Under the pieces are notes generated by a model that saw only the letters and a program-made list of their open reading frames with translations, ran no database searches and was not told the DNA's origin. From assembly GCA_937936275.1 (NCBI GenBank), contig CALHCJ010000154.1, positions 1-57,868 of the forward strand: DNA of 57,868 nucleotides, read 5' to 3'. Positions 1 to 57,868 of this stretch are shown one piece after another. Source of the stretch: an uncultured Flavobacteriaceae bacterium (GTDB lineage Bacteria > Bacteroidota > Bacteroidia > Flavobacteriales > Flavobacteriaceae). The first letter of the stretch is position 1. Each line of letters begins with the position of its first letter. A program made the position numbers and the translations under genes.

Positions 1-668
1 ACGTTTGGATCTTTTTGGGCATTCTTTAAAAGAATGGTTTTCAACTTAACATTATTTTCATTTTCTGGATCGGCAGTCACAAAGTCATCAAAATTGCGGA
101 GCACATTTGATAGTGAAGATTTACCATTTGCAATGAGGCTCAAGTACGAATCATACATTCGATCAATATCACCTTGCTCTCCGTATATACGAGCCATTTG
201 GTAATTATAATCTAATTTCGGATTCAGCTCCATAGCTTTTCCATATGCTTTTATTGCATAGTCAAGCAAGGCATACTTCTGAAAGCGAAATCCTATTCCG
301 TAGCCATAATTCGGATTTTTATCAATCATACCAATGGCTTGGTCATAGTATTCATTTGCCCTTTCTGGACTATTTTGTAGCGTATAATTATAGCCTAACT
401 CAATAAAAAAAGTAGGATTCGGGCGACCCATTTCAATTTGTTCTAAAAGAAAAGTCTCCGCATCGGTATAACGTTCTAGTTGCTGGTAGCAGGCAATTAA
501 ACCCTCTGCGTAATCTGTTCTTCGGGGTTCTTGTTCTGCTAGCTTTTCATAAAATACAACCGCCTTTTCATAATCACCATCTTCGAAATAGCGTTTGGCC
601 AAGAAGTCATCTTGGGCAAAAATGGTAAAAGAAAATAGAAAGAGTAGGAATACGAAAAGTGCCTTCAT
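1..668 (-). CDS. TPR-repeat secreted protein, 3' end outside window
   Basis: An open frame of 222 codons starts at the ATG at 668 and runs off the left edge without a stop, so the C-terminus is missing. The first 19 residues are a clear signal peptide (Lys, long Leu/Phe stretch, Phe-Ala-Gln cleavage region), so the protein is exported. The rest is a run of helical 34-residue units typical of tetratricopeptide repeats (Ala/Tyr/Asn-rich helices, AxxxYxxAI and ExxNPKLDYNY patterns), implying a protein-interaction scaffold. No enzymatic domain is visible. A TATATTTG -7 element lies 14 bp upstream. It is transcribed in the same direction as serS, 82 bp downstream of that gene, and may or may not be cotranscribed. 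Confidence 0.8.
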   Translation of the reverse strand, partial: MKALFVFLLFLFSFTIFAQDDFLAKRYFEDGDYEKAVVFYEKLAEQEPRRTDYAEGLIACYQQLERYTDAETFLLEQIEMGRPNPTFFIELGYNYTLQNSPERANEYYDQAIGMIDKNPNYGYGIGFRFQKYALLDYAIKAYGKAMELNPKLDYNYQMARIYGEQGDIDRMYDSYLSLIANGKSSLSNVLRNFDDFVTADPENENNVKLKTILLKNAQKDPN

Positions 669-681
669 TCTTGAAATTTAA

Positions 682-689
682 CAAATATA
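682..689 (-). promoter_or_regulatory. -7 promoter element of the TPR gene
   Basis: TATATTTG on the minus strand matches the Bacteroidota consensus TAnnTTTG exactly and lies 14 bp before the start codon at 668. No well-spaced -33 TTTG is obvious. Confidence 0.4.
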
Positions 690-750
690 GTTCAGCCCCA
701 GCAAAGATTCTGTTAAGGCGAGTATAATTCAGAGCAGGCTCTAAAAGCGA

Positions 751-2019
751 TTAGATTGTATCAAAACCACAATAGGGGACTAGTACTTCCGGAATTTGAA
801 TTCCGTCTGCTGTTTGATAATTTTCTAGAATACCAGCTAATACTCTGGGCAGTGCTAATGAACTTCCGTTTAAGGTATGTGCAAATTGGCTTTTCCCATT
901 TTCATCTTTATAACGAAGTTTCAATCGATTGGCTTGATAGGTTTCAAAATTAGACACCGAGCTAATTTCTAACCAACGATCTTGTGCTGTTGAAAACACT
1001 TCAAAATCATAAGTAAGGGCGGCGGTAAAACCCAAATCGCCTCCACATAATCGTAAGATACGGTAGGGCAGCTTCAATTCACGCAGTATATTCTTAACAT
1101 GTTCGACCATTCCATCTAGAGCTTCATAGGAGTTCTGTGGATGTTCAACCCGTACAATTTCAACTTTATCAAACTGATGTAAACGATTTAGACCACGAAC
1201 ATGAGCTCCGTAGCTGCCAGCCTCTCTTCGAAAGCAAGGGGTATAGGCCGTGTAGCAAATTGGAAATTCTTTTTCATTGACAATCTCATCTCTGAAAAGA
1301 TTTGTTACCGGAACTTCCGCCGTAGGAATCAAATACAAATCATCTTCACCCACATGATACATTTGCCCCTCTTTGTCGGGTAATTGTCCCGTTCCAAATC
1401 CCGACGTTTCATTGACCAAATGTGGGACTTGTATTTCAGTATAACCCGCTTCGGCATTCTTATCCAAAAAGTATGAAATTAACGCACGTTGTAATCGCGC
1501 ACCTTTGCCTTTGTATACAGGAAAGCCAGCACCTGTAACTTTCACCCCGAGCTCAAAATCAATGATATCGTGCTTTTTCGCTAACTCCCAGTGCGGTTGA
1601 GCTTTTTCAATGAGTTTAGGAATATCACCTTCACGAAATATTTCTTCGTTATCATCATCTGTATTTCCTGACGGTACAGAATTATGAGGTACATTCGGAA
1701 TTTGAAACAGTAAGGTTTGTAACTCTTCGTTAATACCATTCAGCGCCTCGCTAAGCTGTTTAGATTCTTCTTTAAGACTTCCTGTTTTCTCTTTGATTAC
1801 ATTTGCTTCTTGGCTTTTACCACTTTTGAAAAGCATGCCAATCTCTTTAGAGAGTTTATTTGACTCTGCTAAAGTAGCATCAAGTTGTGTCTGGGTCGTT
1901 CTTCGTTTTTCATCCAAAAAAAGAACACCGTTCAAAAGAGACTCACCATCAACATTTCGCTTTTGAAGTGCTTTGATAAATTCATCTTTATGATCTCGAA
2001 TAGCCTGTAACTGTAGCAT
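751..2019 (-). CDS. serS: Seryl-tRNA synthetase
   Basis: Cytoplasmic class II aminoacyl-tRNA synthetase that charges tRNA-Ser with serine. The length (422 aa) is normal. Residues 1-105 form the antiparallel coiled-coil tRNA-binding arm, rich in Lys, Glu and Leu. The catalytic core follows, with motif 2 (FRREAGSYG...RGLNRLHQFDKVE) and motif 3 near the C-terminus (NGSSLALPRVLAGILENYQ), both close to the family consensus. The ATG at 2019 is preceded by a TAAATTTG -7 element, giving a short leader. Flanking genes are unrelated housekeeping genes. Confidence 0.97.
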   Translation of the reverse strand: MLQLQAIRDHKDEFIKALQKRNVDGESLLNGVLFLDEKRRTTQTQLDATLAESNKLSKEIGMLFKSGKSQEANVIKEKTGSLKEESKQLSEALNGINEELQTLLFQIPNVPHNSVPSGNTDDDNEEIFREGDIPKLIEKAQPHWELAKKHDIIDFELGVKVTGAGFPVYKGKGARLQRALISYFLDKNAEAGYTEIQVPHLVNETSGFGTGQLPDKEGQMYHVGEDDLYLIPTAEVPVTNLFRDEIVNEKEFPICYTAYTPCFRREAGSYGAHVRGLNRLHQFDKVEIVRVEHPQNSYEALDGMVEHVKNILRELKLPYRILRLCGGDLGFTAALTYDFEVFSTAQDRWLEISSVSNFETYQANRLKLRYKDENGKSQFAHTLNGSSLALPRVLAGILENYQTADGIQIPEVLVPYCGFDTI

Positions 2020-2038
2020 TATAATTCTGTTTGAGGTG

Positions 2039-2046
2039 CAAATTTA
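2039..2046 (-). promoter_or_regulatory. -7 promoter element of serS
   Basis: TAAATTTG on the minus strand fits TAnnTTTG and is followed downstream by CACCTC. The same 14-base string, TAAATTTGCACCTC, occurs at the prs promoter (11227-11240). Confidence 0.45.
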
Positions 2047-2100
2047 AACTAATCAGACGACAAAATATAGAAGGATTTATCTAAGCAAATAGAAAAGATA

Positions 2101-3429
2101 TTATTTTTCTTTTTTCGAAGAAAATATCCATTCATTATGCCAAAAATAATCCCAAGAAGTATTGGCTAAATCAACTTTGGGGTCAATAAAAGCTCGATAT
2201 GGTTTTCCATTGACACTCACTTTTGAATTTAAGGCGAATACCGAAACATCTTCTCCCTTTTCAGCATATTCTCGTTTCAGTCGTTGAGCGAATTGCCAAA
2301 TAAAATCAGGATACGAAGCTATTCTGCGGCTCTGTTTTTTAGTAAGGTAGTTATCAATATTTACGATCGTCTTCTCTTCTGTTTCGTTATTTACGATTTG
2401 AAATTTGATCGTGCCTGTTCTGCTTCTGAGCATCATACGCCAACTCAAACGATGACCTTCTTCTGTCCATAATACGTCGTCTTTTATAAAATGATGACGT
2501 ATGGGCAGTATCAATTGAATAGCAAAATAGATACCTGCGATTACGAAAAATGAATTTTTGAAAGATGGAATGTGTATTTGATTTTCCGTATATAGTTTTT
2601 TGCCTTTAAAGAAGATATTTCGAATGGTTTTAGCGTCGTAAAAGAACACAGTAAATGCAAGTGATAGGTACGGAAAAATTCCAATTTGAAATACGATGGA
2701 ATTAAATAAATGAAAAAAGATAGAAATGAAAAAAGCTATATTTCGAGTTCGTTTCCAGAGCAGCGCTGGTATAATTAAAAGATCGAAAAGGATACCAAAA
2801 ACTGATATTATTTGATGCACCCAAGGTTGTTGTAAAAGATCTCCGATAATGTAATAGTGTGCTTTACTTTGCATTAATATTTTGATGATTCCCAAATCAA
2901 ACCAATCGGCATAGAGTTTTGCAACGGAGGCATAGGTGTAAACGATAAAAAGCTGTAGAACTACAATCCACTTAAAATACCCGAACATCCAATTCTTTTG
3001 AAGCGAAGTATTGTATTTAGAGTCTAAGGCATAATTTGCATTTGCAGGAAAGAAACACATCATCAATGAAATGAGTACTAATAAATAATAGTGGTTATTA
3101 TATGAAGATTTTTGCATGAGATAAACCCCTGTCCACAATAAGGTAAATGAGATGATACTAAAGCGGTATTTGTATCCTAAGGCAATACATACGCCCAAAG
3201 TGCCCATAATAAAAAAGTATGCGTACATGCCCCACCCAGGTAAGGGTTGCAGCCAATCAAAACCAATAAAATTAAAAGTAAATTGAGGCTCGATTAATGT
3301 GCGCTTTACCCAGCCTGTTACTATAGCACCATAGCATTCTAGAGCAACTAATATTCCGAAAAAAATGCGAAAAATAAGGAGGGGAGCGTTATCGGTTTTT
3401 ATAAATAGAAATCGATTTAAAGTGCTCAT
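2101..3429 (-). CDS. HTTM-domain (vitamin K gamma-carboxylase-like) membrane protein
   Basis: Polytopic membrane protein of 442 aa. The first roughly 300 residues hold several hydrophobic helices, including a central segment YNNHYYLLVLISLMMCFFPA with the Asn-His-x-Tyr pattern of HTTM proteins, the bacterial homologues of vertebrate vitamin K-dependent gamma-carboxylase. A hydrophilic C-terminal part (about 310-442) is basic and aromatic. Its function in Flavobacteria is unknown. True gamma-carboxylation is not implied, because bacteria lack the vitamin K cycle and substrates. Its start codon overlaps the ribF stop by 4 bp (ATGA), so the two genes are translationally coupled. The family call rests on recognition, not a search. 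Confidence 0.75.
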   Translation of the reverse strand: MSTLNRFLFIKTDNAPLLIFRIFFGILVALECYGAIVTGWVKRTLIEPQFTFNFIGFDWLQPLPGWGMYAYFFIMGTLGVCIALGYKYRFSIISFTLLWTGVYLMQKSSYNNHYYLLVLISLMMCFFPANANYALDSKYNTSLQKNWMFGYFKWIVVLQLFIVYTYASVAKLYADWFDLGIIKILMQSKAHYYIIGDLLQQPWVHQIISVFGILFDLLIIPALLWKRTRNIAFFISIFFHLFNSIVFQIGIFPYLSLAFTVFFYDAKTIRNIFFKGKKLYTENQIHIPSFKNSFFVIAGIYFAIQLILPIRHHFIKDDVLWTEEGHRLSWRMMLRSRTGTIKFQIVNNETEEKTIVNIDNYLTKKQSRRIASYPDFIWQFAQRLKREYAEKGEDVSVFALNSKVSVNGKPYRAFIDPKVDLANTSWDYFWHNEWIFSSKKEK

Positions 3430-4355
3430 AACCTTGCTATTACAGAAAGTGTGGTTTCTTTGTCTTTAGTAAGTTGTTCTTTCAATGCATCGACTGATTC
3501 AAACTTATGTTCGTCGCGAAGTCTAGCTATAATATCAACTTGTATTTTTTGCTCGTATAAATTCTGTTTGAAATCTAAAAAATGGACTTCAACACTCATT
3601 TTTTCTCCGGAAACAGTCGGGTTGAAACCAATATTCATCATACCAAAAACGATTTTATTTCCAATGGTACTTTGAACTACATACGAACCAGTCTTCGGAA
3701 TTAATTTATAAGTTTCTTCGACCTGCAGGTTAGCGGTTGGGTAGTCGAGTTTTCTGCCCAAACCTTTCCCCTTTATGACCGTTCCTGTTAACATATACCT
3801 GTATCCCAAGTATTTGTTGGCGGTTTGAATATCTCCTTGCGCAAGTGCATTTCGAATTTTAGTCGAGCTGACTGAGACGTCGTCAATTTCTTGAGCCGAA
3901 ATTTCTTCAACTGAAAAATCAAAAGCAGATCCAAAGGATATTAGATCTGTAATGTTTGCATTTCTATTTCTGCCAAAACGATGATCATACCCAATTATAA
4001 TCTTCTTAGTTTTTAATTGATTTACTAATAAATCTCTGACAAATTCAGTTGCTGATAAACGACTGAAATCTTTCGTAAAAGGATGTATAATTAAATTATC
4101 CAATCCTAGTTTTTCTAAGATCAACGTTTTTTCGTCAATGGTATTTAAAAGTTTGATTCCGGCATCTTTCTGTAGTACCATTCTAGGATGTGGAAAAAAA
4201 GTTACTACCGTTGATTTTAAATCTGAGGTTTTGGCATTTGTAATGAGTCGTTCTAAGATTTTTTGATGTCCGATATGAACTCCATCAAAAGTGCCAATGG
4301 TAATGGCAGTAGCGTGTTTCTTATCGTATTGAAAGATGCTTTGAACTGTTATCAC
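3426..4355 (-). CDS. ribF: Bifunctional riboflavin kinase / FAD synthetase
   Basis: Makes FMN and FAD from riboflavin and ATP in the cytoplasm. The N-terminal adenylyltransferase domain shows the nucleotidyl-transferase signature GTFDGVHIGH at residues 21-30 and a second conserved block, SSTKIRNAL, near 160. The C-terminal flavokinase domain begins around residue 183 with GKGLGRKLDYPTANL, the riboflavin/Mg-ATP loop. The length of 309 aa is typical. The stop overlaps the start of the downstream HTTM gene by 4 bp, so the two form an operon. The divergent metalloprotease gene starts 51 bp away on the other strand. Confidence 0.96.
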   Translation of the reverse strand: MITVQSIFQYDKKHATAITIGTFDGVHIGHQKILERLITNAKTSDLKSTVVTFFPHPRMVLQKDAGIKLLNTIDEKTLILEKLGLDNLIIHPFTKDFSRLSATEFVRDLLVNQLKTKKIIIGYDHRFGRNRNANITDLISFGSAFDFSVEEISAQEIDDVSVSSTKIRNALAQGDIQTANKYLGYRYMLTGTVIKGKGLGRKLDYPTANLQVEETYKLIPKTGSYVVQSTIGNKIVFGMMNIGFNPTVSGEKMSVEVHFLDFKQNLYEQKIQVDIIARLRDEHKFESVDALKEQLTKDKETTLSVIARL

Positions 4356-4377
4356 TAAGAAAAAGGATAAAAAGGAT

Positions 4378-4385
4378 TATATTTG
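4378..4385 (+). promoter_or_regulatory. -7 promoter element of the metalloprotease gene
   Basis: TATATTTG matches TAnnTTTG exactly and lies 21 bp before the ATG at 4407. It overlaps an in-frame TTG at 4383, which makes that TTG an unlikely start. Confidence 0.45.
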
Positions 4386-4406
4386 AGTTTGGATAAATTC
4401 CCCTTA

Positions 4407-7400
4407 ATGGTTACAAAATTACGTCTTGTTTTTACAATTACCATAGTATTTCTATCCTTTTACGGCTCTGCTCAAACCAGTTATTGGCAAAAAGAATCAT
4501 CCAAAAAAAATATTAATAAAAGTTTTTCTCAACGTTTTGAGGTTCATAATGGGCAACAATTTTCTTTTGACGAGGCTCTTTTTAAGAAAGAACTTATCGG
4601 AATTTCTGCCGCTAGAAAAAATTTTAAAATAGTCTATTTTCCTGATGAGAAAGGACAATTGATGGCTTTTCAAGTTTTTGAAACTCCAGTATTTTCTCCT
4701 GAGTTATCTAAAAAGTATCCAAATATAAAATCCTATTCTGGTCGATCTATAGATCAGAAGAACACCAAAATAAGATTTAGTGTTTCTCATAACGGTATTC
4801 AAAGTATGATGGTTCGAAGCAATCAGCAGGGTACTGTTTTCATGCAGAAGGATTCTGGTGATAATTATGTGGTTTACAAAAGAGATCCAAATGCAAAACG
4901 CAATTCGGAGTTTTTATGTTCTACCAAATCAATTATGGATAAAAGTAATGATGGCTTGGTTCGCAGAACAGTAAATGATCAAGTCTTAAGAAAGTATAGG
5001 CTTGCGGTCACAGCTTCGGGCGAATATACAGAACATCACGGCGGTACAATTGTAGATGCCCTAGCAGCTATTAATGCAACAGTAACGAGAATTAATCAAG
5101 TTTTTGAAACCGACTTGGCGATAACTTTAGAATTAATATCAGGGTTAGAACCTGTTATTTTCACTGATCCGTTAACAGACCCTTACAGTGGAAGCCTGAG
5201 TTCAAAAGTTCAAAATACTTTAGATACCACTATTGGAAGTGCAAATTACGATATAGGCATTTTGTTTAACAAGGCAAATCAAAGTGATGGTAATGCAGGT
5301 TTTATTGGTGCAGTTTGTGTCGAAAACCGTAAGGGTAGTGCATACGCTACAGGTGAGGTTCCAGAAGGAGATTTATTTGATATTGACTTTGTCTCTCACG
5401 AGATGGGTCATCAGTTCGGCGCTAATCACACATGGTCTTTTGAATCTGAAGGAACTCAAGTACAGGTAGAACCAGCTAGTGGAACAACTATAATGGGTTA
5501 TGCAGGTATTACAGGTATTAATAATGTTGCTCCTATGGGAGAAGATTATTTTCACTACGTTTCAATTGTTCAGATTACCGACTATATTAAAACAACTAGT
5601 TGCGCACAAGAAATTGGCCTAACAAATACGCCTCCTGTTGTTACTCCTACGGGTAATTTTACAATTCCGAAATCGACTGCATTTTCACTTACGGCAAGTG
5701 CGACCGATACCGACGTAGATGACGTTTTGACTTATGCTTGGGAACAAATAGATGATGGTGTTGTACCACAGTCGGTATTTGGTCCAAACAATCCCAATGG
5801 AGCCAATTTTAGATCACAAAAGCCATCAACAGAGGCAACGCGGTATTTTCCGAAATTATCAAGGGTTGTATCAGGAAACTTAACACAAAGCTCACCACAG
5901 ATAAATACTGCCTGGGAAACCGTGTCTAATGTTGAACGGGAAATGAACTTTGCTCTAACGGTAAGAGATAATGCGGTGGGTGGAGGACAGATAGTTTCTG
6001 ATTTAGTTAATGTTTTTGTAGAAAATAGCGCAGGTCCTTTCAAGGTCACTTCGCAAAGTTCAAATGTAGTTACCGTAGCAGGTACAGTTGAAACGATTAC
6101 TTGGGATGTTGCGAATTCTAATATGGCTCCCATAAACGTACAAACGGTTAATATTTTGTTATCGATAGATGGGGGAGTAAGCTTTCCAATAACGCTTGCA
6201 GCAGATGTCATCAATGACGGTAGCCATGACATTGTATTACCCGGTGAAGCCACTACTGAAGCAAGAATCATGATCGAAGCGAATGATAATATATTTTTTG
6301 CTGTTAATGCCTCAGATTTTGAGATTGAAGGCTCGGAAATTATCTTAAGTTTTGATGAACTTGATCAAGAAGTTTGTCAAGCTGACGTTTTAGTAGTACC
6401 ATTTGTTTATCAAACATTTGATGGCTTTAATGAGGAAGCTAGTTTTAGTATTGTTGACCCTCCAATGGGTGTTGATATTGAAGTCTTTCCCGAGATGGCA
6501 ACTGCTAATAACACCGCTGTGGATATTACATTTACGAATACTGAAAACCTCCCAGTAGGTAATTATCCTATTTCAGTCTTAGCGACTACCGCCGGTTTAC
6601 AGAAAGAAGTAACGTTTAACTTAAATGTTTACGATACAAGTTTTGAGGCGGTCACTTTAGTTTCCCCCGCAGATGGACTTTTAAATACACCCACTGGTAT
6701 TTTGTTGGAGTGGGAAGCTGATTTTCTTGCTACCTCCTATGAGATTGAGATTGCCACAGATGCCGGATTTGTTACTGTTGTTGAGACATCTTCTCCCATT
6801 GGCACCTCCTATGTGCCATTGAATTTGGAGAATCAGACTCAGTATTTTTGGCGAGTTAAACCTAAAAATAGTTGTGGCGAGGGAACCTTTGGAACTGCTT
6901 TTACTTTTACGACAATCCAATTTAGCTGTCAAAATAGAGAAGGGACTGGTCTGCCGTTGACAGTTTCAAGTTCTGGCACGCCTACAGTAACTTCAGAAAT
7001 CAGAATATTTGAAGACTTACCCGTAGCTGATATCAATGTAAGTCTAGAAATTGACCACACCTATCTTTCCGATTTGACGATAACCTTAACCTCTCCTGCC
7101 GGAACTTCAGTAGTATTAATGAGTAATATGTGTGAGGAATTTAGAAATATAGATGCAACTTTTGATGACGAGGGTCCCATGTTAATTTGTAGTGGAGACC
7201 CAGCGATTTCTGGTTTGGTGAAGCCCCGCGGTACACTGGGTTCTTTTAATGGAGAATCGACCTTAGGCACTTGGACATTAACTGTCGCTGATAATGCTCC
7301 CGCAGATGGTGGATCGTTTAAGTCTTTTTCTATGGAGATTTGTGCGGAAGGTGAGTTTCGGCCTGATGATGATAATGATGGTGTTTTTGATGACGGACCT

Positions 7401-8183
7401 GATCTGTGTTTAGGAACGCCTGAAGGAACTCAAGTAGACGCCACGGGATGTCCAGTGCTTGTTTTTCCAGCTACAAACTTTACCGTAGAAGTTCAGAGTG
7501 AAACATGTCGCGATAACAATGATGGAATGATTACGGTAGGTGCTGAATTGCCATTAGATTACTCAATTACTGTGAATGGAAATGGAGTTAACGTAGCAGA
7601 AACCTTTCAAGGTGGTGATTATGTTTTGACCAATTTAATAGCAGGGACATACAATATGTGTATTACAGCGAGCGATGGTGATTTAGATTACCGAGAGCAA
7701 TGTTTTGAGGTGGTTTTGACAGAACCAGAAGCACTAAGTGTATCATCGAAATCTTCCTTTGATGGAAGTACCGTCGATTTAGAGTTATTAGGAGGATCAC
7801 TTTATAATGTAGAATTGAATGGAATAGTCATTCAAACTAAAGAATCACAAATTACATTGAATCTTATAGATGGTAAAAATACGATAAAAGTAACCACGAA
7901 TATACCTTGTCAAGGAACACATGAAGAACAATTTTTCTATTCTTCCAATCCTGTATTTTACCCAAATCCGTTTACAAATAGGGTTAAAGTGTCTTTCGGA
8001 ACGAATGTTGACCGAGTATCGGTACAAGTGTTTACCTCAAATGGTCGAATGATTAGAAATCAGATTTATAATGTAAATGGTGTTGAGCTTGAATTAGATC
8101 TAGCTGAATTGGCTGCAGGTCTTTATTTTGTAAAGTTTGACGGAGAAACAGTTCAAGGAACATCTAAAGTCATTAAACAATGA
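4407..8183 (+). CDS. Secreted M12-type zinc metalloprotease with T9SS sorting domain
   Basis: Large (1258 aa) exported peptidase. A signal peptide occupies residues 1-23 (ends SAQ). A reprolysin-like zinc protease domain carries HEMGHQFGANH (H331, E332, H335, H341), the HExxHxxGxxH zincin motif, and a downstream Met-turn (TIMGYAG). These are followed by Ig-like and fibronectin-III-like segments (about 750-838), a proprotein-convertase P-type beta domain (about 860-980), an Asp-rich DDDNDGVFDDGPD calcium-binding stretch, and a C-terminal type A sorting domain (YPNPF...GLYFVK). The last predicts export by the type IX secretion system and cell-surface anchoring or release. The ATG at 4407 is preferred to the TTG at 4383, which lies in the promoter. 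The stop overlaps the next gene by 4 bp. The substrate is unknown. Confidence 0.88.
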   Translation: MVTKLRLVFTITIVFLSFYGSAQTSYWQKESSKKNINKSFSQRFEVHNGQQFSFDEALFKKELIGISAARKNFKIVYFPDEKGQLMAFQVFETPVFSPELSKKYPNIKSYSGRSIDQKNTKIRFSVSHNGIQSMMVRSNQQGTVFMQKDSGDNYVVYKRDPNAKRNSEFLCSTKSIMDKSNDGLVRRTVNDQVLRKYRLAVTASGEYTEHHGGTIVDALAAINATVTRINQVFETDLAITLELISGLEPVIFTDPLTDPYSGSLSSKVQNTLDTTIGSANYDIGILFNKANQSDGNAGFIGAVCVENRKGSAYATGEVPEGDLFDIDFVSHEMGHQFGANHTWSFESEGTQVQVEPASGTTIMGYAGITGINNVAPMGEDYFHYVSIVQITDYIKTTSCAQEIGLTNTPPVVTPTGNFTIPKSTAFSLTASATDTDVDDVLTYAWEQIDDGVVPQSVFGPNNPNGANFRSQKPSTEATRYFPKLSRVVSGNLTQSSPQINTAWETVSNVEREMNFALTVRDNAVGGGQIVSDLVNVFVENSAGPFKVTSQSSNVVTVAGTVETITWDVANSNMAPINVQTVNILLSIDGGVSFPITLAADVINDGSHDIVLPGEATTEARIMIEANDNIFFAVNASDFEIEGSEIILSFDELDQEVCQADVLVVPFVYQTFDGFNEEASFSIVDPPMGVDIEVFPEMATANNTAVDITFTNTENLPVGNYPISVLATTAGLQKEVTFNLNVYDTSFEAVTLVSPADGLLNTPTGILLEWEADFLATSYEIEIATDAGFVTVVETSSPIGTSYVPLNLENQTQYFWRVKPKNSCGEGTFGTAFTFTTIQFSCQNREGTGLPLTVSSSGTPTVTSEIRIFEDLPVADINVSLEIDHTYLSDLTITLTSPAGTSVVLMSNMCEEFRNIDATFDDEGPMLICSGDPAISGLVKPRGTLGSFNGESTLGTWTLTVADNAPADGGSFKSFSMEICAEGEFRPDDDNDGVFDDGPDLCLGTPEGTQVDATGCPVLVFPATNFTVEVQSETCRDNNDGMITVGAELPLDYSITVNGNGVNVAETFQGGDYVLTNLIAGTYNMCITASDGDLDYREQCFEVVLTEPEALSVSSKSSFDGSTVDLELLGGSLYNVELNGIVIQTKESQITLNLIDGKNTIKVTTNIPCQGTHEEQFFYSSNPVFYPNPFTNRVKVSFGTNVDRVSVQVFTSNGRMIRNQIYNVNGVELELDLAELAAGLYFVKFDGETVQGTSKVIKQ

Positions 8184-8863
8184 GATTATTTACCGTAGTT
8201 TTAATTGCTTCGCTGTTACTCTTCGGATGTAAGAAAAAAGCATCGCCTAAGCCACCAGAGATTAGTGTACTTGTATTTCCTGAAAAGAGTTCTGAATGTA
8301 CAACAGGTGTAGCATTGACCAGTACCACAAGTGAAGTGGAGTTTCGATGGCAAGTAGCGAATAACACAGATTCTTATGAGCTGCGAGTTACTAATTTGAA
8401 TACCAATACTACACAAAGCATAACGACAATGTCAACATCAGCAAAGTTGCCTTTGCAGAAAGGAATGCCATATTCTTGGATGGTGACTTCAAAGAATGAA
8501 GAAGTATTAGAAACAGTTTCTAGTGAAACTTGGCTTTTTTACAACTCTGGATCTCAAACTACTTATGCTCCATTTCCTGCTGAGCTCATTGAACCTGAGT
8601 TAGGTGCTTCGGTAGTGAAAGATATAAATAGTGATATTACTTTGAGATGGTCAGGTGCCGATGTCGACAATGATATTGTTGGTTTTGAAATCTATTTTTC
8701 TACCGAGAACCCTCCAGAAGAATTAGTCTTTTCGACCGGTCCGGTTGCCGCAAGCCGACAAGTTGCTGTTGAGGCAAATACGATATATTACTGGCGTGTT
8801 GTAACGACAGATCGTGAAGGGAATACTTCTGACTCTGGTGTATTCGATTTTAGAGCTTTATAA
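8180..8863 (+). CDS. Lipoprotein with two fibronectin-III-like domains
   Basis: 227 aa. An N-terminal lipobox (LLFGC) follows a short hydrophobic signal, so it is a lipidated envelope protein. Two beta-sandwich modules are visible, each ending in an aromatic-Trp pattern (YSWMVTSKNEE near 95; YYWRVVTTDREGN near 205), as in fibronectin type III repeats. It lacks catalytic motifs. The ATGA overlap with the metalloprotease implies translational coupling, so it probably assists that protease (anchoring, substrate presentation or inhibition); this is inference. It ends 8 bp before the convergent pth gene, with no clear terminator between them. Confidence 0.75.
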   Translation: MRLFTVVLIASLLLFGCKKKASPKPPEISVLVFPEKSSECTTGVALTSTTSEVEFRWQVANNTDSYELRVTNLNTNTTQSITTMSTSAKLPLQKGMPYSWMVTSKNEEVLETVSSETWLFYNSGSQTTYAPFPAELIEPELGASVVKDINSDITLRWSGADVDNDIVGFEIYFSTENPPEELVFSTGPVAASRQVAVEANTIYYWRVVTTDREGNTSDSGVFDFRAL

Positions 8864-8870
8864 TTTTAAT

Positions 8871-9437
8871 TCAGGTGTTGTTGAATTCATTCATTGTGTT
8901 TTTTACACCTGCCAACACAAAAGATCTTATCAACGCTACTGATCTTTGAAGACGTTCTGGCAATTTTTCTTTTTCTTCGTCATTCCATTCACCCAGTACA
9001 TAGTCTACCTGTCTTCCTTTGCCGAAGTCTGCGCCTACACCAAAACGAAATCTATTATATTGGTTGGTTTGCAATACAAGTTGCACATCCTTTAAACCGT
9101 TATGTCCGCCATCGCTACCTTTTGTTTTTAAACGAAAAGTTCCAAAAGACAAATTGATATCATCAGTAATCACTAGAATATTTTCTTTAGCTATTTTTTC
9201 TTTTTCCATCCAATATTTTAGCGCTTTTCCACTCAAATTCATATAGGTAGAAGGCTTAAGACACATTATGCTCCTCCCTTTTATTTTAAAGGTAGCTACA
9301 TCACCAAGACGAGCGGTTTCGAAAGAAAAACCTTCTTTTTCAGACAAAGCGTCTAATACTTTAAAGCCAATATTGTGACGAGTTTCTGCATATTCGCTAC
9401 CTATGTTACCTAGGCCAATAATCAAAAATTTCTTCAT
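8871..9437 (-). CDS. pth: Peptidyl-tRNA hydrolase
   Basis: Releases tRNA from peptidyl-tRNA dropped by stalled ribosomes. With the ATG at 9437 the protein is 188 aa, the normal size, and begins MKKFLIIGLGN. Family residues are in place: Asn11, catalytic His21 in TRHNIG, and Asp in the ITDDINL block near 94, plus GGHNGL. An in-frame ATG at 9500 would add 21 residues without homology to the family, so the internal start is chosen. It is followed on the same strand by no gene (convergent neighbour) and preceded by rplY, a common bacterial arrangement (rplY-pth). Confidence 0.95.
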   Translation of the reverse strand: MKKFLIIGLGNIGSEYAETRHNIGFKVLDALSEKEGFSFETARLGDVATFKIKGRSIMCLKPSTYMNLSGKALKYWMEKEKIAKENILVITDDINLSFGTFRLKTKGSDGGHNGLKDVQLVLQTNQYNRFRFGVGADFGKGRQVDYVLGEWNDEEKEKLPERLQRSVALIRSFVLAGVKNTMNEFNNT

Positions 9438-9570
9438 AATATCAGTTTCATTCAATAGCAACTTTGAGCTATAAAAAAAAGATCTTAAAAACTTGAACAT
9501 GTGTAAAAATACAAAAGCATCCCAATATTGAAATCGAGATGCCCTTGTTTATATATGAAGAAACCTATTT

Positions 9571-10224
9571 CTAGTTTTCGCCTCCTTCAGCTGGTGCTTC
9601 CGCGCCTTCTGCTGCATTCACTTCACCTTCTGCTCCTTCGCCATCTTCACCTTCTTCTTCGTCATCGTCAACAACAACCGCTGCACGAGCTGTTTTAACC
9701 TGTACAACAACAGTACTTTCAGGGTGTAAAATTGCGAAATCATCATTCAATAAACTTTCAACAGAGATATTATCACCAATTTTAAGTTTGCTGATATCGA
9801 TATCAAAGAAATCTGGAAGTTTGTCCGGTAAGGCTTTAATAGCCAGTTTTCTTTTTCTAAATAACAAACGTCCCCCATTTCTAACTCCTGGAGAATTGCC
9901 CTGTAAACGAACAGGAATATTCATTGTCACTTCTTTATCATCAAAAAGCTGATAAAAATCAATGTGTAAAATTTTGTCGGTTACAGGATGAAACTGAATA
10001 TCCTGCATAATCGCCTTTACTTTTCCTTCACCTAAGTCAACCTTTACGGTATGAGCGGCCCCGGTGTACACCAAATCTCTGAAACTTAATTCAGGTGCTG
10101 AAAAATGTAGTGGTTTTTCCCCTCCGTATACTACGCAAGGAACCATTCCAGCATTACGTAGGGCCTTCGTTGCCTTTTTGCCCACGCTTTCTCTTTCTGA
10201 TCCTTTAATTGTAATTGACTTCAT
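9571..10224 (-). CDS. rplY: 50S ribosomal protein L25/Ctc
   Basis: Binds 5S rRNA in the large ribosomal subunit. At 217 aa it is the long CTC-type form: an N-terminal L25 domain (residues 1-95, [19 protein letters not shown] at the start), a beta-rich TL5-type C-terminal domain (about 100-185), then a low-complexity acidic and alanine-rich tail (Glu/Asp/Gly/Ala) typical of Bacteroidota homologues. It lies 24 bp downstream of prs and upstream of pth, so prs-rplY-pth is likely one transcript. Confidence 0.95.
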
Positions 10225-10248
10225 TGTATATATTAAAAATTAATAATT

Positions 10249-11190
10249 CTACATTAAAAACTTCGATGATATCGAAGTGTTGTTGTGTACGCGATGCATA
10301 ACATCAGCAAAAAGATCACAACAGCTCACAACTCTTACCTTATCACTTTGCTTTCTCACAGGAATTGAATCGGTAACGATTAATTCAAGCAATTGAGATT
10401 TCTCAATTCTTTCATAAGCTTCACCCGAAAGTAAACCATGAGTTGTAATTGCACGAACACTTAAGGCGCCTCTTTCCATCATTAAATCAGCTGCCTTAGT
10501 CAAGGTGCCAGCAGTATCTACCATGTCATCAACCAATACCACATTTTTACCTTTAACGTCTCCGATGAGCTCCATGTGGGATATTACATTCGCTTTTGCG
10601 CGTTGTTTATAACAAATAACTACCTCGCACTCTAATGCTTTTGAATAGGCATACGCTCTTTTTGATCCACCCATATCGGGCGAAGCAATCATTAGATTAT
10701 CTAAATTCATTGCTTTCAAATGCGGTAAAAACAAAGTAGAGGCAAACAAGTGATCAACAGGTTTTTCAAAGAACCCTTGAATCTGATCGGCATGTAAATC
10801 CATCGTAATGATTCGCGTTGCGCCAGCCGTTTCTAACATTTTCGCAATAAGCTTTGCCGCAATAGGTACTCTAGGTTTGTCTTTGCGATCTTGGCGTGCC
10901 CAACCAAAATAAGGCATTACTGCTGTTATATGTCTTGCCGATGCTCTTTTAGCAGCGTCTAACATTAACAACATCTCCATTAAATTTTCAGAACTCGGGT
11001 GCGTCGACCCAATTAAGAAAATTCTTGCCCCACGAACTGATTCTTCAAAAGAAGGTTGAAATTCTCCATCACTATAGCGAGAGAGATTAACGCTACCTAA
11101 TTCTGTACCATATGATTTAGCAATTTTTTCGGCTAAATCTCTGCTGTTTGAACAGGCGAAAAATTTAGGTTCTGGAACTTGGTACGGCAT
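10249..11190 (-). CDS. prs: Ribose-phosphate pyrophosphokinase (PRPP synthase)
   Basis: Converts ribose-5-phosphate and ATP to PRPP for nucleotide, His and Trp synthesis. 313 aa, normal length. Visible signatures are the Mg-binding block MDLHADQIQGFF, the flexible loop with YFGWARQDRK, and the PRPP-binding loop VVLVDDMVDTAGTLTKA. A TAAATTTG promoter element lies 43 bp upstream. It heads the prs-rplY-pth run. Confidence 0.97.
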   Translation of the reverse strand: MPYQVPEPKFFACSNSRDLAEKIAKSYGTELGSVNLSRYSDGEFQPSFEESVRGARIFLIGSTHPSSENLMEMLLMLDAAKRASARHITAVMPYFGWARQDRKDKPRVPIAAKLIAKMLETAGATRIITMDLHADQIQGFFEKPVDHLFASTLFLPHLKAMNLDNLMIASPDMGGSKRAYAYSKALECEVVICYKQRAKANVISHMELIGDVKGKNVVLVDDMVDTAGTLTKAADLMMERGALSVRAITTHGLLSGEAYERIEKSQLLELIVTDSIPVRKQSDKVRVVSCCDLFADVMHRVHNNTSISSKFLM

Positions 11191-11232
11191 GATGGTCTAT
11201 ATTGCTTTTATTCCCTGATTTCTAAGGAGGTG

Positions 11233-11240
11233 CAAATTTA
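11233..11240 (-). promoter_or_regulatory. -7 promoter element of prs
   Basis: TAAATTTG on the minus strand, followed by CACCTC, is identical over 14 bases to the serS promoter segment. It lies 43 bp before the prs start. Confidence 0.45.
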
Positions 11241-11283
11241 AAAATTAATTTGTGTTGCTAAAGGATAATTGTTGTTATTTTCA

Positions 11284-11313
11284 TTTGGGGATTGAAATAA
11301 TTTTTTAGCTTTG
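11284..11313 (+). promoter_or_regulatory. Promoter of tRNA-Leu
   Basis: TTTG at 11284-11287, an 18-bp spacer, and TAGCTTTG at 11306-11313 match the Bacteroidota -33/-7 pattern. The predicted transcription start is a few bases before the tRNA 5' end at 11333. This is the cleanest two-box promoter in the window. Confidence 0.65.
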
Positions 11314-11332
11314 CAAACCTATTTTTAGTAAT

Positions 11333-11412
11333 GCTCGAGTGGCGGAACTGGTAGACGCGCTGGATTCAAAATCCAGTTCTTCGGAGTGTGGGTTCGATTC
11401 CCACCTCGAGTA
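11333..11412 (+). tRNA. tRNA-Leu (anticodon CAA)
   Basis: A cloverleaf can be drawn: a 7-bp acceptor stem (11333-11339 with 11405-11411, first pair a G-U wobble), D arm, 5-bp anticodon stem CTGGA/TCCAG with loop TTCAAAA giving anticodon CAA (codon UUG), a class II variable arm and a T arm with TTCGATT. The discriminator base is A at 11412. CCA is not encoded. A hairpin terminator follows immediately. Confidence 0.95.
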
Positions 11413-11422
11413 CGTATTGAGA

Positions 11423-11450
11423 AAGCCGGGATTTATATCTCGGTTTTTTT
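11423..11450 (+). terminator. Terminator after tRNA-Leu
   Basis: Stem CCGGGA/TCTCGG (one G-U pair) with a 6-base loop and flanking A/T pairs, then a run of seven T. It lies 10 bp after the tRNA. Confidence 0.75.
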
Positions 11451-11518
11451 ATTTCAATTAGGGATATCAATCATTTTTTCCTTTGAAGTTAAAGCTGCTC
11501 TGCTCTACAACGAATTTC

Positions 11519-12790
11519 TCAAAAGAATTTTGCCAAAGCCATAATGCCATTATAAGAAATTACACATGAAAAGAACAAAGCAGCGAACAATCCTAGATTT
11601 AGCAGAAGGTTAGCGCTGTATTTGTGCATGAGTTTTTTATTGTTGATCGATAGAATAATACCTAGAATTACTAGAGGCAAAACAAAGACATTAAATACTT
11701 GTGACACAATTTGCATTTCTATAGGGTTGGCTCCGAAGACGGGGACAATTAGTGCAAATAGACAAGCGATTGCAGTAATAATCTTAAATTGTTTTGAGGT
11801 AGTATCTAGCGTACCAGATTGATAATCTGCAACCAAAATTGGTGCTATTAGTAAGCATGGAAAAATAGACGATAAGCCTGCACTCAAAGTTCCAAAAAAG
11901 AAAAGTGTTAGGGCAAATTTTCCGGCTACAGGTTCAAGTGTATTTACCATATCAAGAACTTTAGTGACGGGTTGACCTTGATGATATAAAGCACCGCATG
12001 CAACAGCCATAACGGCTGCGCTAATTAGAAAGACTAAAGTGGCCGCTATAATTGCATCCTTTTTTTGTTGCTTAAGATTATCGATAGTCCAGCCTTTTCC
12101 TTTTACGAATAATGGACGCGATAAGAAGGTTGCTGCAGCCATCGTCGTGCCTACGAACGCAGCAACCATCATTTGGCCACCTTGAACCTTTGGAATTGTA
12201 GGGATCAAACCCTTTGCAACTTCTATCGGTAATGGATATACCATAAATAATGAAATGATAAATGAAAGGCCCATAATCGTTACGAAAATGACGAGTATTT
12301 TTTCAAAAAAAGCATATTTTCCGATCAGCAAAAATCTATAAAATACAACGATCACCACAATTGCAATAGTCAAAACGCTCTCATATTTGAGATCTACCAA
12401 ACTAGGGAAATAGATTAGAAAAATCTCGTAAATAATATTGGCTGAAATACCTAAGATGCCCATAAGCGAATTCCATTGGCCAAACGATATACCCAAAATG
12501 ATAAGGATAGCGATAAGCTTACCCCACTTCAGATGTTTTTTAAAGGCGTAGAGTGCTGTTTCACCTGTTACCAAAGCGTAATTACCATAGGCGAAAATTA
12601 ACATGCCTGAGAACAGGCAACTCAATAGTAAAACCCAAAGTAGTTGCATTCCATAGGTACTGCCTGCAACAATCATAGCGGTAACGCTACCGGTACCTAT
12701 CGTATAACCGATAGCAAAAATACCAGGGCCAAATGCTAAAATGATAGTTAAAAGCTTTTTCCAAAGAGAAATTTTGATCGGAGTACCCAT
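11519..12790 (-). CDS. Nramp-like membrane protein lacking the usual metal ligands
   Basis: 423 aa, about 11 membrane helices, and the opening GPGIFAIGY...AGSTYGMQLLW that marks the Nramp fold. In true Nramp metal transporters helix 1 carries DPGN and helix 6 carries MPHN. Here the helix 1 position reads TIGTGS (residues 30-35) and helix 6 reads TTMAAATFLSRP, so the metal-coordinating Asp, Asn and Met are not evident. It is the last gene after kdgK and kdgA, 4 bp behind kdgA, so it should be co-expressed with KDG catabolism. It may carry a substrate other than Mn/Fe, such as an organic acid, or a different ion. The fold call is fairly firm; the substrate is unknown. Confidence 0.75.
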   Translation of the reverse strand: MGTPIKISLWKKLLTIILAFGPGIFAIGYTIGTGSVTAMIVAGSTYGMQLLWVLLLSCLFSGMLIFAYGNYALVTGETALYAFKKHLKWGKLIAILIILGISFGQWNSLMGILGISANIIYEIFLIYFPSLVDLKYESVLTIAIVVIVVFYRFLLIGKYAFFEKILVIFVTIMGLSFIISLFMVYPLPIEVAKGLIPTIPKVQGGQMMVAAFVGTTMAAATFLSRPLFVKGKGWTIDNLKQQKKDAIIAATLVFLISAAVMAVACGALYHQGQPVTKVLDMVNTLEPVAGKFALTLFFFGTLSAGLSSIFPCLLIAPILVADYQSGTLDTTSKQFKIITAIACLFALIVPVFGANPIEMQIVSQVFNVFVLPLVILGIILSINNKKLMHKYSANLLLNLGLFAALFFSCVISYNGIMALAKFF

Positions 12791-12794
12791 TTTC

Positions 12795-13463
12795 TTAACC
12801 TCTGACCTTGTTTATTGTACTCAATGTTTCTCTTACTTTATTTTCTAAACCTTGAAAATCCTCATTGACTAAAACCTCTTTACTAATAAGTTTTGAACCC
12901 ATTCCAACACAAGTAACGCCAGCATCAAACCAACCCTTAAGATTTTCAGGTTCAGTGCTAACGCCGCCAGTTGGCATGATACTCGTCCATGGTTGTGGGC
13001 CTTTTATTGCTTTTACAAATCCCGGTCCGTATGTAGAGCCTGGAAATAATTTTACAATTTCACAGCCCAATTCTTCAGCTTTATTAATTTCAGTTAAAGA
13101 ACCGCAACCCGGTGACCAAAGTACTTTTCTACGATTACAAGCCTTCGCGATATCTTCTCTTAAAGAAGGGGTAACGATGAAATTAGCACCCATTTGCATG
13201 AACAATGAGGCAGCACCCCCATCTGTTATAGAGCCTACTCCCATTATCATACCAGGCAGTTCTTTAATCGCGAATTTGTTTAACGCTAAAAAGACTTCGT
13301 AAGCAAAATCTCCTCTTGCTGTGAACTCCATTAGCCGTGCTCCTCCATCGTAACAGGCTTTAAGCACTTTTTTTCCCAGTTCGATATCTGGGTGATAAAA
13401 TAAAGGAACCATTCCGGTTTCCTTCATTACCCTCATTACTTCTATTCTCGAATATTGAGCCAT
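12795..13463 (-). CDS. kdgA: 2-keto-3-deoxy-6-phosphogluconate aldolase
   Basis: Class I aldolase that splits KDPG into pyruvate and glyceraldehyde-3-phosphate, the last step of alginate monomer breakdown. 222 aa. The Schiff-base lysine is K138 in EIVKLFPGS, followed by GPGFVKAIKGP and the phosphate-binding PTGGV, all as in the Eda/KdgA family. Glu in MEFTAR fits the general acid/base position. It lies 52 bp downstream of kdgK and 4 bp before the Nramp-like gene, so the three form an operon, probably controlled from the double palindrome upstream of kdgK. Confidence 0.94.
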   Translation of the reverse strand: MAQYSRIEVMRVMKETGMVPLFYHPDIELGKKVLKACYDGGARLMEFTARGDFAYEVFLALNKFAIKELPGMIMGVGSITDGGAASLFMQMGANFIVTPSLREDIAKACNRRKVLWSPGCGSLTEINKAEELGCEIVKLFPGSTYGPGFVKAIKGPQPWTSIMPTGGVSTEPENLKGWFDAGVTCVGMGSKLISKEVLVNEDFQGLENKVRETLSTINKVRG

Positions 13464-13515
13464 ATGTTTTGATTATTTGATTTCGGATTCTTTGAACCCT
13501 ATATTACTAACATTT

Positions 13516-14556
13516 TTATCTAGCAACCCTTCCAGAGGCATCTCCACCCATTAGTTTTTCCACTTCGGAAACGGTAACCAAGTTGGCATCACCTTTTATC
13601 GTATGCTTCAAACAAGAAGCAGCAACTGCAAAATCTAAGGCGTTTTGGTCGTCTTTAGGATATTTTAATAAGCCATAAATCAATCCACCCATAAAAGAAT
13701 CGCCTCCGCCAACGCGATCTACGATATCTGTAATTTGATATTGACGCGTTTCATACATTTTAGAACCATCCCATAGAACACCAGCCCAAGTATTGTGTGA
13801 GGCCGAAATAGAACCCCTCAACGTAGTAATTACTTTTTTAGCTTTTGGGAATTTTTTCATCATTTGCTTACAAACCGATAGAAAAGCTTCTGCCTTTACA
13901 TCATGTCCGTCTTTGTGCACATCTAAACCTTCTGGGTGAATTCCAAAATGCTTTTCGGCATCTTCTTCGTTGCCAAGAATAATATCGCAATAAGATGTTA
14001 GTTTAGTCATGATTTTTTCGCGATCTCCACCGTAGTTCCACAACTTCGCGCGATAATTTAAATCTGTAGAAATAGTAATTCCTTTTTTGTCAGCCGCTTT
14101 GACAGCTTCCAAACAAACATCTGCGGCTCCTTGAGATATTGCTGGGGTAATACCCGTCCAATGAAACCATTCAACTCCATCGAATACGATATCCCAATCA
14201 ATCATACCAGATTGTATTTCTGCTATGGCAGAGTGCGCGCGGTCATAAACCACCTTAGATCCGCGAGATACAGCGCCTGTTTCAAGAAAATAAATACCAA
14301 GACGGTCACCTCCGTAAACAATTTTATCTGTACCAACACCTCTTTTACGCATTTCCATCAAGGCACATTCACCAATATCATTTTTTGGCAAACGAGTTAC
14401 AAAATCTACTGGAACACCATAATTGGCTAGTGATACAGCAACATTTGATTCGCCACCACCATATATTACGTCAAAACTGTTTGCTTGAGAAAATCTTAAA
14501 AATCCCGGAGGTGCTAAACGGAGCATGATTTCTCCGAAGGTTACTACTTTTTTCAT
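13516..14556 (-). CDS. kdgK: 2-keto-3-deoxygluconate kinase (PfkB family)
   Basis: Phosphorylates KDG to KDPG with ATP. 346 aa. The PfkB signature DRVGGGDSFMGG carries the catalytic base D286 and the anion hole glycines. The N-terminal substrate-binding block GGGESNVAVSLANYG is also typical. It is first in the kdgK-kdgA-Nramp-like operon. Its leader of about 125 nt contains one copy of the 18-bp LacI-type palindrome (14592-14609), and a second copy overlaps the promoter, so induction by an alginate catabolite through the adjacent LacI regulator is likely. Confidence 0.93.
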   Translation of the reverse strand: MKKVVTFGEIMLRLAPPGFLRFSQANSFDVIYGGGESNVAVSLANYGVPVDFVTRLPKNDIGECALMEMRKRGVGTDKIVYGGDRLGIYFLETGAVSRGSKVVYDRAHSAIAEIQSGMIDWDIVFDGVEWFHWTGITPAISQGAADVCLEAVKAADKKGITISTDLNYRAKLWNYGGDREKIMTKLTSYCDIILGNEEDAEKHFGIHPEGLDVHKDGHDVKAEAFLSVCKQMMKKFPKAKKVITTLRGSISASHNTWAGVLWDGSKMYETRQYQITDIVDRVGGGDSFMGGLIYGLLKYPKDDQNALDFAVAASCLKHTIKGDANLVTVSEVEKLMGGDASGRVAR

Positions 14557-14591
14557 TTGAAATCTATTAGTTTATATTCAATTCTTAAAAC

Positions 14592-14609
14592 TGCTTAATC
14601 GATTAAGCA
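14592..14609. promoter_or_regulatory. LacI-type operator O2 in kdgK leader
   Basis: Perfect 18-bp palindrome TGCTTAATCGATTAAGCA, with the central CG of LacI/GalR-family sites. Its centre is exactly 80 bp from an identical copy at 14672-14689, which suits DNA looping by a tetramer or a downstream road-block for kdgK. Confidence 0.8.
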
Positions 14610-14641
14610 ATTTTTGAAAAAATAAATCAAAACGAATCAGT

Positions 14642-14673
14642 TTTGAAGGACACGTTTAAAAAAGATATATTTG
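14642..14673 (+). promoter_or_regulatory. Promoter of the LacI-type regulator gene
   Basis: TTTG at 14642-14645, a 20-bp spacer, and TATATTTG at 14666-14673. The last three bases belong to operator O1, predicting autoregulation. Confidence 0.55.
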
Positions 14674-14690
14674 CTTAATCGATTAAGCAA
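14671..14690. promoter_or_regulatory. LacI-type operator O1 between divergent promoters
   Basis: Perfect 20-bp palindrome with core TGCTTAATCGATTAAGCA. It overlaps a -7 element on each side (14666-14673 plus strand, 14688-14695 minus strand), so bound repressor would block both kdgK and the regulator gene. Confidence 0.8.
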
Positions 14691-14695
14691 ATATA
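14688..14695 (-). promoter_or_regulatory. -7 promoter element of the kdgK operon
   Basis: TATATTTG on the minus strand, mirror image of the regulator's -7 element across operator O1. No clear -33 box at normal spacing, so the promoter may depend on an activator or be weak. Confidence 0.5.
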
Positions 14696-14702
14696 TTAAA
14701 TT

Positions 14703-15734
14703 TTGTCAAAAAAAAGAAAAACCACTTTAAAAGATATCGCAATTCTTTTGGATATTTCTACTGCTGCGGTTTCGAAGGCATTACAAGATGACTCTCGTAT
14801 TAGTGCAAAAACAAAAGAGGCTGTAAGAAAGGTAGCTAAGGACTTAAATTACCAGCCAAACCATTTGGCAAGTGCCTTGCGAAAAGGTAAAAGTAATCTT
14901 GTTGGTGTAATTGTACCTAGAACAAATAGTAATTTCTTTTCGTCCGTAATTCAAAATATGGAAGAAATTTTGAATAAAAATGGTTACAATATTATCATAA
15001 CTCAATCCAACGAATCATATAGCAAAGAGTGCGAGGCTATAGACACTTTATTATTTACCCAGGTTGATGGTATTATTGCTTCAATGGCTAATGAAACTAC
15101 TGATTTAGATTATTATGAGAAGATCAAATCTAGGGGGATACCTTTGATCTTATTTGACCGTGGTGAGAATGATTTGAATGTAGATTACATAGGAATTGAT
15201 GACTATGCCAGTAGTCATATGATAGTAGAGCACCTTATCAAGGAAGGATGTAAGAGAATAGCTCATATTGGAGGATATAAGCGCACGCGAATATTCAATA
15301 ATAGAATCAGAGGTTATATAGATGCTCTTCGGGAAAATAATTTGCCTTTAGCTCATGAGCTTTTATTAGAAAGCAGCCTTACAAAAGAAGATGGTCGTTT
15401 GAAAATGGAGCAATTGTTGGCTTTAGGTAAACGACCTGATGCCGTTTACGTTGCGGGAGATTATGCAGCTTTAGGGGCGCTACAAGTTTTACAAGAGAAT
15501 AAAATAGCGGTGCCAAATGAAATAGCTTTGATAGGCTTTGGAAATGAACCTTTTACAGCGATGGTCTCTCCCACAATTTCAAGTATTGATCAGCATAGTT
15601 CTGAAATAGGAAGGTTAGCAGCCCAAACCTTTTTGGAACGCATAAAGATGCCCGAGGTAAAACAGACTTTATGTAAGAAGATTCTTGAAGCTAAATTGAT
15701 TGTTCGAGATTCTTCAAATAAAAAGCCTTCCTAA
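14703..15734 (+). CDS. LacI-family transcriptional regulator of KDG catabolism
   Basis: 343 aa. The N-terminal helix-turn-helix and hinge helix occupy residues 7-60 (TTLKDIAILLDISTAAVSKAL, then YQPNHLASALRKG), followed by a periplasmic-binding-protein-like effector domain (GVIVPR onward) with IGFGNEP and SSIDQHSSEIG near the end. The start is a TTG at 14703: an in-frame stop lies just upstream (14697-14699) and no ATG occurs for over 80 codons, which would lose the HTH. It is divergent from kdgK and overlain by two identical palindromes, so it probably represses itself and kdgK-kdgA. The inducer is likely KDG or KDPG (inference). Ends in a hairpin shared with the convergent SDR. Confidence 0.9.
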   Translation: MSKKRKTTLKDIAILLDISTAAVSKALQDDSRISAKTKEAVRKVAKDLNYQPNHLASALRKGKSNLVGVIVPRTNSNFFSSVIQNMEEILNKNGYNIIITQSNESYSKECEAIDTLLFTQVDGIIASMANETTDLDYYEKIKSRGIPLILFDRGENDLNVDYIGIDDYASSHMIVEHLIKEGCKRIAHIGGYKRTRIFNNRIRGYIDALRENNLPLAHELLLESSLTKEDGRLKMEQLLALGKRPDAVYVAGDYAALGALQVLQENKIAVPNEIALIGFGNEPFTAMVSPTISSIDQHSSEIGRLAAQTFLERIKMPEVKQTLCKKILEAKLIVRDSSNKKPS

Positions 15735-15752
15735 AGATATAGGAGGGCTTTT
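15721..15752. terminator. Bidirectional terminator between LacI gene and SDR
   Basis: A 12-bp stem (one G-U pair) with an 8-base loop, flanked by A-run and T-run so it can act on both strands. It overlaps the regulator stop codon and lies 26 bp from the end of the convergent SDR gene. Confidence 0.75.
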
Positions 15753-15777
15753 ATTTACAAATTAACAAATCAGTGTT

Positions 15778-16539
15778 CTAAATTCCTAAAGCTTGACCTC
15801 CTCCAATTTGGATCGTTTCAGCTGTGATGAATGAAGCATCTTTGCTCGCCAAAAAAGAAATTACGCCAGCAACATCTTCGGGCTGACCTAACCTCCCTAA
15901 CATAATATTATTTGCCCAAGACTTGAAAACCTCTGGTTTTGTTGCCTTAATTTGCGCATGAAATGGAGTGTCAATAGTACCAGGAGATACGGCATTCGCT
16001 CTGATTCCGTATTCTGCAAGATCTTTAGCTAATGCTCTAGTGATTGCATGTACACCAGCTTTAGACGTTCCGTAGATTCCAGCTCCAGGTCCACCTGCGG
16101 TCCACCCAGCATTAGATGTATAATTGATGATTGAAGGGTGTTCTCCTTTTTTAAGATATGGTATCGCAGCTCTTGAAGCGAAAAACACAGAATCAAGGTT
16201 CAAGGCCATTACAAATCTGTAGAAATCTGTTGTCATCTCTTCAAATCTAGAACGACCACCAAGACCACCTGCATTGTTAACCAATACATCTATTTTTCCA
16301 TATTTATCACCAATAGCTTTAATATTTGAAGTAACTGCATCATCACTAGTAACGTCAAAACCAAAATATTCAGCTGTAATGCCTTCGGCAGTAAGTTCTT
16401 TTACTCTCTCGGCGCCCTTATCATCTTCGATGCCATTAAGTACAACGGTATAACCATCTTGTCCCAATCTTTTGGCTACAGCAAAACCAATTCCACCAGT
16501 TGCACCTGTAACAACTGCTATTTTTCCTTTATTACTCAT
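15778..16539 (-). CDS. SDR oxidoreductase, probable DEH reductase
   Basis: 253-aa short-chain dehydrogenase. Cofactor loop TGATGGIG near the N-terminus, NNAG motif, catalytic Ser in the NYTSNAG block and YGTSK (Tyr-x3-Lys). In bacterial alginate pathways an SDR of this type reduces DEH (4-deoxy-L-erythro-5-hexoseulose uronate) to KDG with NAD(P)H. The place right behind a uronate MFS transporter and near kdgK fits that role. A second SDR (24130-24897) sits in the lyase operon, and which of the two is the main DEH reductase cannot be told from sequence. It lies 53 bp after the MFS gene and is likely cotranscribed with it. Confidence 0.85.
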   Translation of the reverse strand: MSNKGKIAVVTGATGGIGFAVAKRLGQDGYTVVLNGIEDDKGAERVKELTAEGITAEYFGFDVTSDDAVTSNIKAIGDKYGKIDVLVNNAGGLGGRSRFEEMTTDFYRFVMALNLDSVFFASRAAIPYLKKGEHPSIINYTSNAGWTAGGPGAGIYGTSKAGVHAITRALAKDLAEYGIRANAVSPGTIDTPFHAQIKATKPEVFKSWANNIMLGRLGQPEDVAGVISFLASKDASFITAETIQIGGGQALGI

Positions 16540-16592
16540 GTTATATTAATTTTAATCTGTTTTATGTTGTTTTTTATTTTTCTTAAAGGTAA

Positions 16593-17894
16593 TTATGCTT
16601 TAGGTTTCAAGGGTTCAATTTTTGGACATAAAAACCAAATAGCCGAAAGTGCTATTATGGCTAAAGCCCCACCTATTATAAATGCAGGTGTATAGTTTCC
16701 TCCCGTAGTTATGAATGCAACCAAATAAGTAAGACCAGCGGCACCTAGTTTGGCAGCTGTACCTGCAAAGCCTGATAAAGTACCAACTATTTTTCCGCTA
16801 AAAAAATCACTTGGAAGCGTCTGTACATTTCCGATGGCTATTTGAAACCCAAAAAGTAAAACAGCCATAATTATTACAGCGCTCATTGCTGAGGCTGGCG
16901 CTTTCAAAAGGAAGAAGCATGGAATCATAATCAAACAACCTAAAGTGATTGTCATTTTTCGTGTTTTATCTACAGACCATCCCGCTTTTATTCTATTTTT
17001 TGCAAGTAAGCCGCCGAAAATAGCGCCAATCATTGCTCCTACATAAGGTACCCATGCTGAGAACGCTATTTCTTTAACATCCATTCCGAAAACTTCTGAC
17101 AAATAAATGGGTATCCAAACAATAAAGAGCCACCAAATTGGATCAATGGCCGCAGAGGCTATTATAATTCCCCAACTCTCTTTATGTTTAAATAATTGGC
17201 CAGTGCTAGGAGTATAGCCTTCATCATAATTTCCATCGGCGTCAACATCTTGATTTCTTTGTCCAGATAGAATGTACTGTTTTTCATCTTCAGATAACCA
17301 AGGGTGCGATTTAGGATTGCCTTTTACGATATACATCCAAGGGAGTAACCATAAGAATCCAAGGAGCGCTACGACTATAAAAATTCCTTGCCAATCTAAA
17401 TAAATTGACAACAAACCAATAACTGGGTAGGCTACTATTCCCCCTATTGCTGCACCTGAATTAAAGATTCCTTGTGCAAGGGCTCTTTCTGTGGTCGGAA
17501 ACCATTCTGCATTTGCCTTCGCTGCTCCGGGCCAATTTCCTGCCTCTGCAATTCCTAACAGTGATCTGAAGATCGAAAAACTCAACATTCCTTGAGCAAA
17601 GGCATGTAGCATTGTTGCAAAAGACCATACCCCTATGGAAAGGGCAAAACCTATTCTGGTTCCTATCCAATCAAAAATTTTACCAAAGAGTGCTTGACCA
17701 CCAGCATATGATAATATAAATACCGTTGAAATTGTACCGTAGATGGCTTTATGCCCATCGTTATCCATTTCAGGAAATAAATCTTTAGCGATGTCAGGCC
17801 ATAAGGCGCCAAAAGCTTGCCTGTCTATATAATTTATAACAGCTGCTAAAGCCACAAGTCCAACAACCCACCATCTTAAACCTCTAATTTTCAT
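16593..17894 (-). CDS. MFS transporter, hexuronate/DEH type
   Basis: 433 aa with about 12 membrane helices. The start LRWWVVGLVALAAVINYIDRQAFGALWPDI matches the anion:cation symporter branch of the major facilitator superfamily (ExuT-like hexuronate transporters), and the loop GKIFDWIGTRIG is the MFS motif A equivalent. It probably brings unsaturated uronate or DEH, made by periplasmic lyases, across the inner membrane. It lies between the GntR regulator (239 bp upstream) and the SDR (53 bp downstream). The upstream gap has an A/T-rich 9-bp inverted repeat at 17941-17962. Confidence 0.88.
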   Translation of the reverse strand: MKIRGLRWWVVGLVALAAVINYIDRQAFGALWPDIAKDLFPEMDNDGHKAIYGTISTVFILSYAGGQALFGKIFDWIGTRIGFALSIGVWSFATMLHAFAQGMLSFSIFRSLLGIAEAGNWPGAAKANAEWFPTTERALAQGIFNSGAAIGGIVAYPVIGLLSIYLDWQGIFIVVALLGFLWLLPWMYIVKGNPKSHPWLSEDEKQYILSGQRNQDVDADGNYDEGYTPSTGQLFKHKESWGIIIASAAIDPIWWLFIVWIPIYLSEVFGMDVKEIAFSAWVPYVGAMIGAIFGGLLAKNRIKAGWSVDKTRKMTITLGCLIMIPCFFLLKAPASAMSAVIIMAVLLFGFQIAIGNVQTLPSDFFSGKIVGTLSGFAGTAAKLGAAGLTYLVAFITTGGNYTPAFIIGGALAIIALSAIWFLCPKIEPLKPKA

Positions 17895-18133
17895 ATTTTA
17901 TACTTAGGTTATTATTTTTGACAAGATATCAAAGCGATCGACTTTATTTCATTAAATAAAGTACTTCAGATAAATATCATTTGATCCTGCCGATAATGAG
18001 TAAGAGTTTCTGAAAACAATTGTAGGTGAAGACAAAAAGACTTCAAAACCCCAACAGCCAAATTTCAAGCATACGCCTTCTTCATCTTTTTGAATAAGAA
18101 AGACAAAAAAAATATTTCATCTTCACAGTTTTC

Positions 18134-18835
18134 TTAAATATTATAACAGTATTGGTATAATGTTTTGAAATGCACTTTCATTTTTTCTTTTGCCAGTTTT
18201 GTATTTTGCTCTTTGATAGCATTATAAATATCCTGATGTTCTTTAATTCCTCTTGACGCCAAACCCTTATCACAAACATGATATTTTTCAAAATTGGTGA
18301 TAATTTCAGGAGTTATAATCAACATAAAAGTGTTCATCGTACTATTACCACTAGCCTTTGCAATGGCCAAATGAAAAAGTAAGTCTTCTTGAACGGCGTC
18401 TTCACCATTTTTTACTTTTTCGCTGTAGGCATCCATGGCCTGCTTCATTTGTTTTAAGTCCTCATCGGTTCTTCGCTGGGCAGCTAAACGCACAGTCTTT
18501 AGTTCTAATAAAATTCTAGTTTCAACTAGTGACTTAAAATCAGGTTCTTCCAAACGAAGAATATCTTCCATCATTCCATTCATTGCCACCTGACCAATTT
18601 CAGCTACAAAAGTCCCGCTTTGAGGTTTTGAATATAGTATGCCGTAAAATTCTAATTTTTGAATGGCTTCTCTTACATTACTTCTACTCACTCCCAATTT
18701 TTCAGACAACATTCTTTCGGAAGGAAGTTTGTCACCTGGTTCAAGATTTTTGTGATTCATCAAATCTCTTATCTTGGATATGATTTCATTTTGTATTACT
18801 TGGTTTTCGGGTTTTGTGAGGATTTCTAATTTCAT
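18134..18835 (-). CDS. GntR/FadR-type regulator of the alginate locus
   Basis: 233 aa. Winged helix-turn-helix at residues 10-80 (GDKLPSERMLSEKLGVSRSNVREAIQKLE, GTFVAEIG), followed by an all-helical FCD ligand domain (about 90-225) with the Asp/His-rich FHLAIAKASGN block that often binds a metal and an organic acid. A GntR-family repressor (AusR) of alginate genes is known from Zobellia galactanivorans, and this protein is a likely orthologue (from memory, not searched). A bipartite site just upstream at 18861-18883 recurs before susC and PL6, indicating autoregulation and control of uptake and lyase genes. The ligand is probably DEH or KDG. Confidence 0.9.
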   Translation of the reverse strand: MKLEILTKPENQVIQNEIISKIRDLMNHKNLEPGDKLPSERMLSEKLGVSRSNVREAIQKLEFYGILYSKPQSGTFVAEIGQVAMNGMMEDILRLEEPDFKSLVETRILLELKTVRLAAQRRTDEDLKQMKQAMDAYSEKVKNGEDAVQEDLLFHLAIAKASGNSTMNTFMLIITPEIITNFEKYHVCDKGLASRGIKEHQDIYNAIKEQNTKLAKEKMKVHFKTLYQYCYNI

Positions 18836-18860
18836 ATACTTAATTATCTTTTTTCAATAA

Positions 18861-18883
18861 TTGGTTAACCAGATTGGTTTGTT
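18861..18883. promoter_or_regulatory. Putative GntR operator at its own promoter
   Basis: GGTTAACC-N5-GGTTTGTT, 26-48 bp upstream of the regulator start. It is the least conserved of three related sites. A near-consensus -7 (TATATTTA, minus strand 18893-18900) lies just upstream, so bound protein would cover the transcription start. Confidence 0.65.
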
Positions 18884-18956
18884 AAAATTAACTAAATATA
18901 TCGATTTCAAAAAAATAAGCATACTATAAAAATCAAGAATAGGTGTACTATTGTTC

Positions 18957-19010
18957 ATTTTTTAGCAGTTTAACCGGTTTATTAGGTAAACCGGTCAAAT
19001 GCTAAAAAAA
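18957..19010. repeat. Long imperfect inverted repeat between susD and gntR
   Basis: Arms 18958-18981 and 18987-19010 pair almost throughout: perfect outer TTTTTTAGCA/TGCTAAAAAA and inner ACCGGTTTA/TAAACCGGT, with a one-base asymmetry between, and a 5-base loop. The T and A runs pair with each other rather than trailing the stem, so it is not a standard terminator. It contains GGTAAACC, identical to one half of the susC operator. Confidence 0.6.
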
Positions 19011-19128
19011 ACTAACTCAAACAATTCAATGGTATTCGGAATATCTAACCTTTATTTAATGACCTTAAAGCAGTTGAGCTTTGATGCAAGATTTCTTTAA
19101 ATAAGGGAGAGATATCTATGATATTATA

Positions 19129-20445
19129 TTAGTAACCAGGATTTTGAGTGATTACACCCTCACTTGATGTAATTTCTGAGATTGGAATTGGAGCTACTAG
19201 CCAGTTTGCATCGGCAAAACCTAATACTGATTGGGCAGTACCTGTTCTTACCAAGTCAAACCACCTTTGACCTTCAAAAGCTAATTCTAACCTTCTTTCA
19301 TCTGCAATTGCTGCTCTAACCCCAGCTTGACCAGTTGCGGTTGAATTTGCTAAACCTGCCCTAGTTCTTATCGTATTTAGTTGCGTCAATGCACCAGGGG
19401 TATCTCCTGTCTCATTTAAGGCTTCAGCATAAAGTAAGATTACATCTCCCAATCTAAGTTCAATCCAGTCGTGATCAGGTCCACCTGTTTGTGGGAATTT
19501 TGGGGAAGCCATAAGTGCCTCATCAATAGTTACTGCTCTTCTTAAATCTGTATCTCCATCCGCTTCACTTGCATCAAAAGCAGCAATTAAAGAAGCGTCT
19601 AATGGCATCAATGATTTGGTATCAAGTCCGCCAGACCAAGACCAAAACTCGGAAAAACCATACTCATCTGATATGGAGCTAGAAATTTGAGAAGCAAATA
19701 TAATTTCTGAATTTAAATCATTATCGACACCAAAAATATCGGCAAAGTTATCTTGTAAACTAACACCAGCAGCAGCAGCGCCACTTACCACAGCTTGAAG
19801 TTGTGGAACTGCACTAGCAAAATCGCCACGTGTTATATACACTTTACCTAATATGCCTCTAGCCGCAAGACTAGTAGCTCTACCGTTTACATTCGTTGTG
19901 TTTAAAGCAGCAATTGCATCTTGTAAATCAGGAATGATTACATTATTATATACATCAGCCACCGGCTGTCTTACTAAGATCGAGGTATCTGTCGTACTCG
20001 GTGCGGAAGATAAATTCACAGTCACCGGACCAAACATCTGTACTAGTTTGAAATAAGATAAAGCTCTTAAAAATTTAGCTTCTCCCACATCAGTAGGAGA
20101 CATAGAATTTTCAATGACATTGTTCGAACTTAATATGGACTTGTACAAGCCTGCATAAAAAGGACGAAAAAATTGATTATTCAGAGATCCATCCGCTAAA
20201 TCACTATTAAATCTGTCAAATGCTGGATAGGGTTCTTCATCCATTAATGCATTGTCAGCTCTAAAATCTCCCATTACTGCCATTGGTGTAATAGAGGCAT
20301 GTTGATAAAAATATGCCGCATTTAGCACTCCGCCGAAATCTGTTAGAGAATCTGAAGTAGCAATGTTTGGTGGAACTTGATCCAAATCATTATCGCATGC
20401 CATAACGAATAGCAAGCATCCTAATAATAAATATACTTTTTTCAT
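19129..20445 (-). CDS. susD: SusD/RagB-family outer-membrane glycan-binding lipoprotein
   Basis: 438 aa lipoprotein: LFVMAC gives a lipidated Cys17. It has the SusD fold, with helical TPR-like segments (EAKFLRALSYFKLVQMFGPV), and the C-terminal RagB pattern (LRLGDVILLYAEALNETG..., AIADERRLELAFEGQRWFDLVRTG) that is diagnostic. It binds alginate oligosaccharides at the cell surface and caps the SusC channel. The ATG at 20445 is chosen over 20469 because it starts directly at the signal peptide. It is directly behind susC, 10 bp apart. Confidence 0.95.
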   Translation of the reverse strand: MKKVYLLLGCLLFVMACDNDLDQVPPNIATSDSLTDFGGVLNAAYFYQHASITPMAVMGDFRADNALMDEEPYPAFDRFNSDLADGSLNNQFFRPFYAGLYKSILSSNNVIENSMSPTDVGEAKFLRALSYFKLVQMFGPVTVNLSSAPSTTDTSILVRQPVADVYNNVIIPDLQDAIAALNTTNVNGRATSLAARGILGKVYITRGDFASAVPQLQAVVSGAAAAGVSLQDNFADIFGVDNDLNSEIIFASQISSSISDEYGFSEFWSWSGGLDTKSLMPLDASLIAAFDASEADGDTDLRRAVTIDEALMASPKFPQTGGPDHDWIELRLGDVILLYAEALNETGDTPGALTQLNTIRTRAGLANSTATGQAGVRAAIADERRLELAFEGQRWFDLVRTGTAQSVLGFADANWLVAPIPISEITSSEGVITQNPGY

Positions 20446-20455
20446 CTTTTTTTTA

Positions 20456-23400
20456 TTAAAAATTAACATTTAAACCAAGTGTAAAGCTCCTAACAACTGG
20501 ACTTGCACCTACTTGAACTCCAGATGTTGTTGGGCCTAAATAACCACCATTTGTAGTTTCAATACCTTCTGGGTTAAATGATGTGTAGTCATCTCCCCAT
20601 ATATAAAGTAAATTTGTAGCAGCAACATACAACCTTGCAGAATTAATACCTGCTTTGCTAGTCAAATCTGATGCAAAAGTATAACCTACAGTCAAGTTTC
20701 TTAAGGCTAAATATGAGGCGTCTTGAATTGGCGAATCAGTTTGATCTCTGGCACGGGTATAAAATTCTCCTGTGGCGTCTGCGATACCATCATCATTAGC
20801 ATCAAAACTATCTCTTAACCTACCACCAAATTGTGATTGCCAGTACAGCGGATCAATATTGAATACTTCTGCACCCTGCGTTCCTTGGAACTGAAAAGAC
20901 ATGTCAAAATCTTTGTATCTCATTTGACTGCTCAAACCATAATAGAAATCTGGTGTATTTTGACCTATTTTGACGTAATCATCTCTGTTGATTTCGCCAT
21001 CACCATTTTGATCTACCACATAGTATTCGCCACTATCAGCACCGAGCGTTCTTGTAGGATCCGCTATATGTACAGATTCAACCTGTCTAATAGTTTCTAA
21101 TCCCCACATCTCACCAATTTCACCACCTACTCGGTTTCTAAATTCTGGTCCTCTACCACTCTGACCATAGATGGTTGGTGGTAATTCATCGAGACCATCA
21201 AGGTCTTTGATTTCAGTATTAACTGTAGACAAGTTTGCATTCATATTCCAGGTGAAATCTTGTTTTTGAACAAGTAGTCCGCCTAATTCAAGCTCTAAAC
21301 CAGAGCTCTCTATGTCACCAGCATTAATAGTTACATCCGTCGTTCCAAGTACTTCTGAAACACTTTTTCCTAATAAGATGTTTTCAACATTAGAGGTATA
21401 GTAATCTACACCTATGGTTAAGCGGTTATTAAAGAAGCCTAAATCCGCACCATAGTTAGTTTCTGTATTGGTTTGCCATGTCAAATCAGGATTTGCTATG
21501 TTGTCTGATATTAAAAATCCATTGCCAATTACGGTAGGTGAAGGATTCAAAAGACTTAAAGCATCGTAGGATCCTAAGAAAGAGGTAGTACCCAAAGAAC
21601 CAGTACTAAACCTTAATTTAAGACGACTCAACCCTTCATTATCTTTTAAGAAAGACTCGTTGTGAATATTCCAACCAACAGAAAGTGCAGGAAAGGTTTC
21701 AAATCTATTGTTAGCACCGAAACGAGAGTCTCCATCTCTTCTTAAAGAGGCAGATAGTAAATAACGATCGTCAAACGCATAGGTTACTCTTCCGAAAACA
21801 CTTCGCCTTGATACTGTTTCATCTCTTTCTGTTACAACGATATCTGCTGGATCAAACAAGTTGTAGTTTTGAATATCACCAAATGGAACATTATTACCTT
21901 CTACAGCAATTGCTATAATTTTATTGTCTTGAAATTCAAGACCAACTACAGCAGAAATATCATGCTTACCAATCACTTTTGCGAAATTAAGGGTGGTTTC
22001 GCTTAAGACCGAAGTTCTTTTAATATCAGTTTCATCCAAATTCGTCTGATTCGTACGTGCTCTGGAATCGGCTTCGAGTCCTCGATAGTAAAAATCTTTA
22101 GTATCTCTAATATCGGCACCCAAAACGGTCTTAATATTTAAGCCATCAAAGATGCTATACTGCAGATACGAACTAACGTTTGCAAAATATGTTCTTTGCG
22201 TTCGTCGTTGATTATCAAGCTTCGTTGCAGGACCGGCGTCACCAGATCCACCAATACCATTTCCAGATCTACCATAATGCCAATCTTGTGCAGTATCTCC
22301 GGGTTGTAAAGTAAATATGCTATTATTGAATGGCGCATCTCCACCTCTGTAGCCGTCGTCAAATGGTGCTAGACCCAATGCGATGGCCTGATTGTTCAAA
22401 TCTTGCACAAATGCTATTGACTCTTCTGTATGATATACGGGATGAACACCATATGCTCTTAGAAGATCACGTTGGTCATGGGCTAATATTTCTCTATTCG
22501 ATGTGAAGCCATTAAAACTTAATCCTGTTTGGAATTTGTTACCGAGTTTAGCATCCACATTCATACGAGCATTAATTCGTTCAAACCCTTGAGTACGTGC
22601 AATACCTTTCGTATTTAGATAACCTAAAGAAGCAAAGTAATTTACGTCTTCTGATCCACCACTGACACTGAAATCATGATTGGTACTTGTGCCTGTTTGA
22701 AAAAGCCATTCTTCAGGACTTATTGCACCAGGGGAATTTCTATAGGCATTTATTCTATAATTTAATAAGGCAGGATCCACTTCAGAAACATCAAAGCTAC
22801 CATTAGCTATATTAGCTTCAATAGTATCAGCCCATTCGCTAGCATTTAAAAGAAGATTGTCTCTTTGATATTTGTTTGAAATACTAGTATAAGCATTATA
22901 GCTAAAGCTAGCTTTACCTTGCTTACCCTTCTTGGTGGTAACCAAAATAACACCATTTGCTCCTCTTGAACCATAAATGGCAGCCGAAGCAGCATCTTTT
23001 AAAACCTCTAAACTTTGAATGTCATTTGGGTTCACTGTGGCCAAACTTCCTGAGATAGGATAACCATCAACTACTATTAATGGGTTAGAATCTCCTGATA
23101 TGGAAGATGCGGCTCTAATTTGAATCTTTGGATCAGCACCTGGCTCTCCACTTTGATTTTGAATCAGTACACCAGCTAACTTACCAGCGAGGGCGTCATC
23201 AACTCGGTTTGCTTGAATAGCAGCAACTTCATCACCCCCTACTTTAGCAACAGCACCTGTTAGATTTGATCTTTTTTGAGTACCGTAACCAACGACTACG
23301 ACTTCGTCTAGCAAAGCTGAGTCTTCCGCTAAAGTTACGTTAAGCGTTTGTTGACCGTTGATAGTAATTGATTGCGATGTAAAACCCAAAGATGAAAATT

Positions 23401-23614
23401 GCAGCACATCGCCATCACTTACCTCAATAGAATAGTTTCCATCAAAATCGGCCGAAGTACCTCTAGTGGTATTAGCAACAATAACGTTTACTCCTGGAAT
23501 AGGCACATTGGCCTCATCGGTTATCGTGCCTGACAAAACATAACTGTCTTGCGCGAAGAGTGCAATGTTGAAGAGCAACATCACAATAAGAGTTAAATTC
23601 TTTTTTAAATTCAT
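20456..23614 (-). CDS. susC: SusC/RagA-family TonB-linked outer-membrane transporter
   Basis: 1052 aa. Signal peptide 1-21; carboxypeptidase-regulatory-like N-terminal domain (about 25-105, SGTITDEANVPIPGVNV); the linker DEVVVVGYGTQKRSNLTGAV typical of SusC; a plug domain (about 110-225) and a 22-strand-type beta barrel to the C-terminal Phe. It imports alginate oligosaccharides, energised by TonB. A 515-bp leader/promoter region upstream carries a GntR-type operator overlapping a TATATTTG -7 element, predicting a leader of roughly 300 nt. It pairs with susD. Confidence 0.96.
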   Translation of the reverse strand: MNLKKNLTLIVMLLFNIALFAQDSYVLSGTITDEANVPIPGVNVIVANTTRGTSADFDGNYSIEVSDGDVLQFSSLGFTSQSITINGQQTLNVTLAEDSALLDEVVVVGYGTQKRSNLTGAVAKVGGDEVAAIQANRVDDALAGKLAGVLIQNQSGEPGADPKIQIRAASSISGDSNPLIVVDGYPISGSLATVNPNDIQSLEVLKDAASAAIYGSRGANGVILVTTKKGKQGKASFSYNAYTSISNKYQRDNLLLNASEWADTIEANIANGSFDVSEVDPALLNYRINAYRNSPGAISPEEWLFQTGTSTNHDFSVSGGSEDVNYFASLGYLNTKGIARTQGFERINARMNVDAKLGNKFQTGLSFNGFTSNREILAHDQRDLLRAYGVHPVYHTEESIAFVQDLNNQAIALGLAPFDDGYRGGDAPFNNSIFTLQPGDTAQDWHYGRSGNGIGGSGDAGPATKLDNQRRTQRTYFANVSSYLQYSIFDGLNIKTVLGADIRDTKDFYYRGLEADSRARTNQTNLDETDIKRTSVLSETTLNFAKVIGKHDISAVVGLEFQDNKIIAIAVEGNNVPFGDIQNYNLFDPADIVVTERDETVSRRSVFGRVTYAFDDRYLLSASLRRDGDSRFGANNRFETFPALSVGWNIHNESFLKDNEGLSRLKLRFSTGSLGTTSFLGSYDALSLLNPSPTVIGNGFLISDNIANPDLTWQTNTETNYGADLGFFNNRLTIGVDYYTSNVENILLGKSVSEVLGTTDVTINAGDIESSGLELELGGLLVQKQDFTWNMNANLSTVNTEIKDLDGLDELPPTIYGQSGRGPEFRNRVGGEIGEMWGLETIRQVESVHIADPTRTLGADSGEYYVVDQNGDGEINRDDYVKIGQNTPDFYYGLSSQMRYKDFDMSFQFQGTQGAEVFNIDPLYWQSQFGGRLRDSFDANDDGIADATGEFYTRARDQTDSPIQDASYLALRNLTVGYTFASDLTSKAGINSARLYVAATNLLYIWGDDYTSFNPEGIETTNGGYLGPTTSGVQVGASPVVRSFTLGLNVNF

Positions 23615-23913
23615 TTTATGTTAAAATTAAGTTAGTACTAAAAATCGGTTTAAGCGCCGACGTTGTTCGTGTGATGGTTTAAAAATCACATTTTTGTGTT
23701 CAACTTACCAAAGATCACTTGTCAGTAGTTGACGAATAGCGTCAAGGGTAATATTTGTGTGTTTTGAGTATACTTCCTAAAACTGAAGTAAATGAAATGA
23801 ACAAGAATCAGCTTGAACCCATTCTTTTTTCTTCGAACTAGATCTATTTTTTCATAAGCCTTTATTTAGGTTAGAGTTTGTTAGTTGAGGTGAGAATATC
23901 TGGTTTTCCATTC

Positions 23914-23937
23914 TGGTAAACCAAATTGGTTAACCAA
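23914..23937. promoter_or_regulatory. Putative GntR operator at susC
   Basis: GGTAAACC-N5-GGTTAACC, each half flanked by T and A to give TGGTAAACCA and TGGTTAACCA. The same bipartite arrangement, on the opposite strand, lies before PL6 (32123-32146). It overlaps the susC -7 element. Confidence 0.75.
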
Positions 23938-23942
23938 ATATA
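23935..23942 (-). promoter_or_regulatory. -7 promoter element of susCD
   Basis: TATATTTG on the minus strand, exact match to TAnnTTTG, sharing bases with the operator. No good -33 box is present at the expected distance. It predicts a 5' leader of about 310 nt. Confidence 0.5.
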
Positions 23943-24129
23943 TGTTATTAGTATGTTAAAAAAAAATTATTTTTAAATTTTATGTGTAATGTTTTTGAAA
24001 GCCTACTAAAATATATGTCTGATAATTATCAGATTCATAGTTCAGTATTTTTAGGTAAGGAGATAATAGCTGGTGTATACAGATGGTTATTGTGTGTAGC
24101 AACCCATGAGCTTTAGCTTAAATTCAGCA

Positions 24130-24897
24130 CTACATATTGTAAACACCACCATTAATGTCTAGAGTAGCACCCGTAATAAAACCATTGTATTCAGAAGCTA
24201 AGTATAACACTGCTCGTGCTACATCATCTGCGTTGCCTGCTCGTTGAATTGGAATACCAGCGGTTGTGGCTGCAGCTGATTCTTTAGTGGTATGGGTATT
24301 GTGAAATGAAGTGCCAAGAATAAGACCAGGAGCAACTGCATTGACACGTGTTCCTTGCGGTCCAAATTCTGTTGCTAAAGCTCTGGTAAAAGTTAAGATA
24401 GCACCTTTACTAGTAGCATAGGCCAGTGATCCCGGGTGACCTCCTTTGCGCCCTGCCAACGATGCTAAATTAACAATACTACTGTCTTTATTTTTTGCTA
24501 AAAAAGAGCTTGCTGCCCGGGTCACTAGCATCATAGAGGTAAGGTTTATATCCATCACTTTGTGCCAAAACTCCGTCTCCATCTCGCTTAAAAGATTTCG
24601 CGCTACCAGAGATCCTGCGTTATTGATAAGTATGTTCAAGCCACCAAGTGCACCTACGGTCTTTTCAACCAACGCGTTTGCATCGGTCTCTTTTGTCAGG
24701 TCACCAGATATAGCTACCGCTTTTTGTCCTTTGCCAGTTGCATATTCAACCAACTTATTCGCTGTATCGCTGCTAGAAAAGTAGTGAATAGCAACATTGG
24801 CTCCATTATCAATAAAGTGTTTAGTGATTGATTCACCGATACCTTGAGCACCTGCTGTAATGAGCACATTTTTCCCCGTTATTTTATTTTTCATCAT
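24130..24897 (-). CDS. SDR oxidoreductase of the lyase operon
   Basis: 255-aa short-chain dehydrogenase. Cofactor-binding TAGAQGIG (a variant of TGxxxGIG), NNAG, catalytic Ser in NLASLAG, YATSK, and DINGGVYNM at the C-terminus. It lies 42 bp downstream of kdgF in the PL6-PL7-PL7-PL17-kdgF operon, so it should act on the DEH or related product of KdgF and PL17, most likely reducing DEH to KDG. The two SDRs in the locus differ throughout and are not recent duplicates; one may prefer NADH and the other NADPH. The start is at 24897 or 24894 (two consecutive ATGs). Confidence 0.85.
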   Translation of the reverse strand: MMKNKITGKNVLITAGAQGIGESITKHFIDNGANVAIHYFSSSDTANKLVEYATGKGQKAVAISGDLTKETDANALVEKTVGALGGLNILINNAGSLVARNLLSEMETEFWHKVMDINLTSMMLVTRAASSFLAKNKDSSIVNLASLAGRKGGHPGSLAYATSKGAILTFTRALATEFGPQGTRVNAVAPGLILGTSFHNTHTTKESAAATTAGIPIQRAGNADDVARAVLYLASEYNGFITGATLDINGGVYNM

Positions 24898-24939
24898 ATT
24901 CTCCTCTTATTAGTTCTTTAACTTCTAGCAGTTGGGGGC

Positions 24940-25314
24940 TTAAGACTTATCTCCAAAATATGAAACCCCATCACCACTTAAGAAATCTTCTCTTACTGGG
25001 CTAAAGGTGTCGATGAGTTCTCCTTCTTCCAAACAAACGGCACTGTGTAGTAGATTCGGCTCAATATAAACACCATCTCCTGCTTCAACAATTTGCTTTA
25101 CCCCATCAATTTCAAATTCAAATTTACCTGATACACAATAGGTAGCTTGGGTATGAAAATGTTGATGAGGAGAGCCCAATGCTCCCGCTTCAAACTTCAC
25201 TCTTACCATCATGATTTGGTTATCATACCCTAAGAACTTTCTTGAAACTCCTCCTCCGAGTTTTTCCCATTCCATGTCTTTTGTGATGATGTATTTTTCG
25301 CTAAATCGTTTCAT
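24940..25314 (-). CDS. kdgF: KdgF-type cupin, unsaturated uronate linearising enzyme
   Basis: 124-aa single-domain cupin. KdgF opens the ring of the 4,5-unsaturated monouronates released by lyases to give the linear ketoacid that becomes DEH. Putative metal ligands are H50, H52, Q56 and H90. The C-terminal block DTFSPVREDFL places D102, F104 and R108 at the numbering I recall for the catalytic residues of characterised KdgF proteins. It starts 7 bp after the PL17 stop, so the exolytic lyase and KdgF are tightly coupled, which matches their successive reactions. Confidence 0.92.
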   Translation of the reverse strand: MKRFSEKYIITKDMEWEKLGGGVSRKFLGYDNQIMMVRVKFEAGALGSPHQHFHTQATYCVSGKFEFEIDGVKQIVEAGDGVYIEPNLLHSAVCLEEGELIDTFSPVREDFLSGDGVSYFGDKS

Positions 25315-25321
25315 AATTTTT

Positions 25322-27586
25322 TTATTTAAAATAGTAAGAACCTATCCATTGGTAGTTCTTATTGTTAATTTTTATTGCATGTTTCGCTTCTTCGGAAGCA
25401 TTTATATTTGAAATAATGAAGAGGTGAGATTCTCCAGCTTTATTTTCAAACCGAACGGCTGTATATTCTTCAGTATCATATACCACTGCTATAGTTTTGA
25501 TATTGCTATATGCGTTGATGGCCAACTCTGATACGGGGTCATAAGTACCATGTGATTCTATTATTGAAGCAAAAACGGTGTTCTTAGTATTCTTTTTTCT
25601 TAAGATTAATGCGGGCTCATTACGAAGATTAAATTCTGGGTCGCTGGCTCCTATGCGCGCAATAATCAACTCATCATTCTTCGAGGTAACAGCGGAGTAG
25701 GTATAAAATTTATTATTTAAGAGCCAATTCAGTTTTATGTTATCTCCGGATGAAATTCCGGTAGCTTCCTTGTACAAGTGTTGATATCCATTTTCTGCTC
25801 CTAAAACTGACGGTGTCTTCGGTTTCTTGTATTCAAAACTGGTATGAATAAGTTGTCCTAAGTAATAAAACGGTAAATCATATTGGTGGTTTTGTTCTGA
25901 TTCTACCTTCAGAATATCAAGGATGTATGGTTTTGCATCACCATCTTTAATGATAACCATAGTTCGATGCATCTTGGTGCCAGGATATGCATTATATTCC
26001 TTTGCGCTGGCAACCTGAACATTGTAATTGTCAGTATTGAAAATATAGGATTCAGAATGATGTTGACTTCCGATATCATACTTTCCTTTAAAATGTGATG
26101 TTTCGTTTTGTACCAGAGTATTATGGGATATACTTTGCTTCGCCCAAGTCGTATTTTCTTTCAAATAATTACCACCTCCTTTTCGTTCCACATTTACGTA
26201 ACGTGACATGCCGTAATCTTGCACTACTTCTTCACCATCTTCAAATAAAGCAAAAGATAGTTTGTCATAATGCCCATGACTTAGGCCGTGTGCTGTGTAC
26301 TTGAAAACGACTTCTAGATCATCACTTCTTAAAATTCCGACCGCTCCTTCATCACCATTAGCACCGTCGGAAAGTTCAATAGATTTTTTATCAAATGGCT
26401 TTGCCTTTCCTGCAGCAATATCTAGGGCTACGGACAAACCAGAATCATCTAGTGTCACTTTTCCTTGCTTTTCAGCAATACTTAATAATTCTGGATTATT
26501 TCCTCCAAAGTGATATGTAATATTTACAGCCGAAATCAGGGAAGCGTTATAGTACGACATTCCCTTTTGGGCATCATTCAATAAGAAGAATTCTCCTTTT
26601 GCATTTGATAAATTTAGTAAGGCATTTACACTTTTTAAGAGCACACTATCTTTATATTCAAATACTTTATGTTCTGGCTTTTTATTTTGAAGTGCTTGCG
26701 CAAAAATCAAAAATGGATACGAAGCATATCTTTGGTAATACGGCCCCTCAGTGAAATACCCATCAGGAGAAAAAGGTTCGTTAATGTTGGCATAGAAACC
26801 TATTTTTTGTCCATTTTTTCTAATATACCCACCATCATTATCTTTTTCATTGGCATCAAAATTTTCAACTTGAACCCCGTTTAACGCTCTATCTAAAAGG
26901 GCGTCATCACCCATGGCTAAAGCAATCATACCTACCGCTGCATTGCCCCATGTTGCATGGTTGTGAACTCTGTTGAAAAACTGTGGATTATCTTTTGATA
27001 TGTGATCGGCAAAAGGCCTAAATAAATCTGTTTCTAAAGTATTGCGTTCTTCTACGGTCAAATACTCATAAATACAATCATAGGCCTGACTGGCGTATAC
27101 CAACCAATTTGAATCATTCAAACACTGCCAAAACAATTTGCCTCTGGCATACGATCTTGTTTTTGGGTGAATAGGAAGTGTAGGGTATTGCTTGGCATAG
27201 GCAAACAACATATCTTTTACAAAGTTGGCGTAAATCTCATTATCAAGTATTTGATATAAGACTCCAGCTTTTTGCATTAAAATATAATTTCTTTTGTGCG
27301 TTTCGTGTGAATACCCCCCTGAATAGTCTTTTGGCACCGGCACATCAAAACCAGTTTTAATTGCTGCATCAATCTCTTTTTGAGCAGCTGCTAAGGTTTT
27401 ATCAAAAATTGGAATATTTCCTAAATTCGCTCGAATGTCTTTGACCCCTTGACTGGTTAAGATTAAGCTCGGATGCGTTGAAGTATTTGAAGCCTCGGTA
27501 GGTTTTTCAGAGGTATCATTACAACCAAAAAGTAGCCCTAACGATAGGACGAATAAACATAATAAATGGTTGTGATAGTATTTCAT
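25322..27586 (-). CDS. Exolytic alginate (oligoalginate) lyase, family PL17
   Basis: 754 aa lipoprotein (LLFGC lipobox). The N-terminal half is an alpha-toroid alginate-lyase domain containing VHNHATWGN: N209 and H210 match the Asn-His pair that acts in PL17 lyases such as Alg17C. The C-terminal half is a heparinase II/III-like beta domain with the HGLSHGHYDKLSF histidine block and a Tyr-rich region. It releases unsaturated monomers from alginate oligomers at the envelope. The ATG at 27586 opens directly into the signal; an ATG at 27598 is an alternative. It is followed 7 bp later by kdgF. Confidence 0.93.
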   Translation of the reverse strand: MKYYHNHLLCLFVLSLGLLFGCNDTSEKPTEASNTSTHPSLILTSQGVKDIRANLGNIPIFDKTLAAAQKEIDAAIKTGFDVPVPKDYSGGYSHETHKRNYILMQKAGVLYQILDNEIYANFVKDMLFAYAKQYPTLPIHPKTRSYARGKLFWQCLNDSNWLVYASQAYDCIYEYLTVEERNTLETDLFRPFADHISKDNPQFFNRVHNHATWGNAAVGMIALAMGDDALLDRALNGVQVENFDANEKDNDGGYIRKNGQKIGFYANINEPFSPDGYFTEGPYYQRYASYPFLIFAQALQNKKPEHKVFEYKDSVLLKSVNALLNLSNAKGEFFLLNDAQKGMSYYNASLISAVNITYHFGGNNPELLSIAEKQGKVTLDDSGLSVALDIAAGKAKPFDKKSIELSDGANGDEGAVGILRSDDLEVVFKYTAHGLSHGHYDKLSFALFEDGEEVVQDYGMSRYVNVERKGGGNYLKENTTWAKQSISHNTLVQNETSHFKGKYDIGSQHHSESYIFNTDNYNVQVASAKEYNAYPGTKMHRTMVIIKDGDAKPYILDILKVESEQNHQYDLPFYYLGQLIHTSFEYKKPKTPSVLGAENGYQHLYKEATGISSGDNIKLNWLLNNKFYTYSAVTSKNDELIIARIGASDPEFNLRNEPALILRKKNTKNTVFASIIESHGTYDPVSELAINAYSNIKTIAVVYDTEEYTAVRFENKAGESHLFIISNINASEEAKHAIKINNKNYQWIGSYYFK

Positions 27587-27637
27587 TCTGAGGGTCATAT
27601 TGTTTTATAAAATCAATAAAGTGATAAGTTAATAGCC

Positions 27638-28717
27638 TTAATCATTTTTAGTAAAATAGCCCTCGTTGGACACAGCCATATCACTTATAGCTATACTTCC
27701 GGTTTTAAACCAAACTTCAGCATAGTTTCCATCGGCATATTGCTTTTGAATATCACCATCATGTGTTTCGGCACCAGAGCACCAGTTTTTATTTACTTCT
27801 GGAGATTTGCCATTGGTTTGATTGTAACAACCGAGTTTAAAAAAGCAACCTTCGCCAGTATATGCATTTACACGTTCTAAACCATCTTGACCTATGGGAG
27901 CAAATAATTTTTGTGTCTGCTCGGGCATATCATCACTAGTGGTATATTCTGATTCAATTAAGTTTTTCGTAAATGTTTTGGTTTCATGACCTTCACTCAT
28001 AAATTTTAGGTTCATGATGCCATCTTTCACCTCAATTTCATAACTAAATTCTTCCCCCAATGCGATTCCTTCTTTTGGTTCTGCTGGATAGCTATTTTCG
28101 TCACTACCTACAACGGAGAAGTCATGACCCCAAACGGCAGTTGAAAAATCCCATCTTCCAGAATTGTCATCCCCATCCGTATTAATTTCATAATGCCAAA
28201 AGACAGAACCCTTTTTATGACCCGGAAATTTTTTATAAAATATCTTAAGGGGTTCGTTCTCGTGGCCATCCGCACTATGTATCTGCCCGACTACTACTGA
28301 GTGTGATGCAGCTACACGAGCATCACCTGTTGCAGATACATTCATAACTTTCAGTGTAGCCGTCAATTTGTCATCAGCGGTTTTTGGATACCATTTTTTC
28401 GTTTGTGCCAATTCGGTTCGAGTATTATTTGAAGTGCCATGTGTATCACCCCCATTGGGAGATTTGAAAACAACCCAATCATTGTTACCGTCGTTTGTGG
28501 TGTAAAAGAAATTTTTATTTTCGAAATCAAGAGGAATTCCAGCATTAGAGCCATCACCTAGTATTAACTTCCAATGTTCAAAAAATGGAATAATGTCACT
28601 TGGGTATTTGGTGGTTGCTATAGCTTCTTTTTGTACTTGCTTTGTTTTCTCTTTGCAACTAGATATCGTTAATAGAAAGGCGACAAGTACAGCTGATTTA
28701 ATAATTATGGATTTCAT
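27638..28717 (-). CDS. Alginate lyase, family PL7 (copy 1)
   Basis: 359 aa lipoprotein (lipobox ending at C21). Jelly-roll PL7 lyase with all three family signatures: R100 in NTRTEL, Q145-I-H147 in GQIHS, and Y298 in FFKLGCYNQ; Gln, His and Tyr are the catalytic residues that abstract the C5 proton and break the 4-O bond. It cuts alginate endolytically at or near the cell surface. It is closely related to the next gene, 20 bp upstream, from which it probably arose by tandem duplication. It has an extra Cys/Ser/Asn-rich insertion (NKNWCSGAET) after the third signature that the other copy lacks. Confidence 0.94.
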   Translation of the reverse strand: MKSIIIKSAVLVAFLLTISSCKEKTKQVQKEAIATTKYPSDIIPFFEHWKLILGDGSNAGIPLDFENKNFFYTTNDGNNDWVVFKSPNGGDTHGTSNNTRTELAQTKKWYPKTADDKLTATLKVMNVSATGDARVAASHSVVVGQIHSADGHENEPLKIFYKKFPGHKKGSVFWHYEINTDGDDNSGRWDFSTAVWGHDFSVVGSDENSYPAEPKEGIALGEEFSYEIEVKDGIMNLKFMSEGHETKTFTKNLIESEYTTSDDMPEQTQKLFAPIGQDGLERVNAYTGEGCFFKLGCYNQTNGKSPEVNKNWCSGAETHDGDIQKQYADGNYAEVWFKTGSIAISDMAVSNEGYFTKND

Positions 28718-28737
28718 TTTCTTCTTAATTAATACTA

Positions 28738-29766
28738 TTATTTAGGATCTGTTCCTGCACCTACAGTTGCATTTTTAAACCATACTTCAGCATAGCTTCC
28801 ATTTTTATATTGTTTAGCGATATCACCATTATAAGTTTCAGACTTGGTGGCCTTTCCGTTCGCTTGATTATAACAACCCTGTTTGAAATAATTAATTTCA
28901 CCCGCATATGCAGTATCACGTTCAACACTTACCGTTCGCCTGGATGCATACACGTCAATAATTTGTTGTGGAATGTCTTCTTTTTCTACGAAATCAGATT
29001 TTATTAAGCTTTTAGTGAATGTTATGGTCTCATGCCTTTCGCTTTCAAAAGTAAGATACATAACCCCTTCAAAAACGTTTACTTCGTAACTGAATTCTTC
29101 ACCCAAAGCAATGCCATCCTCAGGTTCCTCGGGATATTCCTGCGCACTTGTACCGACGTCTGAAAAGTCATAACCCCAAACGGCAGTAGAAAAATCCCAT
29201 CGGCCATCATTACTCCCCGCCGTATTAATTTCATAATTCCAAAAAACAGATCCCTTTTTATGCCCTGGAAACTTCTTATAAAAGATTTTTAAAGGTTCAT
29301 TTTCATGCCCTTCATCACTATGAATTTGCCCAACTACTGTTGAAAAAGAAGAAGCTTTGGTAGCATCACCCGTTGTTGATACGTGCATCACTTTTAAAGT
29401 ACCTGTGAGCTTTCCGCCTGTTTCGGGAATCCAATGTGCTTTTTGACCTAATTCTGTTCTTGTATTACTTGAAGTTTTTGAGGTGATTCCAGCATTGGGG
29501 GTTTTATAAACTACCCAATCTGTAGTACCATCATTTTCAACATAGAAGAAATCTTCTTTTGAAAATTTCACTAAATCTTCAGATCGAGTTCCATCCCCGC
29601 AAAGAATCTTCCAGTCCTGCATAAAGGGAATCACATCATGCGGGTATTTTACCTGGCTCATACTTTCCACCGGTATTTTAGCGGTGTTTTCTAAAATGTT
29701 TTTAGTATTGTTTTTACAGGCAATGAGTGTTGCAAGAATACCCAGTAAATAAAATATTTTTTTCAT
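28738..29766 (-). CDS. Alginate lyase, family PL7 (copy 2)
   Basis: 342 aa lipoprotein (lipobox LIAC, C17). Same architecture as its downstream paralogue: R103 in NTRTEL, Q147-I-H149, and YFKQGCYNQ near the C-terminus. The segment GHENEPLKIFYKKFPGHKKG is shared between the copies, whereas the N-terminal linker and the C-terminus differ. Both copies keep every catalytic residue, so both should be active, perhaps with different M/G preference. It lies 18 bp downstream of PL6 in the same operon. Confidence 0.94.
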   Translation of the reverse strand: MKKIFYLLGILATLIACKNNTKNILENTAKIPVESMSQVKYPHDVIPFMQDWKILCGDGTRSEDLVKFSKEDFFYVENDGTTDWVVYKTPNAGITSKTSSNTRTELGQKAHWIPETGGKLTGTLKVMHVSTTGDATKASSFSTVVGQIHSDEGHENEPLKIFYKKFPGHKKGSVFWNYEINTAGSNDGRWDFSTAVWGYDFSDVGTSAQEYPEEPEDGIALGEEFSYEVNVFEGVMYLTFESERHETITFTKSLIKSDFVEKEDIPQQIIDVYASRRTVSVERDTAYAGEINYFKQGCYNQANGKATKSETYNGDIAKQYKNGSYAEVWFKNATVGAGTDPK

Positions 29767-29784
29767 TTTTAACAGGAATTTCTT

Positions 29785-32109
29785 TTAATACATCAGTTTC
29801 ATTACTAAGTTTTCTTCGGTTTTTAATTGTCCTGAATTCACTAAGTTATTTTCTGATTCAACATTATTTTTAGCGCCCCATAAAATAGAAACAAACTGTA
29901 CCGGATTATTTTTAAAGGTATTTTTAGTAATAGTTACATTCACAATACCGTTATGGTTTAGTAACCTTTTGTTTCGCTCTTCTGCACCACAATTTGTAAA
30001 TGTGCTGTTGCTTATCAAAAGGTTTCCGCCAATGGTAGACTCATCATATCCTCCTCTGTAGTAATCGACAACGTTTTGTTGAACGTTGTCGAAATTACAA
30101 TGGCTAATGGTTAAATATTCGGTATTGTAATCTCCTTTATCATTTGTTTCTTCAGATAATTCAATTCCGTTTTCACAATTAGAAAAAGAGGTATTTTCAA
30201 AAGTAATGCGTTCTGCAAATGACTCTTTGTAAGCCTTTAAGACATAATTAAACTCGCTTATTTCACACCCAGAAACTGTCAATCCAAAATGGTTAGACAT
30301 ATTCTCTTTTAAACTTGCAAAGGCATAGTTTGAATTGTTTCCTTTTAAAATGATATTATTTACGGTAAGTTTTCCATAAGGTTGCAACGAAAATAAAGGT
30401 GTATTAACTACTCCGGAATAAACAAGCTGTGCTTTTCCTTCAGATTGAATCGTAATCGTTTTATTGATTATCAAAGATTCATTGAAATCATACGCACCTT
30501 CAGATAAAGCGATAATATCCCCATTACTGGCCTCATTTAGTTTCGTTTGTAATTCTGCCGCTTTAGTTACCGTATGTGTTACGGGTTCTCTTGGCTCAAC
30601 TTCATTAGAATGCCAAGATGCACCATACTTTGATTTGTCTAAAATATTCGGGTTGGAAACATTTTTACCAGTTATAGCGCCAATACTCTTGTCCTCTTTC
30701 CTAGAAACACCTAATAAATCTGTTTCAATAGTATTAAAATCGAAGCCCTTAAAGGCTTCAAAATCATCGGGTACTCCTACAGGAATGAATATATGGTCTG
30801 ATAATGCTCTAAGCTCTAATGAAGCTTCAGTAATACCTCCATCAAAATCTTTTACTTTCACACCTTGATTATTGATGATGTTATTTTTGAATAAAACCCC
30901 ATCGGCTCTATCATTTTCGACTACAATGGATTCCAACGCAGTTTCATTGTATATAATATTGTTAGCAATGGTAGTTCTAATGGCCCTCGCAGAACGTATT
31001 TCAGAGGGGGGTAAAACATCTGCTTGCGCAATATTTGTGCCTACACCAAATTGCCATGGTGAACTACAATTTACATAAGTGTTATAGGCAACAACAACAT
31101 CCGTTACTTGATTATAACGATTTAATGGTGATTTCGGAATACCATTCATAACAGCCAACGGACTTCTAAAGCTCTTTCCTTTAAGATTGTAGAAATAATT
31201 GTTGACTACCCAATGTCCTGTATTGATGATTCTAATTCCTCCATAGTTTTCGTTGACGCCATCTCCGATAAAATAATTGCCATCAACCGTAACATAATTA
31301 CCATGGCGTGTTACTAAGGAGCCTTCACTTTTATAAAACACATTGTTTTTAAAAACATTAAAATTTGTTTTGCTAGAAATTACCTCAACCTCCCCATTAC
31401 ATTCTTCAAATAAATTATTGGCCACCATAGTATAACTGGGCGACATTGAAGTATAACTATCACCAAGTTGAATGGTTTCTCCACTTGGCCCACCTTTTAC
31501 CGGTCTTGGTCCGAAATGATTATTTATAATTTGATGGTGATTATTAATACTTTCTATACCAGCAATACTTACCCTTACAGTTGGACCTCTGTTCGTTTTA
31601 CCCGCGATATATGAGTTACTCAACTCATTATGGCGCCCCCAAAATTGAACCCATAAATCACTATTATCACGTTTAGGTTTATTAAAATCTTCAATGACAC
31701 AGTTTGTGACTTTACAATGATTTGAGATAATGTCTAGCGTGTCTTTTTTGGGTATTTTAAAATCTATAACAGCATTCGATGGAGAAAATCCGTTTTTAAA
31801 ATGTAGACCTTCGACCACCAAATATTCACCACCAAATTTTAAATACGACTGACCTTCGATGCTGACTTTGCCTTCAGTTTCAGCCCTTAATGTTATGGGT
31901 TTGTCTTTTGTTCCTTTTCCTTTAAATTCAATTGTTACATCTTTCCAAATGCCATTAGATAAAACAATATCATCACCGGGCTTAGCCTTGCTAATAGCTT
32001 CATTCAATTCATCAATGTCTTTTACTTGAACTCTTTCATCCGTAGAATTTTTTACACAGGAAAACAAGAAAATAGTTGAGGTTAACAGAATTAAAATTTT
32101 TTTTCGCAT
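29785..32109 (-). CDS. Alginate lyase, family PL6 (two beta-helix domains)
   Basis: 774 aa lipoprotein (lipobox FLFSC, C18). An N-terminal parallel beta-helix (about 25-480) carries the PL6 catalytic pair: K247 (SSKTNFN) and R268 (VTRHGN), 21 residues apart as in AlyGC-type PL6 enzymes. A second beta-helix (about 500-774) matches the two-domain PL6 subclass. PL6 enzymes prefer guluronate or MG blocks. First gene of the operon PL6-PL7-PL7-PL17-kdgF-SDR, 14 bp downstream of a GntR-type operator and overlapping -7 element. Confidence 0.93.
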   Translation of the reverse strand: MRKKILILLTSTIFLFSCVKNSTDERVQVKDIDELNEAISKAKPGDDIVLSNGIWKDVTIEFKGKGTKDKPITLRAETEGKVSIEGQSYLKFGGEYLVVEGLHFKNGFSPSNAVIDFKIPKKDTLDIISNHCKVTNCVIEDFNKPKRDNSDLWVQFWGRHNELSNSYIAGKTNRGPTVRVSIAGIESINNHHQIINNHFGPRPVKGGPSGETIQLGDSYTSMSPSYTMVANNLFEECNGEVEVISSKTNFNVFKNNVFYKSEGSLVTRHGNYVTVDGNYFIGDGVNENYGGIRIINTGHWVVNNYFYNLKGKSFRSPLAVMNGIPKSPLNRYNQVTDVVVAYNTYVNCSSPWQFGVGTNIAQADVLPPSEIRSARAIRTTIANNIIYNETALESIVVENDRADGVLFKNNIINNQGVKVKDFDGGITEASLELRALSDHIFIPVGVPDDFEAFKGFDFNTIETDLLGVSRKEDKSIGAITGKNVSNPNILDKSKYGASWHSNEVEPREPVTHTVTKAAELQTKLNEASNGDIIALSEGAYDFNESLIINKTITIQSEGKAQLVYSGVVNTPLFSLQPYGKLTVNNIILKGNNSNYAFASLKENMSNHFGLTVSGCEISEFNYVLKAYKESFAERITFENTSFSNCENGIELSEETNDKGDYNTEYLTISHCNFDNVQQNVVDYYRGGYDESTIGGNLLISNSTFTNCGAEERNKRLLNHNGIVNVTITKNTFKNNPVQFVSILWGAKNNVESENNLVNSGQLKTEENLVMKLMY

Positions 32110-32122
32110 GACATCAATTTAA

Positions 32123-32146
32123 TTGGTTAACCAGTTTGGTTTACCA
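32123..32146. promoter_or_regulatory. Putative GntR operator between PL6 and the isomerase gene
   Basis: GGTTAACC-N5-GGTTTACC, reverse complement of the susC site with one changed spacer base. It overlaps the minus-strand -7 element of PL6 and the -33 region of the rightward promoter, so one bound regulator could silence both operons. Confidence 0.75.
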
Positions 32147-32162
32147 AAAATACATATATTTG
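32135..32162 (+). promoter_or_regulatory. Promoter of the isomerase-RraA operon
   Basis: TTTG at 32135-32138 (inside the operator), 16-bp spacer, TATATTTG at 32155-32162, giving a leader of about 70 nt to the ATG at 32240. Confidence 0.55.
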
Positions 32163-32174
32163 TAAGACTCGCAA
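32145..32174 (-). promoter_or_regulatory. Promoter of the PL6 lyase operon
   Basis: On the minus strand: TTG at 32174-32172, 19-bp spacer, TATTTTTG at 32152-32145. The predicted leader is about 30 nt. Confidence 0.55.
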
Positions 32175-32239
32175 GTATTTCGCATCAATAATACAGGTAA
32201 AGTACAAATCTATTCTTGCTTTTTAAAAATTAATGTAAT

Positions 32240-33175
32240 ATGATATCTCGAAGAAATTTTACAAAGTTATCTGTTGCTGGGCTTGCAAATGTTCCTCTAA
32301 TGCCTTTCAATCACTACGCAAGACCGAAAGAACAGATTGAAGTAAGTTTATTCTCAAAACATCTACAATTTCTGAATTACGATGAGATGGCCGCTGCCGC
32401 AGTAGAAATGGGATTTGATGGTTTGGATTTAACGGTAAGACCAAATGGACACGTACTACCGGAAAAAGTAGGAGAGGACCTCCCGAAAGCAGTTGCAGCA
32501 ATGAAGAAATATGGGATGGTTCCCAGAATGATGACAACTAATGTTTGGGATTTAAAAGACTCCTTACAAGAAATGGTTTTAGAAACAGCAGGTACTTTAG
32601 GGTTTACGCATTATCGCACCGGATGGTTAAATTATCCTGAGGATAGAACTATAACTGAAAGTCAAGCCTTATATAGACAACAAGCCACAGCATTGGAAGT
32701 GCTAAATAAAAAGTTAGGACTAATCGGATGCTATCAAAACCACGCAGGAAATCATGTTGGCGCTCCTATTTGGGATCTAATCCCTATTTTCGAAGCGACC
32801 AAAAATGAGCACATCGGCGCGCAATATGATATAAGACACGCAGTTGTTGAAGGCGGAAACAGTTGGGAATTAGGTTTACGACAAATAAAGCCTTTTATAA
32901 AATCATTAGTAATTAAAGATTTTAAATGGGGACAAGTAGGGGGAAAATGGAAGCCAGTAAATACTCCTCTCGGCGAGGGTATGGTAGATTTTAACCGGTA
33001 CTTTTCGTTGCTAAAAAAATATAAAATCAATGTGCCTGTTTCATTACATTTAGAATATGCTCTTGGCGGAGCGGAGCATGGTGCGACAAAATTAAGCACA
33101 GATAAAAAAGAAGTTTTTAATCGAATGAAAAAAGACTTAATTTTCTTAAAAGAAGCTTGGCAACAAGCAAATTGA
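32240..33175 (+). CDS. TIM-barrel sugar isomerase/epimerase-like protein, exported
   Basis: 311 aa. An N-terminal twin-arginine-like signal (RRNFTKLSVAGLA) suggests export to the periplasm. The rest is an AP-endonuclease-2/xylose-isomerase-like TIM barrel: MGFDGLDLTVRPNGHV at strand 2, GCYQNHAGNHVG and AQYDIRHAV with the metal-binding His/Glu/Asp pattern, and SLHLEYALGGAEHG near the end. Such proteins isomerise or epimerise sugars or sugar acids; the exact substrate cannot be read. It shares a regulator site with the lyase operon and is followed 23 bp later by an RraA-like gene. Confidence 0.8.
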   Translation: MISRRNFTKLSVAGLANVPLMPFNHYARPKEQIEVSLFSKHLQFLNYDEMAAAAVEMGFDGLDLTVRPNGHVLPEKVGEDLPKAVAAMKKYGMVPRMMTTNVWDLKDSLQEMVLETAGTLGFTHYRTGWLNYPEDRTITESQALYRQQATALEVLNKKLGLIGCYQNHAGNHVGAPIWDLIPIFEATKNEHIGAQYDIRHAVVEGGNSWELGLRQIKPFIKSLVIKDFKWGQVGGKWKPVNTPLGEGMVDFNRYFSLLKKYKINVPVSLHLEYALGGAEHGATKLSTDKKEVFNRMKKDLIFLKEAWQQAN

Positions 33176-33198
33176 TATAATTTAATTGGTGTACTCGT

Positions 33199-33915
33199 AT
33201 GAATAAAGTTTCAAGTTCAACAAAAGACAAATTAAGAAAAGTTAGTACAGCCACCATAGCCACTTGTCTTTTTAAAAAAGGATTGAAAAATCAATTTATT
33301 CAAGATGTAAAACCATTAAAATTGGGCAAGCCGATTATGGTTGGTGATGCATATACCTTACGTTATATTCCTGCAAGAGAAGATTTGAATCCGATTTCGG
33401 TTTTTAAAGATCCTAAACATTTACAAAGGGTTGCTATTGAGGAATGCCCCGAAGGAGCAGTGTTGGTTATTGATAGCAGAAAAGATGCGAGAGCAGCTTC
33501 TGCTGGTTCTATATTGGCGACAAGATTGATGCTTAGGGGAGTGGCTGGTTTAGTTACTGACGGTGGTTTTCGTGATTCTGCTGAAATTGCTGATTTGAAT
33601 TTTTCATCTTATCACAACCGGCCTTCTGCTCCTACCAACTTAACACTACATCAAGCCATCGCTATTAATGAACCTATCGGCTGTGGAGATGTTGCTGTTT
33701 TTCCTAATGATATCATTGTCGGTGATGATGACGGGGTGATGGTTATTCCTTCCGAAATTGCTGATGATGTTGCCGATGAATGTTTGCAAATGACCTTATT
33801 TGAGGAGTATGTGATTGAAAAAGTACAAAATGGGCAATCGATAATTGGTCTTTATCCATTAGTTGATGATAGTATTAAGACGGACTTTGAGAAATGGAAA
33901 AAGGTGAAAATCTGA
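33199..33915 (+). CDS. RraA-like protein, possible keto-acid aldolase
   Basis: 238 aa of the RraA/HMG-CHA aldolase fold: start STATIATCLFKKG, GDAYTLRY, TDGGFRDSAEI (Arg-Asp metal/oxalate site) and the closing GDDDGVMVIP. Members with this conserved site can cleave 4-hydroxy-2-oxo acids such as HMG, whereas others act as RNase E inhibitors; Bacteroidota do not usually depend on the latter. In the alginate regulon a non-phosphorylating aldolase for DEH, KDG or a side product is conceivable, but this is inference. Second gene after the isomerase-like gene. Confidence 0.75.
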   Translation: MNKVSSSTKDKLRKVSTATIATCLFKKGLKNQFIQDVKPLKLGKPIMVGDAYTLRYIPAREDLNPISVFKDPKHLQRVAIEECPEGAVLVIDSRKDARAASAGSILATRLMLRGVAGLVTDGGFRDSAEIADLNFSSYHNRPSAPTNLTLHQAIAINEPIGCGDVAVFPNDIIVGDDDGVMVIPSEIADDVADECLQMTLFEEYVIEKVQNGQSIIGLYPLVDDSIKTDFEKWKKVKI

Positions 33916-34018
33916 TGAAACTCGGTTGCAAGTTCGTTAATGTTTTTAAACATTTATAGGGTAAGAGGTCTAGAAGTTTTTTAATCTCCTATGGCAGTCC
34001 TAATTATATTTTAAAACT

Positions 34019-34651
34019 TTAAATTAAACGTTGTTCAATTGCCATTTTAACCAACTGAGCAGCATTTGACACACCCATTTTTTGAATTAGATTTCTTCGA
34101 TGTGTTTCGACCGTTAAAGGGCTAATGATTAACTTTTCGGCAATTTTAGGTGTCGTAATACCCTCAGCTACTAGACTTAAAACTTCTTTCTCTCTGCGTG
34201 TCAATTTCGGAATTTCATTGTTATCAAAAATTGAATCTGCTAATATTTTCTGAATTTCACCACTAAAGTAAGACTGCCCCCTATGTATTTGATGTATTGC
34301 AGTAGCTAGTTCTTTTGAGGTTACATTTTTAAGCAAATATCCTTTCGCTCCATTTTTTACCATCTGCTTGATGATACTTGGGTCATTATAAGTACTTAAA
34401 CCTACAATTTTTACATGGGGATATTTTTTGGTGATTCGTTCGCAGATTTCTACCCCATTCATGTCAGGAAGATTTACATCTAGAATAACAACATTGACTG
34501 TTGATCTTTTTAGAAAGGCAAATAGGTCAGATGCATTTTCAAAACAGTTCATTACATCAATTGTAGAATCAGCTCCTAACGAAGAGCGTAAACCTTCAAT
34601 AACTAAAGGGTGGTCATCAACTACTATTACTTTTATTTTTTCCAATTTCAT
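34019..34651 (-). CDS. NarL/LuxR-type response regulator (pair 1)
   Basis: 210 aa. Receiver domain with acidic pair D12-D13, phospho-acceptor D58 (ILDVNLPD) and Lys in GYLLKN; C-terminal LuxR helix-turn-helix at about 145-205 (LTRREKEVLSLVAEG, SPLTVETHRRNLIQKMGVSN). Its start overlaps the stop of the upstream kinase by 4 bp, so the two make a cognate pair. It is closely similar to the second regulator at 36768-37403, with the same DNA-recognition helix SPLTVETHRRNL, so both may bind the same sites. Confidence 0.93.
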   Translation of the reverse strand: MKLEKIKVIVVDDHPLVIEGLRSSLGADSTIDVMNCFENASDLFAFLKRSTVNVVILDVNLPDMNGVEICERITKKYPHVKIVGLSTYNDPSIIKQMVKNGAKGYLLKNVTSKELATAIHQIHRGQSYFSGEIQKILADSIFDNNEIPKLTRREKEVLSLVAEGITTPKIAEKLIISPLTVETHRRNLIQKMGVSNAAQLVKMAIEQRLI

Positions 34652-36660
34652 ATTTTTTCTATTTGTATGTTGACTGAAGTACCCTCGTTAATTATCGACC
34701 TAACGTCCATTTCTCCATTAAGAAAATGTACTCGATTTTTTAGATTGGTCAAACCCATTCCGTTTTCTTCTTTGAGTTTAGAGGTGTCAAAACCAACACC
34801 ATCATCTTCGACAGTGATATCTATTTTTTCATTGTCGTGCATAAACTGAACCAAAATTTCAGTTGCTCTAGCGTGTTTTATCGCATTGTTTATGAGTTCT
34901 TGAATAATTCTGTATACAGTGAGTTTTATATTTCGTTCTTGTATTTCCTTAGTTCCATAGTACTGAAGTACGATGTTGGTGTCTTTGCCTTTTAGTGTAC
35001 TACAATAATCTTCAAGAGCTGCTTTAAGGCCATATTTTAATAATGTCTCTGGCATTAAATTTCTAGCTACTCCTCTTAATTCTTGTAGTGAGTCATCAAT
35101 ATTTCCAAGAATATCTTGAAGCTCAGGCACCACTTTTTTAACCTTATCAATTTCTGAAAGTTTAGAAAGTTTAATACTAATACCAGAAAGTCTTCCCCCA
35201 AGACCATCATGTAGATCAGCAGCAAGCCGCTTTCTTTCTTGCTCTACACCTTCCATCATCACACCGAAAAGATTACGCTCTTGTTCTGATTTTAGTAGTT
35301 GTATCTGACCTTCTTGTTCTTTTTGAGTTAATAACGCTTTTTTTTGTTGGTTTCTATAGGTTAAATAACCTGATACAAGTAGAAATAGAAGAGACCCTAA
35401 AAGAATGAATAGCAAATAATTTTGAGATTTCTTTTTTTCAAGCGCTAAGTCCGTTTTATCATTCTTCACCTGCAATTGCGCAATTTCTCGTTCTCTTTTT
35501 TCTTTTTGATATAATTGTTCTAGCCGAAAGGTTTGGCGAGATAATTCATCTTCTCTAACGCTATCATTTAACTTGAAATATTGGTTTACATATTTCATGG
35601 CTTTTGTAGGGTTGTTTGAACGATCTTCCATTTTTGCTAATTCTTTTAAAGCATAAACACTTCTTGCAGGATTATTTTTGATGTTGAGGTCATAAAATTT
35701 GCCCATATACTCTTTTTCAAGCTCTATATTACCTAGCTTTTTGTAAAGTGCTACATATTCTAAGTATTGCTGTGATAACAATCCGAATGCTTTTTTTTCT
35801 TTGATAATATTTACTGAGGTTTCAAATTCTTTCAAAGCCTCCTCATAGTTTTCAGTTTCTCTGTAATAAACACCAAGTGTTTGATGATAAGTTTGCCAAA
35901 ATGGAGATTCTGGAATTTTATTTAAAATCTTTAGAGAGTTATCCAATACTTTTTTTGCAGTTGAAATAGAGTCCATCTGTATAAGACAATTAGCAAATAG
36001 TACTCGATCGGCTGCAAATTGTTGGTATGCCTCTGTTTTTTGATAGTTCACTTCATTACCCTTGAAATAGGTATATGCTTTCTGTAGTTGTTCTTCGTTA
36101 AAAAATGCAATGGCTAAATTGGTATTTATAATTCCACTAGATTTATGATCTTCTAGTCGTTTGACAACAGGAGCTAATTCTAATAGATGCTCCATTTCTT
36201 CCACTGCTTTTCCTTGATTGCCTAAACTAGCCGTAAGGTTTAGCGTCACATCGGTCCAAATTTTTAGTAATTCTCTTGAAGAGTCTTTTTTGATTAATCG
36301 TTCTAAAATATGCTTCGCCTTTTTTTCATATTTCTCTGCGGTTGCCATTTCGTTATAGTCAAAATAAATACTGCCCAGCGTCATGTAAGACTTACCTAAG
36401 CCAATTGAATCGTTATGCTTTTCAAAAAATAAGACCGCGCTATTAACATAGTTAAAAGCCTTCGCAGAATCAATACCTGAGGCAATTTCAGCTATTTCAT
36501 TCATGCGATAGGCTTTTTGAAATTCATTGTCGCCAGCATTCAAAAGTTGTTCTAGACTATCTATTTTAGAGCTAGAAGTTTGTTGTGCAAAAATAGATTC
36601 ACATAATAGTAGCTGTAGAAAAAATGCTAAAAATGTCGTCAGTATCTTCCTTTGAAACAT
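34648..36660 (-). CDS. TPR sensor histidine kinase (pair 1)
   Basis: 670 aa. Signal peptide, a periplasmic TPR array (about 25-400), a single membrane helix near 415-435, a coiled-coil linker, then a HisKA_3 dimerisation domain with phospho-His H484 (ADLHDGLGG) and a HATPase domain (NNAIKHA, VEDDGVGFD, GMGLTNLKNRV). This is the common Bacteroidota layout of periplasmic-TPR NarX-type kinases. The signal is unknown. A degenerate palindrome lies about 50 bp upstream. The 4-bp overlap couples it to its response regulator. Confidence 0.93.
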   Translation of the reverse strand: MFQRKILTTFLAFFLQLLLCESIFAQQTSSSKIDSLEQLLNAGDNEFQKAYRMNEIAEIASGIDSAKAFNYVNSAVLFFEKHNDSIGLGKSYMTLGSIYFDYNEMATAEKYEKKAKHILERLIKKDSSRELLKIWTDVTLNLTASLGNQGKAVEEMEHLLELAPVVKRLEDHKSSGIINTNLAIAFFNEEQLQKAYTYFKGNEVNYQKTEAYQQFAADRVLFANCLIQMDSISTAKKVLDNSLKILNKIPESPFWQTYHQTLGVYYRETENYEEALKEFETSVNIIKEKKAFGLLSQQYLEYVALYKKLGNIELEKEYMGKFYDLNIKNNPARSVYALKELAKMEDRSNNPTKAMKYVNQYFKLNDSVREDELSRQTFRLEQLYQKEKREREIAQLQVKNDKTDLALEKKKSQNYLLFILLGSLLFLLVSGYLTYRNQQKKALLTQKEQEGQIQLLKSEQERNLFGVMMEGVEQERKRLAADLHDGLGGRLSGISIKLSKLSEIDKVKKVVPELQDILGNIDDSLQELRGVARNLMPETLLKYGLKAALEDYCSTLKGKDTNIVLQYYGTKEIQERNIKLTVYRIIQELINNAIKHARATEILVQFMHDNEKIDITVEDDGVGFDTSKLKEENGMGLTNLKNRVHFLNGEMDVRSIINEGTSVNIQIEKI

Positions 36661-36710
36661 ATCAACAAGATATTAAATTGATTTATCTACTTCCCAAAAG
36701 ACATCTAAAA

Positions 36711-36737
36711 TACCTGTAAACTAGTAGAAAACTATAC
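36711..36737. promoter_or_regulatory. Repeat motif, copy A (upstream of kinase 1)
   Basis: Degenerate copy of TACTGGNNNNCCAGTA (here TACCTGTAAACTAGTA) followed by GAAAACTATAC, 51 bp before kinase 1. Confidence 0.45.
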
Positions 36738-36767
36738 TTGAGAATTGGGAACAAGCCGAGAAAATAA

Positions 36768-37403
36768 CTAAATCAATTTTTTCTCTACTGCTATTTTAAT
36801 TAGTGAAGCGGCATTTGAAACCTCCATTTTTTGCATTAGATTTCTGCGATGGGTTTCAACGGTCAATGGACTAATAAAAAGTTCTTCGGCTATTGTATTG
36901 GTTGTCTTACCATCAGCAATTAGGCGAAGAATATGCGTTTCTCTCCGAGTAAGTTTTGGACTGTCTTTGCTTTCTTGACTAACAGAGTCAGCAAGTATCT
37001 TTTGTACTTCGCTACCGAAATAAAAATTACCTTGATCTACCTGAGTGATCGCGTTCACCAGTTCATCTGACGTTGCGTTTTTTAAAAGATACCCCTTTAC
37101 TCCGTTTTTAATCATTTGATTAATGATACTGGGCTCGCTGTAGGTACTTAGTCCTAATATTTTTATAGTCGCTCTTTTATCAAGTATGAGTTTTACCATT
37201 TCGACACCGTTAATATCTGGCAGATTTACATCCAAAAGAATAACATCTACAATTTCTTTTTCTAAGAAGTCAAGTGTGTCTTTTCCATTGGTAAAATGAG
37301 TTTTTACCATAAGGGTATGATTATCACTTAAAAGCGTTTTTAACCCCTCAACAACCATAGGGTGATCATCTACTATGAGTACGCTTATCGGTCTATGCTG
37401 CAT
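36768..37403 (-). CDS. NarL/LuxR-type response regulator (pair 2)
   Basis: 211 aa with the ATG at 37403. Receiver domain with D12-D13 and phospho-acceptor D58; LuxR helix-turn-helix at the C-terminus nearly identical in its recognition helix to pair 1. An in-frame ATG at 37454 would add 17 residues inside the kinase gene and before the first beta strand, so it is rejected. The chosen start overlaps the kinase stop by 11 bp, indicating coupling. Confidence 0.92.
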   Translation of the reverse strand: MQHRPISVLIVDDHPMVVEGLKTLLSDNHTLMVKTHFTNGKDTLDFLEKEIVDVILLDVNLPDINGVEMVKLILDKRATIKILGLSTYSEPSIINQMIKNGVKGYLLKNATSDELVNAITQVDQGNFYFGSEVQKILADSVSQESKDSPKLTRRETHILRLIADGKTTNTIAEELFISPLTVETHRRNLMQKMEVSNAASLIKIAVEKKLI

Positions 37404-39414
37404 TGATATTGAGGTGTACGTTAACGGTTGTGCCTTCATTTTCTTCGCTTTCAAAGTCGATATTTCCTTTCAAATAAGCAACTCTGGTTTGCAAGTTTGA
37501 TAATCCCATTCCAGAATTGTTGTGTGCCAATTCTTCATTTTTATTGAATCCTGTACCATTATCTTCAACAGTAATATCAACCGAATCTCCTTCACGCATA
37601 TATTGTACTAAAACTTCAGAGGCTTGTGCATGTTTCACAGCATTATTAATGAGTTCTTGAATAACCCTATACATCGTAACTTGTTGGTTGATGCCAATGC
37701 CTTTATCAGTGCCATAAAATTGTAAAGTAACTTTGGTATCACTACCTGTCATGCTACTACAATAATCTTTTAAAGCGGCTTGAAGTCCAAATTTGACTAA
37801 GGTTTCAGGCATCATATTTCGGGCGATCATACGGAGTTCGGTCAAGGAGTCATCAAGGTCTTTCATCACCTTTTGTAATTGTTTTTTAGGGTATTTTTTT
37901 GGCTCGTCTGTATCTAATTTAGAAAGATTCATGCTAATTCCTGATAATCTCCCCCCCAAACCATCATGTAAATCGATGGCTAGTCGCTTTCGTTCTTTTT
38001 CTTGCCCTTCTATCATTGCAGAAAATACTTTGTTTTGTTGTTCTTGTTTTAGAAGGAGTACTTCAGCTTCTTGTTGACGTTCTTTTTTTCTTGCTTTACG
38101 AAGGCGTTGATTATAAAAGTAATAGCCGCCAAATAGAAGTAATAATAGAATACTAGAAATTCCACCAAGCAAATATGCTTGCGACTTTTTCTTTTCAAGA
38201 GACAGAGCGGTCTCGTTTCTTTCATTTTTCAACAGTAGTATCTCTTTTTCTTTTTCAGAAGTATCGTACTTTAATTCAAGTTCGGTAATACTCTTCAAGT
38301 TTTCTTGAATTTCAAGACTATCATAAATGTCTACCGCAGTCAATAAATCGAAATAAGCACTTTTGTAATTTCCATCAGCTGCATAAAATTGAGATCGTTT
38401 GTAGTGTCCCTGAAAAGCACCTTGGTAATCATTTATCTCTAATTTATAATCAAGGTATTTACCAATGTAATCGCCGGCCATTTTATAATCGCCCATCCGT
38501 TCATAAACCACGGCGTATCTTTGATTTAATAAATTTAGATACCCATATAATTTAAGTTTTTGTATTACTTCTTTGGCCTTATCAAATTCTGCAATAGCTT
38601 TTTTATATTCAGCTAAGCCCGCATAGTACAAACCTTTTTGGGTGTGGTATAATTGCCAATCAGGGTCTTTAGGATTCTTATCTAAATACTTTTTTGCAAT
38701 ATTTAACGGCGCAACCATTTCAGGAATAGAGTCTAGCTCATAAAGTACTTGTGCAAAAGAAAGTTTGTCAAAAATGATGTTCGTGTCTTTTCCATACTTT
38801 TCTTGTAAACGACCACTTATCTGATAACTATCATAAGCTGATTTAGAATCCCCTAAGTTTTCATGAACGATACCAAGGTTTGTATATAAATTGGCTAAAA
38901 AACCATATTCTTTAAGGTATTCAGCCATTGGAATGACCAATTGTGAATATTCAATTTGTTTGTTATAATCACCTTTATAACTATAGTTTACTCCTAAATT
39001 AAAGTAGGCTCGCATGCGCTGTTTTAAAGTGCGTCTTGACGAATCAATTTTGATCAATGCGTCACCCAATTTAATAGCAGTCTTCAATTCTTTTTCGGCC
39101 TTCTCGATTTCGTAGTAATCCATATAGGCACTACCGATAGCTACTCGCGCATTCATAATGCCTTGTGTAAAACTGATGTTTTGACTTTTAGCTAAGGCAT
39201 TAAAGGCGTAAGAGAATGTTTTTGCAGAGTCAATAGTCTCATGTGCTTTGGCAAGATCAACCATCGCATAAATTTTTGCAGTATCAGATTGAACGGTTGC
39301 CAATCGATGCTTCAGGCTATCAATAGTTCTTTGTCTTTCGAGACTTTGTGCCTGCAAAAAAGTTGCAGAAATACCTAGTAAAAATAAAAGCAATCTACGT
39401 CTCAAGCTTTCCAT
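37393..39414 (-). CDS. TPR sensor histidine kinase (pair 2)
   Basis: 673 aa, paralogous to kinase 1 over its full length: signal peptide, TPR array, one membrane helix near 418-440, HisKA_3 with phospho-His H483 (DLHDGLGGRLSGIS), HATPase (NNAVKHA, VEDNGTGFN, GMGLSNLQTRV). The ATG at 39414 opens directly into the signal peptide and is chosen over one at 39450. A palindromic motif lies 64 bp upstream. The order kinase 2-regulator 2-kinase 1-regulator 1 on one strand indicates tandem duplication of the whole pair. Confidence 0.92.
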   Translation of the reverse strand: MESLRRRLLLFLLGISATFLQAQSLERQRTIDSLKHRLATVQSDTAKIYAMVDLAKAHETIDSAKTFSYAFNALAKSQNISFTQGIMNARVAIGSAYMDYYEIEKAEKELKTAIKLGDALIKIDSSRRTLKQRMRAYFNLGVNYSYKGDYNKQIEYSQLVIPMAEYLKEYGFLANLYTNLGIVHENLGDSKSAYDSYQISGRLQEKYGKDTNIIFDKLSFAQVLYELDSIPEMVAPLNIAKKYLDKNPKDPDWQLYHTQKGLYYAGLAEYKKAIAEFDKAKEVIQKLKLYGYLNLLNQRYAVVYERMGDYKMAGDYIGKYLDYKLEINDYQGAFQGHYKRSQFYAADGNYKSAYFDLLTAVDIYDSLEIQENLKSITELELKYDTSEKEKEILLLKNERNETALSLEKKKSQAYLLGGISSILLLLLFGGYYFYNQRLRKARKKERQQEAEVLLLKQEQQNKVFSAMIEGQEKERKRLAIDLHDGLGGRLSGISMNLSKLDTDEPKKYPKKQLQKVMKDLDDSLTELRMIARNMMPETLVKFGLQAALKDYCSSMTGSDTKVTLQFYGTDKGIGINQQVTMYRVIQELINNAVKHAQASEVLVQYMREGDSVDITVEDNGTGFNKNEELAHNNSGMGLSNLQTRVAYLKGNIDFESEENEGTTVNVHLNINAA

Positions 39415-39477
39415 ATTATGTAATTCTAAACCAATATACCATAAGTACATGGGACTATAAATACCTTACATTCAATA

Positions 39478-39504
39478 TACTGGAAAACCAGTAGAAAAAA
39501 ATAC
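39478..39504. promoter_or_regulatory. Repeat motif, copy B (upstream of kinase 2)
   Basis: TACTGGAAAACCAGTA, a palindrome, then GAAAAAAATAC. It lies 64 bp before kinase 2 and is the likely binding site of a NarL-type regulator. Confidence 0.55.
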
Positions 39505-39698
39505 AATCAAAGCGGTATTGTAATGAATATTGATTTTAAATAATTTGATCATGAATAAGAAGTTAAGCCTTTCGAATAGATAAGACGCAAGAAAGCATAC
39601 CTCAAAAATTGCGGTATTTAATGTCATTTCAAAAACTTCGTTTATACGATAAAGGTAAATAGCTGTTGAATATAGTTTTTGGTTAAGCTATTTGCTCT

Positions 39699-39720
39699 GG
39701 CCCCGAAAGGGGCCTTTTTT
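39699..39720 (+). terminator. Orphan rho-independent terminator
   Basis: GGCCCC-GAAA-GGGGCC followed by six T: a very stable GNRA-capped hairpin. No plus-strand gene precedes it within the intergenic region, so it may end a small RNA or act as an attenuator for the outer-membrane protein gene at 39888. Confidence 0.8.
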
Positions 39721-39765
39721 GTAATCAACTATACCACTTGATTTTAGCGATATTTTGATACGAAG

Positions 39766-39814
39766 TACTGGTTTACCAGTAGAAAAAATTACAGGAATCC
39801 AGTAGTGAAAAATA
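39766..39814. promoter_or_regulatory. Repeat motif, copies C and D (upstream of barrel gene)
   Basis: Copy C is the palindrome TACTGGTTTACCAGTA plus GAAAAAATTAC; copy D is the half-site CCAGTAGTGAAAAATAC directly after it. They lie about 75-120 bp before the outer-membrane protein gene. Confidence 0.55.
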
Positions 39815-39887
39815 CAGATTTTGGGGGATTTACCAGCGTACTTATATGCGGTAATTTGCTATCATTATTAAACTAAAAACTATAATT

Positions 39888-40484
39888 ATGAAAAATTTAA
39901 TCACCTTGATGTTAACAGTAACGATTGGGCTAAGTAGTTTTTCTGCTTCCGCACAATATTTTGGAGTAGAAGCTGACTTTGGTATTAGTAATGTATTCAT
40001 TTCAGACCCTAGAGCTACAGACTTAAATAGCTTATTAAGCGCAAAAATCGGTGGCACTGTTGATTTCGATATTTCTGATAATTTTTATTTGCATACGGGT
40101 CTCGGATTTTCAAAAAAGGGAGCTGCTACTTTAAGTGATGGTAATCTTAATCTTTTATATGTTCAAGTACCTGTTGGAGCACGATTTAGCTTTGTTGAAA
40201 TAGGTGCAGAAAGTAGTTTGTATGCTGAAGCGGGTCTTTACACGGGAGTTTTGGTGTCTGCAAGATTCAATGGTTTCAAACAAGATATTGGTAATACGAC
40301 GCTTGACGATTGGAAACCCTTAGATATTGGTTTGTACACAGGTTTTGGTTTTGCTATTAATGATGGCATTGATATTGGATTTACAACAGAATTCGGACTT
40401 ACAAATATTGATCCTGAGCAATCTGTAATAAGTTTTAAAAATGCTGCTTTTATGTTAGGCGCTAATTTTCGTTTTGGATTATAG
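39888..40484 (+). CDS. Outer-membrane beta-barrel protein (porin-like, PorT/OmpW style)
   Basis: 198 aa with a Sec signal peptide (ends SASAQ). Alternating hydrophobic strands, many Gly and aromatic residues at strand ends (YLHTGLGFSKKGAA, LNLLYVQVPVGARF) and a terminal aromatic strand (LGANFRFGL) define an 8-strand-type barrel, as in the Bacteroidota outer-membrane beta-barrel family. Function unknown. Its promoter region shares the palindromic motif seen before both kinases, so it may be a target of the two-component pairs. Ends in a strong terminator. Confidence 0.8.
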   Translation: MKNLITLMLTVTIGLSSFSASAQYFGVEADFGISNVFISDPRATDLNSLLSAKIGGTVDFDISDNFYLHTGLGFSKKGAATLSDGNLNLLYVQVPVGARFSFVEIGAESSLYAEAGLYTGVLVSARFNGFKQDIGNTTLDDWKPLDIGLYTGFGFAINDGIDIGFTTEFGLTNIDPEQSVISFKNAAFMLGANFRFGL

Positions 40485-40540
40485 CGAAAGATATAGACAA
40501 AGACATATAAGTGAGTTTATGTTTGAGTTGGTTTAGTGAA

Positions 40541-40573
40541 AAACCCGTATCGAAAGTTTGATACGGGTTTTTT
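40541..40573 (+). terminator. Terminator after barrel gene
   Basis: An 11-bp perfect stem (AAACCCGTATC/GATACGGGTTT) with an 8-base loop, followed by a T-rich tail. Confidence 0.85.
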
Positions 40574-40668
40574 AATTTTTTGTTTCAAAACAGGTATTTC
40601 AACCAATTTAAAACCATGTTTAACTAAAATATCACTTCATTTCTCAGTTCAGCATAGCATTTGCCTTT

Positions 40669-40685
40669 CTAGTAGTGAACTATTA
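40669..40685. promoter_or_regulatory. Repeat motif, copy E (half-site before small membrane gene)
   Basis: CTAGTAGTGAACTATTA resembles copy A (CTAGTAGAAAACTATAC) in 13 of 17 bases. It lies 13 bp before the ATG at 40698. Confidence 0.35.
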
Positions 40686-40697
40686 AAAAGAAAGATT

Positions 40698-40865
40698 ATG
40701 AAGACGACACTACTTATTAAAGAGATTTACTTAGAAGGTTTTAAAAACTTAGGAAATTTTATTCTGAAGAATTACTTAAAAATCTTCTCATGGTTCTGCT
40801 TTGCACTGATTTTTATTGGATTATACGCATTAATCTTTAGAATGTCTACGGGCTTTGCCTTTTAA
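40698..40865 (+). CDS. Small membrane protein (55 aa)
   Basis: Begins MKTTLLIKEIYLEGFKNLG, then an amphipathic segment and one membrane helix (WFCFALIFIGLYALIF), ending STGFAF. It resembles a small Flavobacteriaceae-specific family annotated as DUF6747, from memory. The ATG at 40698 is chosen because an upstream in-frame extension to 40536 would run through the barrel gene's terminator. A terminator follows at 40915. No known function; position suggests linkage to the neighbouring envelope/two-component genes. Confidence 0.7.
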   Translation: MKTTLLIKEIYLEGFKNLGNFILKNYLKIFSWFCFALIFIGLYALIFRMSTGFAF

Positions 40866-40914
40866 TTAATAGTCTAAAACTAGCGATGATGTATATAAAA
40901 TCAAATCGATAACC

Positions 40915-40945
40915 AAGCCCATAAGAAACACCTTATGGGCTTTTT
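40915..40945 (+). terminator. Terminator after small membrane gene
   Basis: Stem GCCCATAAG/CTTATGGGC with a 6-base loop followed by five T. Confidence 0.85.
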
Positions 40946-40958
40946 AACATATAATAAA

Positions 40959-40991
40959 TTGGAAATAATCCAAATAAATGGAATAATTCCA
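40959..40991. promoter_or_regulatory. Tandem near-palindromes upstream of dinB
   Basis: TTGGAAATAATCCAA (40959-40973) and TGGAATAATTCCA (40979-40991), both near-palindromic, centres 19 bp apart, about two helical turns. They lie 31-63 bp before dinB and are good candidates for the damage-response repressor site of this operon. Confidence 0.5.
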
Positions 40992-41021
40992 TAAATTAGC
41001 TATCCCTTTTTAGAATAGTTA

Positions 41022-42236
41022 ATGAATAAAACCATATTACATATTGATTTAGATACATTTTATGTTTCTGTAGAACGTTTATTGAATAGAGAATTACAGC
41101 ACAAACCATTACTGGTAGGTGGTATCAGTGATCGTGGCGTTGTTGCGGCTTGTAGTTATGAAACTCGAAGTTTTGGAGTTCATTCAGGCATGCCCATGCG
41201 AATGGCCAAAGAACTTTGCCCTGAAGCGGTAGTAATTCGTGGTAATTCGGGAGAGTATAGTAAACATTCTGATGTGGTTACTGAGATCATTAGAGAAGAA
41301 GTACCACTATTCGAAAAATCAAGCGTTGATGAGTTCTATGCTGACCTTTCAGGTATGGATCGCTTTTTTGGTTCTTACAAATTTGCATCTGAAATGCGCG
41401 ACCGTATTATTAACGAAACAGGTTTGCCTATTTCATTCGGACTGTCTTCTAACAAAGTAGTCTCAAAAGTGGCCACAGGTGAAGCAAAACCCAATAATAA
41501 AATCAAGGTCGATAAAGGTCTGGAAAAACCTTTTTTAGCACCACTTTCTATTAAAAAAATACCCATGGTAGGTGATAAAACTTATCAGACGCTGCGAAAC
41601 CTAGGCTTACGAAAAGTGCAAACAGTACAAGAAATGCCTATGGACGTTATGCAACGTGTGCTCGGTAAAAACGGTAGAGTCATTTGGAAACGTGCCAATG
41701 GTATTGACAATACTCCTGTAATACCATTTTGTGAACGAAAATCTATTTCTACAGAACGAACTTTTGATCTCGATACTATTGATGTACATAAGCTACGTGG
41801 CATTTTAATAGCAATGACCGAAAACCTAGCCTATCAATTACGCAGGGGTGAAAAATTGACGGCCTGTATTGCAGTCAAAATTCGATATTCTGATTTCAAC
41901 ACCTATTCAAAACAAATGCGTATTCCATATACCAGTGCTGATCATATTTTGATTCCAAAAATATTGGGGCTATTTAAAGCATTATATAACCGGCGATTAT
42001 TAGTTCGTTTGGTAGGTGTAAAATTTAGCCATTTGGTAGGTGGTAATTATCAGATTAACCTTTTTGATGATACCGAAGAAGTACTCAGTTTGTACAATGC
42101 TATGGATGCGATACGAAAACGGTACGGTGATAAAAGTGTACTAAGAGCTTCGGGTTTAGGTGCTCGAAGTGTGGGTAGATATAATAATCCATTTAATGGT
42201 CAGCCACCTTTGGTGTTGGCACATAGAAAACAATGA
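41022..42236 (+). CDS. dinB: Y-family DNA polymerase (Pol IV)
   Basis: Error-prone translesion polymerase, 404 aa. The catalytic acidic residues are present: D9 in IDLDTFY and D103-E104 in SSVDEFYADL, so the enzyme should be active, unlike ImuB. Finger/palm, thumb (helix-hairpin-helix, IKKIPMVGDKTYQTLRNLG) and little-finger domains follow. A sliding-clamp-binding motif QINLF occurs near residue 345. It heads an operon with dnaE, as in the ImuB-DnaE2-like mutasome cassettes of many bacteria, here without an imuA or recA homologue. Tandem near-palindromes upstream may be the operator. Confidence 0.93.
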   Translation: MNKTILHIDLDTFYVSVERLLNRELQHKPLLVGGISDRGVVAACSYETRSFGVHSGMPMRMAKELCPEAVVIRGNSGEYSKHSDVVTEIIREEVPLFEKSSVDEFYADLSGMDRFFGSYKFASEMRDRIINETGLPISFGLSSNKVVSKVATGEAKPNNKIKVDKGLEKPFLAPLSIKKIPMVGDKTYQTLRNLGLRKVQTVQEMPMDVMQRVLGKNGRVIWKRANGIDNTPVIPFCERKSISTERTFDLDTIDVHKLRGILIAMTENLAYQLRRGEKLTACIAVKIRYSDFNTYSKQMRIPYTSADHILIPKILGLFKALYNRRLLVRLVGVKFSHLVGGNYQINLFDDTEEVLSLYNAMDAIRKRYGDKSVLRASGLGARSVGRYNNPFNGQPPLVLAHRKQ

Positions 42237-42239
42237 TAA

Positions 42240-42268
42240 ATTCCAAATCATAAAATCCAAATTCCAAA
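42240..42268 (+). repeat. Left inverted repeat of the cassette
   Basis: Three GGAATTT-type heptamers read on the minus strand, separated by a variant heptamer. It pairs with 42682-42710 with two mismatches. Confidence 0.8.
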
Positions 42269-42272
42269 GCAT

Positions 42273-42647
42273 ATGAAGCAAAATACAGTTTACAATCTAG
42301 AGAACAGAACATATTTGTTTGCCAGAGAATGTCGATTTCTAATAAGAGAACTATCCAAAATTATAAATAATATTGAGGATGGAAAGCAACTGATAAGAGC
42401 TTCAGGGTCAGTAGGGGCAAATTACATTGAAGCTAATGAAAAACTGGGAGATAAAGATTTTTTGATGAGGACCAAAATTGCGAGAAAAGAATCTAAAGAA
42501 GCCGAATATTGGCTCAGACTTTTAAAAGATTTGAATAGTGATTATCAGGCGAAGGTGAAAGAATTAATTAAAGAAGCTGTTGAATTAAGAAGAATTTTGT
42601 CGGCTATTATTAATAAAAGATCAATTCCCAAGAATCAGTCACTATAA
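42273..42647 (+). CDS. Four-helix-bundle protein (S23/23S-rRNA IVP family)
   Basis: 124 aa, all helical, with the family signature RASGSVGANYIEANEKLGDKD followed by TKIARKESKEAEYWLRLL. The same fold is encoded by intervening sequences inside 23S rRNA genes of Leptospira, Coxiella and others, and resembles Avd of diversity-generating retroelements. It forms pentameric bundles that bind nucleic acid in Avd; here no retroelement is nearby. It sits alone inside a pair of inverted repeats in the dinB-dnaE gap, in the same direction as both. Function unknown. Confidence 0.88.
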   Translation: MKQNTVYNLENRTYLFARECRFLIRELSKIINNIEDGKQLIRASGSVGANYIEANEKLGDKDFLMRTKIARKESKEAEYWLRLLKDLNSDYQAKVKELIKEAVELRRILSAIINKRSIPKNQSL

Positions 42648-42681
42648 ATTATGAAATACTTTTAATTGTGAACGTTCGGAA

Positions 42682-42710
42682 TTTGGAATTTGGAATTTGT
42701 GATTTGGAAT
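42682..42710 (-). repeat. Right inverted repeat of the cassette
   Basis: Tandem heptamers GGAATTT, GGAATTT, GTGATTT, GGAATTT lead directly into the dnaE start at 42718. It pairs with 42240-42268. Confidence 0.8.
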
Positions 42711-42717
42711 TTGTACG

Positions 42718-45700
42718 ATGTATCTGAACTGTCATACATATTATAGCCTCCGTTATGGTACTTTTTCAGAGATAGAGCTTTTGAAGTTAGCACAAGAAAA
42801 TCATGTAAGTCAATTAGTACTTACTGATATTAATACTACTTCTGCAGGACTCAATTTTGTGCGAAAAGCGCCAGAATTCGGAATCACTCCAATATTAGGT
42901 ATTGATTTTAGAAACGGAGTAATACCATGTTTCATAGGTGTTGCCAAAAATAACCAGGGGTATTTAGAGCTGAATAATTTTCTTTCTGAGCATTTGCATC
43001 AAGACAAAGAGATACCGAAAATCGCTCCTGAGTTTAAGAATTCGTATGTCATCTATCCCTTTGATGTAGTGCTTCAAAATGAGATGACAACTTTCGCTTC
43101 ACATGAATTTATAGGTATTTCTATCGCTGATTTGCGTCGGTTACGTTTTTCGAGATTAATGGCCTATAAAACTAAATTAGTGGTACAACAACCTGTGACA
43201 TTTCGCAATAAACGTGATTTCAATGCTCATCGTTTATTGAGAGCTATTGATAATAATACCTTGCTCAGTAAACTTTCAACTACAGAACAAGCAAGTGAAG
43301 AAGAGAAGATGTTTCCTGTGCAGAACTTGGCGAAAGTCTTTGCTGAATATCCTTTTATTTTAGAAAACACAGAACGTTTGATGAATTCATGTTCTATTCG
43401 TTTTGATTTTTCTGAAGGAAGAAAACCACAGAATTTAACCAACTATTTGGACAGTAGAGAAGAAGACGAGAAATTGATTGAAAAGTTATGTCAAGATGGT
43501 TTGCCATACCGATACCCAGAACTGAATAAGGCGATCGAAAATAGAATAGAAAAAGAGCTAACACTTATCAAAGAAATGGGTTTTGTTTCCTATTTTTTGA
43601 TCAATTGGGATATTGTTTCTTACGCCCGAAAAGAAAAATTCTTTTATGTAGGGCGAGGTAGTGGAGCGAATAGTATTGTAGCATATCTATTACGCATTAC
43701 TGATGTCGACCCTATGGAACTCGATCTTTATTTTGAGCGATTCATCAATCTATATCGGGCAAACCCGCCTGACTTTGATATTGATTTTTCGCATCGCGAT
43801 CGGCCGATCATGACGCAGTATATTTTTGAGCGTTTTGAAAACGTTGCCTTATTAGGTACTTATGTCACCTTCAAATGGAGAGGTATGGTACGTGAATTGG
43901 GTAAGGTATTCGGTCTCCCAAAAGATGAAATTGATAATTTATGCGATGGAAATTTTCAAGCTTCCCGATTAGATGGCGTTTCTTCTTTGGTAGTGAAGTA
44001 TACTAAATTATTAGAAGGAATGCCCAATTATCTGAGTATTCACGCAGGCGGAATACTCATTAGTGAAAAACCCTTGCATTGGTTTTCTGCGACGCATTTA
44101 CCTCCGAAAGGATATCCAACAACGCAATACGATATGGTTATTGCTGAAGACGTAGGCTTATATAAGTTTGATATTTTAGGACAACGGGGTTTATCAAAAA
44201 TTAAAGAATCCATAACTATTTTAGAACAAACGCGCCCTGACGAATTTGCACAGTGGGATATTCATGATATTAAAAGATTTAAACGCGACCCGAAAATTAA
44301 TGAGCTTGTAAAAACAGCACAATGTATGGGTTGCTTTTATGTAGAGTCTCCAGCGATGCGCATGTTGCTCAAAAAACTAGAAGTTGATAATTACCTAGGG
44401 CTGGTAGCAGCAAGTTCTATCATTCGACCCGGAGTAGCAAAAAGCGGAATGATGCGAGAATATATTTTGCGACACCGTAATCCAGGTAGAACTGAAGAAA
44501 AAGCACATCCGGTAATGTTAGATATTATGCCTGATACGTATGGTGTTATGGTATATCAAGAAGATGTAATTAAAGTAGCGCATCATTTTGCAGGGCTTGA
44601 TTTAGGAGAGGCAGACGTGCTTCGTCGTGGTATGAGTGGTAAGTTTCGTTCGCGAGAAGAGTTTCAAAGAGTAGAGCAAAAGTTTATTGACAATTGCCGT
44701 CAGAAGGGCTATAAAGATGAACTTATTTTTGAAATATGGAATCAAGTTGCCAGTTTTGCGGGCTATGCTTTTGCTAAAGGTCATTCTGCTTCTTACGCGG
44801 TAGAGAGTTATCAAACCCTTTTTTTACGCGCTTATTTTCCGTTGGAATATATGGTAGCTGTACTAAATAATGGCGGTGGTTTTTATCGTTCAGAATTTTA
44901 TATTCATGAAGCTCGTATGTTAGGTGCTCAAATACATGCGCCATGTATTAATAAAAGTTTCGCAGCGAATTGTATTTATACGAAGCAGTTGTATTTGGGT
45001 TTTATGTATTTAAAAGAATTGGAAACTCGTGTTGTTGAACGTATTCTTAAAGAACGTATTCAAAATGGTATGTTTCTTTCTTTGGAAGATTTTCTAGATC
45101 GTGTTTTAATATCTATAGAGCAAGTAAGCATTTTGATTCGCATTGATGCATTTCGATTTACAGGAACGAATAAGCACGAACTTTTATGGAAGGCACACCT
45201 ATTTTTAAATAAAAATAGCAAAATTGATCATCCCAAGTTATTCAAACCTAAACATCAACATTTTGAAATTCCGAAATTAAATACAACTGATTTAGAGATG
45301 GCTTTTACACAATTAGAACTGTTAGGTTTTTGTTTGTGTAGTCCGTTTGAATTACTGGTAGAACCGCCAAAAAATAGTACAGGTAGTAAAGATCTCGAAC
45401 GCTATTTAAATAAACATATTGATATTTACGGCTATATGGTTACAGTGAAAAACACAAGTACCCATAATGGAAAACGGATGCATTTCGCAACTTTGGTCGA
45501 TCAGCAGGGTTTGGTTTTTGACACCGTGCTTTTTCCACCCGTAGCGGCCAAATACAAATTTCGGGGTCGAGGCATTTATCGCTTTTATGGTAAAGTAGTC
45601 AGCGAGTTCGGATTTTTGAGTATCGAAGTCATTAAAATGAGAAAAGAAGATTATGTGCCTGATCCTAGGTATGCAGATATGAAGACAACGACTAGAGAAC

Positions 45701-45765
45701 TTGGGTTTATACGAAAGAATGGGTCTTTATCAGATAGAGCATCTTCTTCTCTAGAAAAAGAATAA
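42718..45765 (+). CDS. dnaE: DNA polymerase III alpha-like subunit (DnaE2/ImuC type)
   Basis: 1015 aa C-family polymerase, shorter than replicative DnaE. A PHP domain at the N-terminus is degenerate (CHTYYSLRYGTFSE instead of HSxxSxxDG), so proofreading by it is unlikely. The polymerase core has the invariant aspartates D352/D354/D356 in PPDFDIDFS and D485 in KFDILGQRG; GRGSGANSIVAYLL and GYAFAKGHSASYA are typical. A helix-hairpin-helix and C-terminal OB fold follow (HIDIYGYMVTVKN). Together with dinB it forms a translesion-synthesis cassette, presumably damage-inducible. Its start codon is 7 bp after the cassette's right repeat. Confidence 0.92.
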   Translation: MYLNCHTYYSLRYGTFSEIELLKLAQENHVSQLVLTDINTTSAGLNFVRKAPEFGITPILGIDFRNGVIPCFIGVAKNNQGYLELNNFLSEHLHQDKEIPKIAPEFKNSYVIYPFDVVLQNEMTTFASHEFIGISIADLRRLRFSRLMAYKTKLVVQQPVTFRNKRDFNAHRLLRAIDNNTLLSKLSTTEQASEEEKMFPVQNLAKVFAEYPFILENTERLMNSCSIRFDFSEGRKPQNLTNYLDSREEDEKLIEKLCQDGLPYRYPELNKAIENRIEKELTLIKEMGFVSYFLINWDIVSYARKEKFFYVGRGSGANSIVAYLLRITDVDPMELDLYFERFINLYRANPPDFDIDFSHRDRPIMTQYIFERFENVALLGTYVTFKWRGMVRELGKVFGLPKDEIDNLCDGNFQASRLDGVSSLVVKYTKLLEGMPNYLSIHAGGILISEKPLHWFSATHLPPKGYPTTQYDMVIAEDVGLYKFDILGQRGLSKIKESITILEQTRPDEFAQWDIHDIKRFKRDPKINELVKTAQCMGCFYVESPAMRMLLKKLEVDNYLGLVAASSIIRPGVAKSGMMREYILRHRNPGRTEEKAHPVMLDIMPDTYGVMVYQEDVIKVAHHFAGLDLGEADVLRRGMSGKFRSREEFQRVEQKFIDNCRQKGYKDELIFEIWNQVASFAGYAFAKGHSASYAVESYQTLFLRAYFPLEYMVAVLNNGGGFYRSEFYIHEARMLGAQIHAPCINKSFAANCIYTKQLYLGFMYLKELETRVVERILKERIQNGMFLSLEDFLDRVLISIEQVSILIRIDAFRFTGTNKHELLWKAHLFLNKNSKIDHPKLFKPKHQHFEIPKLNTTDLEMAFTQLELLGFCLCSPFELLVEPPKNSTGSKDLERYLNKHIDIYGYMVTVKNTSTHNGKRMHFATLVDQQGLVFDTVLFPPVAAKYKFRGRGIYRFYGKVVSEFGFLSIEVIKMRKEDYVPDPRYADMKTTTRELGFIRKNGSLSDRASSSLEKE

Positions 45766-45770
45766 AACTA

Positions 45771-45803
45771 AAAAGAGCTTCGTCTTTCGATCGAAGCTCT
45801 TTT
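45771..45803 (+). terminator. Terminator of the dinB-dnaE operon
   Basis: A 12-bp stem (AAAAGAGCTTCG/CGAAGCTCTTTT) with a 9-base loop, directly after the dnaE stop. The T-run is inside the stem, so it may work on both strands. Confidence 0.75.
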
Positions 45804-46023
45804 ACGAGAACACTATATGAAAATGAAAAATTTTATTTCTTAATTACACTTCAAAGATATAGAGAGACTACAGTTTGAGAAAAGAAATGATGCGTAGCAA
45901 GAGAAAGTTGTTGTGAACGCCTATAATTTTGTTTTCACAAGATTATTTTGAGCGCTATTTGCTTCGATAGCGTTACTTTATTGATAAAATAAAAAGTAAT
46001 TTTATAGGGTAACGCAATTCATT

Positions 46024-48321
46024 ATGGCATCTGATTTTCACAGAAATGTTTCTATACGAGGTAATCAAGATTTTTCAGAAATCAAATTGAAAGATCCGAT
46101 ACGAGTTGCCGCAGGTGCATTGGGTGTGAAAGAAGCCCTTCGTCATAGTTTTAAAGAAATGGGCGTGGTTCGTTCGATGACTGCCTTGCTCGATATGAAT
46201 CAGCAAGACGGTTTTAGTTGTCCGAGTTGTGCTTGGCCAGATCCTGAAAAACCTTCGAAGGTAGCTGAGTACTGCGAAAATGGTGCAAAGGCTTTAGCAG
46301 ATGAGGCAACTACCTCTCATATTGAAGCTGATTTTTTTAAAACACATTCCGTTGAAGAACTCTCGCAATTATCTGATTATGATTTGAATAAATTTGGTCG
46401 TATCATCGAACCATTGGTATTAAAAGCAGGTAGTATTCATTATGAACCTATTACCTGGAAGGATGCCTACCAGCTTATGGCTCAAGAATTTAGAAAACTA
46501 AATTCACCCGACGAGGCTATTTTTTATACCTCTGGAAGATCAAGCAACGAAGCCGCTTTTTTATACGGAATGTTTGCCCGTGCTCTTGGCACAAACAATA
46601 TGCCTGATTGTTCTAATATGTGCCATGAATCTAGCGGAGTGGCACTCGGTGAAACTTTGGGTATAGGAAAAGGTTCCATCAAATTAGAAGATTTGTATGA
46701 AGCTGAGGTAGTGATTGTAGCGGGTCAAAATCCGGGTACAAATCATCCACGTATGTTATCTGCTTTGGAGAAATGCAAACAGAACGGCGGTAAGGTGATT
46801 AGTATTAACCCCCTGAAAGAATCTGGACTCATAAATTTCAAGAATCCGCAGCACTTAAAAGGATGGGTTTCTGGTGAAGATATTGCCGATGTGCATCTTC
46901 CTGTAAGAATCAATCAAGACATTCCGCTTATAAAGTTGATTCTAATCAAGCTGGCCACCTTAGATGCTATCAATGAAAATGTATTCGATCACAAATTTTT
47001 AGATCAATACGTTGATGGATATCAAGAGTTAATAGATGATTTAAAAAAACATGACGAAAAAGCACTTCTAGAACAATGTGGAGTTGCTAAAGAAGATATT
47101 GCTATTGTCGTTGAACTTTTAGCTAAAAAATCAAAGATAGTGGTGTGTTGGGCTATGGGTCTTACACAGCATAAAAATGGGGTGGAGAATATTCGCGAAT
47201 ATGTAAATCTACTTTTATTGAAAGGCGCCATTGGAAAACCAAATTCAGGCACTTGCCCTGTAAGAGGTCATAGCAATGTGCAAGGTGATAGAAGTGTGGG
47301 TATTATGCATTTCGTTGATAAAGAACTCAATAAGAGAATAGAAAAGTATCTAGGCTTCGTTCCTCCTTCAAAGGAAGGTTACGATACGGTAGAGGCAATG
47401 AAGGCAATGCATGAAGGAAAAGCGAAAGTGTTTATGTGCTTAGGTGGTAATTTTCTAATGGCAGCCTCAGATACGGAGTATACCGCTAAGGGGCTTGAAA
47501 ATTGCGAGCTTACTATTCAAGTAAGTACCAAATTAAACCGAACGCATCTGGTTACAGGAAAAACCGCATTGTTATTACCCACTTATGGTCGTTCTGAAAA
47601 GGATTTGAAGAATGGAAAACTACGTCATATTACCGTAGAGAATAGTATGGGGCAAGTAAGACAGTCTAGAGGCTTGTTAAAACCCCCTTCGGAACAAATT
47701 AAAAGTGAGCCCGATATTATTGCCGAAATGGCGGATACTTTTTTCGAAGGAAAGCATGCTATGGATTGGAAAGCTTTGGGCGAGAACTATGAACTCATTC
47801 GTGAAAAAATAGATCAGGTTGCAAAAGGTTTTCAAGATACGGAACAGCGTTCCAAAGGGGCAGGATACTATTTGCCAAATAATGTTCGTGAATTGGATTT
47901 TACTAAACTACCCAATGGCAAAGCACAATTGACTATAAATTGTATTCCTAATCATGAGCTAAAGATTGATGAATATATGTTAATGACCATACGATCGCAC
48001 GATCAATTCAATACCACTATTTACGGATTAGATGATCGTTATCGCGGGGTATATAATGAAAGAAGAGTTTTGTTTATGAATCCTGAAGATATGACGGCTG
48101 GTGGGTTCAAAAAATTAGATGTAGTAGATATTTCTAGTTCTTATGACGGTAAATTACGAACAGCTCATAAATTTAAAATTATTCCTTATAGCATACCAAG
48201 AGGAGATTTGGCAGCGTATTTCCCAGAAACAAATGTGCTAGTACCACACAACCATTTTGCTGATCGCAGTAAAACCCCTATCAGCAAATCAATAAAGGTA
48301 ACTATCGTTAAAATATACTAG
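46024..48321 (+). CDS. FdhF/YdeP-family molybdopterin oxidoreductase
   Basis: 765 aa. N-terminal CPSCAWPDPEKPSKVAEYC supplies a few Cys as in the YdeP group. Molybdopterin-binding domains follow: YTSGRSSNEAAFLYG; then DCSNMCHESSG, where C200 occupies the place of the Mo-ligand Sec/Cys of formate dehydrogenase H (DCCARVUHG); AGQNPGTNHPRMLSAL; SGTCPVRGHSNVQGDR; and a C-terminal MopB beta domain with IRSHDQFNTTIYGLDDRYRG. The true substrate of this family is unsettled, with formate or acid-stress roles suggested. No FdhD, Mo-cofactor or cytochrome partner gene is adjacent. It stands alone between the dnaE terminator and a small lipoprotein. Confidence 0.88.
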   Translation: MASDFHRNVSIRGNQDFSEIKLKDPIRVAAGALGVKEALRHSFKEMGVVRSMTALLDMNQQDGFSCPSCAWPDPEKPSKVAEYCENGAKALADEATTSHIEADFFKTHSVEELSQLSDYDLNKFGRIIEPLVLKAGSIHYEPITWKDAYQLMAQEFRKLNSPDEAIFYTSGRSSNEAAFLYGMFARALGTNNMPDCSNMCHESSGVALGETLGIGKGSIKLEDLYEAEVVIVAGQNPGTNHPRMLSALEKCKQNGGKVISINPLKESGLINFKNPQHLKGWVSGEDIADVHLPVRINQDIPLIKLILIKLATLDAINENVFDHKFLDQYVDGYQELIDDLKKHDEKALLEQCGVAKEDIAIVVELLAKKSKIVVCWAMGLTQHKNGVENIREYVNLLLLKGAIGKPNSGTCPVRGHSNVQGDRSVGIMHFVDKELNKRIEKYLGFVPPSKEGYDTVEAMKAMHEGKAKVFMCLGGNFLMAASDTEYTAKGLENCELTIQVSTKLNRTHLVTGKTALLLPTYGRSEKDLKNGKLRHITVENSMGQVRQSRGLLKPPSEQIKSEPDIIAEMADTFFEGKHAMDWKALGENYELIREKIDQVAKGFQDTEQRSKGAGYYLPNNVRELDFTKLPNGKAQLTINCIPNHELKIDEYMLMTIRSHDQFNTTIYGLDDRYRGVYNERRVLFMNPEDMTAGGFKKLDVVDISSSYDGKLRTAHKFKIIPYSIPRGDLAAYFPETNVLVPHNHFADRSKTPISKSIKVTIVKIY

Positions 48322-48404
48322 TTTTTAAGACTAGTGTTAAACTTCAATACTTGAATCCGATTTTAACCGTTTTACTTGTAGATAACGAAGAGGAAAATAA
48401 TATT

Positions 48405-48785
48405 ATGAAAAAGATATTTTTGATTGGATGTTTGGCACTGCTCAATTTTTCATGCACAAATGATAACGATGACAAGCTAACGTTTGACTTTGAAGGACCT
48501 TGGACGCTTTTCAATGTCAGTTGTTTTTGTGATTTTGGAGGAGATACTGATTTTAGTACTCATAAAATAACTTTTGATGCAGAGGAAGTAATAATTGAAA
48601 ATTCGGGTCAAAATGAATTTTTAACCAATGCTGAGGGCGCTTATACCGTTACCGATAGTATCATCACATTCAATAACGGAGAACAATACAAAATCGAAGT
48701 CAAACTAGATCGTTTGTATTTGATTTTTGAAGATGACCCTGAAGTAGCCGATGATGAGCTTACTCTGGAATATTTTAGAGGATAA
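48405..48785 (+). CDS. Small lipoprotein of unknown function
   Basis: 126 aa with the ATG at 48405 opening into a lipoprotein signal (LLNFSC). The mature part is acidic and beta-rich: DFEGPWTLFNVSCFCDFGGDTDF resembles lipocalin-like or META-type small envelope proteins that begin with a WxLxx strand, but this is weak. An upstream ATG at 48351 would add 18 residues ahead of the signal and is rejected. It ends 9 bp before the convergent acyl-CoA dehydrogenase. Confidence 0.65.
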   Translation: MKKIFLIGCLALLNFSCTNDNDDKLTFDFEGPWTLFNVSCFCDFGGDTDFSTHKITFDAEEVIIENSGQNEFLTNAEGAYTVTDSIITFNNGEQYKIEVKLDRLYLIFEDDPEVADDELTLEYFRG

Positions 48786-48794
48786 ACAGAACTG

Positions 48795-49973
48795 TTATTT
48801 AAAAGCCGCGTGCCCTGTAATATCCATCCCAGTGATTAACAAGTGAATATCGTGCGTGCCTTCATAGGTGATTACACTTTCTAGATTCATCATATGGCGC
48901 ATGATGCTGTATTCGCCAGTAATGCCCATTCCACCTAAGATTTGTCTCGACTCACGAGCGATTTTAATTGCCATCTCCACATTATTTCGTTTTGCCATTG
49001 ATATTTGAGCAGTGGTGGCTTTACCTTCGTTTTTTAATTGACCCAAGCGAAAAGCCAATAATTGCGCTTTTGTTATTTCGGTAATCATTTCAGCTAGCTT
49101 CTTTTGTTGCAATTGAAATGCGGCGATTGGCTTTCCGAATTGAATGCGTTCTTTCGCATATCGTAGCGCAGTATCGTAGCAATCCATTGCAGCACCAATA
49201 GCGCCCCAAGAAATTCCGTATCTCGCAGAATCCAAACAACCTAGGGGTGCTCCTAGTCCGCTTTTATTAGGAAGTAAATTTTCCTTAGGAACTTTTACAT
49301 TATCAAAAATCAACTCTCCTGTTGCCGAAGCACGAAGTGACCATTTATTATGTGTTTCAGGGGTTGAAAACCCTTCCATATCACGTTCAACAATAAGTCC
49401 GTGAATACGACCTTCTTCATTTTTAGCCCAAACGACAGCGATATCACAAAACGGGGAATTTGATATCCAAAGTTTTGCACCATTTAACAAATAGTGATTT
49501 CCTTTGTCTTTAAAGTTGGTAGTCATTCCACCAGGATTCGAACCATGGTCTGGCTCTGTAAGCCCGAAAGAACCCATCCATTCACCTGAAGCTAATTTGG
49601 GTAAATATTTTTTCCGTTGTTCTTCATTTCCGTAGGTAAAAATAGGATACATGACCAATGAAGATTGTACTGAAGCGGTTGACCGAACACCACTATCACC
49701 ACGCTCTATTTCTTGCATAATGAGTCCGTAACTGATCTGATCTAATCCGGCACCACCATATTCCTCAGGAATATAAGGTCCGAAAGCTCCAATTTCTGCT
49801 AAGCCGCCGATAATCTGTTTCGGAAATTCTGCCTTTTGGGCAAACTCTTCTATGATTGGAGAGACATCACGTTTCACCCACTGCCGTGCTGCATCACGTA
49901 CCAAAAGGTGTTCTTCTGATAATAAATCATCTAGATTGTAATAGTCTGGAGCTTCAAATAAATCGGGTCTCAT
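48795..49973 (-). CDS. gcdH: Acyl-CoA dehydrogenase, glutaryl-CoA dehydrogenase type
   Basis: 392 aa FAD flavoprotein. The block DSGVRSTASVQSSLVMYPI is typical of glutaryl-CoA dehydrogenase, in which the Arg binds the substrate carboxylate; FGLTEPDHGSNPGGM follows, and the catalytic Glu is E371 in TYEGTHDIH. It would oxidise and decarboxylate glutaryl-CoA to crotonyl-CoA in Lys/Trp breakdown. A promoter (TTG-N16-TACCTTTG) precedes it. The symbol is by family resemblance; other short-chain substrates are possible. Confidence 0.85.
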   Translation of the reverse strand: MRPDLFEAPDYYNLDDLLSEEHLLVRDAARQWVKRDVSPIIEEFAQKAEFPKQIIGGLAEIGAFGPYIPEEYGGAGLDQISYGLIMQEIERGDSGVRSTASVQSSLVMYPIFTYGNEEQRKKYLPKLASGEWMGSFGLTEPDHGSNPGGMTTNFKDKGNHYLLNGAKLWISNSPFCDIAVVWAKNEEGRIHGLIVERDMEGFSTPETHNKWSLRASATGELIFDNVKVPKENLLPNKSGLGAPLGCLDSARYGISWGAIGAAMDCYDTALRYAKERIQFGKPIAAFQLQQKKLAEMITEITKAQLLAFRLGQLKNEGKATTAQISMAKRNNVEMAIKIARESRQILGGMGITGEYSIMRHMMNLESVITYEGTHDIHLLITGMDITGHAAFK

Positions 49974-49989
49974 AACAGCAAGTTTTTAT

Positions 49990-50016
49990 CAAAGGTAGAT
50001 AATAAAAATATAACAA
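49990..50016 (-). promoter_or_regulatory. Promoter of the acyl-CoA dehydrogenase gene
   Basis: Minus strand TTG at 50016-50014, 16-bp spacer, TACCTTTG at 49997-49990, about 17 bp before the start codon. Confidence 0.5.
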
Positions 50017-50031
50017 TGTAACGACTAAATG

Positions 50032-50748
50032 TTACATTTTTAAATAAAATGATTTTGTTAGTTCTTGATAGGCTAACGTGTATTCGTGTCGTTTTATTTC
50101 AATAATTAATTCATCTTCTGTGGGTTTTAATTCACTAAAGCTAAATTCCAAAAGGCTTCTTTTTATTTCTGCTGACGGATTACCCTTTACCCTTAAAATT
50201 CTACTCGGGTAGAGTCCAAAAGAAGCTGCTAAAATTATGAAGGCCTTTTCTTCTTTGTGAGGAATTATAGTTGCGAAAATACCATCAAACGAAAGTAACT
50301 TCGAAACCCCTTCCAATAATTCATCGAAAGGTAAGGATTGATTTTGTCGGGCGACATCTCTTGAAGAATTACCACTCGAAACATCTTCTGAGTAGAATGG
50401 AGGATTTGAAATAATCAAGTCGTAAGAATCTTCTAGCTCTGCTATAAACTCATCTAATCCCGCGTGAAAACAAAACAGACGATCCGCCCATGGAGAAGAC
50501 TCAAAATTTTCAACACATTGTTCATATGCATCCTCGTCAATTTCTAAAGCCTCAATCGTTGGTGCAAGACTTCTTTGAGCTAACATTAGAGATAGAATTC
50601 CTGTTCCTGCACCTATATCTAAAACCGAATCTGGTTTATGTTTAATGGTTGCCCAGGCGCCAAGAAGTATGCCATCGGTACCAATTTTCATGGCACAGCG
50701 ATCTTGATGAATCGAGAATTCTTTGAATTTGAAAGGCTTGCTTGTCAT
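50032..50748 (-). CDS. trmN6: tRNA1(Val) adenine-37 N6-methyltransferase
   Basis: 238 aa class I SAM-dependent methyltransferase. SAM motif I DIGAGTG (residues 44-50), acidic EALEIDEDA, and the adenine-N6 catalytic NPPFY at 115-119. N-terminal FKFKEFSIHQDRCAMKIGTDGILLGAW is the YfiC/TrmN6 signature. It modifies A37 of one valine tRNA. Divergent from the CHRD gene, 58 bp downstream of the acyl-CoA dehydrogenase promoter region. Confidence 0.92.
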   Translation of the reverse strand: MTSKPFKFKEFSIHQDRCAMKIGTDGILLGAWATIKHKPDSVLDIGAGTGILSLMLAQRSLAPTIEALEIDEDAYEQCVENFESSPWADRLFCFHAGLDEFIAELEDSYDLIISNPPFYSEDVSSGNSSRDVARQNQSLPFDELLEGVSKLLSFDGIFATIIPHKEEKAFIILAASFGLYPSRILRVKGNPSAEIKRSLLEFSFSELKPTEDELIIEIKRHEYTLAYQELTKSFYLKM

Positions 50749-50872
50749 TTAAATAATATACTTTATAAGTAAATTCTTACAATATAATTTTGAAATATTT
50801 CGTTAGGCTTTAAATAAAACAAACCTTTTCGTTTTTAGTACGTAAATACTAAAAATACTATTAACTCCAACA

Positions 50873-52471
50873 ATGATCATTATGAAATTTATTTTGAAAT
50901 CTTATCAATTATTCTCTATCGCAGTCAGCATTCTATTTTTAACTAGTTGTAGTGGAGATGATGACGGCAAACAAACTGAGGTTGATCCTGAAACAATGAA
51001 TCCAGAGATGGAGGAGGTTGTTAGCGAAACTGCTTCTAAGACCTACACTCTTGGAGATGTAGATAATCCTGATATTTCAGGTACAGCGAAATTCATTACG
51101 TTCAGTAATGATTCTACCGTAGTTGAATTAAAATTAAACAATACTCCAGACGGAGGCATGCATCCTGCACATATACATTTCAATACAGCCGCTGAAGGTG
51201 GCGATATTGCTTTGACTTTGACTGCTGTTGATGGTGGCACAGGGGAAAGTTCAACGCACGTAACGACGCTAAATGATGGTTCTGCCATCACTTATGAACA
51301 GCTTCTAGAATATGACGGTTATATTAATGTGCATTTGAGTGCTGAAGAATTGGGTACTTTAATCGCTCAAGGTGATATTGGTCAAAATGAATTAACAGGT
51401 GCATCAAAAGAATATGCACTTGAAAGTGTCGATGTTGAGGATATCGATGGTACGGCAACTTTTTTTGAAAGAGTCAATGGAGAAGCCTTGGCGGTTATTC
51501 AATTGAATAATACGCCGGTAGATGGAATGCAGCCTGGTCACATTCATCAAAATACTGCCGCTGAAGGTGGCGATATAGCGTTTACTTTCAATCCTGTTAT
51601 TGGAGCGACAGGTACTAGCAAAACAAATGTGGCCGTCTTGGATGATGATACTAGTTTTGGATATTCTGATGTTTTGGGGTACGACGGCTATATAAATATT
51701 CACAATAGTATGGATGATCTTGGAACATTGATTGCCCAAGGCGACATTGGTCAGAACGAATTAACAGGAACCTCAAAAGAGTATGTGTTAGATGCTAAAG
51801 ATGTGCCAACTATTGATGGTACTGCTACTTTCTTTGAGAGAGTTAATGGAGAAGCTTTAGCGGTTATCGCGCTAAATGGAACAACAGATGGCGGAATGCA
51901 TCCTGGTCATATTCATGCAAACAGCGCAGCTGAAGGTGGCGATATTCTATTCACTTTTAATCCTGTAGTTGGAGCAACAGGAATTAGTAGAACGAATTTA
52001 TCAGCATTAAATGATGCTACTGCTTTCGGCTATGCTGATGTATTAACAGTTGACGGTTACATCAATATTCATTTAAGTATGGATGATCTTGGGACTTTAA
52101 TTGCGCAAGGAAATATTGGAAGTAATGAAGGAGATACTGGCGAAGAAGAATCAAAAGACTTTGTCGTTACAAACAGTGGGGCTATGTCGTACATTTTTAA
52201 TTCTGATGACGTAACGGACGCTGCGAATACGAATTTGACTTTAAAGCGTGGAGAAACATATACTTTTGCGGTAAATGCCTCTGGTCATCCCTTTTTCATT
52301 AAGTCGGTACAGGGCAATACAAATGCAAATGCCTATAATGATGGTGTAACGAATAATGGTACTCAGGATGGGACGATCACTTTTGCCGTTCCGATGAATG
52401 CACCAGATACTTTATTCTACAATTGTCAGTTTCATTCTATGATGACTGGAACCTTTAATATTATAGATTAA
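50873..52471 (+). CDS. Lipoprotein with three CHRD domains and a cupredoxin domain
   Basis: 532 aa. Lipobox LTSC, then an acidic linker. Three CHRD repeats of about 115-120 residues (roughly 45-165, 170-285, 290-410), each with HxGHIHxNxAAEGGDI-like His clusters and a DGYINxHxSxxxLGTLIAQGxIG end; repeats 2 and 3 are the most alike, pointing to internal duplication. The C-terminal domain (about 420-532) has HPFFIKS, then NCQFHSMM, the His-Cys-His-Met set of a type 1 copper (cupredoxin) site. Function unknown; a copper-binding or redox envelope protein is plausible. Two close ATGs (50873, 50882) are possible starts. Confidence 0.85.
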   Translation: MIIMKFILKSYQLFSIAVSILFLTSCSGDDDGKQTEVDPETMNPEMEEVVSETASKTYTLGDVDNPDISGTAKFITFSNDSTVVELKLNNTPDGGMHPAHIHFNTAAEGGDIALTLTAVDGGTGESSTHVTTLNDGSAITYEQLLEYDGYINVHLSAEELGTLIAQGDIGQNELTGASKEYALESVDVEDIDGTATFFERVNGEALAVIQLNNTPVDGMQPGHIHQNTAAEGGDIAFTFNPVIGATGTSKTNVAVLDDDTSFGYSDVLGYDGYINIHNSMDDLGTLIAQGDIGQNELTGTSKEYVLDAKDVPTIDGTATFFERVNGEALAVIALNGTTDGGMHPGHIHANSAAEGGDILFTFNPVVGATGISRTNLSALNDATAFGYADVLTVDGYINIHLSMDDLGTLIAQGNIGSNEGDTGEEESKDFVVTNSGAMSYIFNSDDVTDAANTNLTLKRGETYTFAVNASGHPFFIKSVQGNTNANAYNDGVTNNGTQDGTITFAVPMNAPDTLFYNCQFHSMMTGTFNIID

Positions 52472-52494
52472 ACTTTAAATACATATTTCTTTAA

Positions 52495-52529
52495 AAACCC
52501 TCCGGACGAAATTCAGAGGGTTTATTTTT
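52495..52529 (+). terminator. Terminator after CHRD/cupredoxin gene
   Basis: Stem AAACCCTC/GAGGGTTT with a 13-base loop, followed by a T-rich tail. Confidence 0.7.
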
Positions 52530-52712
52530 ATTAGCATACGAAGTCTACTTAATTCTTGAATCGGAATACGATACTCAAAAAACTATTATCACAACTTTGT
52601 ATTCATTTTTTCAAGTCGATGCCATAAATTCAATTGATTACTGGTGAATTTGTTCAAAACGTGACTCCTTAAAGCCTACTCTTATTGTATCTTTAAATAA
52701 AAAAAAAGGCTA

Positions 52713-54287
52713 TTGAAAACATTGAGTTTTTCCACTTTAATACCAATTATATTATCGTGCTATAAAAAGGCAATCCAGGCATTCATATGTATTTGTGTGT
52801 TCAATGTCTCGTTTGCCGTTGCCCAATCATCAAATACTAATGCTAAAAATGGACAGCAATTATCAAAAATCTATTGTGCCATGTGTCATAAGTTCACAGG
52901 ACCAGAAGTATTAGATAAATCTACTTGGAAGGAATCAGTGCTTCCCAACATGGCATTACGATTGGGATTGAAGATGTCAGGAAAAAGATTACTCCTCGGT
53001 TCTGACGCTGAAGAAAATGCGTTGCTTGATAGTTTAAATGTATATCCCAAAAAACCGCTTATCGCAAAAGAAGATTGGAACGCTATTGTTGAGTACTATT
53101 TGACAGCGGCTCCTGAAAAAATGTCAAAGCAATCAAATACAAATTACAAGGAAGGTACTTTTCCTTTTGGTGAGCAGACGATAACCATTGATAACGCCAA
53201 CTTACCCCAAATAACGTTATTAAAGTACGATACTTTAGGTACTGAACTTTATATCGGAGATTATAAAAAGTTATTTGCTTTGAATACGATAGGCGAAATT
53301 TCTAATGAATGGGCCTTGCAAGATTACGCTGTAGATTTAGATTTTTCAAATACTGAATCTCCAATTTTGATGACTATCGGTAAAATAGTTCCTTCAAATA
53401 AAAAATTGGGTCAACTCAGTTATCTGAACAAGAAAGAAAATAAAAGAAAGTCAATTGAAGGTTTTGAAGAACTACGTCGACCTGTGAACATGAAAAAACA
53501 TGATCTCAATCAAGACGGTAAAGAAGATCTAATCATTTCTAGTTTTGGGCATACTATTGGAAAATTAGCTTGGTACGATGCTTCTGATCCGATAAAGGAG
53601 TACGTTTTAAACGTAAATCCAGGTACACGAAAGGTTGAAGTGAAGGATATGGATAATGATGGAAAACCAGACATTGTAGCTCTGATGGGTCAGGCATACG
53701 AAGGTGTTGACATTTATTACAATAAAGGAAATAATACTTTTAAAAAGAAGCGGGTTTTAGACTTCGTACCTGTATACGGGTTGGGTTATTTTGAACTGGC
53801 AGATTTCAATGGAGACGGTCTTTATGATCTTTTGATAAGTAATGGAGATAATCGTGATTTTTCACCAATAGACAAACCGTATCACGGCGTCAGAATTTAT
53901 TTGAATCAAGGCAACGATAAATTTGAAGAATCATTTTTCTATCCGATGTACGACTGTCATAAGGCGATGACTCATGATTTTGACAATGATGGCGACTTAG
54001 ATATTATTGCTGCTGCATTATACTCAAATTACACCAGTGAACGTACGGTTGAAAAAGCGGTGGTGTATCTCGAAAACGACGGAAATCTAAATTTTACTCC
54101 ATCACATATGGCAAACCCAATTCACGGGAATTGGTTGTCTATGGAAATACTTGACTTTAACAATGATGGCTTTGATGATGTGGTTCTAGGGGCTTTCTTA
54201 TATGACCTAAACGAACTCATGCGAGTGAGTAAAGTAACAGGCTTAACGTCTTTTGCACAAGTACTTTTATTAACCAATACCCATTGA
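52713..54287 (+). CDS. Exported cytochrome c / FG-GAP repeat protein
   Basis: 524 aa. Signal peptide (ends AVAQ), then a small cytochrome c-like domain with one haem motif C55-A-M-C58-H59. The rest is a beta-propeller of FG-GAP/VCBS units, each with a calcium-type loop such as DLNQDGKEDLI, DMDNDGKPDIV, DFNGDGLYDLL, DFDNDGDLDII, DFNNDGFDDVV. No ATG lies before the signal, so the TTG at 52713 is taken as start. Similar fusions occur near sulfatases and dehydrogenases in polysaccharide-degrading marine bacteria. It converges on the sulfatase gene, 8 bp apart. Electron-transfer partner unknown. Confidence 0.8.
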   Translation: MKTLSFSTLIPIILSCYKKAIQAFICICVFNVSFAVAQSSNTNAKNGQQLSKIYCAMCHKFTGPEVLDKSTWKESVLPNMALRLGLKMSGKRLLLGSDAEENALLDSLNVYPKKPLIAKEDWNAIVEYYLTAAPEKMSKQSNTNYKEGTFPFGEQTITIDNANLPQITLLKYDTLGTELYIGDYKKLFALNTIGEISNEWALQDYAVDLDFSNTESPILMTIGKIVPSNKKLGQLSYLNKKENKRKSIEGFEELRRPVNMKKHDLNQDGKEDLIISSFGHTIGKLAWYDASDPIKEYVLNVNPGTRKVEVKDMDNDGKPDIVALMGQAYEGVDIYYNKGNNTFKKKRVLDFVPVYGLGYFELADFNGDGLYDLLISNGDNRDFSPIDKPYHGVRIYLNQGNDKFEESFFYPMYDCHKAMTHDFDNDGDLDIIAAALYSNYTSERTVEKAVVYLENDGNLNFTPSHMANPIHGNWLSMEILDFNNDGFDDVVLGAFLYDLNELMRVSKVTGLTSFAQVLLLTNTH

Positions 54288-54295
54288 ATTTTAAT

Positions 54296-55750
54296 TTAGT
54301 CTAGAGAAGAATCAATTCTTCCTGGTTCCCTAGTTTCTGAACCTTCTAATTCCAATAACGAATCGCCTAAACGTGTGCGCATGTCATTGGCTAAAAGTTT
54401 AATTTGTGCAACCACTTCAGGGTTTTTGTTGGCAACGTTCTTTGTTTCGCTAATATCATTTACCACATCATAAAGCTCAATTTCTTCCAAATCCACCATA
54501 CGATAATCACCCGGTAAGCCGTCTTTACCAAGCTCTTGCCCGTCCATAGTTCGATAACGATGGGGGAAGTATAATTTCCATTTGCCATATCGTACACCGA
54601 ATAATTCATTAACACGATAATAAAAGAAGTAAGCTTCTTGCGGACTTTCTTCAGCTTCGCTTGTCAAGACTTTCCAAACACTTTTGCCATCAATGGTTTT
54701 TAAGGGAAGTTCAGCATCGGTAATTTCAGCAATTGTCGGAAGCATATCGATAGCCATCACCGGTATATCTAAAACTTTTCCAGCTTCTAATTTACCTGGA
54801 TACTTCATGATAAAAGGCTCGCGTTGACCACCCTCCCAGCCTGTTCCTTTGCCTTCTCGAAGAGGATATGCACTTCCAGCATGGTTGCCATAAGATAACC
54901 ACGGTCCGTTATCTGAAGTAAAAATAACGATGGTGTTTTCTTCTAAACCGTTTGTTTTTAAGGCTTTTATAATTTCACCAACAGACCAATCGATTTCCAT
55001 AATAACATCGCCATATAATCCTCTTTCAGATTTCCCTTTGAACTTATCAGAAACAAAAAGAGGAACATGTGGTTGTGGGTGCGGCACATACAAAAAGAAC
55101 GGATTGTCTTTATTTCGGTTTATAAAATCAACACTTCGCTCTGTGATCTGTGTCGTTAATTGTGATTGTTCCGTTAGCGTATCAATTATAGCTTCATTTT
55201 CGTAAAGTGGTAAATCTGGAAAATTAAAGATTGGGCCTTGTTGCGGATGAAAAGGCCACATATCATTTGAGTATGGGATACCAAACCACTCATCAAAACC
55301 ATGCCTAGTAGGTAGAAACTTCTCATGATGTCCCAAATGCCATTTTCCATAAATAGCTGTTTTATATCCTTGGGCTTTGAGCATTTCGGCCATTGTAGTT
55401 TCAGATGCGTTTATCCCATGTGTATTACTAGGTCCTAAAGCATTGTGAATACCAATGCGATTAGGGTAGCAGCCTGTAAGTATTCCAGCACGTGAAGCTG
55501 AACATACAGCTTGAGCTGCATAATAACTAGTTAATTTAATTCCGTCAGCCGCCATTTGGTCAAGGTTGGGAGTGGCAATATCACGTGCGCCAAAAACGCC
55601 GACATCATTATAGCCTTGATCATCAGTAAAAATTAAAACGACATTCGGTGGACTAACTGCTTTTTTTTGCTCCTTTTTAATTTCGTTTTTACAAGCGGAA
55701 AGTACTGAGGCAATAACAAGTATGGTTAATTTGATATGCGTTTTGCCCAT
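54296..55750 (-). CDS. S1-family sulfatase lipoprotein
   Basis: 484 aa. Lipobox LSAC (C20). Arylsulfatase core: metal-binding FTDDQGYND (residues 41-49) and the formylglycine motif C83-S-A-S-R87, so C83 needs oxidation by an FGE-type maturase, not seen in this window. GKWHLGHHEKFLP and IFTSDNGPW supply further active-site residues. It would desulfate a polysaccharide or its oligomers at the envelope; alginate itself is unsulfated, so the target is another algal glycan. Eleven bp downstream of the membrane cytochrome gene, likely one operon. Confidence 0.92.
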   Translation of the reverse strand: MGKTHIKLTILVIASVLSACKNEIKKEQKKAVSPPNVVLIFTDDQGYNDVGVFGARDIATPNLDQMAADGIKLTSYYAAQAVCSASRAGILTGCYPNRIGIHNALGPSNTHGINASETTMAEMLKAQGYKTAIYGKWHLGHHEKFLPTRHGFDEWFGIPYSNDMWPFHPQQGPIFNFPDLPLYENEAIIDTLTEQSQLTTQITERSVDFINRNKDNPFFLYVPHPQPHVPLFVSDKFKGKSERGLYGDVIMEIDWSVGEIIKALKTNGLEENTIVIFTSDNGPWLSYGNHAGSAYPLREGKGTGWEGGQREPFIMKYPGKLEAGKVLDIPVMAIDMLPTIAEITDAELPLKTIDGKSVWKVLTSEAEESPQEAYFFYYRVNELFGVRYGKWKLYFPHRYRTMDGQELGKDGLPGDYRMVDLEEIELYDVVNDISETKNVANKNPEVVAQIKLLANDMRTRLGDSLLELEGSETREPGRIDSSLD

Positions 55751-55761
55751 GAAAGGTAGTT

Positions 55762-57819
55762 TTAGTTTAGGATAATTTCATCCACAAATATCCAACTATC
55801 TCCGCCAGGGTTTGGATGCCAGGACGGATTCTTAAGAGGACTCTTGATTTCTACTTTTACATATTTTGCTTTGGTTGGTGGAATTTCGACATCGAAGAAC
55901 GTTAATGAAACATCGTTGTTAGGTTCTTCTTTTGGTAATTTCAACGTTTTCACCCGCTTAAATTGCTTTCCGTTTTGAGAAGTGTAAACATTGATTCCAA
56001 CAGGAAAGAAAATCCAACTAGCAGGGGCAGAGAGTGAGCCAACAGAAACTGATGAAATCTCTGTATCTTCTTTAAGCGTAAGGGTAGTGCTAAAATGACT
56101 ACCTTCATAACCAAGCCAAGCCCCATCAACAAAATTGGTCGAACCTCGTTTTAAATCAACCAGTGTTTTACCCTCCTGCGCTTTGTATTTTTCATTGGGG
56201 AATTTATTCAGTGTAACATCAAGATAATCGACAGATGTGGTTTTAAACTTTTGAGTACTTACCTCACTGGGTTTCCATCCTTCTTTCATAACAATCGCTT
56301 GAAGTGTTGCTGATGACCTAATCTGAAAAGGTTCGGTATACAGGGTTGCTGTACTATCTGGAATGGTACCGTTAAGAGAATAGAATATTTTCGAATCTTC
56401 AAAAGTATTTTCTAAAGCGATTTCTAAAGAATCTTTAAAAAATGCTGTTTCAGCTAAGATAATGGGTGCTGATAAAGAAACCGCTTTAAACGCATCTTTC
56501 GGAACATGCTGAATTGCAATAGCTGGGTATTCGGTTTGAAATTTTTCTACTTCATCAGTGGTTACATTGGTTTGAAAAAGATAAAGCGATTTCAAACTGG
56601 GTGTATTCTTTGCAAGTTCAAAAACAGCACTACTGATCGTTGTTCCGTACAAGTTTAGTGATTCTAAAAACTCAAAGTCATCAAAAATTGGAATAGACTT
56701 ATCAGTAAGACTTGTATTCTGTACTTGAAGCTTTGTAAGATGTTTAAAAGGGGCTATCAATTCGGCAATCGTATCATTGAATTGAGAATTGGCAAGATTC
56801 AATTCAACAATATTTTCTGCATAGGTATCTAGCGCTTTTAGTTTTTCTTTTACGTTTAATTTTTCTCCCTGTAGATTCACAATTAGTAGTGGGTTTTCTT
56901 CTGCTAGTGGGTACACGGTAATGCCCAATGCGTTCATTTCTTCAACCCATTCGTTGGGTACTTGTTCTACTTCTTTAGCGATTAGGGCATGTGGAGAGGT
57001 ATCTTCTTCAAGACTAGTTAATATCACGCTCAATTTTTCGGAGGTCTTTAAATCTTTGGTCTTACAATCAAAACAATTACCGTTTTTAACCCACCATTCC
57101 ATCAGAGCTATTTCTTCTGAAGTGAGTTGAACTTTTCCTTTGGGTGGCATATGTTCCTCATCTTCCAAAGGCAAATACATTCTATGAACAAGTAAAGGCT
57201 TTTTTCCATCTATGGAATCGAACATGCTACCAGAATCCCCTCCTTTTAAAAGATTTTCCGGAGAAGTCATTAGAAGTCCACCTTTCAATTTGCCTTGATT
57301 ATGACAGCTTACGCACTTTGCTTCTAAAATAGGTTGAATAATATCAGCATGTACTTTTGCTTCAGCAACATCTTTAATGATGATTTCTTTAGCGCTAGTA
57401 TCTTTGAACAAATAGTCTTCGCCGTGCGTCATGTTTCCTCCAAAATGACCCGTTACAGAAACTAGTATTAGTACAAGTATAAATGTGGGTAGATACATTT
57501 TTTTTACTCCCTTAACTTTTGATCGCTTTAAAAAGAACAACAAAATAGTGGTAACCGTAAAGGCCACAGCCATCCAACGATGTAAAAAGAGTAAATCTTC
57601 ATCGAAGCCACCTTCTTCACCAAGTAGCCAACCGGTACCCAAAGAAGCTAATGCAGTTACTCCGGAAGAAGCCAAGACGAACAAAATCAATTCGTCAGCT
57701 GAAAGATTTGGACGAAATCGGCTATACATTTCTAACGCAAACGCCAAAAGAATAATTCCGATGGGCAAGTGCACGAATAAAGGATGAAAATTACCTATTT
57801 GTATTGCTTCTATAATCAT
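55762..57819 (-). CDS. Membrane DUF2231/cytochrome c/LRR/discoidin-like protein
   Basis: 685 aa mosaic. Residues 1-150 form four membrane helices of a DUF2231-like domain (FHPLFVHLPIGIILLAF). A planctomycete-type cytochrome c domain follows with C169-V-S-C172-H173 and MPPKGK, the Met ligand. Then leucine-rich-repeat-like segments (about 300-440), a chitobiase C-terminal beta domain (FYSLNGTIPDSTATLY) and a discoidin-like end (PGGDSWIFVDEIILN). Such proteins couple membrane redox to glycan or sulfate ester metabolism; exact role unknown. It is 2 bp behind an upstream gene with a similar C-terminus and 11 bp ahead of the sulfatase. Confidence 0.82.
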   Translation of the reverse strand: MIIEAIQIGNFHPLFVHLPIGIILLAFALEMYSRFRPNLSADELILFVLASSGVTALASLGTGWLLGEEGGFDEDLLFLHRWMAVAFTVTTILLFFLKRSKVKGVKKMYLPTFILVLILVSVTGHFGGNMTHGEDYLFKDTSAKEIIIKDVAEAKVHADIIQPILEAKCVSCHNQGKLKGGLLMTSPENLLKGGDSGSMFDSIDGKKPLLVHRMYLPLEDEEHMPPKGKVQLTSEEIALMEWWVKNGNCFDCKTKDLKTSEKLSVILTSLEEDTSPHALIAKEVEQVPNEWVEEMNALGITVYPLAEENPLLIVNLQGEKLNVKEKLKALDTYAENIVELNLANSQFNDTIAELIAPFKHLTKLQVQNTSLTDKSIPIFDDFEFLESLNLYGTTISSAVFELAKNTPSLKSLYLFQTNVTTDEVEKFQTEYPAIAIQHVPKDAFKAVSLSAPIILAETAFFKDSLEIALENTFEDSKIFYSLNGTIPDSTATLYTEPFQIRSSATLQAIVMKEGWKPSEVSTQKFKTTSVDYLDVTLNKFPNEKYKAQEGKTLVDLKRGSTNFVDGAWLGYEGSHFSTTLTLKEDTEISSVSVGSLSAPASWIFFPVGINVYTSQNGKQFKRVKTLKLPKEEPNNDVSLTFFDVEIPPTKAKYVKVEIKSPLKNPSWHPNPGGDSWIFVDEIILN

Positions 57820-57821
57820 GT

Positions 57822-57868
57822 TTATTCAACTAAAATTTCGTCCACGAAGAACCATGCTACAGTTCCTT
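57822..57868 (-). CDS. 3' end of an upstream gene, partial
   Basis: Only the last 14 codons are inside the window, reading GTVAWFFVDEILVE then stop at 57822-57824. The end resembles that of the next gene (GGDSWIFVDEIILN), so it too probably carries a discoidin-like C-terminal domain. The stop is 2 bp before the next start, implying one operon. Confidence 0.7.
   Translation of the reverse strand, partial: GTVAWFFVDEILVE

What the first reader, a model, noticed from the sequence alone, without database searches (positions are those of the whole stretch)
42240..42710. IVS-like four-helix-bundle cassette inserted between dinB and dnaE
Seen: 29-bp inverted repeats (27 matches), heptamer-built, enclose a single S23/IVP-type gene and fill the dinB-dnaE gap to within 4-7 bp. 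Known: homologous ORFs lie in 23S rRNA intervening sequences, whose flanking inverted repeats form a stem that RNases remove. Inference: this is the same kind of element living in an mRNA. The long stem could be cleaved between dinB and dnaE, uncoupling expression or stability of the two polymerases. With no transposase its mode of spread is unexplained.
Basis: partly seen in the sequence, partly recalled or inferred. Interest (0 to 1): 0.7.

Follow-up and report, generated by a model that had tools for sequence, protein, structure and literature searches.

The report
Heptad-armed gene cassette inside an operon
A small gene sits between two DNA-polymerase genes, framed by mirror-image stretches built from a repeated seven-letter word, and the same layout, with different words, surrounds many relatives of this gene inside operons of several bacterial groups, which suggests that the protein reads the word.

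Summary
A 124-aa IVP/S23-family gene (42273-42647) lies between inverted arms 42238-42268 and 42682-42712 (29 of 31 nt matching) that fill the dinB-dnaE gap to within 1 and 5 nt. It is not an isolated oddity. Of 166 IVP genes from the own and related genomes, 67% are flanked by 7-nt-periodic arrays (shuffled flanks 0%; other periods 2-6%, period 8 20%), as are 14 of 21 elements from other phyla. The gene is co-directional with both neighbours in 155 of 161 classified cases, against 139 of 267 small genes. In elements with strong arms, the arms tend to begin at the upstream stop and end at the downstream start. The word differs between elements, is shared by both arms, follows protein relatedness even at different sites, and recurs in nearby gene-free arrays. 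The protein is under purifying selection. Best reading: a pentameric protein reads its heptad array and controls expression at operon junctions. Against it: no G-U wobble signature, and the window's arms have the minority orientation. IVS-like RNase cutting and a mobile-DNA origin remain open. Ten paper searches found no description of this layout.

The parts
41022..42236 (+). dinB, DNA polymerase IV family, upstream neighbour
   Evidence: IMS and IMS_C Pfam hits
42238..42268 (+). 5' arm: heptad array AAATTCC AAATCAT AAAATCC AAATTCC AAA; starts 1 nt after the dinB stop codon, ends 4 nt before the IVP start codon
   Evidence: little changed in L019 although synonymous sites of the gene are near saturation (pS 0.73)
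42273..42647 (+). IVP/S23-family four-helix-bundle gene, 124 aa
   Evidence: PF05635 58 bits, TIGR02436 73.3 bits; AlphaFold2 mean pLDDT 92, four helices; best Foldseek matches 2rld, 2gsc, then Avd/DGR entries
42682..42712 (+). 3' arm: heptad array TTTGGAA TTTGGAA TTTGTGA TTTGGAA TTT; ends 5 nt before the dnaE start codon
   Evidence: pairs with the 5' arm in the predicted fold
42718..45765 (+). dnaE-like DNA polymerase III alpha (1015 aa), downstream neighbour
   Evidence: Pfam and NCBIfam hits

Best explanation
Shown by sequence: the element belongs to a widespread class of operon-junction cassettes, each with an IVP/S23-family gene between two inverted arrays of mostly 3-6 heptads. The heptad word is shared by both arms, differs between elements and tracks protein relatedness. 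In strong elements the arms tend to abut the upstream stop codon and the downstream start codon. Inferred: the protein is a ring-shaped pentamer, like its solved relatives, that binds the heptad array of its own transcript, one heptad per subunit. By binding, it opens or holds the stem formed by the two arms. In the window the 5' arm ends beside the IVP start codon and the 3' arm beside the dnaE start codon, so binding would set IVP translation (autoregulation) and translation or stability of dnaE. It may also act on gene-free arrays with a similar word at nearby junctions.
For: Period-7 arrays flank 67% of 166 IVP genes, 0.73 of 70 named-loci elements (nearly all Bacteroidota) and 14 of 21 elements from other phyla. 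Heptads per arm: median 4.6, with 4 and 5 the commonest counts of 360 arrays; two solved relatives list 5 chains each. Co-directional with both neighbours: 155 of 161 vs 139 of 267 small genes, and 103 of 114 in the phylum-wide and named set. Upstream stop to 5' arm median 2 nt, 3' arm to next start median 8 nt (121 co-directional elements with strong arms). Word similarity rises with protein identity at different sites (0.43 to 0.61), while same-genome different-site pairs stay at 0.40-0.45 except one pair at 0.61; partial Mantel r 0.241, permuted maximum 0.120. Own arms match better than arms of same-site orthologues (12.9 vs 9.7 in 10 site clusters). 94 gene-free arrays resemble the local IVP word (0.64 vs 0.52). 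dN/dS 0.03-0.10 in 7 pairs. Homology to Avd, part of the DGR ribonucleoprotein.
Against: No G-U wobble excess in arm mismatches (242 G-U vs 316 A-C, 218 elements), which argues against selection on RNA pairing as such. The window is one of 12 of 117 heptad elements with reversed arm composition. About a third of elements lack clear arrays. The 5' arm lies within 25 nt of the IVP start codon in only 47% of 114 elements (median 29 nt), and the 3' arm within 25 nt of the next start in 60% of 121, so the proposed control is not anatomically general. Arrays also occur where no IVP gene was found (3 of 18 genomes with TAACTGA arrays). Nucleic-acid binding and pentamer formation of this protein were not tested.
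Confidence: 0.4

Rival explanations
1. IVS-like element in mRNA: the arms form a long duplex that RNase III cuts, separating dinB and dnaE transcripts as happens to 23S rRNA intervening sequences. The encoded protein is secondary.
For: Same protein family as rRNA IVS ORFs; arms 24-36 nt long (quartiles); the window RNA folds with the arms paired, z -5.97; RNase III excises the Coxiella IVS (abstract of PMC4990558).
Against: No G-U signature. Strong purifying selection on the protein in the 7 pairs tested, whereas the Coxiella ORF is described as undergoing reductive evolution. RNase III cutting would not need a 7-nt period or a word that follows the protein. None of the 17 sources scanned (window and 16 loci) has an rRNA match.
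Confidence: 0.2
2. Selfish mobile DNA cassette: the arms are terminal sites recognised by the IVP protein (perhaps with a host enzyme) for insertion into DNA. The orientation bias arises because the promoterless gene survives only inside operons.
For: 0 to 19 copies per genome; presence/absence at dinB-dnaE; one clade (CAGT word) sits at several different junctions; gene-free relatives of the arms exist; absence of a wobble signature is expected for DNA-level recognition.
Against: Most IVP pairs above 70% identity have similar neighbouring ORFs (140 of 148 pairs of heptad elements), so movement is rare or ancient. No transposase lies in the window's element and I saw no target duplication. Gene-free arrays still follow a stop/start orientation rule (Fisher p 4e-5), which the need to express the gene cannot explain.
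Confidence: 0.25
3. Neutral or generic heptad repeats: replication slippage makes 7-nt arrays in short operon gaps and the IVP gene merely happens to sit among them.
For: Gene-free arrays are common in some genomes; long perfect single-orientation arrays exist; 20 arrays away from IVP genes lie inside ORFs.
Against: Arrays concentrate at IVP genes (lag 7: 249 near vs 126 elsewhere in 1478 kb; lag 9: 22 vs 81). The inverted arrangement, the protein-word correlation and arm co-variation are not explained by slippage. GTTGnnn arrays occur in 29 of 41 genomes with IVP genes vs 2 of 18 without, though genome size is a confounder.
Confidence: 0.08

Closest known systems
23S rRNA intervening sequences (IVS) with S23/IVP ORF
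   Same: Same protein family; ORF enclosed by an inverted repeat that can form a stem.
   Different: Here the element lies between protein genes, the arms are period-7 word arrays, and the protein is under strong purifying selection in the pairs tested.
TAACTGA heptamer direct repeats of Beggiatoaceae, Cyanobacteria and five Bacteroidetes (MacGregor 2015, PMC4679880; abstract and passages read)
   Same: 7-nt direct repeats, in the main genome mostly just upstream of start codons; a post-transcriptional binder was proposed but not identified (S1, Csp, Csr named as candidates).
   Different: One fixed word; 'S23' occurs 0 times in its main text. Here many words, inverted pairs, and a gene that tracks the word. 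In Bacteroidota, 2 of 20 examined loci with TAACTGA arrays carry the array beside an IVP gene.
Avd of diversity-generating retroelements
   Same: Homologous fold; PHROG 'Avd protein of DGR' hit for two of three IVP proteins; Foldseek lists 4dwl and the DGR ribonucleoprotein 8ub7 (E 0.06-0.2).
   Different: Immediate neighbours are dinB and dnaE, not a reverse transcriptase; the window protein itself had no PHROG hit.
TRAP (trp RNA-binding attenuation protein), recalled from general knowledge
   Same: Would work alike: a ring oligomer reading one short tandem RNA motif per subunit beside a start codon.
   Different: Unrelated fold; repeats in TRAP targets are shorter than 7 nt (recalled); no evidence of ligand control here.

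Membership tests
PF05635 / TIGR02436 (23S rRNA IVP, four helix bundle protein) | Score above curated cut-off | tested here: met
   58 vs 33.8 bits; 73.3 vs 24 bits
PF05635 / TIGR02436 (23S rRNA IVP, four helix bundle protein) | Four-helix bundle fold of 2rld/2gsc type | tested here: met
   Predicted model, pLDDT 92, four helices; 2rld TM 0.77-0.80
PF05635 / TIGR02436 (23S rRNA IVP, four helix bundle protein) | Homopentamer | not testable with these tools
   Only that 2gsc and 2rld each list 5 chains
rRNA intervening sequence (IVS) | Lies inside an rRNA gene | tested here: not met
   Between dinB and dnaE; no rRNA match in the window or 16 loci
rRNA intervening sequence (IVS) | Flanking inverted repeat able to form a stem | tested here: met
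   29 of 31 nt; fold z -5.97
rRNA intervening sequence (IVS) | Excised from the transcript by RNase III | not testable with these tools
   Needs RNA
DGR Avd | Works with a neighbouring reverse transcriptase and template/variable repeats | tested here: not met
   Immediate neighbours are dinB and dnaE; a reverse transcriptase elsewhere in the genome was not searched for
Transposon or MITE | Transposase within the element | tested here: not met
   The only ORF of 80 aa or more between the arms is the IVP gene
Transposon or MITE | Target-site duplication and clean empty site | tested here: inconclusive
   Empty gaps in 10 close relatives contain unrelated or other-word spacer
TAACTGA-type heptamer repeats | 7-nt direct repeats just upstream of start codons | tested here: met
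   3' arm ends 5 nt before dnaE; word differs from TAACTGA

The most novel reading that the evidence does not exclude
IVP/S23 proteins are a bacteria-wide family of word-coded nucleic-acid readers: each clade forms a ring that recognises its own 7-nt word, repeated about five times per arm, and regulates genes at the operon junctions where its arrays stand, in cis and at nearby gene-free arrays. This could also supply the missing binder of the TAACTGA repeats.
Probability: 0.3. Interest if true: 0.92.

Novelty: new variant of a known kind. Interest (0 to 1): 0.78.

Why it matters
IVP/S23 genes are found in 147 of 199 sampled genomes of the window's family and 116 of 148 of its phylum, up to 19 per genome, and the two solved structures are labelled as of unknown or hypothetical function. 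A period-7 word shared by both arms and following the protein gives a directly testable code: protein sequence predicts nucleic-acid word. If right, it explains a large family of unknown proteins, identifies a new layer of control inside housekeeping operons (ffh-folD, hemCD-hemE, metH, a thiolase junction, dinB-dnaE), and may bear on the unexplained heptamer repeats of giant sulfur bacteria.

Tried and rejected
G-U wobble test for RNA-level selection: negative, reported as evidence against. TAACTGA prediction: 18 of 395 genomes carry triple TAACTGA; 15 of these 18 have an IVP match (13 above the cut-off), hardly more than the phylum rate of 116 of 148 (113 above the cut-off); only 2 of the 20 examined loci have the array beside an IVP gene. 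This neither proves nor excludes the link. Attempt to show a clean empty site: the close empty gaps differ too much. Defence and phage library scans of three IVP proteins: no PADLOC hit; PHROG Avd hit for two of three, none for the window protein. Rfam: nothing at the element. Corrected on checking: one search printed a gap of 0 for seven loci in which dinB in fact lies downstream of dnaE. The first solo-array test wrongly counted some IVP arms as solo and was replaced. The first Mantel test had undefined values from masked sequence and was replaced.

The shuffled value is the mean of five shuffles per element, which narrows its spread. 'Same site' means similar ORFs on at least one side. The GTTG pattern read backwards is the same pattern, so its built-in control was uninformative. 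Only part of the IVP places listed was fetched and analysed, and the lists are themselves cut. Searches used the 166 elements; one search analysed 120 further elements, and searches used all 286, of which 191 had arrays usable. Assignment loci to phyla was by record title.

Literature: 10 searches in an open-access library without most subscription papers. Papers: PMC4679880 abstract and passages; PMC4990558 abstract and outline; PMC11270868 and PMC6749651 passages; all others search listing only, including PMC11637426, which holds the phrase 'intervening sequence protein'. TRAP and the pentameric state are recalled, except the five chains per entry.

Full report
CHECK. The arms, gene and tight spacing are as described. 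The arms are 31 nt with 29 matches, four heptads plus three bases each. In the predicted RNA fold of 42231-42722 the arms pair with each other (z -5.97 against 100 shuffles). The search of the own genome with this stretch matched only this site; that genome holds four other IVP genes.

THE JUNCTION IN RELATIVES. Of 30 dnaE loci taken from relatives and the own genome (L009-L038), 20 have dinB upstream, 7 have dinB downstream of dnaE, and 3 have none in the stretch (one search had shown the seven as gaps of 0). Of the 20, the window's genome, L019 and L015 carry an IVP gene in the gap. L019 has the same word (AAATTCC AAATCAT ...); L015 keeps an open reading frame (55% identical to the window's) and a trace of the word (AAATTCCAAAA), but its best inverted repeat (score 11.5) is not built of it. 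Ten close relatives have no gene and gaps of 33-235 nt; 7 more distant ones have gaps of 0-28 nt. Three close empty gaps (L010, L011, L014) hold short hairpins of a different, GTTG-type word (read by eye), and L012 and L021 hold other heptad arrays. Window and L019 IVP proteins are 78% identical, as are their DnaE proteins, so descent with several losses is at least as likely as fresh insertion. Between them the 5' arm is little changed although synonymous sites of the gene are near saturation (pS 0.73).

THE CLASS. The other IVP genes of the own genome already suggested a rule: two of the four (L006, L007) have clear arms of other words, two (L004, L005) do not. In 77 IVP genes from the window's genome and its relatives, inverted repeats of score 14 or more within 350 nt occur in 42%, against 6% of 284 control genes, and the arms self-match at 7, 14 and 21 nt. 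In 166 genes from a wider sample, the best 35-nt windows match at lag 7 with 0.60 against 0.43 shuffled; 67% pass a threshold that 0% of the shuffled averages pass. Period 8 is the only other lag with a clear signal (20%). In the phylum sample 0.55 of 29 elements pass; among the named loci 0.73 of 70 mostly Bacteroidota elements and 14 of 21 elements from elsewhere, from Gracilibacteria to Acidobacteria, pass.

PLACE AND ORIENTATION. 155 of 161 classified genes (5 of 166 unclassified) point the same way as both neighbours, against 139 of 267 small genes and 354 of 650 genes; in the phylum-wide and named set it is 103 of 114. Among 121 co-directional elements with strong arms, the 5' arm starts a median 2 nt after the upstream stop and the 3' arm ends a median 8 nt before the next start (60% within 25 nt); the 5' arm ends a median 29 nt before the IVP start codon (47% of 114 within 25 nt). 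In 102 of 117 heptad elements the 5' arm word is richer in G than C; the window is one of 12 exceptions. For 10 loci I identified neighbours: ffh and folD (own L006, and L101), hemCD and hemE, two metH-like parts, panB and a pseudouridine synthase, enoyl-CoA hydratase and thiolase, ruvC and a radical SAM gene, among others.

WORD AND PROTEIN. Clades of IVP protein share a word core: CAGTnnn, GTTGnnn, TTAGGnn, CAAGAAT, AAATTCC. Most close pairs are orthologues at the same site, so I removed pairs with similar neighbouring ORFs. At different sites and in different genomes, word similarity still climbs from 0.43 (identity under 30%) to 0.52 (60-70%, 89 pairs) and 0.61 (over 70%, 8 pairs), while different-site pairs within one genome stay at 0.40-0.45 apart from a single pair at 0.61. 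After removing the effect of arm GC content, r is 0.241 against a permuted maximum of 0.120 in 300 permutations. In ten site clusters of four or more, an element's own two arms fit each other better than they fit the arms of orthologues (12.9 vs 9.7), so the two arms change together. Seven orthologue pairs show dN/dS of 0.03-0.10, several with saturated dS.

GENE-FREE ARRAYS. Heptad arrays also occur without the gene. GTTGnnn arrays occur in 29 of 41 genomes with IVP genes and 2 of 18 without; genome size differs between the groups. Among arrays away from IVP genes in co-directional junctions and with a clear G or C excess, G-rich ones lie nearer the preceding stop than the following start (20 vs 2) and C-rich ones more often nearer the start (26 vs 15) (Fisher p 4e-5). 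Twenty arrays away from IVP genes lie inside ORFs, 9 between convergent and 5 between divergent genes. 94 such arrays in 50 loci near a heptad IVP gene resemble its word more than words of other loci (0.64 vs 0.52; 48% beat at least nine tenths of the others). In locus L295 five arrays within about 2 kb resemble the word of the IVP arms.

MECHANISM. What is shown: a gene and two arrays that evolve as one unit, at operon junctions, in one orientation, with the gene under selection. What is inferred: the protein reads the word. Its solved relatives have five chains per entry and the family is homologous to Avd, a member of the DGR ribonucleoprotein; the arrays have most often four or five heptads. 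A pentamer reading one heptad per subunit is the simplest fit. The position near stop and start codons in transcription orientation, even for gene-free arrays, points to the transcript rather than to DNA. The strongest result against an RNA stem as the selected feature is the lack of G-U excess (242 vs 316). It is compatible with recognition of the arms as words (in DNA or in single strands) rather than as a helix. I therefore keep a DNA-level mobile cassette and an IVS-like RNase substrate as live rivals.

NOVELTY. IVP genes in rRNA are known (PMC4990558, PMC11270868), and heptamer repeats before start codons are known for one word (PMC4679880), whose author looked for a binder among S1, Csp and Csr proteins. 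I found no text that joins the two or describes heptad arms around IVP genes in the 10 searches made, in a library that lacks most subscription journals.

Noticed in passing
L353:1856-1931 and 2849-2968 (G001): Two gene-free heptad hairpins of the GTTG word at co-directional gene junctions; the same contig carries a GTTG-word IVP element (L042) about 7-8 kb away.
   Followed up: partly
L357:1500-1666 (G007): A heptad hairpin of the GTTG word lies inside a 465-aa ORF that reads like the GTPase MnmE (motif recalled, not searched).
   Followed up: no
L295: Five heptad arrays within about 2 kb of an IVP element resemble its arms, in an Acetothermia contig.
   Followed up: partly
L361, L363, L376: Long heptad arrays (9 to 16 copies) with no inverted partner seen; in L361 the array ends 8 nt before a start codon, in L376 a TAACTGA array downstream of an IVP gene runs into one.
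   Followed up: partly
L025, L027, L028, L030-L033: In these relatives the order is dnaE then dinB, the reverse of the window's.
   Followed up: no
L017 dinB-dnaE gap; L060 IVP flanks: Other hairpin-type repeats, apparently not heptad-built, occupy the same kinds of junction.
   Followed up: no
window 41022-45765: dinB followed by a short (1015 aa) dnaE-like gene, while relatives also have a longer DnaE (about 1450-1500 aa); looks like an inducible mutagenesis pair (inference).
   Followed up: no
G003, G013, G019, G039 and others: Several IVP genes carry internal stops, so decayed and intact copies coexist in one genome.
   Followed up: no
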